DNA from: Candidatus Latescibacterota bacterium
Lineage (GTDB): Bacteria; JAAXHH01; JABIQT01
Direction: 5' to 3'
NCBI GenBank assembly: GCA_018667995.1
Contig: JABIQT010000023.1
Span: 1 to 9,675 of the forward strand
Length of the DNA stretch: 9,675 nt
Shown here: piece by piece, positions 1-9,675 of the stretch
How positions within the stretch are numbered: the first letter of the stretch is position 1
Layout of the letters: the number at the start of each line of letters is the position of its first letter
Made by a program: the position numbers and the translations under genes
Notes under the pieces: model-generated
Told to the model about the DNA's origin: nothing
What the model saw: the letters and a program-made list of their open reading frames with translations, nothing else
Databases searched by the model: none

Positions 1-319
1 CCTCCGGTCCACCGGAGTTCAGAACATACTGTGCCAGGCCCTGAGCGGCCTCGCCGATGGTCCTAACATTTATGCGGTTCGGCCCTGGTCCCATCGTGCC
101 TCGAATACCTCCCGTACCAAACTCGATGGTCTTTCGAAACTGGTCTTCAAGATCCGTTTTTTTCTCCAGTCGGATCGAATCTAGGATTTCGGGCACAAAA
201 GCCGCGTACGACTGGTCCGTCAACCAGAGTCGCAACGATGCCGCTGCAGCCTTAGAGAGATGGCCCTCTTCTGACCATCTGTCTATCGTCTGTAGTCCCT
301 GTTCCACTGTAGTTGCCAT
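1..319 (-). CDS. Phospho-sugar mutase (phosphoglucomutase/phosphomannomutase, PGM2-like), N-terminal part
   Basis: Partial gene: 106 codons are visible and the rest runs off the left edge. The translated minus strand starts with ATG at 319, preceded by an AAAGG-type Shine-Dalgarno about 10 bases upstream. Residues 67-74 read FGTGGIRG, followed by TMGPGPNRIN and then an amphipathic stretch ending in QGLAQYVL. This is the substrate-domain entry of the alpha-D-phosphohexomutase superfamily, closest to the PGM2/phospho-sugar mutase branch (family knowledge: EFGT(A/G)GLRG...G.NRMN). Members isomerise hexose or pentose 1- and 6- (or 5-) phosphates in the cytoplasm through a phosphoserine further downstream, which lies outside the window. 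Substrate (glucose, mannose or deoxyribose phosphate) cannot be told from this part. It is divergent from the gene at 1079, with a large gap between them. Confidence 0.88.
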   Translation of the reverse strand, partial: MATTVEQGLQTIDRWSEEGHLSKAAAASLRLWLTDQSYAAFVPEILDSIRLEKKTDLEDQFRKTIEFGTGGIRGTMGPGPNRINVRTIGEAAQGLAQYVLNSGGPE

Positions 320-1005
320 TTTTCACTGACCTTTTCATATCGCGTTGGATTGTCCCTAGTACATCGCCTGCCCACGAGTTTGGCCCTCCCCATAGATCTG
401 TCACTACAATCAGGATGCTACGGTGACGTGGTCCGGGCCTACAGTGCTTCCATATTGCGAATCACGTTAATGAAAGTATTGTGGCACATAGGCCACATCA
501 AGCTGAAAACGACGGTCAAAGCCATTGCCGAATGACACGAATCAGCCAAAGCTGCCACTTAGTCATGAATGACCTGCCATTATTGAACAATAGGAATAGG
601 TTGGATCGACCGGCGGCCTCAGTTGACAGCGTTTACATTCAAGAAACTACCCCTATTTACACTCGACATAGGACCTATTTATCTGTACATCAACAACTTA
701 CAACGAACCTCTTCGTCTATAATCACCTCATTTAGAATATATGGCACGATGGTTGCATTGAATACCGTCAGAAAGCAGAACTGTGATACACAACGATTCA
801 ACTCGGAGCAGCCCCTGCTAAAACGAACACCACACTCCTGACTCAGTCGGCCCGGGCGGTTTCCCTGCATCCGAGCATAGAACCGCCTTCAAACCACCCG
901 GGCCGACCGGGTCTATCCCCCTTCAGTCATCAAATAAGCTATCCTACGCAACTCAGAAACGTCAAGATCCCGACTCACCAACCACGACCCTATTTCAAAA
1001 TCAAC
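320..1005. other. Gene-free stretch between divergent genes
   Basis: No convincing gene is seen here. The open frames on both strands are short, lack ribosome binding sites and give compositionally odd peptides. Visible items are a small hairpin at 480-497 (TGTGGC, six-base loop, GCCACA), a consensus-like TATAAT at 718-723 without a good -35 box, and the long inverted repeat at 846-907 described separately. The promoter for the left gene was not identified with confidence. Confidence 0.5.
846..907. repeat. 17-bp GC-rich inverted repeat
   Basis: The left arm 846-862 (GTCGGCCCGGGCGGTTT) and the right arm 891-907 are complementary at 16 of 17 positions, with a C-A mismatch at 857/896. They are separated by 28 bases. 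The spacer holds AACCGCC (881-887), which is also perfectly complementary to GGCGGTT (855-861), so a second, mutually exclusive hairpin is possible. No T tract follows on either side and no gene ends nearby, so it does not look like an intrinsic terminator. It could be a REP-like dispersed palindrome, a protein-binding site or the remnant of one. Confidence 0.7.
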
Positions 1006-1034
1006 TTGCCCCAATACGCCGCGTACCCTATATA
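1006..1034 (+). promoter_or_regulatory. Sigma70-type promoter for the NTF2-like gene
   Basis: A TTGCCC box (1006-1011), a 17-base spacer and TATATA (1029-1034) give a near-consensus spacing. Transcription would begin near 1041, leaving a leader of about 38 bases before the GTG at 1079. The -10 box lies inside the palindrome CTATATAGGATATATAG (1028-1044), which could act as an operator. Confidence 0.6.
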
Positions 1035-1044
1035 GGATATATAG
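1028..1044. repeat. Palindrome over the -10 region
   Basis: CTATATA, a three-base centre (GGA) and TATATAG form a perfect 7-bp inverted repeat. It covers the predicted -10 box and reaches the predicted transcription start, the position expected of a repressor site. AT-rich -10 elements can be palindromic by chance, so the role is inferred. Confidence 0.45.
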
Positions 1045-1078
1045 TTATTTCAAAATGGCATTTCTACCGGATTGACCC

Positions 1079-1633
1079 GTGATAAGAAACCATCTGACAC
1101 TCACAGTATTATCTATGCTACTGGCCATTGCTCCCATTCGGCAGGATTTGGTCGCGCAAGAAGACCAGTTGGAGCTTAAGTGGCCCGCACCACAAATGCA
1201 GGAAGTAGAAACAAGTCTCAGAGCCTGGGCAAAAGCCTGGGCCAATAAGAACCCCGAAGCTTATCTCTCTTTCTACTCGGAGACATTTAAATTACCCAGG
1301 GGCACCAAACGCTCAGCGTGGGAGAACGAAAGACGCAAGAGTCTCACCAAACCCGCTTATATCAGAATCACTCTCAAAGATATCGACGTAGAGCTGCTTG
1401 ATACGGATACGGTTCGGACGCGCTTTACGCAGGTATATCGGGCGAGCAACTACTCTGATCAAACCAGAAAGATCATACTGTTCAGAAAAATAGATAATTC
1501 ATGGAAGATTTTAACAGAACAGATTGCCCCGAATCCAGATCGCCCCAAATTTCCCGAAATACTTCCTGGACAGGCGACCAGAATCCAGAGAACCTACCGA
1601 GCAACCCCAACTACCTCACTGCCCGCGAGATGA
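1079..1633 (+). CDS. Secreted stand-alone NTF2-like (Cds6/SnoaL-like) domain protein
   Basis: A 184-residue protein with a GTG start; an in-frame TGA at 1073 blocks any longer frame. Residues 1-27 form a signal peptide (hydrophobic run LTLTVLSMLLAIAPI, likely cleavage near VAQ), so it is exported. Residues about 44-149 form one compact alpha+beta domain: W50 and W54 on the first helix, YLSFYS (62-67), W81 before RR (85-86), a Q-x-Y strand (118-120) and a final WKIL strand (142-145). The same landmarks occur at the C-termini of the L,D-transpeptidase (2821-4047) and of the TPR protein on the minus strand (5242-4049). This matches the NTF2-like domain found behind Cds6-type L,D-transpeptidases. 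A 35-residue Pro/Arg-rich tail follows. No catalytic residues are recognised. The role is probably binding in the periplasm, perhaps of peptidoglycan or of a partner, but that is inference. Confidence 0.8.
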   Translation: MIRNHLTLTVLSMLLAIAPIRQDLVAQEDQLELKWPAPQMQEVETSLRAWAKAWANKNPEAYLSFYSETFKLPRGTKRSAWENERRKSLTKPAYIRITLKDIDVELLDTDTVRTRFTQVYRASNYSDQTRKIILFRKIDNSWKILTEQIAPNPDRPKFPEILPGQATRIQRTYRATPTTSLPAR

Positions 1634-1757
1634 TCCGACTCAGGATCAAATAACGCGTATCTGATACACCCCTGTTATTGCCTGTGCGCTATATGTTTCG
1701 CGTACGCTGTCGGCCCCATTACACGCCGTATACCGGCCGGAACTGCGCCTTATTTCC
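1634..1757. other. Intergenic stretch, no gene seen
   Basis: Between the NTF2-like gene and the next promoter. A weak hairpin overlaps the stop codon (TGATCC 1631-1636, GGATCA 1643-1648) but has no T tract, so it is not called a terminator. Nothing else is supported. Confidence 0.4.
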
Positions 1758-1786
1758 TTGCATTTGCTGCAAAATTCTCGTATTAT
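1758..1786 (+). promoter_or_regulatory. Sigma70-type promoter for the lipoprotein/transpeptidase genes
   Basis: TTGCAT (1758-1763), a 17-base spacer and TATTAT (1781-1786) form a strong sigma70 match. The predicted start is near 1793, giving a leader of about 160 bases before the lipoprotein gene, unusually long. The leader contains a 26-codon frame (ATG 1883, TAG 1961-1963) that stops one base before the ATG at 1965. Confidence 0.6.
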
Positions 1787-1955
1787 TGTGCCTTATTTGG
1801 GTTAGCATTAGGATCTAAGAATAGGATCCTGGCAAGCCTTCGAGCGTTTGCCCGAAGCGTAACCTCTGCCCAAACGTATCCCATGGAAACGCACTGCGGA
1901 GAAATGTCTATATCTCCCAGAGCCAAATCAATATGCCATAAACGGAGTTCAAATC

Positions 1956-2741
1956 TTGTATAGAATGAAATTCCTCTGCAGTGTGTTACTCGCCGCTCTG
2001 GCCCTTGGGTCCTGCAGCGACCAACCACAGCTAATAGGTGAGTCTGACGACGTATTTCTGGTTTCCGTGACCTCCGTCCAGGAGTCGCTGCCCGAAACCG
2101 ACCGGGCAGACTTCTCCACGGCACTCAAGGGCTTTGAGTTTCTTTACGGGGAAAACGCTCTGTCCGTGCTGGCCGATAGCACGCGAATCAAGGAACGGGT
2201 CCGCACGCGACTCAGCGGTATGAATGGCCAGGAAGTACTGGAGCTATGGATTGAGCGGCGCGACCGGGCTATTCGGCAGTTAATGGACAAGAAGGCCGTA
2301 AACGAAGAGGCCCTCGAAAAAATGAAGCCAGTGGAGATTGAACGATCGCGATTTCGTATCAATAGGGCAGGACAGCGTATCGTCGAACTGAAGGTGAAGA
2401 ACAATACGGAGTTTGACATTGCTCACATCTATTTTCGTGGCATCCTGACTTCACGTGGCAGGAGAGCGCCTTGGGTCGACGACACGTTTCATTATCCCTT
2501 TGAGCTGAAACCAGAGGAGTCTGCGGAGCTGAAATTCGCTCTGTTGGGGGCTGTTTGGCAGGATGTACCGGAGGGTAGAAGGAACTTGAAGCTCGAAGTT
2601 ACCGTCATCCGAATCGACAGCGGTCATGAAACACCCATCTACGATGCCTATACCAATCCCTTTACAAAACACGACCTGGAACGCCTCGAAACGTTAACCG
2701 AATTCAAGAAAGCTACGAGCACTGAATCAGACATTGATTAA
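1956..2741 (+). CDS. DUF6694-like lipoprotein with a C-terminal beta domain
   Basis: A 261-residue predicted lipoprotein. The TTG at 1956 is chosen because GGAG at 1944-1947 sits eight bases upstream. An ATG at 1965 gives nearly the same protein, three residues shorter, but is 17 bases from that site. The signal peptide ends in the lipobox LGSC (Cys at residue 20), so the mature protein is lipid-anchored. The next ~75 residues (SVTSVQESL...FSTALKGFEFL...GMNGQEVL) resemble the DUF6694 lipoprotein domain: a serine-rich start, a helix, and a final G-(M/K)-N/T-G/A-(Q/D)-E-V motif. After a charged helix, residues about 140-235 look like an immunoglobulin-type beta sandwich (LKVKNNTEFDIAHIYFRGIL; ELKPEESAELKF). 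It lies 79 bases before the L,D-transpeptidase gene on the same strand and may be co-transcribed. The function is unknown; family assignment rests on motif memory. Confidence 0.72.
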   Translation: MYRMKFLCSVLLAALALGSCSDQPQLIGESDDVFLVSVTSVQESLPETDRADFSTALKGFEFLYGENALSVLADSTRIKERVRTRLSGMNGQEVLELWIERRDRAIRQLMDKKAVNEEALEKMKPVEIERSRFRINRAGQRIVELKVKNNTEFDIAHIYFRGILTSRGRRAPWVDDTFHYPFELKPEESAELKFALLGAVWQDVPEGRRNLKLEVTVIRIDSGHETPIYDAYTNPFTKHDLERLETLTEFKKATSTESDID

Positions 2742-2769
2742 GCTCGTGGCCAAGTAGACCGTCAATGTC
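2730..2769 (+). repeat. Inverted repeat at the lipoprotein/transpeptidase junction
   Basis: GACATTGA (2730-2737), overlapping the end of the lipoprotein gene, is perfectly complementary to TCAATGTC (2762-2769), with a 24-base loop. No T tract follows. It could be an mRNA-processing or stabilising hairpin between the two genes, or chance. Confidence 0.35.
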
Positions 2770-2820
2770 TCGGTGCGGACGCCGGCCGTAGTGCGCGCAG
2801 TCAAAGAGCAGGATTTCTTC

Positions 2821-4047
2821 ATGTCGAGTAACCGCAGTTGGATTTCACGCTGGTTCATTGTGACAGTCCTGTCAATGCTGTTCTCCCTCGGTGACGCGTC
2901 CGCAGAAGGCGATTCGCTTTCTGTAGACGTTTCCGACCTGTCCAGCGTTGAACAAAAGCTACTCTCGGAGGTCATAGATCAAATTCGCTCCTACCGGATA
3001 GATCCGGCAATCGCCACACTGGAGACGATCACCGACCAGTACCCGAAATTCAAGTTGGCGCAACTGATTTACGCTGATCTTCTCATGGCAAAGGCACACG
3101 CTATCAACGGATTCGGCCCATTGAAAGGGCATGCCGAGGAGGAATTGGCAGGACTACTCGACGAAGTTCGAAAACGCTGGAACCACTACGCAACACGGCC
3201 GCTGGCACGAACTATTCCCGCCTACTTCGCCCATCTCAATGGGGAAACAAAATATGCCGTCCTCGTTGATCTGGCTAATTCGCGCCTTTATCTATTTGAG
3301 AATAGCAACGGCGCACCGGCCCTGGTGAAAGACTACTATATATCTCTCGGAAAGAATGGCGCCCGAAAAGACATACAGGGAGACCAGCGGACACCGATTG
3401 GTGTATATCACATCACCGAATACCTCGCTGAAGCCATTCTACCCGATCGATATGGCGACGGCGCGTTTCCTTTGAACTACCCCAATGAATGGGACCGACG
3501 CCTAAACAAGACGGGCTATGGTATTTGGCTGCATGGCACACCATTTGACACCTTTAGCCGCCCGCCACGTTCATCGGACGGCTGCGTTACTCTGAGCAAT
3601 CTGGACTTCAATGAGCTGGCACTCCGGATTGAAATCGTTGAGACACCAGTAATCATCACGGACCAACCCATTGACTGGCTCAGTCTTTCAGCATGGGAAG
3701 AGCGACGCAGGATATTGGCTGACGTTATTGACGGGTGGCGGATAGACTGGGAGAGCCTCGAGAATGATCGTTACCTGAGTCACTATTCTGAGGAATACCA
3801 CGACGAAAAACTGGACTACGCAGGATGGAGTTCGAGAAAGAGGCGGGTAAACAACGCGAAAACCTACATCAAGGTCCAGGTTTCAGACCTCAGCATTTAT
3901 GAATATCCGGGTGAGGACGCTATGGTAGTCGTAACGTTTGCCCAAGACTATGACAGCAGCAACTACCGCCACGCCTCGAAGAAACGACAATACTGGAAAC
4001 GCGAGTCAGACGGTGTCTGGAGGATTGTATTCGAAGGGCCGGGCTGA
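2821..4047 (+). CDS. L,D-transpeptidase (YkuD/YafK-like) with C-terminal NTF2-like domain
   Basis: A 408-residue exported enzyme. ATG at 2821 is chosen over an upstream in-frame GTG at 2773 because AGGA (2810-2813) lies seven bases before it and the signal peptide then starts properly (MSSNRSWISRWFIVTVLSML, cleavage near ASA after residue 28). Residues 40-125 form a helical, TPR-like spacer. Residues 143-280 are the YkuD catalytic domain: GDQRTPIGVY (187-196), the HG pair at H238-G239 and the nucleophile in SSDGCVTLSN (251-260), Cys255, 17 residues after H238. The residue before Gly-Cys is Asp, not the His of the classic SHGC, as is common in the YafK-like branch. Such enzymes form or cut 3-3 crosslinks or lipoprotein-peptidoglycan links in the periplasm. 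Residues 298-405 are an NTF2-like domain (YLSHYSEEY, W336, RR341-342, AQDY, VWRIV) shared with two neighbours. Its stop is one base from the stop of the convergent TPR gene. Confidence 0.9.
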   Translation: MSSNRSWISRWFIVTVLSMLFSLGDASAEGDSLSVDVSDLSSVEQKLLSEVIDQIRSYRIDPAIATLETITDQYPKFKLAQLIYADLLMAKAHAINGFGPLKGHAEEELAGLLDEVRKRWNHYATRPLARTIPAYFAHLNGETKYAVLVDLANSRLYLFENSNGAPALVKDYYISLGKNGARKDIQGDQRTPIGVYHITEYLAEAILPDRYGDGAFPLNYPNEWDRRLNKTGYGIWLHGTPFDTFSRPPRSSDGCVTLSNLDFNELALRIEIVETPVIITDQPIDWLSLSAWEERRRILADVIDGWRIDWESLENDRYLSHYSEEYHDEKLDYAGWSSRKRRVNNAKTYIKVQVSDLSIYEYPGEDAMVVVTFAQDYDSSNYRHASKKRQYWKRESDGVWRIVFEGPG

Positions 4048-4048
4048 C

Positions 4049-4975
4049 CTACCGGTTTACGTTTTCTTGAAGGATCTTCCACTGGCCCTCGAACTGCCCC
4101 AAAACCAGTGTCTTACGCACTTTTGCTCGGAACGAGTTCGACTGATATGATTGGATAAACACCGCATTCGAAGTGCCAGAATCTCCCGGTTCTACCCTCA
4201 AATTCTCCACTACCACATTGATGAATTCCGGACCGACGATACGCACACGCCGGTTTTCCTCCCACGCGACGCGATCCATGCCGTTGGGCAGCCGGAACGC
4301 GGACGCGTAGCTCGAAAGATACCCGGCTACATCCTGACCAGACCAGGCCGCCGCCCAAGCTGTGACAGCCTCTGGAATTGTGTACGACCGGCCATCTTCA
4401 GGCTGGACAGGCTTGACGGAATCAGTCGCTGGTGGTTTAGGCTCAGATGTAACCGAAGCGATAGGCTCAATCGGCTCCGCCACTGGTAGTACTGGTGTCT
4501 CCGACTGCATTTCAGATTGGGACGGGGCATCTGACTCATTTTGCGCTAAAACCTCCGAAATTGCCTCCACTGTCTCGGAGGGCGCGGCCTGAGCCAATGC
4601 AGGCGATTCGACAGGCATGGGCGGAGGTTGGATAAGCATTGTCAAAGCGGTTTCCGGCAGTTCGCGTTCGTCCCAGGAGTCCAGGGCCTTTTCGTAGGCC
4701 TGACCTGCCATAATAGCATATACATCAGTGAGGTTTCGATAAGCAGTGGAATAGGCCTCGTCGGTATCCAGAGCTTGAATCAGGGCGTCCCGAGCCTTGT
4801 TGTATTGATTTGTCGAAGCATAGAGCACGGCAAGATTGTTGTACGGCTCCGGCATCTGTGGATTCATACGGACCAAAGTCTCAAAAACGGCTATAGCTTC
4901 CGCAACGTCTCCTCGTTCCGTCAATACGATTCCCTTGTAAAAGAGCGCCTGCACGTCCCCCGGATTCTGCGAGAG
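4049..4975 (-). CDS. C-terminal part of the TPR/NTF2-like protein, downstream of the amber codon
   Basis: The frame is open from the base after the TAG; the first possible start is a GTG at 4954, giving 301 residues. No Shine-Dalgarno is well placed for it: GAGGAG lies about 24 bases away and a G run ends only two or three bases away. In GTG numbering, residues 1-95 hold about two and a half TPR units (ALFYKGIVLTERGDVAEAI; PEPYNNLAVLYASTNQYNKA; STAYRNLTDVYA). Residues 105-190 are a Pro/Glu/Ser/Ala-rich, probably disordered linker. Residues 193-300 are the NTF2-like domain: W200, W204, YLSSY (212-216), W231, RR (235-236), QSY (268-270), K281, WKIL (292-295). This copy is closest to the stand-alone protein at 1079-1633. 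Expressed alone it would lack the membrane anchor and stay cytoplasmic. Confidence 0.6.
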   Translation of the reverse strand, partial: LSQNPGDVQALFYKGIVLTERGDVAEAIAVFETLVRMNPQMPEPYNNLAVLYASTNQYNKARDALIQALDTDEAYSTAYRNLTDVYAIMAGQAYEKALDSWDERELPETALTMLIQPPPMPVESPALAQAAPSETVEAISEVLAQNESDAPSQSEMQSETPVLPVAEPIEPIASVTSEPKPPATDSVKPVQPEDGRSYTIPEAVTAWAAAWSGQDVAGYLSSYASAFRLPNGMDRVAWEENRRVRIVGPEFINVVVENLRVEPGDSGTSNAVFIQSYQSNSFRAKVRKTLVLGQFEGQWKILQENVNR

Positions 4976-5242
4976 CTACTCCTCGACCTTTGCCTCAGCC
5001 TGGCCGATTTTTCCGCGCTCCAATAGGTCCATTATCTCTGCGGTCGTACCGGTGATGTGACCTGATGCATATCGCAGGCGGGTACGCGGCTGGCCATCGA
5101 TCACTCTCTCGGCGGAGACGACATCCGAGGCACTGACGCGCGTCTGCCATAAGCCTACAGCGGCGGCTATGGCCAGAAGTACGGATGCAGCTACAAGAAT
5201 CGATATGATTTTTCGACTATTTCGTGGGGTAGCGTCGGTCAT
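4976..5242 (-). CDS. N-terminal part of the TPR protein: membrane anchor, ended early by the amber codon
   Basis: An 88-residue open frame from ATG 5242 to the TAG at 4976-4978. This start, rather than the ORF's upstream extension to 5299, is supported by AAGGAAG about eight bases upstream and by a promoter placing the transcript start near 5260. Residues 1-10 are basic and polar (MTDATPRNSR), and residues 11-31 are one transmembrane helix (IISILVAASVLLAIAAAVG), so the remainder would face the periplasm. Residues 65-88 (EIMDLLERGKIGQAEAKVEE) are the first helix pair of the TPR domain, cut short. By itself this piece would be a small membrane peptide with no clear role. Confidence 0.6.
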   Translation of the reverse strand: MTDATPRNSRKIISILVAASVLLAIAAAVGLWQTRVSASDVVSAERVIDGQPRTRLRYASGHITGTTAEIMDLLERGKIGQAEAKVEE

Positions 5243-5266
5243 CTCACTCTTCCTTTCGGGTTGCAA

Positions 5267-5295
5267 TATATACCGTGGAAGGGCAAGGCCGTCAA
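5267..5295 (-). promoter_or_regulatory. Sigma70-type promoter for the TPR gene
   Basis: On the minus strand, TTGACG (5295-5290), exactly 17 bases, then TATATA (5272-5267). The expected transcript start near 5260 leaves about 18 bases before the ATG at 5242, with AAGGAAG in between. The strong promoter suggests the gene was functional recently or still is, despite its amber codon. Confidence 0.65.
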
Positions 5296-5543
5296 CCAAA
5301 TTTCATGGAGATGTTATATTGGATAAGATTAGGTTTGGACGGTCAGATCGTGGCCTGGTATAGAGGGCATACTTTGGGACATGTATACTTATGCCCTTTT
5401 GTTTTTCCAGGTAAAAGGCGCCAAGCTACAAAATCCGTCCTGGTCAAGGATCTTGTCGCAGTACCCAACAAGGCGCCATCACCGATCATTACCGACATTT
5501 TCAGGTATTATCATGTGGTAACTTGCTACAAGGGAAGTCTGTG
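5296..5543. other. Intergenic stretch between the TPR and ankyrin genes
   Basis: No gene is supported. It holds a plus-oriented terminator-like hairpin (5364-5406) and two copies of AAGGCGCCA (5415-5423 and 5470-5478) 55 bases apart. No clear minus-strand terminator was found after the ankyrin gene, which ends at 5544. Confidence 0.4.
5364..5406 (+). terminator. Rho-independent terminator-like hairpin, plus orientation
   Basis: AGGGCATA (5364-5371) pairs perfectly with TATGCCCT (5390-5397) across an 18-base loop and is followed by TTTGTTTTT. The T tract is present only in the plus direction. No plus-strand gene lies close upstream; the nearest is the L,D-transpeptidase gene ending at 4047, whose read-through would be antisense to the TPR gene. 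The long loop makes it a moderate candidate. Confidence 0.5.
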
Positions 5544-6323
5544 CTAATTACCCGAGCTTTGGAGCTGCTTGATCAAGTCGGCCGCAGATGGTCCAGCGGC
5601 ACCCTGACCGCCCCCGTTCTTCAGCAACTCGGAGAAGGCAGGATTCTTGGACATGGCACCCAAATCCTTCTTCTTCAGCAACTGAGCCAACTCCGGGCGT
5701 CCTTCCGAAGCCGCTTTGACGAGAAACTCCTTTCCTTCATCATCCACTTCATTGACCTGGGCACCATTCTGCATGAGTAACCGGGCGATTTCAGAATTCT
5801 TACTCTTCACTGCTTGAACTAACGCGCTTTGAGTACCGCCCCCAAGAGGATCCATATTTGCCCCCTTCTCGAGCAACATCTTCACTATACCGGAATTGCC
5901 GGAAGTGACCGCATTGACCAGTGCGGTATTCCCCTTTCCGTCAATGGCGTCAAGGGCAACTTTCTGTTGAAGAAGCAACGCTAAGATATCGTCATGTCCC
6001 TCGCCCACGGCGGCCTGCATCACACTCGTGGAAAACATATTCACCGCATTGGGGTCAGCTTCGTACTGTAGAAGAAGATCTGCAATATCTGTGTCTCCCT
6101 GTTGTGCCGCCCACCAGAGTGCCGTCTGCCCCCATTCGTCTTTTCCGTTGACGTCAACACCACTGTCAAGGAGGCTCTCGACCTCACCCAAATCCCCCAC
6201 CGTTGTAGCCCTTATCAACTCTTCCGGTGACGGTGGAGTACAGGCGAGTACAGCAAACATGCAAAGGGCAGTAATTCCAATCGAAAGTCTATGTATTAGT
6301 CCAGGGAAAAATGAGTGCGCCAT
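5544..6323 (-). CDS. Ankyrin-repeat lipoprotein
   Basis: A 259-residue protein. The frame is open further upstream into the channel gene, but ATG 6323 is chosen because GGAG sits six bases before it and a signal peptide follows directly (MAHSFFPGLIHRLSIGITAL). The lipobox is VLAC, with Cys28 as the lipidated residue. Residues 32-225 hold about six ankyrin units: ELIRATTVGDLGEVESLLDS, GQTALWWAAQQGDTDIADLL, SVMQAAVGEGHDDILALLLQ, GNTALVNAVTSGNSGIVKML, SALVQAVKSKNSEIARLLMQ and a last degenerate unit. The end is a Gly-rich tail and a short amphipathic helix (ADLIKQLQSSGN). Ankyrin stacks bind protein partners; here the partner would be periplasmic or envelope-bound. The gene begins 79 bases after the K+ channel gene on the same strand, so co-transcription is likely. 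The partner is unknown. Confidence 0.87.
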   Translation of the reverse strand: MAHSFFPGLIHRLSIGITALCMFAVLACTPPSPEELIRATTVGDLGEVESLLDSGVDVNGKDEWGQTALWWAAQQGDTDIADLLLQYEADPNAVNMFSTSVMQAAVGEGHDDILALLLQQKVALDAIDGKGNTALVNAVTSGNSGIVKMLLEKGANMDPLGGGTQSALVQAVKSKNSEIARLLMQNGAQVNEVDDEGKEFLVKAASEGRPELAQLLKKKDLGAMSKNPAFSELLKNGGGQGAAGPSAADLIKQLQSSGN

Positions 6324-6402
6324 ACACGTCTCCACTTTGGATGGTAGATTGAGGATAGACCGAAAAAAGCGAAATAGGGATATCGAGGCACGGGAAGGAG
6401 AG

Positions 6403-7254
6403 CTATGACTCATCCTTCTCAATATAGCGCCCCACGGTATCCGCAAATAATTGAAATTGAGCGTTGCCGCCATGGATCTGTCGGAGAAGGCAAGGGGTCT
6501 CTCCCTCGGGCCCTTCCCTGTGTACTGCACTGCAGTAGGCGTCCATCAACCGTTCATCCAGGGCCTCGCGCGTGCCTTGGTAGGCATCCGCGAAAAGGCC
6601 GAATACCATACCGACAATTCCAATGCCAACTATCATCAAGACAATGCCAACGGCTTGACCGGTCGGAGAGACTGGAAATTTGTCACCATATCCTACTGTT
6701 GTCGATGTCACGACCGCCCACCAGATCCCGTCCGCATATTCCTCAAAAACATCGGGCTGAACACGCCTTTCGACCTCATATATAACCGTAGAACCTATCA
6801 TCAGATAAATGACGATTATCAACAGGATGGGAGTAAATCGAGTCCGGCCGTGGTACAGCTCTGCCACGAAATCCTGCATCTTGGGACTATATCTGAAGAT
6901 CTTCAACATACGGAGCGTACGCGCACCACGCACAAGGCCGAGTGTTTCTTGCGTCAATCCGGGATAGAACCCTAGCCAGAATGGTAATATGCTTATCAGA
7001 TCAATCCATCCAAGGGAGCTCGTCAGGTAGTTTCTCTTGTTCTCAGCACACAGAATTCTCATCAGATATTCCAGAGTGAACACACAGGCAAGGACCCGCT
7101 CGATCCAGATATAACCTGGCCATGCATCGGTGTCCAGACTGCTCTGGGTATGCCCGAACTGTAGCTCGATCAGGTAGAGCACCATGTTTATTCCGAGCAG
7201 AGACGGTACGAGCCGGTGCACCGCGCTGAGAAGACGGTCCCTGGCTTGAGACAT
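6403..7254 (-). CDS. Voltage-gated potassium channel, six-transmembrane type
   Basis: A 283-residue inner-membrane channel subunit, expected to work as a tetramer. ATG 7254 is preceded by a strong GGAGGA Shine-Dalgarno. Segments in order: S1 (about 14-32), S2 (48-68, WIERVLACVFTLEYLMRIL with E62), S3 (82-97, with D85), S4 (105-121) with basic residues every third position (R109, R112, R115, K118, R121), S5 (140-160), pore helix (172-185), selectivity filter TVGYGD (186-191) and S6 (200-222). The voltage sensor and filter are complete, so a working K+-selective channel is expected. The C-terminus (223-283) is a short cytoplasmic tail with no RCK or cyclic-nucleotide domain. It follows the PspA-like gene after a hairpin and precedes the ankyrin lipoprotein. 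No clear promoter was found in the 90 bases upstream, so it may depend on read-through. Confidence 0.93.
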   Translation of the reverse strand: MSQARDRLLSAVHRLVPSLLGINMVLYLIELQFGHTQSSLDTDAWPGYIWIERVLACVFTLEYLMRILCAENKRNYLTSSLGWIDLISILPFWLGFYPGLTQETLGLVRGARTLRMLKIFRYSPKMQDFVAELYHGRTRFTPILLIIVIYLMIGSTVIYEVERRVQPDVFEEYADGIWWAVVTSTTVGYGDKFPVSPTGQAVGIVLMIVGIGIVGMVFGLFADAYQGTREALDERLMDAYCSAVHREGPEGETPCLLRQIHGGNAQFQLFADTVGRYIEKDES

Positions 7255-7280
7255 AGCATTCCTCCGAACATAACTTGCTA

Positions 7281-7319
7281 AAAAGCCAAACCCATCGGAC
7301 AGTGGACTCCGATGGGTTT
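7281..7319 (-). terminator. Rho-independent terminator after the PspA-like gene
   Basis: AAACCCATCGGA (7288-7299) and TCCGATGGGTTT (7308-7319) form a perfect 12-bp stem with an eight-base loop. On the minus strand the stem is followed by GGC and five Ts. It lies 25 bases after the stop of the PspA-like gene. The T tract is short and set back by three bases, so termination may be partial, leaving some transcript for the K+ channel gene. Confidence 0.7.
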
Positions 7320-7344
7320 GATAAAACTGGCTGGAAAAATCCGG

Positions 7345-8112
7345 TCAGGATTTCTTTTTCAGTGCTGCGAGACGATCCTTGGCAGAGGTTTGGGGCAGTG
7401 CCTTTCCTTCGGCCGCTTTCAGCGCGGCCGCGATATTCGGATCATCTGAGATTTCTTTTTTCCCAAAGGTATCGATTTTGAGCTCAGAAGACCGCGTGGA
7501 AGCTTCAGCCTTATCGGCCTCCTTCTCCATGGCGGACAAAGCCGTCTGGAGCCCGCCCATGGAAGAAGTCAAGCCTGCCGCTTCTCTTACGCTTTGTGCC
7601 CGTTCATCGGCACGCTCCTTCTTCAAACTGGCCTGTTCCATTCTACGCTGTGCCTTCTGCAGGTTCGTCTTGGCCTGCTTGAGTTTCTGGGCAGCCTGAT
7701 CATAGGACTCTCGGAGCTCCGCGGCGAAAGCCTCAGCCTCCGCATCCTCTTGCCGTTCGCGGTCGATCTCGGGCTGGAGGCCCTCCAACTCGACCACGAG
7801 CTTCCCCAGGCTACTTTCGAGCGTCTCACGCTGGGCATCATCTACCTCTGAAATCTGCCCTTCCAGTCGTTCTGCGGCTGACATATACTTATCGTACTGG
7901 GTCACCAGGGCAGCCGTCTCGTCATGGTCCTTTCGGACGGCGGCCTCGGCCTGGCCCACACGCTGACCAAGTTTATCCAGTTCTTCCTCCATCAAAGAAA
8001 TCTGCGCATCGGATGCTGTTTCCGGATCAAATGCAACAATCGCCTGCGTAAACTGTTCAAGCGCATTGCCCGCTTGCTTCTTACCTAGACGCGACAGGAA
8101 ACGCCAGATCAT
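7345..8112 (-). CDS. PspA/IM30-family (YjfJ-like) coiled-coil protein
   Basis: A 255-residue, highly charged, almost wholly helical protein. It starts at ATG 8112 with GGAGAAG about ten bases upstream, 14 bases after the DUF2491 stop. Residues 1-22 (MIWRFLSRLGKKQAGNALEQ) suit a membrane-binding amphipathic helix like that at the PspA N-terminus. Residues about 35-190 are long coiled coils with no signal peptide or membrane span. The end, TSAKDRLAALKKKS, resembles the SAQDVLARL end of E. coli YjfJ. PspA/Vipp1/IM30 proteins are ESCRT-III-like; they polymerise on the inner face of the cytoplasmic membrane and stabilise it under stress. The adjoining DUF2491 gene fits the yjfJ-yjfK pairing known in enterobacteria. 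The body of the sequence is divergent, so the family call relies on architecture, C-terminus and neighbours. Confidence 0.75.
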   Translation of the reverse strand: MIWRFLSRLGKKQAGNALEQFTQAIVAFDPETASDAQISLMEEELDKLGQRVGQAEAAVRKDHDETAALVTQYDKYMSAAERLEGQISEVDDAQRETLESSLGKLVVELEGLQPEIDRERQEDAEAEAFAAELRESYDQAAQKLKQAKTNLQKAQRRMEQASLKKERADERAQSVREAAGLTSSMGGLQTALSAMEKEADKAEASTRSSELKIDTFGKKEISDDPNIAAALKAAEGKALPQTSAKDRLAALKKKS

Positions 8113-8126
8113 ATTGGGTCTTCTCC

Positions 8127-8828
8127 TTAGATTACGGTAATTTCACTCTCAAGTAGATCAACGCCCAGATACAGCTCAACGACGCCGTCTCCGACGCTGA
8201 TCAATAGAAATTCGTCGACTCGTTGCGGATCTTCTTCGTCTTCAGGATTGCCGGAGGCTACACGAAAATACGACATGGCTTGCTGTTCCTCAACAACGAC
8301 ATCTTCGCCGAAAGGGTCTTTAAGGAAGCGCTCTCGAATATGAACGGGATCTGCCTGGTATTCTCCATCGACCCATTCACGGGAGTATAGCAGCTCTTCA
8401 GGCTCACCATGTAGCACATCGGGCGACCCCACGATGCCGGTTTCGGGATCTATCCATAGATCCCAGTCAGCATCTGAACTGGGGTATATTTCGCGATCGA
8501 GTACGTAGAGTCTACACTCGGCGACCACGTCATTCTCGGTGACTATCTGAAGAAAGGACTCCGCCTTTTCCAAATAACACCGATGGGCAAATACGTTCCC
8601 GCCCAGGTCAATTTTGCCCACCGTCTCGACCACCGCAGGAAATCGGGGAAACTCGAACTGTATCAGTCCGTGATAGGCCAACAGCGCCGGCTCATCAAGC
8701 TCAATGAGTCCTCCAATCTTTACCTTGAGTGGAAGGTTCTCATCGACACGTTTCTTCTTCCGCTTGAACAGGCCGACTACGTCCGAGGTCTTCTTCTTGG
8801 CCACAGCCCGTATGATATTATAGCTCAT
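8127..8828 (-). CDS. DUF2491 (YjfK-like) protein
   Basis: A 233-residue cytoplasmic protein without signal peptide. It begins with a basic segment (KKKTSDVVGLFKRKKKR), then the DUF2491 hallmarks: LPLKVKIGGLIELD (32-45), VGKIDLGG (70-77) with HRCYLE (82-87), a strand rich in aromatic and acidic residues, YPSSDADW (115-122) and GIVG (131-134). The C-terminal third is acidic and beta-rich. The ATG at 8828 directly follows the stop of the upstream gene (8829-8831) with no spacer, and GAGAGGA serves as its Shine-Dalgarno, so translation is probably coupled. In E. coli the homologue YjfK lies beside the PspA-like YjfJ, the same pairing as here. No biochemical role is established to my knowledge; association with PspA-like membrane maintenance is inferred from context. 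Confidence 0.85.
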   Translation of the reverse strand: MSYNIIRAVAKKKTSDVVGLFKRKKKRVDENLPLKVKIGGLIELDEPALLAYHGLIQFEFPRFPAVVETVGKIDLGGNVFAHRCYLEKAESFLQIVTENDVVAECRLYVLDREIYPSSDADWDLWIDPETGIVGSPDVLHGEPEELLYSREWVDGEYQADPVHIRERFLKDPFGEDVVVEEQQAMSYFRVASGNPEDEEDPQRVDEFLLISVGDGVVELYLGVDLLESEITVI

Positions 8829-9675
8829 CTAATCCTCTCCGACAACTTTCTCTATTTCATCTATAGATCGCCATACGGCATCCTCGAATAAGGTCATCGG
8901 GCGGCTACCATAGGAGTCAACCCATCTGTGGGAGAGTATAAGAACGGCTTCCACCTTGATGGTTTCTAAACTACTGTCCCCAAAGTACCCAAAGATCCAT
9001 CCGTCCTGCAAATTGGCATAAGTCTCGTGGGGGATAGTGGCCACGCTGTAAATCGTGTTGCCGAATTGATCCTGCGCCTGGCTGAAGTGGTGTTCATCTA
9101 CAGCAACGAGATTGATTTGCGTGGCGTAATTAATGTTAGCCTTCTTGAGAAGGTCCGAGTTCAATCCCCCGACAAAGAGCATGACGGCATCGGGATTATT
9201 TGCTACCTGACTCAACGCTTCATCGTAGCTGGCATACCTGGTCTCAAACTGGCTATATCGCTCATCCTGCAGCACAAATCCCTCCCAGGCACCGTGAGTG
9301 CCCGAGCCGCGGGGACCAAGATAGACCACATGCGTTTGGGGGTCCAGGTCTGTAATCTTCAAAATCTCACTGGTCTCGTTGACCAATAGTTGCACGAACT
9401 CGGTATACAGCGAGGCTTGCAGACCAACAAGCTGCTCCTTGGCCTCGGGATTTTTCCGAAGGTAAGCGTTAAGTACGTCACTCTGAACGATGACCGCGTC
9501 AGCGTCGTTGCTGATAAGATCCTCGAGATTTTCCACAGACCCGTTGCTCGTATTCAGGCTGATTTCAAACTCAGGAAGCCCAGTTTCAAGTATCGTACCA
9601 AATCGATGGTAGTTTCCATTGGACACGCCTGTATTCAGCACGAGCTGTGGCCGCTCGGTGTCTGCCGTCCCTACG
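8829..9675 (-). CDS. TAXI-type TRAP transporter solute-binding protein, N-terminus cut by the window edge
   Basis: The frame is open to the right edge, with 281 residues visible; a GTG at 9641 lies inside the conserved N-terminus (ERPQLVLNTGVSNGNYHRFG) and is not the start. The signal peptide must lie beyond the window. Landmarks of the TAXI family of TRAP solute receptors are TGVSNGNYHRFG, then SNGSVENLEDLISNDADAVI with VQSDVL, and LGPRGSGTHGAW (family: TG..GGTYYPLG, GS.EN...L..G..D...VQSD, G..GSGT). Such proteins bind organic anions, such as dicarboxylates or amino acids, in the periplasm. The gene abuts the DUF2491 gene and heads the visible operon. No TRAP membrane subunit appears here, so it may act as a ligand sensor for this cassette instead of a transporter part. 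The C-terminal third is divergent from typical receptors. Confidence 0.8.
   Translation of the reverse strand, partial: VGTADTERPQLVLNTGVSNGNYHRFGTILETGLPEFEISLNTSNGSVENLEDLISNDADAVIVQSDVLNAYLRKNPEAKEQLVGLQASLYTEFVQLLVNETSEILKITDLDPQTHVVYLGPRGSGTHGAWEGFVLQDERYSQFETRYASYDEALSQVANNPDAVMLFVGGLNSDLLKKANINYATQINLVAVDEHHFSQAQDQFGNTIYSVATIPHETYANLQDGWIFGYFGDSSLETIKVEAVLILSHRWVDSYGSRPMTLFEDAVWRSIDEIEKVVGED

Follow-up and report, generated by a model that had tools for sequence, protein, structure and literature searches.

The analysed stretch of 9,675 nucleotides (the window) belongs to contig C906 of a source genome that is fragmented (1165 contigs, ~85% complete) and encodes a stand-alone secreted protein, a putative lipoprotein, a predicted two-domain cell wall enzyme and, on the opposite strand, a TPR protein (Table 1). 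Three of these proteins share one NTF2-like domain, Pfam PF24125 (Cds6_C), which is the domain found in the LD-carboxypeptidases Csd6, Pgp2 and Bd1075. In Pfam profile searches, the stand-alone protein (68.6 bits, E 7e-19), the C-terminus of the enzyme (94.2 bits, E 8e-27) and the C-terminus of the TPR protein (55.4 bits, E 9e-15) all scored well above the curated cut-off of 27 bits. In the literature searched, the name 'Cds6' itself turned up mostly for Chlamydia plasmid genes, along with other unrelated uses.

Table 1. Positions in the window of the genes, domains and the in-frame stop codon discussed in the text.
Feature	Position	Strand	Remarks
Stand-alone secreted Cds6_C (NTF2-like) protein, 184 aa	1079..1633	+	Signal peptide, one domain, disordered tail
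Cds6_C domain of stand-alone protein	1205..1522	+	Pocket Y62 F70 R85 K131 E147
Putative DUF6694 lipoprotein	1956..2741	+	Immediately precedes the enzyme gene; genome G013 has a 37% identical counterpart at the equivalent location
Csd6/Bd1075-like YkuD enzyme, 408 aa	2821..4047	+	Signal peptide, helical N-terminal region, YkuD, C-terminal Cds6_C
YkuD catalytic domain	3253..3657	+	H238, C255; Y211/W236 equivalent to Csd6 Y133/W158; Thr257
Cds6_C domain of enzyme	3721..4035	+	Pocket Y318 Y326 K340 K388 E405, enzyme-type (Lys)
TPR-Cds6_C gene	4049..5242	-	Converges on the enzyme gene, stop codons 1 bp apart, one in-frame TAG
Cds6_C domain of TPR protein	4061..4375	-	Pocket Y212 F220 R235 K281 E297 (301-aa fragment numbering)
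TPR region, downstream of TAG	4661..4951	-	
In-frame TAG of TPR gene	4976..4978	-	Column mostly aromatic in orthologues

The original prediction, of one NTF2-like domain in three architectures recognised by a handful of sequence landmarks, is borne out. The three domains can be aligned pairwise (34, 27 and 22% identity over ~100 residues, E 4e-25 to 4e-8), and the landmarks coincide with conserved positions of the family: in an alignment of 48 domain sequences, W50, W54, Y66, K131 and I144 are invariant, and at least 90% of the sequences share Y62, F70, F116, Q118, Y120, W142 and E147 (stand-alone numbering). AlphaFold2 models of the stand-alone and TPR copies show the same three-helix, four-strand NTF2 cone (domain pLDDT ~93-98), with Bd1075, Pgp2 and Csd6 as the best PDB matches in Foldseek, so that the proposed check by structure prediction returned a common fold; the enzyme copy is expected to form the same cone, judging by its sequence match to solved structures. 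The NTF2 pocket of Pgp2 binds peptidoglycan, as shown by sacculus pull-down and NMR, and its residues Y233, F242, K257, K307 and E324 are needed for cell shape and in-cell activity (PMC8038945). At each of these five positions, the three window copies have either the same residue or a conservative replacement, Lys to Arg and, once, Phe to Tyr. Two further Cds6_C copies are encoded elsewhere in the same genome, one of them stand-alone and the other fused to a tail of the AgmX/PglI (TonB-like) type, and in other proteins the domain is fused to SPOR, AMIN or LysM modules, which fits a cell-wall role.

The enzyme matches the solved Bd1075, Pgp2 and Csd6 across both domains. Bd1075 of Bdellovibrio bacteriovorus (PDB 7O21) is its best profile match, over YkuD and NTF2 together (E 8e-65), and the stand-alone and TPR domains likewise have it as their best match by fold; Pgp2 of Campylobacter jejuni (6XJ6) and Csd6 of Helicobacter pylori (4XZZ) have the same YkuD-NTF2 order, and their pocket residues and D-Ala-binding Tyr and Trp are conserved in the window enzyme. 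The likeness is incomplete at the N-terminus, which is helical in the window enzyme but a short loop in Bd1075 and a dimerisation domain in Csd6. Bd1075 further differs in its C-terminal extension with W303 and in being monocistronic as described (PMC8938487).

With respect to the reaction catalysed, the catalytic His238 and Cys255 as well as Lys183, Tyr211 and Trp236 are invariant in all 23 enzymes compared. The Tyr/Trp pair matches the D-Ala pocket that separates Csd6, Pgp2 and Bd1075 from DpaA (PMC10653827). An Arg two residues after the Cys is a feature of many LD-transpeptidases. That position is occupied by Thr, Val or Ala in the entire set of 23, namely Thr257 in the window and Val in most relatives, with a similarly small residue, V158, in Bd1075. 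Because the D-Ala pocket is kept and the transpeptidase Arg is absent, LD-carboxypeptidase activity is to be expected over cross-linking, and the enzyme is likelier to trim peptidoglycan than to cross-link it. The cross-linking role assigned to it in the original prediction is accordingly unlikely. A true L,D-transpeptidase, making 3-3 cross-links or anchoring lipoproteins with the NTF2 proteins as accessories, would agree with the intact YkuD His and Cys, but the best solved relatives are all LD-carboxypeptidases of the same two-domain layout, the Arg is missing at Cys + 2 residues, and the D-Ala pocket Tyr and Trp are invariant; we therefore give this reading little credence. One relative of the enzyme produced a weak NCBIfam match to DpaA/YafK/LdtF, a YkuD hydrolase that, like the window enzyme, lacks the LD-transpeptidase Arg. 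In the DpaA/YafK proteins, Met replaces the Trp of the D-Ala pocket (Csd6 W158), whereas the window enzyme and its relatives keep Trp (23/23, with no Met), which speaks against an amidase identity.

Csd6 recognises mDAP through E110 and H155, and E110 is needed for its activity. The equivalent positions are Gln186 and Tyr233 in the window enzyme, compared with Glu in 19 and His in 11 of 23 relatives. Given these changes, we call the enzyme 'Csd6-like' and its LD-carboxypeptidase activity putative.

The TPR gene is interrupted in the window. Where its TAG codon falls, 19 of 26 orthologues have Tyr or Phe, and the TPR-NTF2 frames of G013, a genome from the same order as that of the window, and of betaproteobacterial relatives are open. 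Either the stop codon stems from faulty sequencing or assembly of this fragmented genome, or it marks a recent loss, in which case the partner may no longer be made here. The fragment downstream of the TAG would have no signal peptide, and the N-terminal hydrophobic stretch preceding it could equally well be an anchor or a cleaved signal peptide. Thus, the anchored TPR protein originally predicted to start at position 5242 does comprise TPRs and an NTF2 domain, but its frame is not continuous and the anchor is no more than putative. Secreted TPR proteins tied to peptidoglycan hydrolases have precedents in the periplasmic TPR cofactors of cell-wall enzymes, such as NlpI and CpoB, although these are without an NTF2 domain, unlike the TPR-Cds6_C protein. 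The NCBIfam model of NlpI detected in the latter a generic TPR signal alone, far under the cut-off, and NCBIfam yielded no specific family for either the TPR or the stand-alone protein.

The association of the enzyme with a TPR-NTF2 protein extends far beyond this locus. Scanning named genomes by similarity to the enzyme yielded 80 loci, nearly all betaproteobacterial, at ~37-48% identity. In 77 of these, a gene encoding an NTF2 domain lies directly upstream of the enzyme gene in the same orientation, and the two overlap by a median of 4 bp; two of the other three loci are at a contig end. TPRs were confirmed in 74 of the 77 upstream genes, the remaining three being cut by a contig edge, and all 26 partner proteins sampled besides that of the window combine TPRs with Cds6_C according to Pfam. 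Because these loci had been picked by enzyme similarity, a second survey was run with the domain model alone on an even sample of 100 genomes from the order to which Dechloromonas agitata belongs (Burkholderiales). The domain was found in 54 genomes, 49 of which contain an adjacent NTF2 pair, identified as such by spacing and frame length, compared with ~0.2 pairs expected under a simple random-placement estimate, by which chance adjacency is rejected. All 49 pairs are on the same strand, and 24 of the 122 NTF2 copies lie outside pairs.

A phylum-wide survey covered 16 genomes. In G013, the enzyme and TPR-NTF2 genes are convergent and nearly touching, with the related lipoprotein gene again upstream of the enzyme, and with ion channel, coiled-coil, DUF2491-like and substrate-binding genes beyond the TPR gene. 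The pair is therefore adjacent yet convergent in both the window and G013, indicating that the two genes can stay neighbours when their relative orientation changes. Beyond this enzyme subfamily, few genomes have a second NTF2 gene standing separately next to that of the enzyme (2 of 29 enzyme-bearing genomes sampled), and 9 of these 29 encode an enzyme chain that itself contains two NTF2 domains.

These observations bear on a rival explanation, namely, that the two genes share a common peptidoglycan-binding module and a neighbourhood and do not act on each other, their adjacency reflecting shared expression in an envelope cluster. General envelope genes (PpiA, PpiB, LpxH) indeed follow the pair in the two betaproteobacterial loci checked, and the scattering of unpaired NTF2 copies points the same way. 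However, the pair stays together in another lineage with other flanking genes and in the opposite orientation, and the uniform strand of the pairs in the order survey is accompanied by stop/start overlaps typical of the 80 loci; we hence regard mutual independence as unlikely.

A tree of 111 domains suggests how the copies are related. The six non-enzyme copies from the window's order form one group with the full set of 22 TPR-attached domains from betaproteobacteria (support 96/90), the SPOR-fused domains form the next group to these TPR-type domains, and the nearest relatives of the window enzyme domain are that of G013 and then those of the betaproteobacterial enzymes. Constraining the three window copies to a single clade was rejected by the AU test (p-AU 4e-5), whereas the sisterhood of the stand-alone and TPR copies was neither shown nor rejected (p 0.48). 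The enzyme-type and TPR-type groups are thus separate, each with betaproteobacterial members, and local duplication of all three domains, as initially proposed, gives way to an old pair of paralogues, the enzyme and TPR copies, kept side by side. The same division is apparent at the position of Pgp2 Lys257, where 116 of 119 enzyme-fused domains have Lys and 76 of 77 TPR-fused ones have Arg. On this evidence, the two types are old subfamilies split at one pocket residue.

The stand-alone protein, with Arg (R85) at the Pgp2 K257 position, is assigned by its sequence to the TPR type. The G013 locus has no such gene, and the DNA examined around the betaproteobacterial pairs, up to ~8 kb per side, contained no third NTF2 copy. 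A recurring three-member unit of enzyme, TPR protein and stand-alone protein is therefore not supported. Recurrence beside the enzyme, which the original prediction proposed to check for both the stand-alone and the TPR-fused copies, was observed for the latter only, such that co-occurrence beyond this locus concerns the enzyme and TPR genes. The stand-alone copy is probably a later side product in the window's lineage; as a TPR-type domain without TPRs, it might bind peptidoglycan or compete for a site.

Taken together, we favour, with moderate confidence, a peptidoglycan-trimming LD-carboxypeptidase working with a periplasmic TPR partner, both gripping peptidoglycan through their NTF2 pockets; we infer the binding, the activity and the partnership. 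At the core of this scheme, which is also the simplest, would be a two-gene trimming module. The secreted enzyme, of the Csd6/Pgp2/Bd1075 type, would cut the terminal D-Ala off tetrapeptide stems, with its C-terminal NTF2 pocket gripping peptidoglycan such that trimming occurs at chosen sites; in Bd1075, the NTF2 domain targets the enzyme to one cell face (PMC8938487). The secreted TPR partner ends in an NTF2 domain of the distinct subfamily, with Arg in place of one pocket Lys, which most likely grips peptidoglycan as well, whereas the TPR part may dock the enzyme or another envelope protein and thereby set where or when trimming takes place. Several observations count against such a module: the Gln and Tyr at the Csd6 E110 and H155 positions, the in-frame stop in the TPR gene of the window, the rarity of an adjacent second NTF2 gene outside the subfamily, and the fact that single-gene enzymes such as Bd1075 and Pgp2 function although no TPR partner of theirs is known, none of the TPR-NTF2 kind having been described for Pgp2 or Csd6.

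An opposite role for the additional domains is conceivable, with the TPR-NTF2 and stand-alone proteins competing with or inhibiting the enzyme and limiting trimming by their occupancy of sites on peptidoglycan. They retain the pocket in the absence of catalysis, and the stand-alone protein is little beyond a bare domain, but the tight coupling of the TPR gene to the enzyme gene, with overlapping ends, and the conservation of the TPR part suggest more than occupancy, and we consider inhibition quite unlikely. Within the favoured scheme of a trimming enzyme and its TPR partner, a more specific version can be envisaged, in which the Lys and Arg pockets read different peptidoglycan states or neighbouring stems while the TPR protein directs trimming, in lineages not known to be helical; this two-pocket arrangement is possible, if doubtful.

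The domain, its NTF2 fold and its fusion to the enzyme were already known. The novelty lies in the conserved pairing of the enzyme with a TPR protein bearing a second, different version of the domain, seen in about half of the Burkholderiales genomes sampled; in the open-licence papers searched, we came across neither a description of this TPR-NTF2 partner nor one of the Lys/Arg split. The authors of the Pgp2 study thought the NTF2 domain to be restricted to helical cells (PMC8038945). Its presence in more than half of the genomes surveyed from the order of Dechloromonas stands against that restriction. Most bacteria of this order are not known to be helical. The findings also touch on how cell-shape carboxypeptidases choose their sites, as no mechanism was known to the authors of the Bd1075 study for targeting one side wall (PMC8938487). 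With a conserved TPR partner that carries a pocket version of its own, targeting could be tested by simple genetics on two adjacent genes of culturable, non-pathogenic betaproteobacteria.

The enzyme gene, which encodes a YkuD domain followed by the NTF2 domain, and the TPR-NTF2 gene lie tail to tail, with their stop codons 1 base apart (window 4047-4049), so that read-through transcripts of either gene would be antisense to those of the other. Within the TPR-NTF2 gene, a TAG stands in frame at window 4976-4978, where the reading frame is open in relatives.

In G013, a relative from the same taxonomic order, the position of the stand-alone NTF2 gene is occupied by a gene for a secreted protein with a C-terminal AgmX/PglI (TonB-like) domain (L021:7127-7606), and a tail of the same kind is fused to an NTF2 domain on contig C992 of the window's own genome (L019:2564-3418). 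The order of the ion channel, coiled-coil and DUF2491 genes is conserved in G013, and we take this row to be reminiscent of the E. coli yjfJ-yjfK neighbours.

Further features of the window
Feature	Position	Remarks
Inverted repeat, GC-rich, ggcccgggcggttt ... aaaccacccgggcc	840-915	Intergenic, upstream of the stand-alone gene; by eye
Consecutive genes: ion channel, coiled-coil, DUF2491	6403-8828	Coiled-coil PspA-like by eye

Neighbouring NTF2 genes are found in other genomes as well. G199 carries two, both without a YkuD domain (L147:5869-8293). In the unrelated genome G245, a TPR-NTF2 gene, with Lys rather than Arg in the pocket of its NTF2 domain, lies immediately upstream of a YkuD-NTF2 gene (L150:4662-8153), and these two genes may represent an independently assembled version of the same pair.
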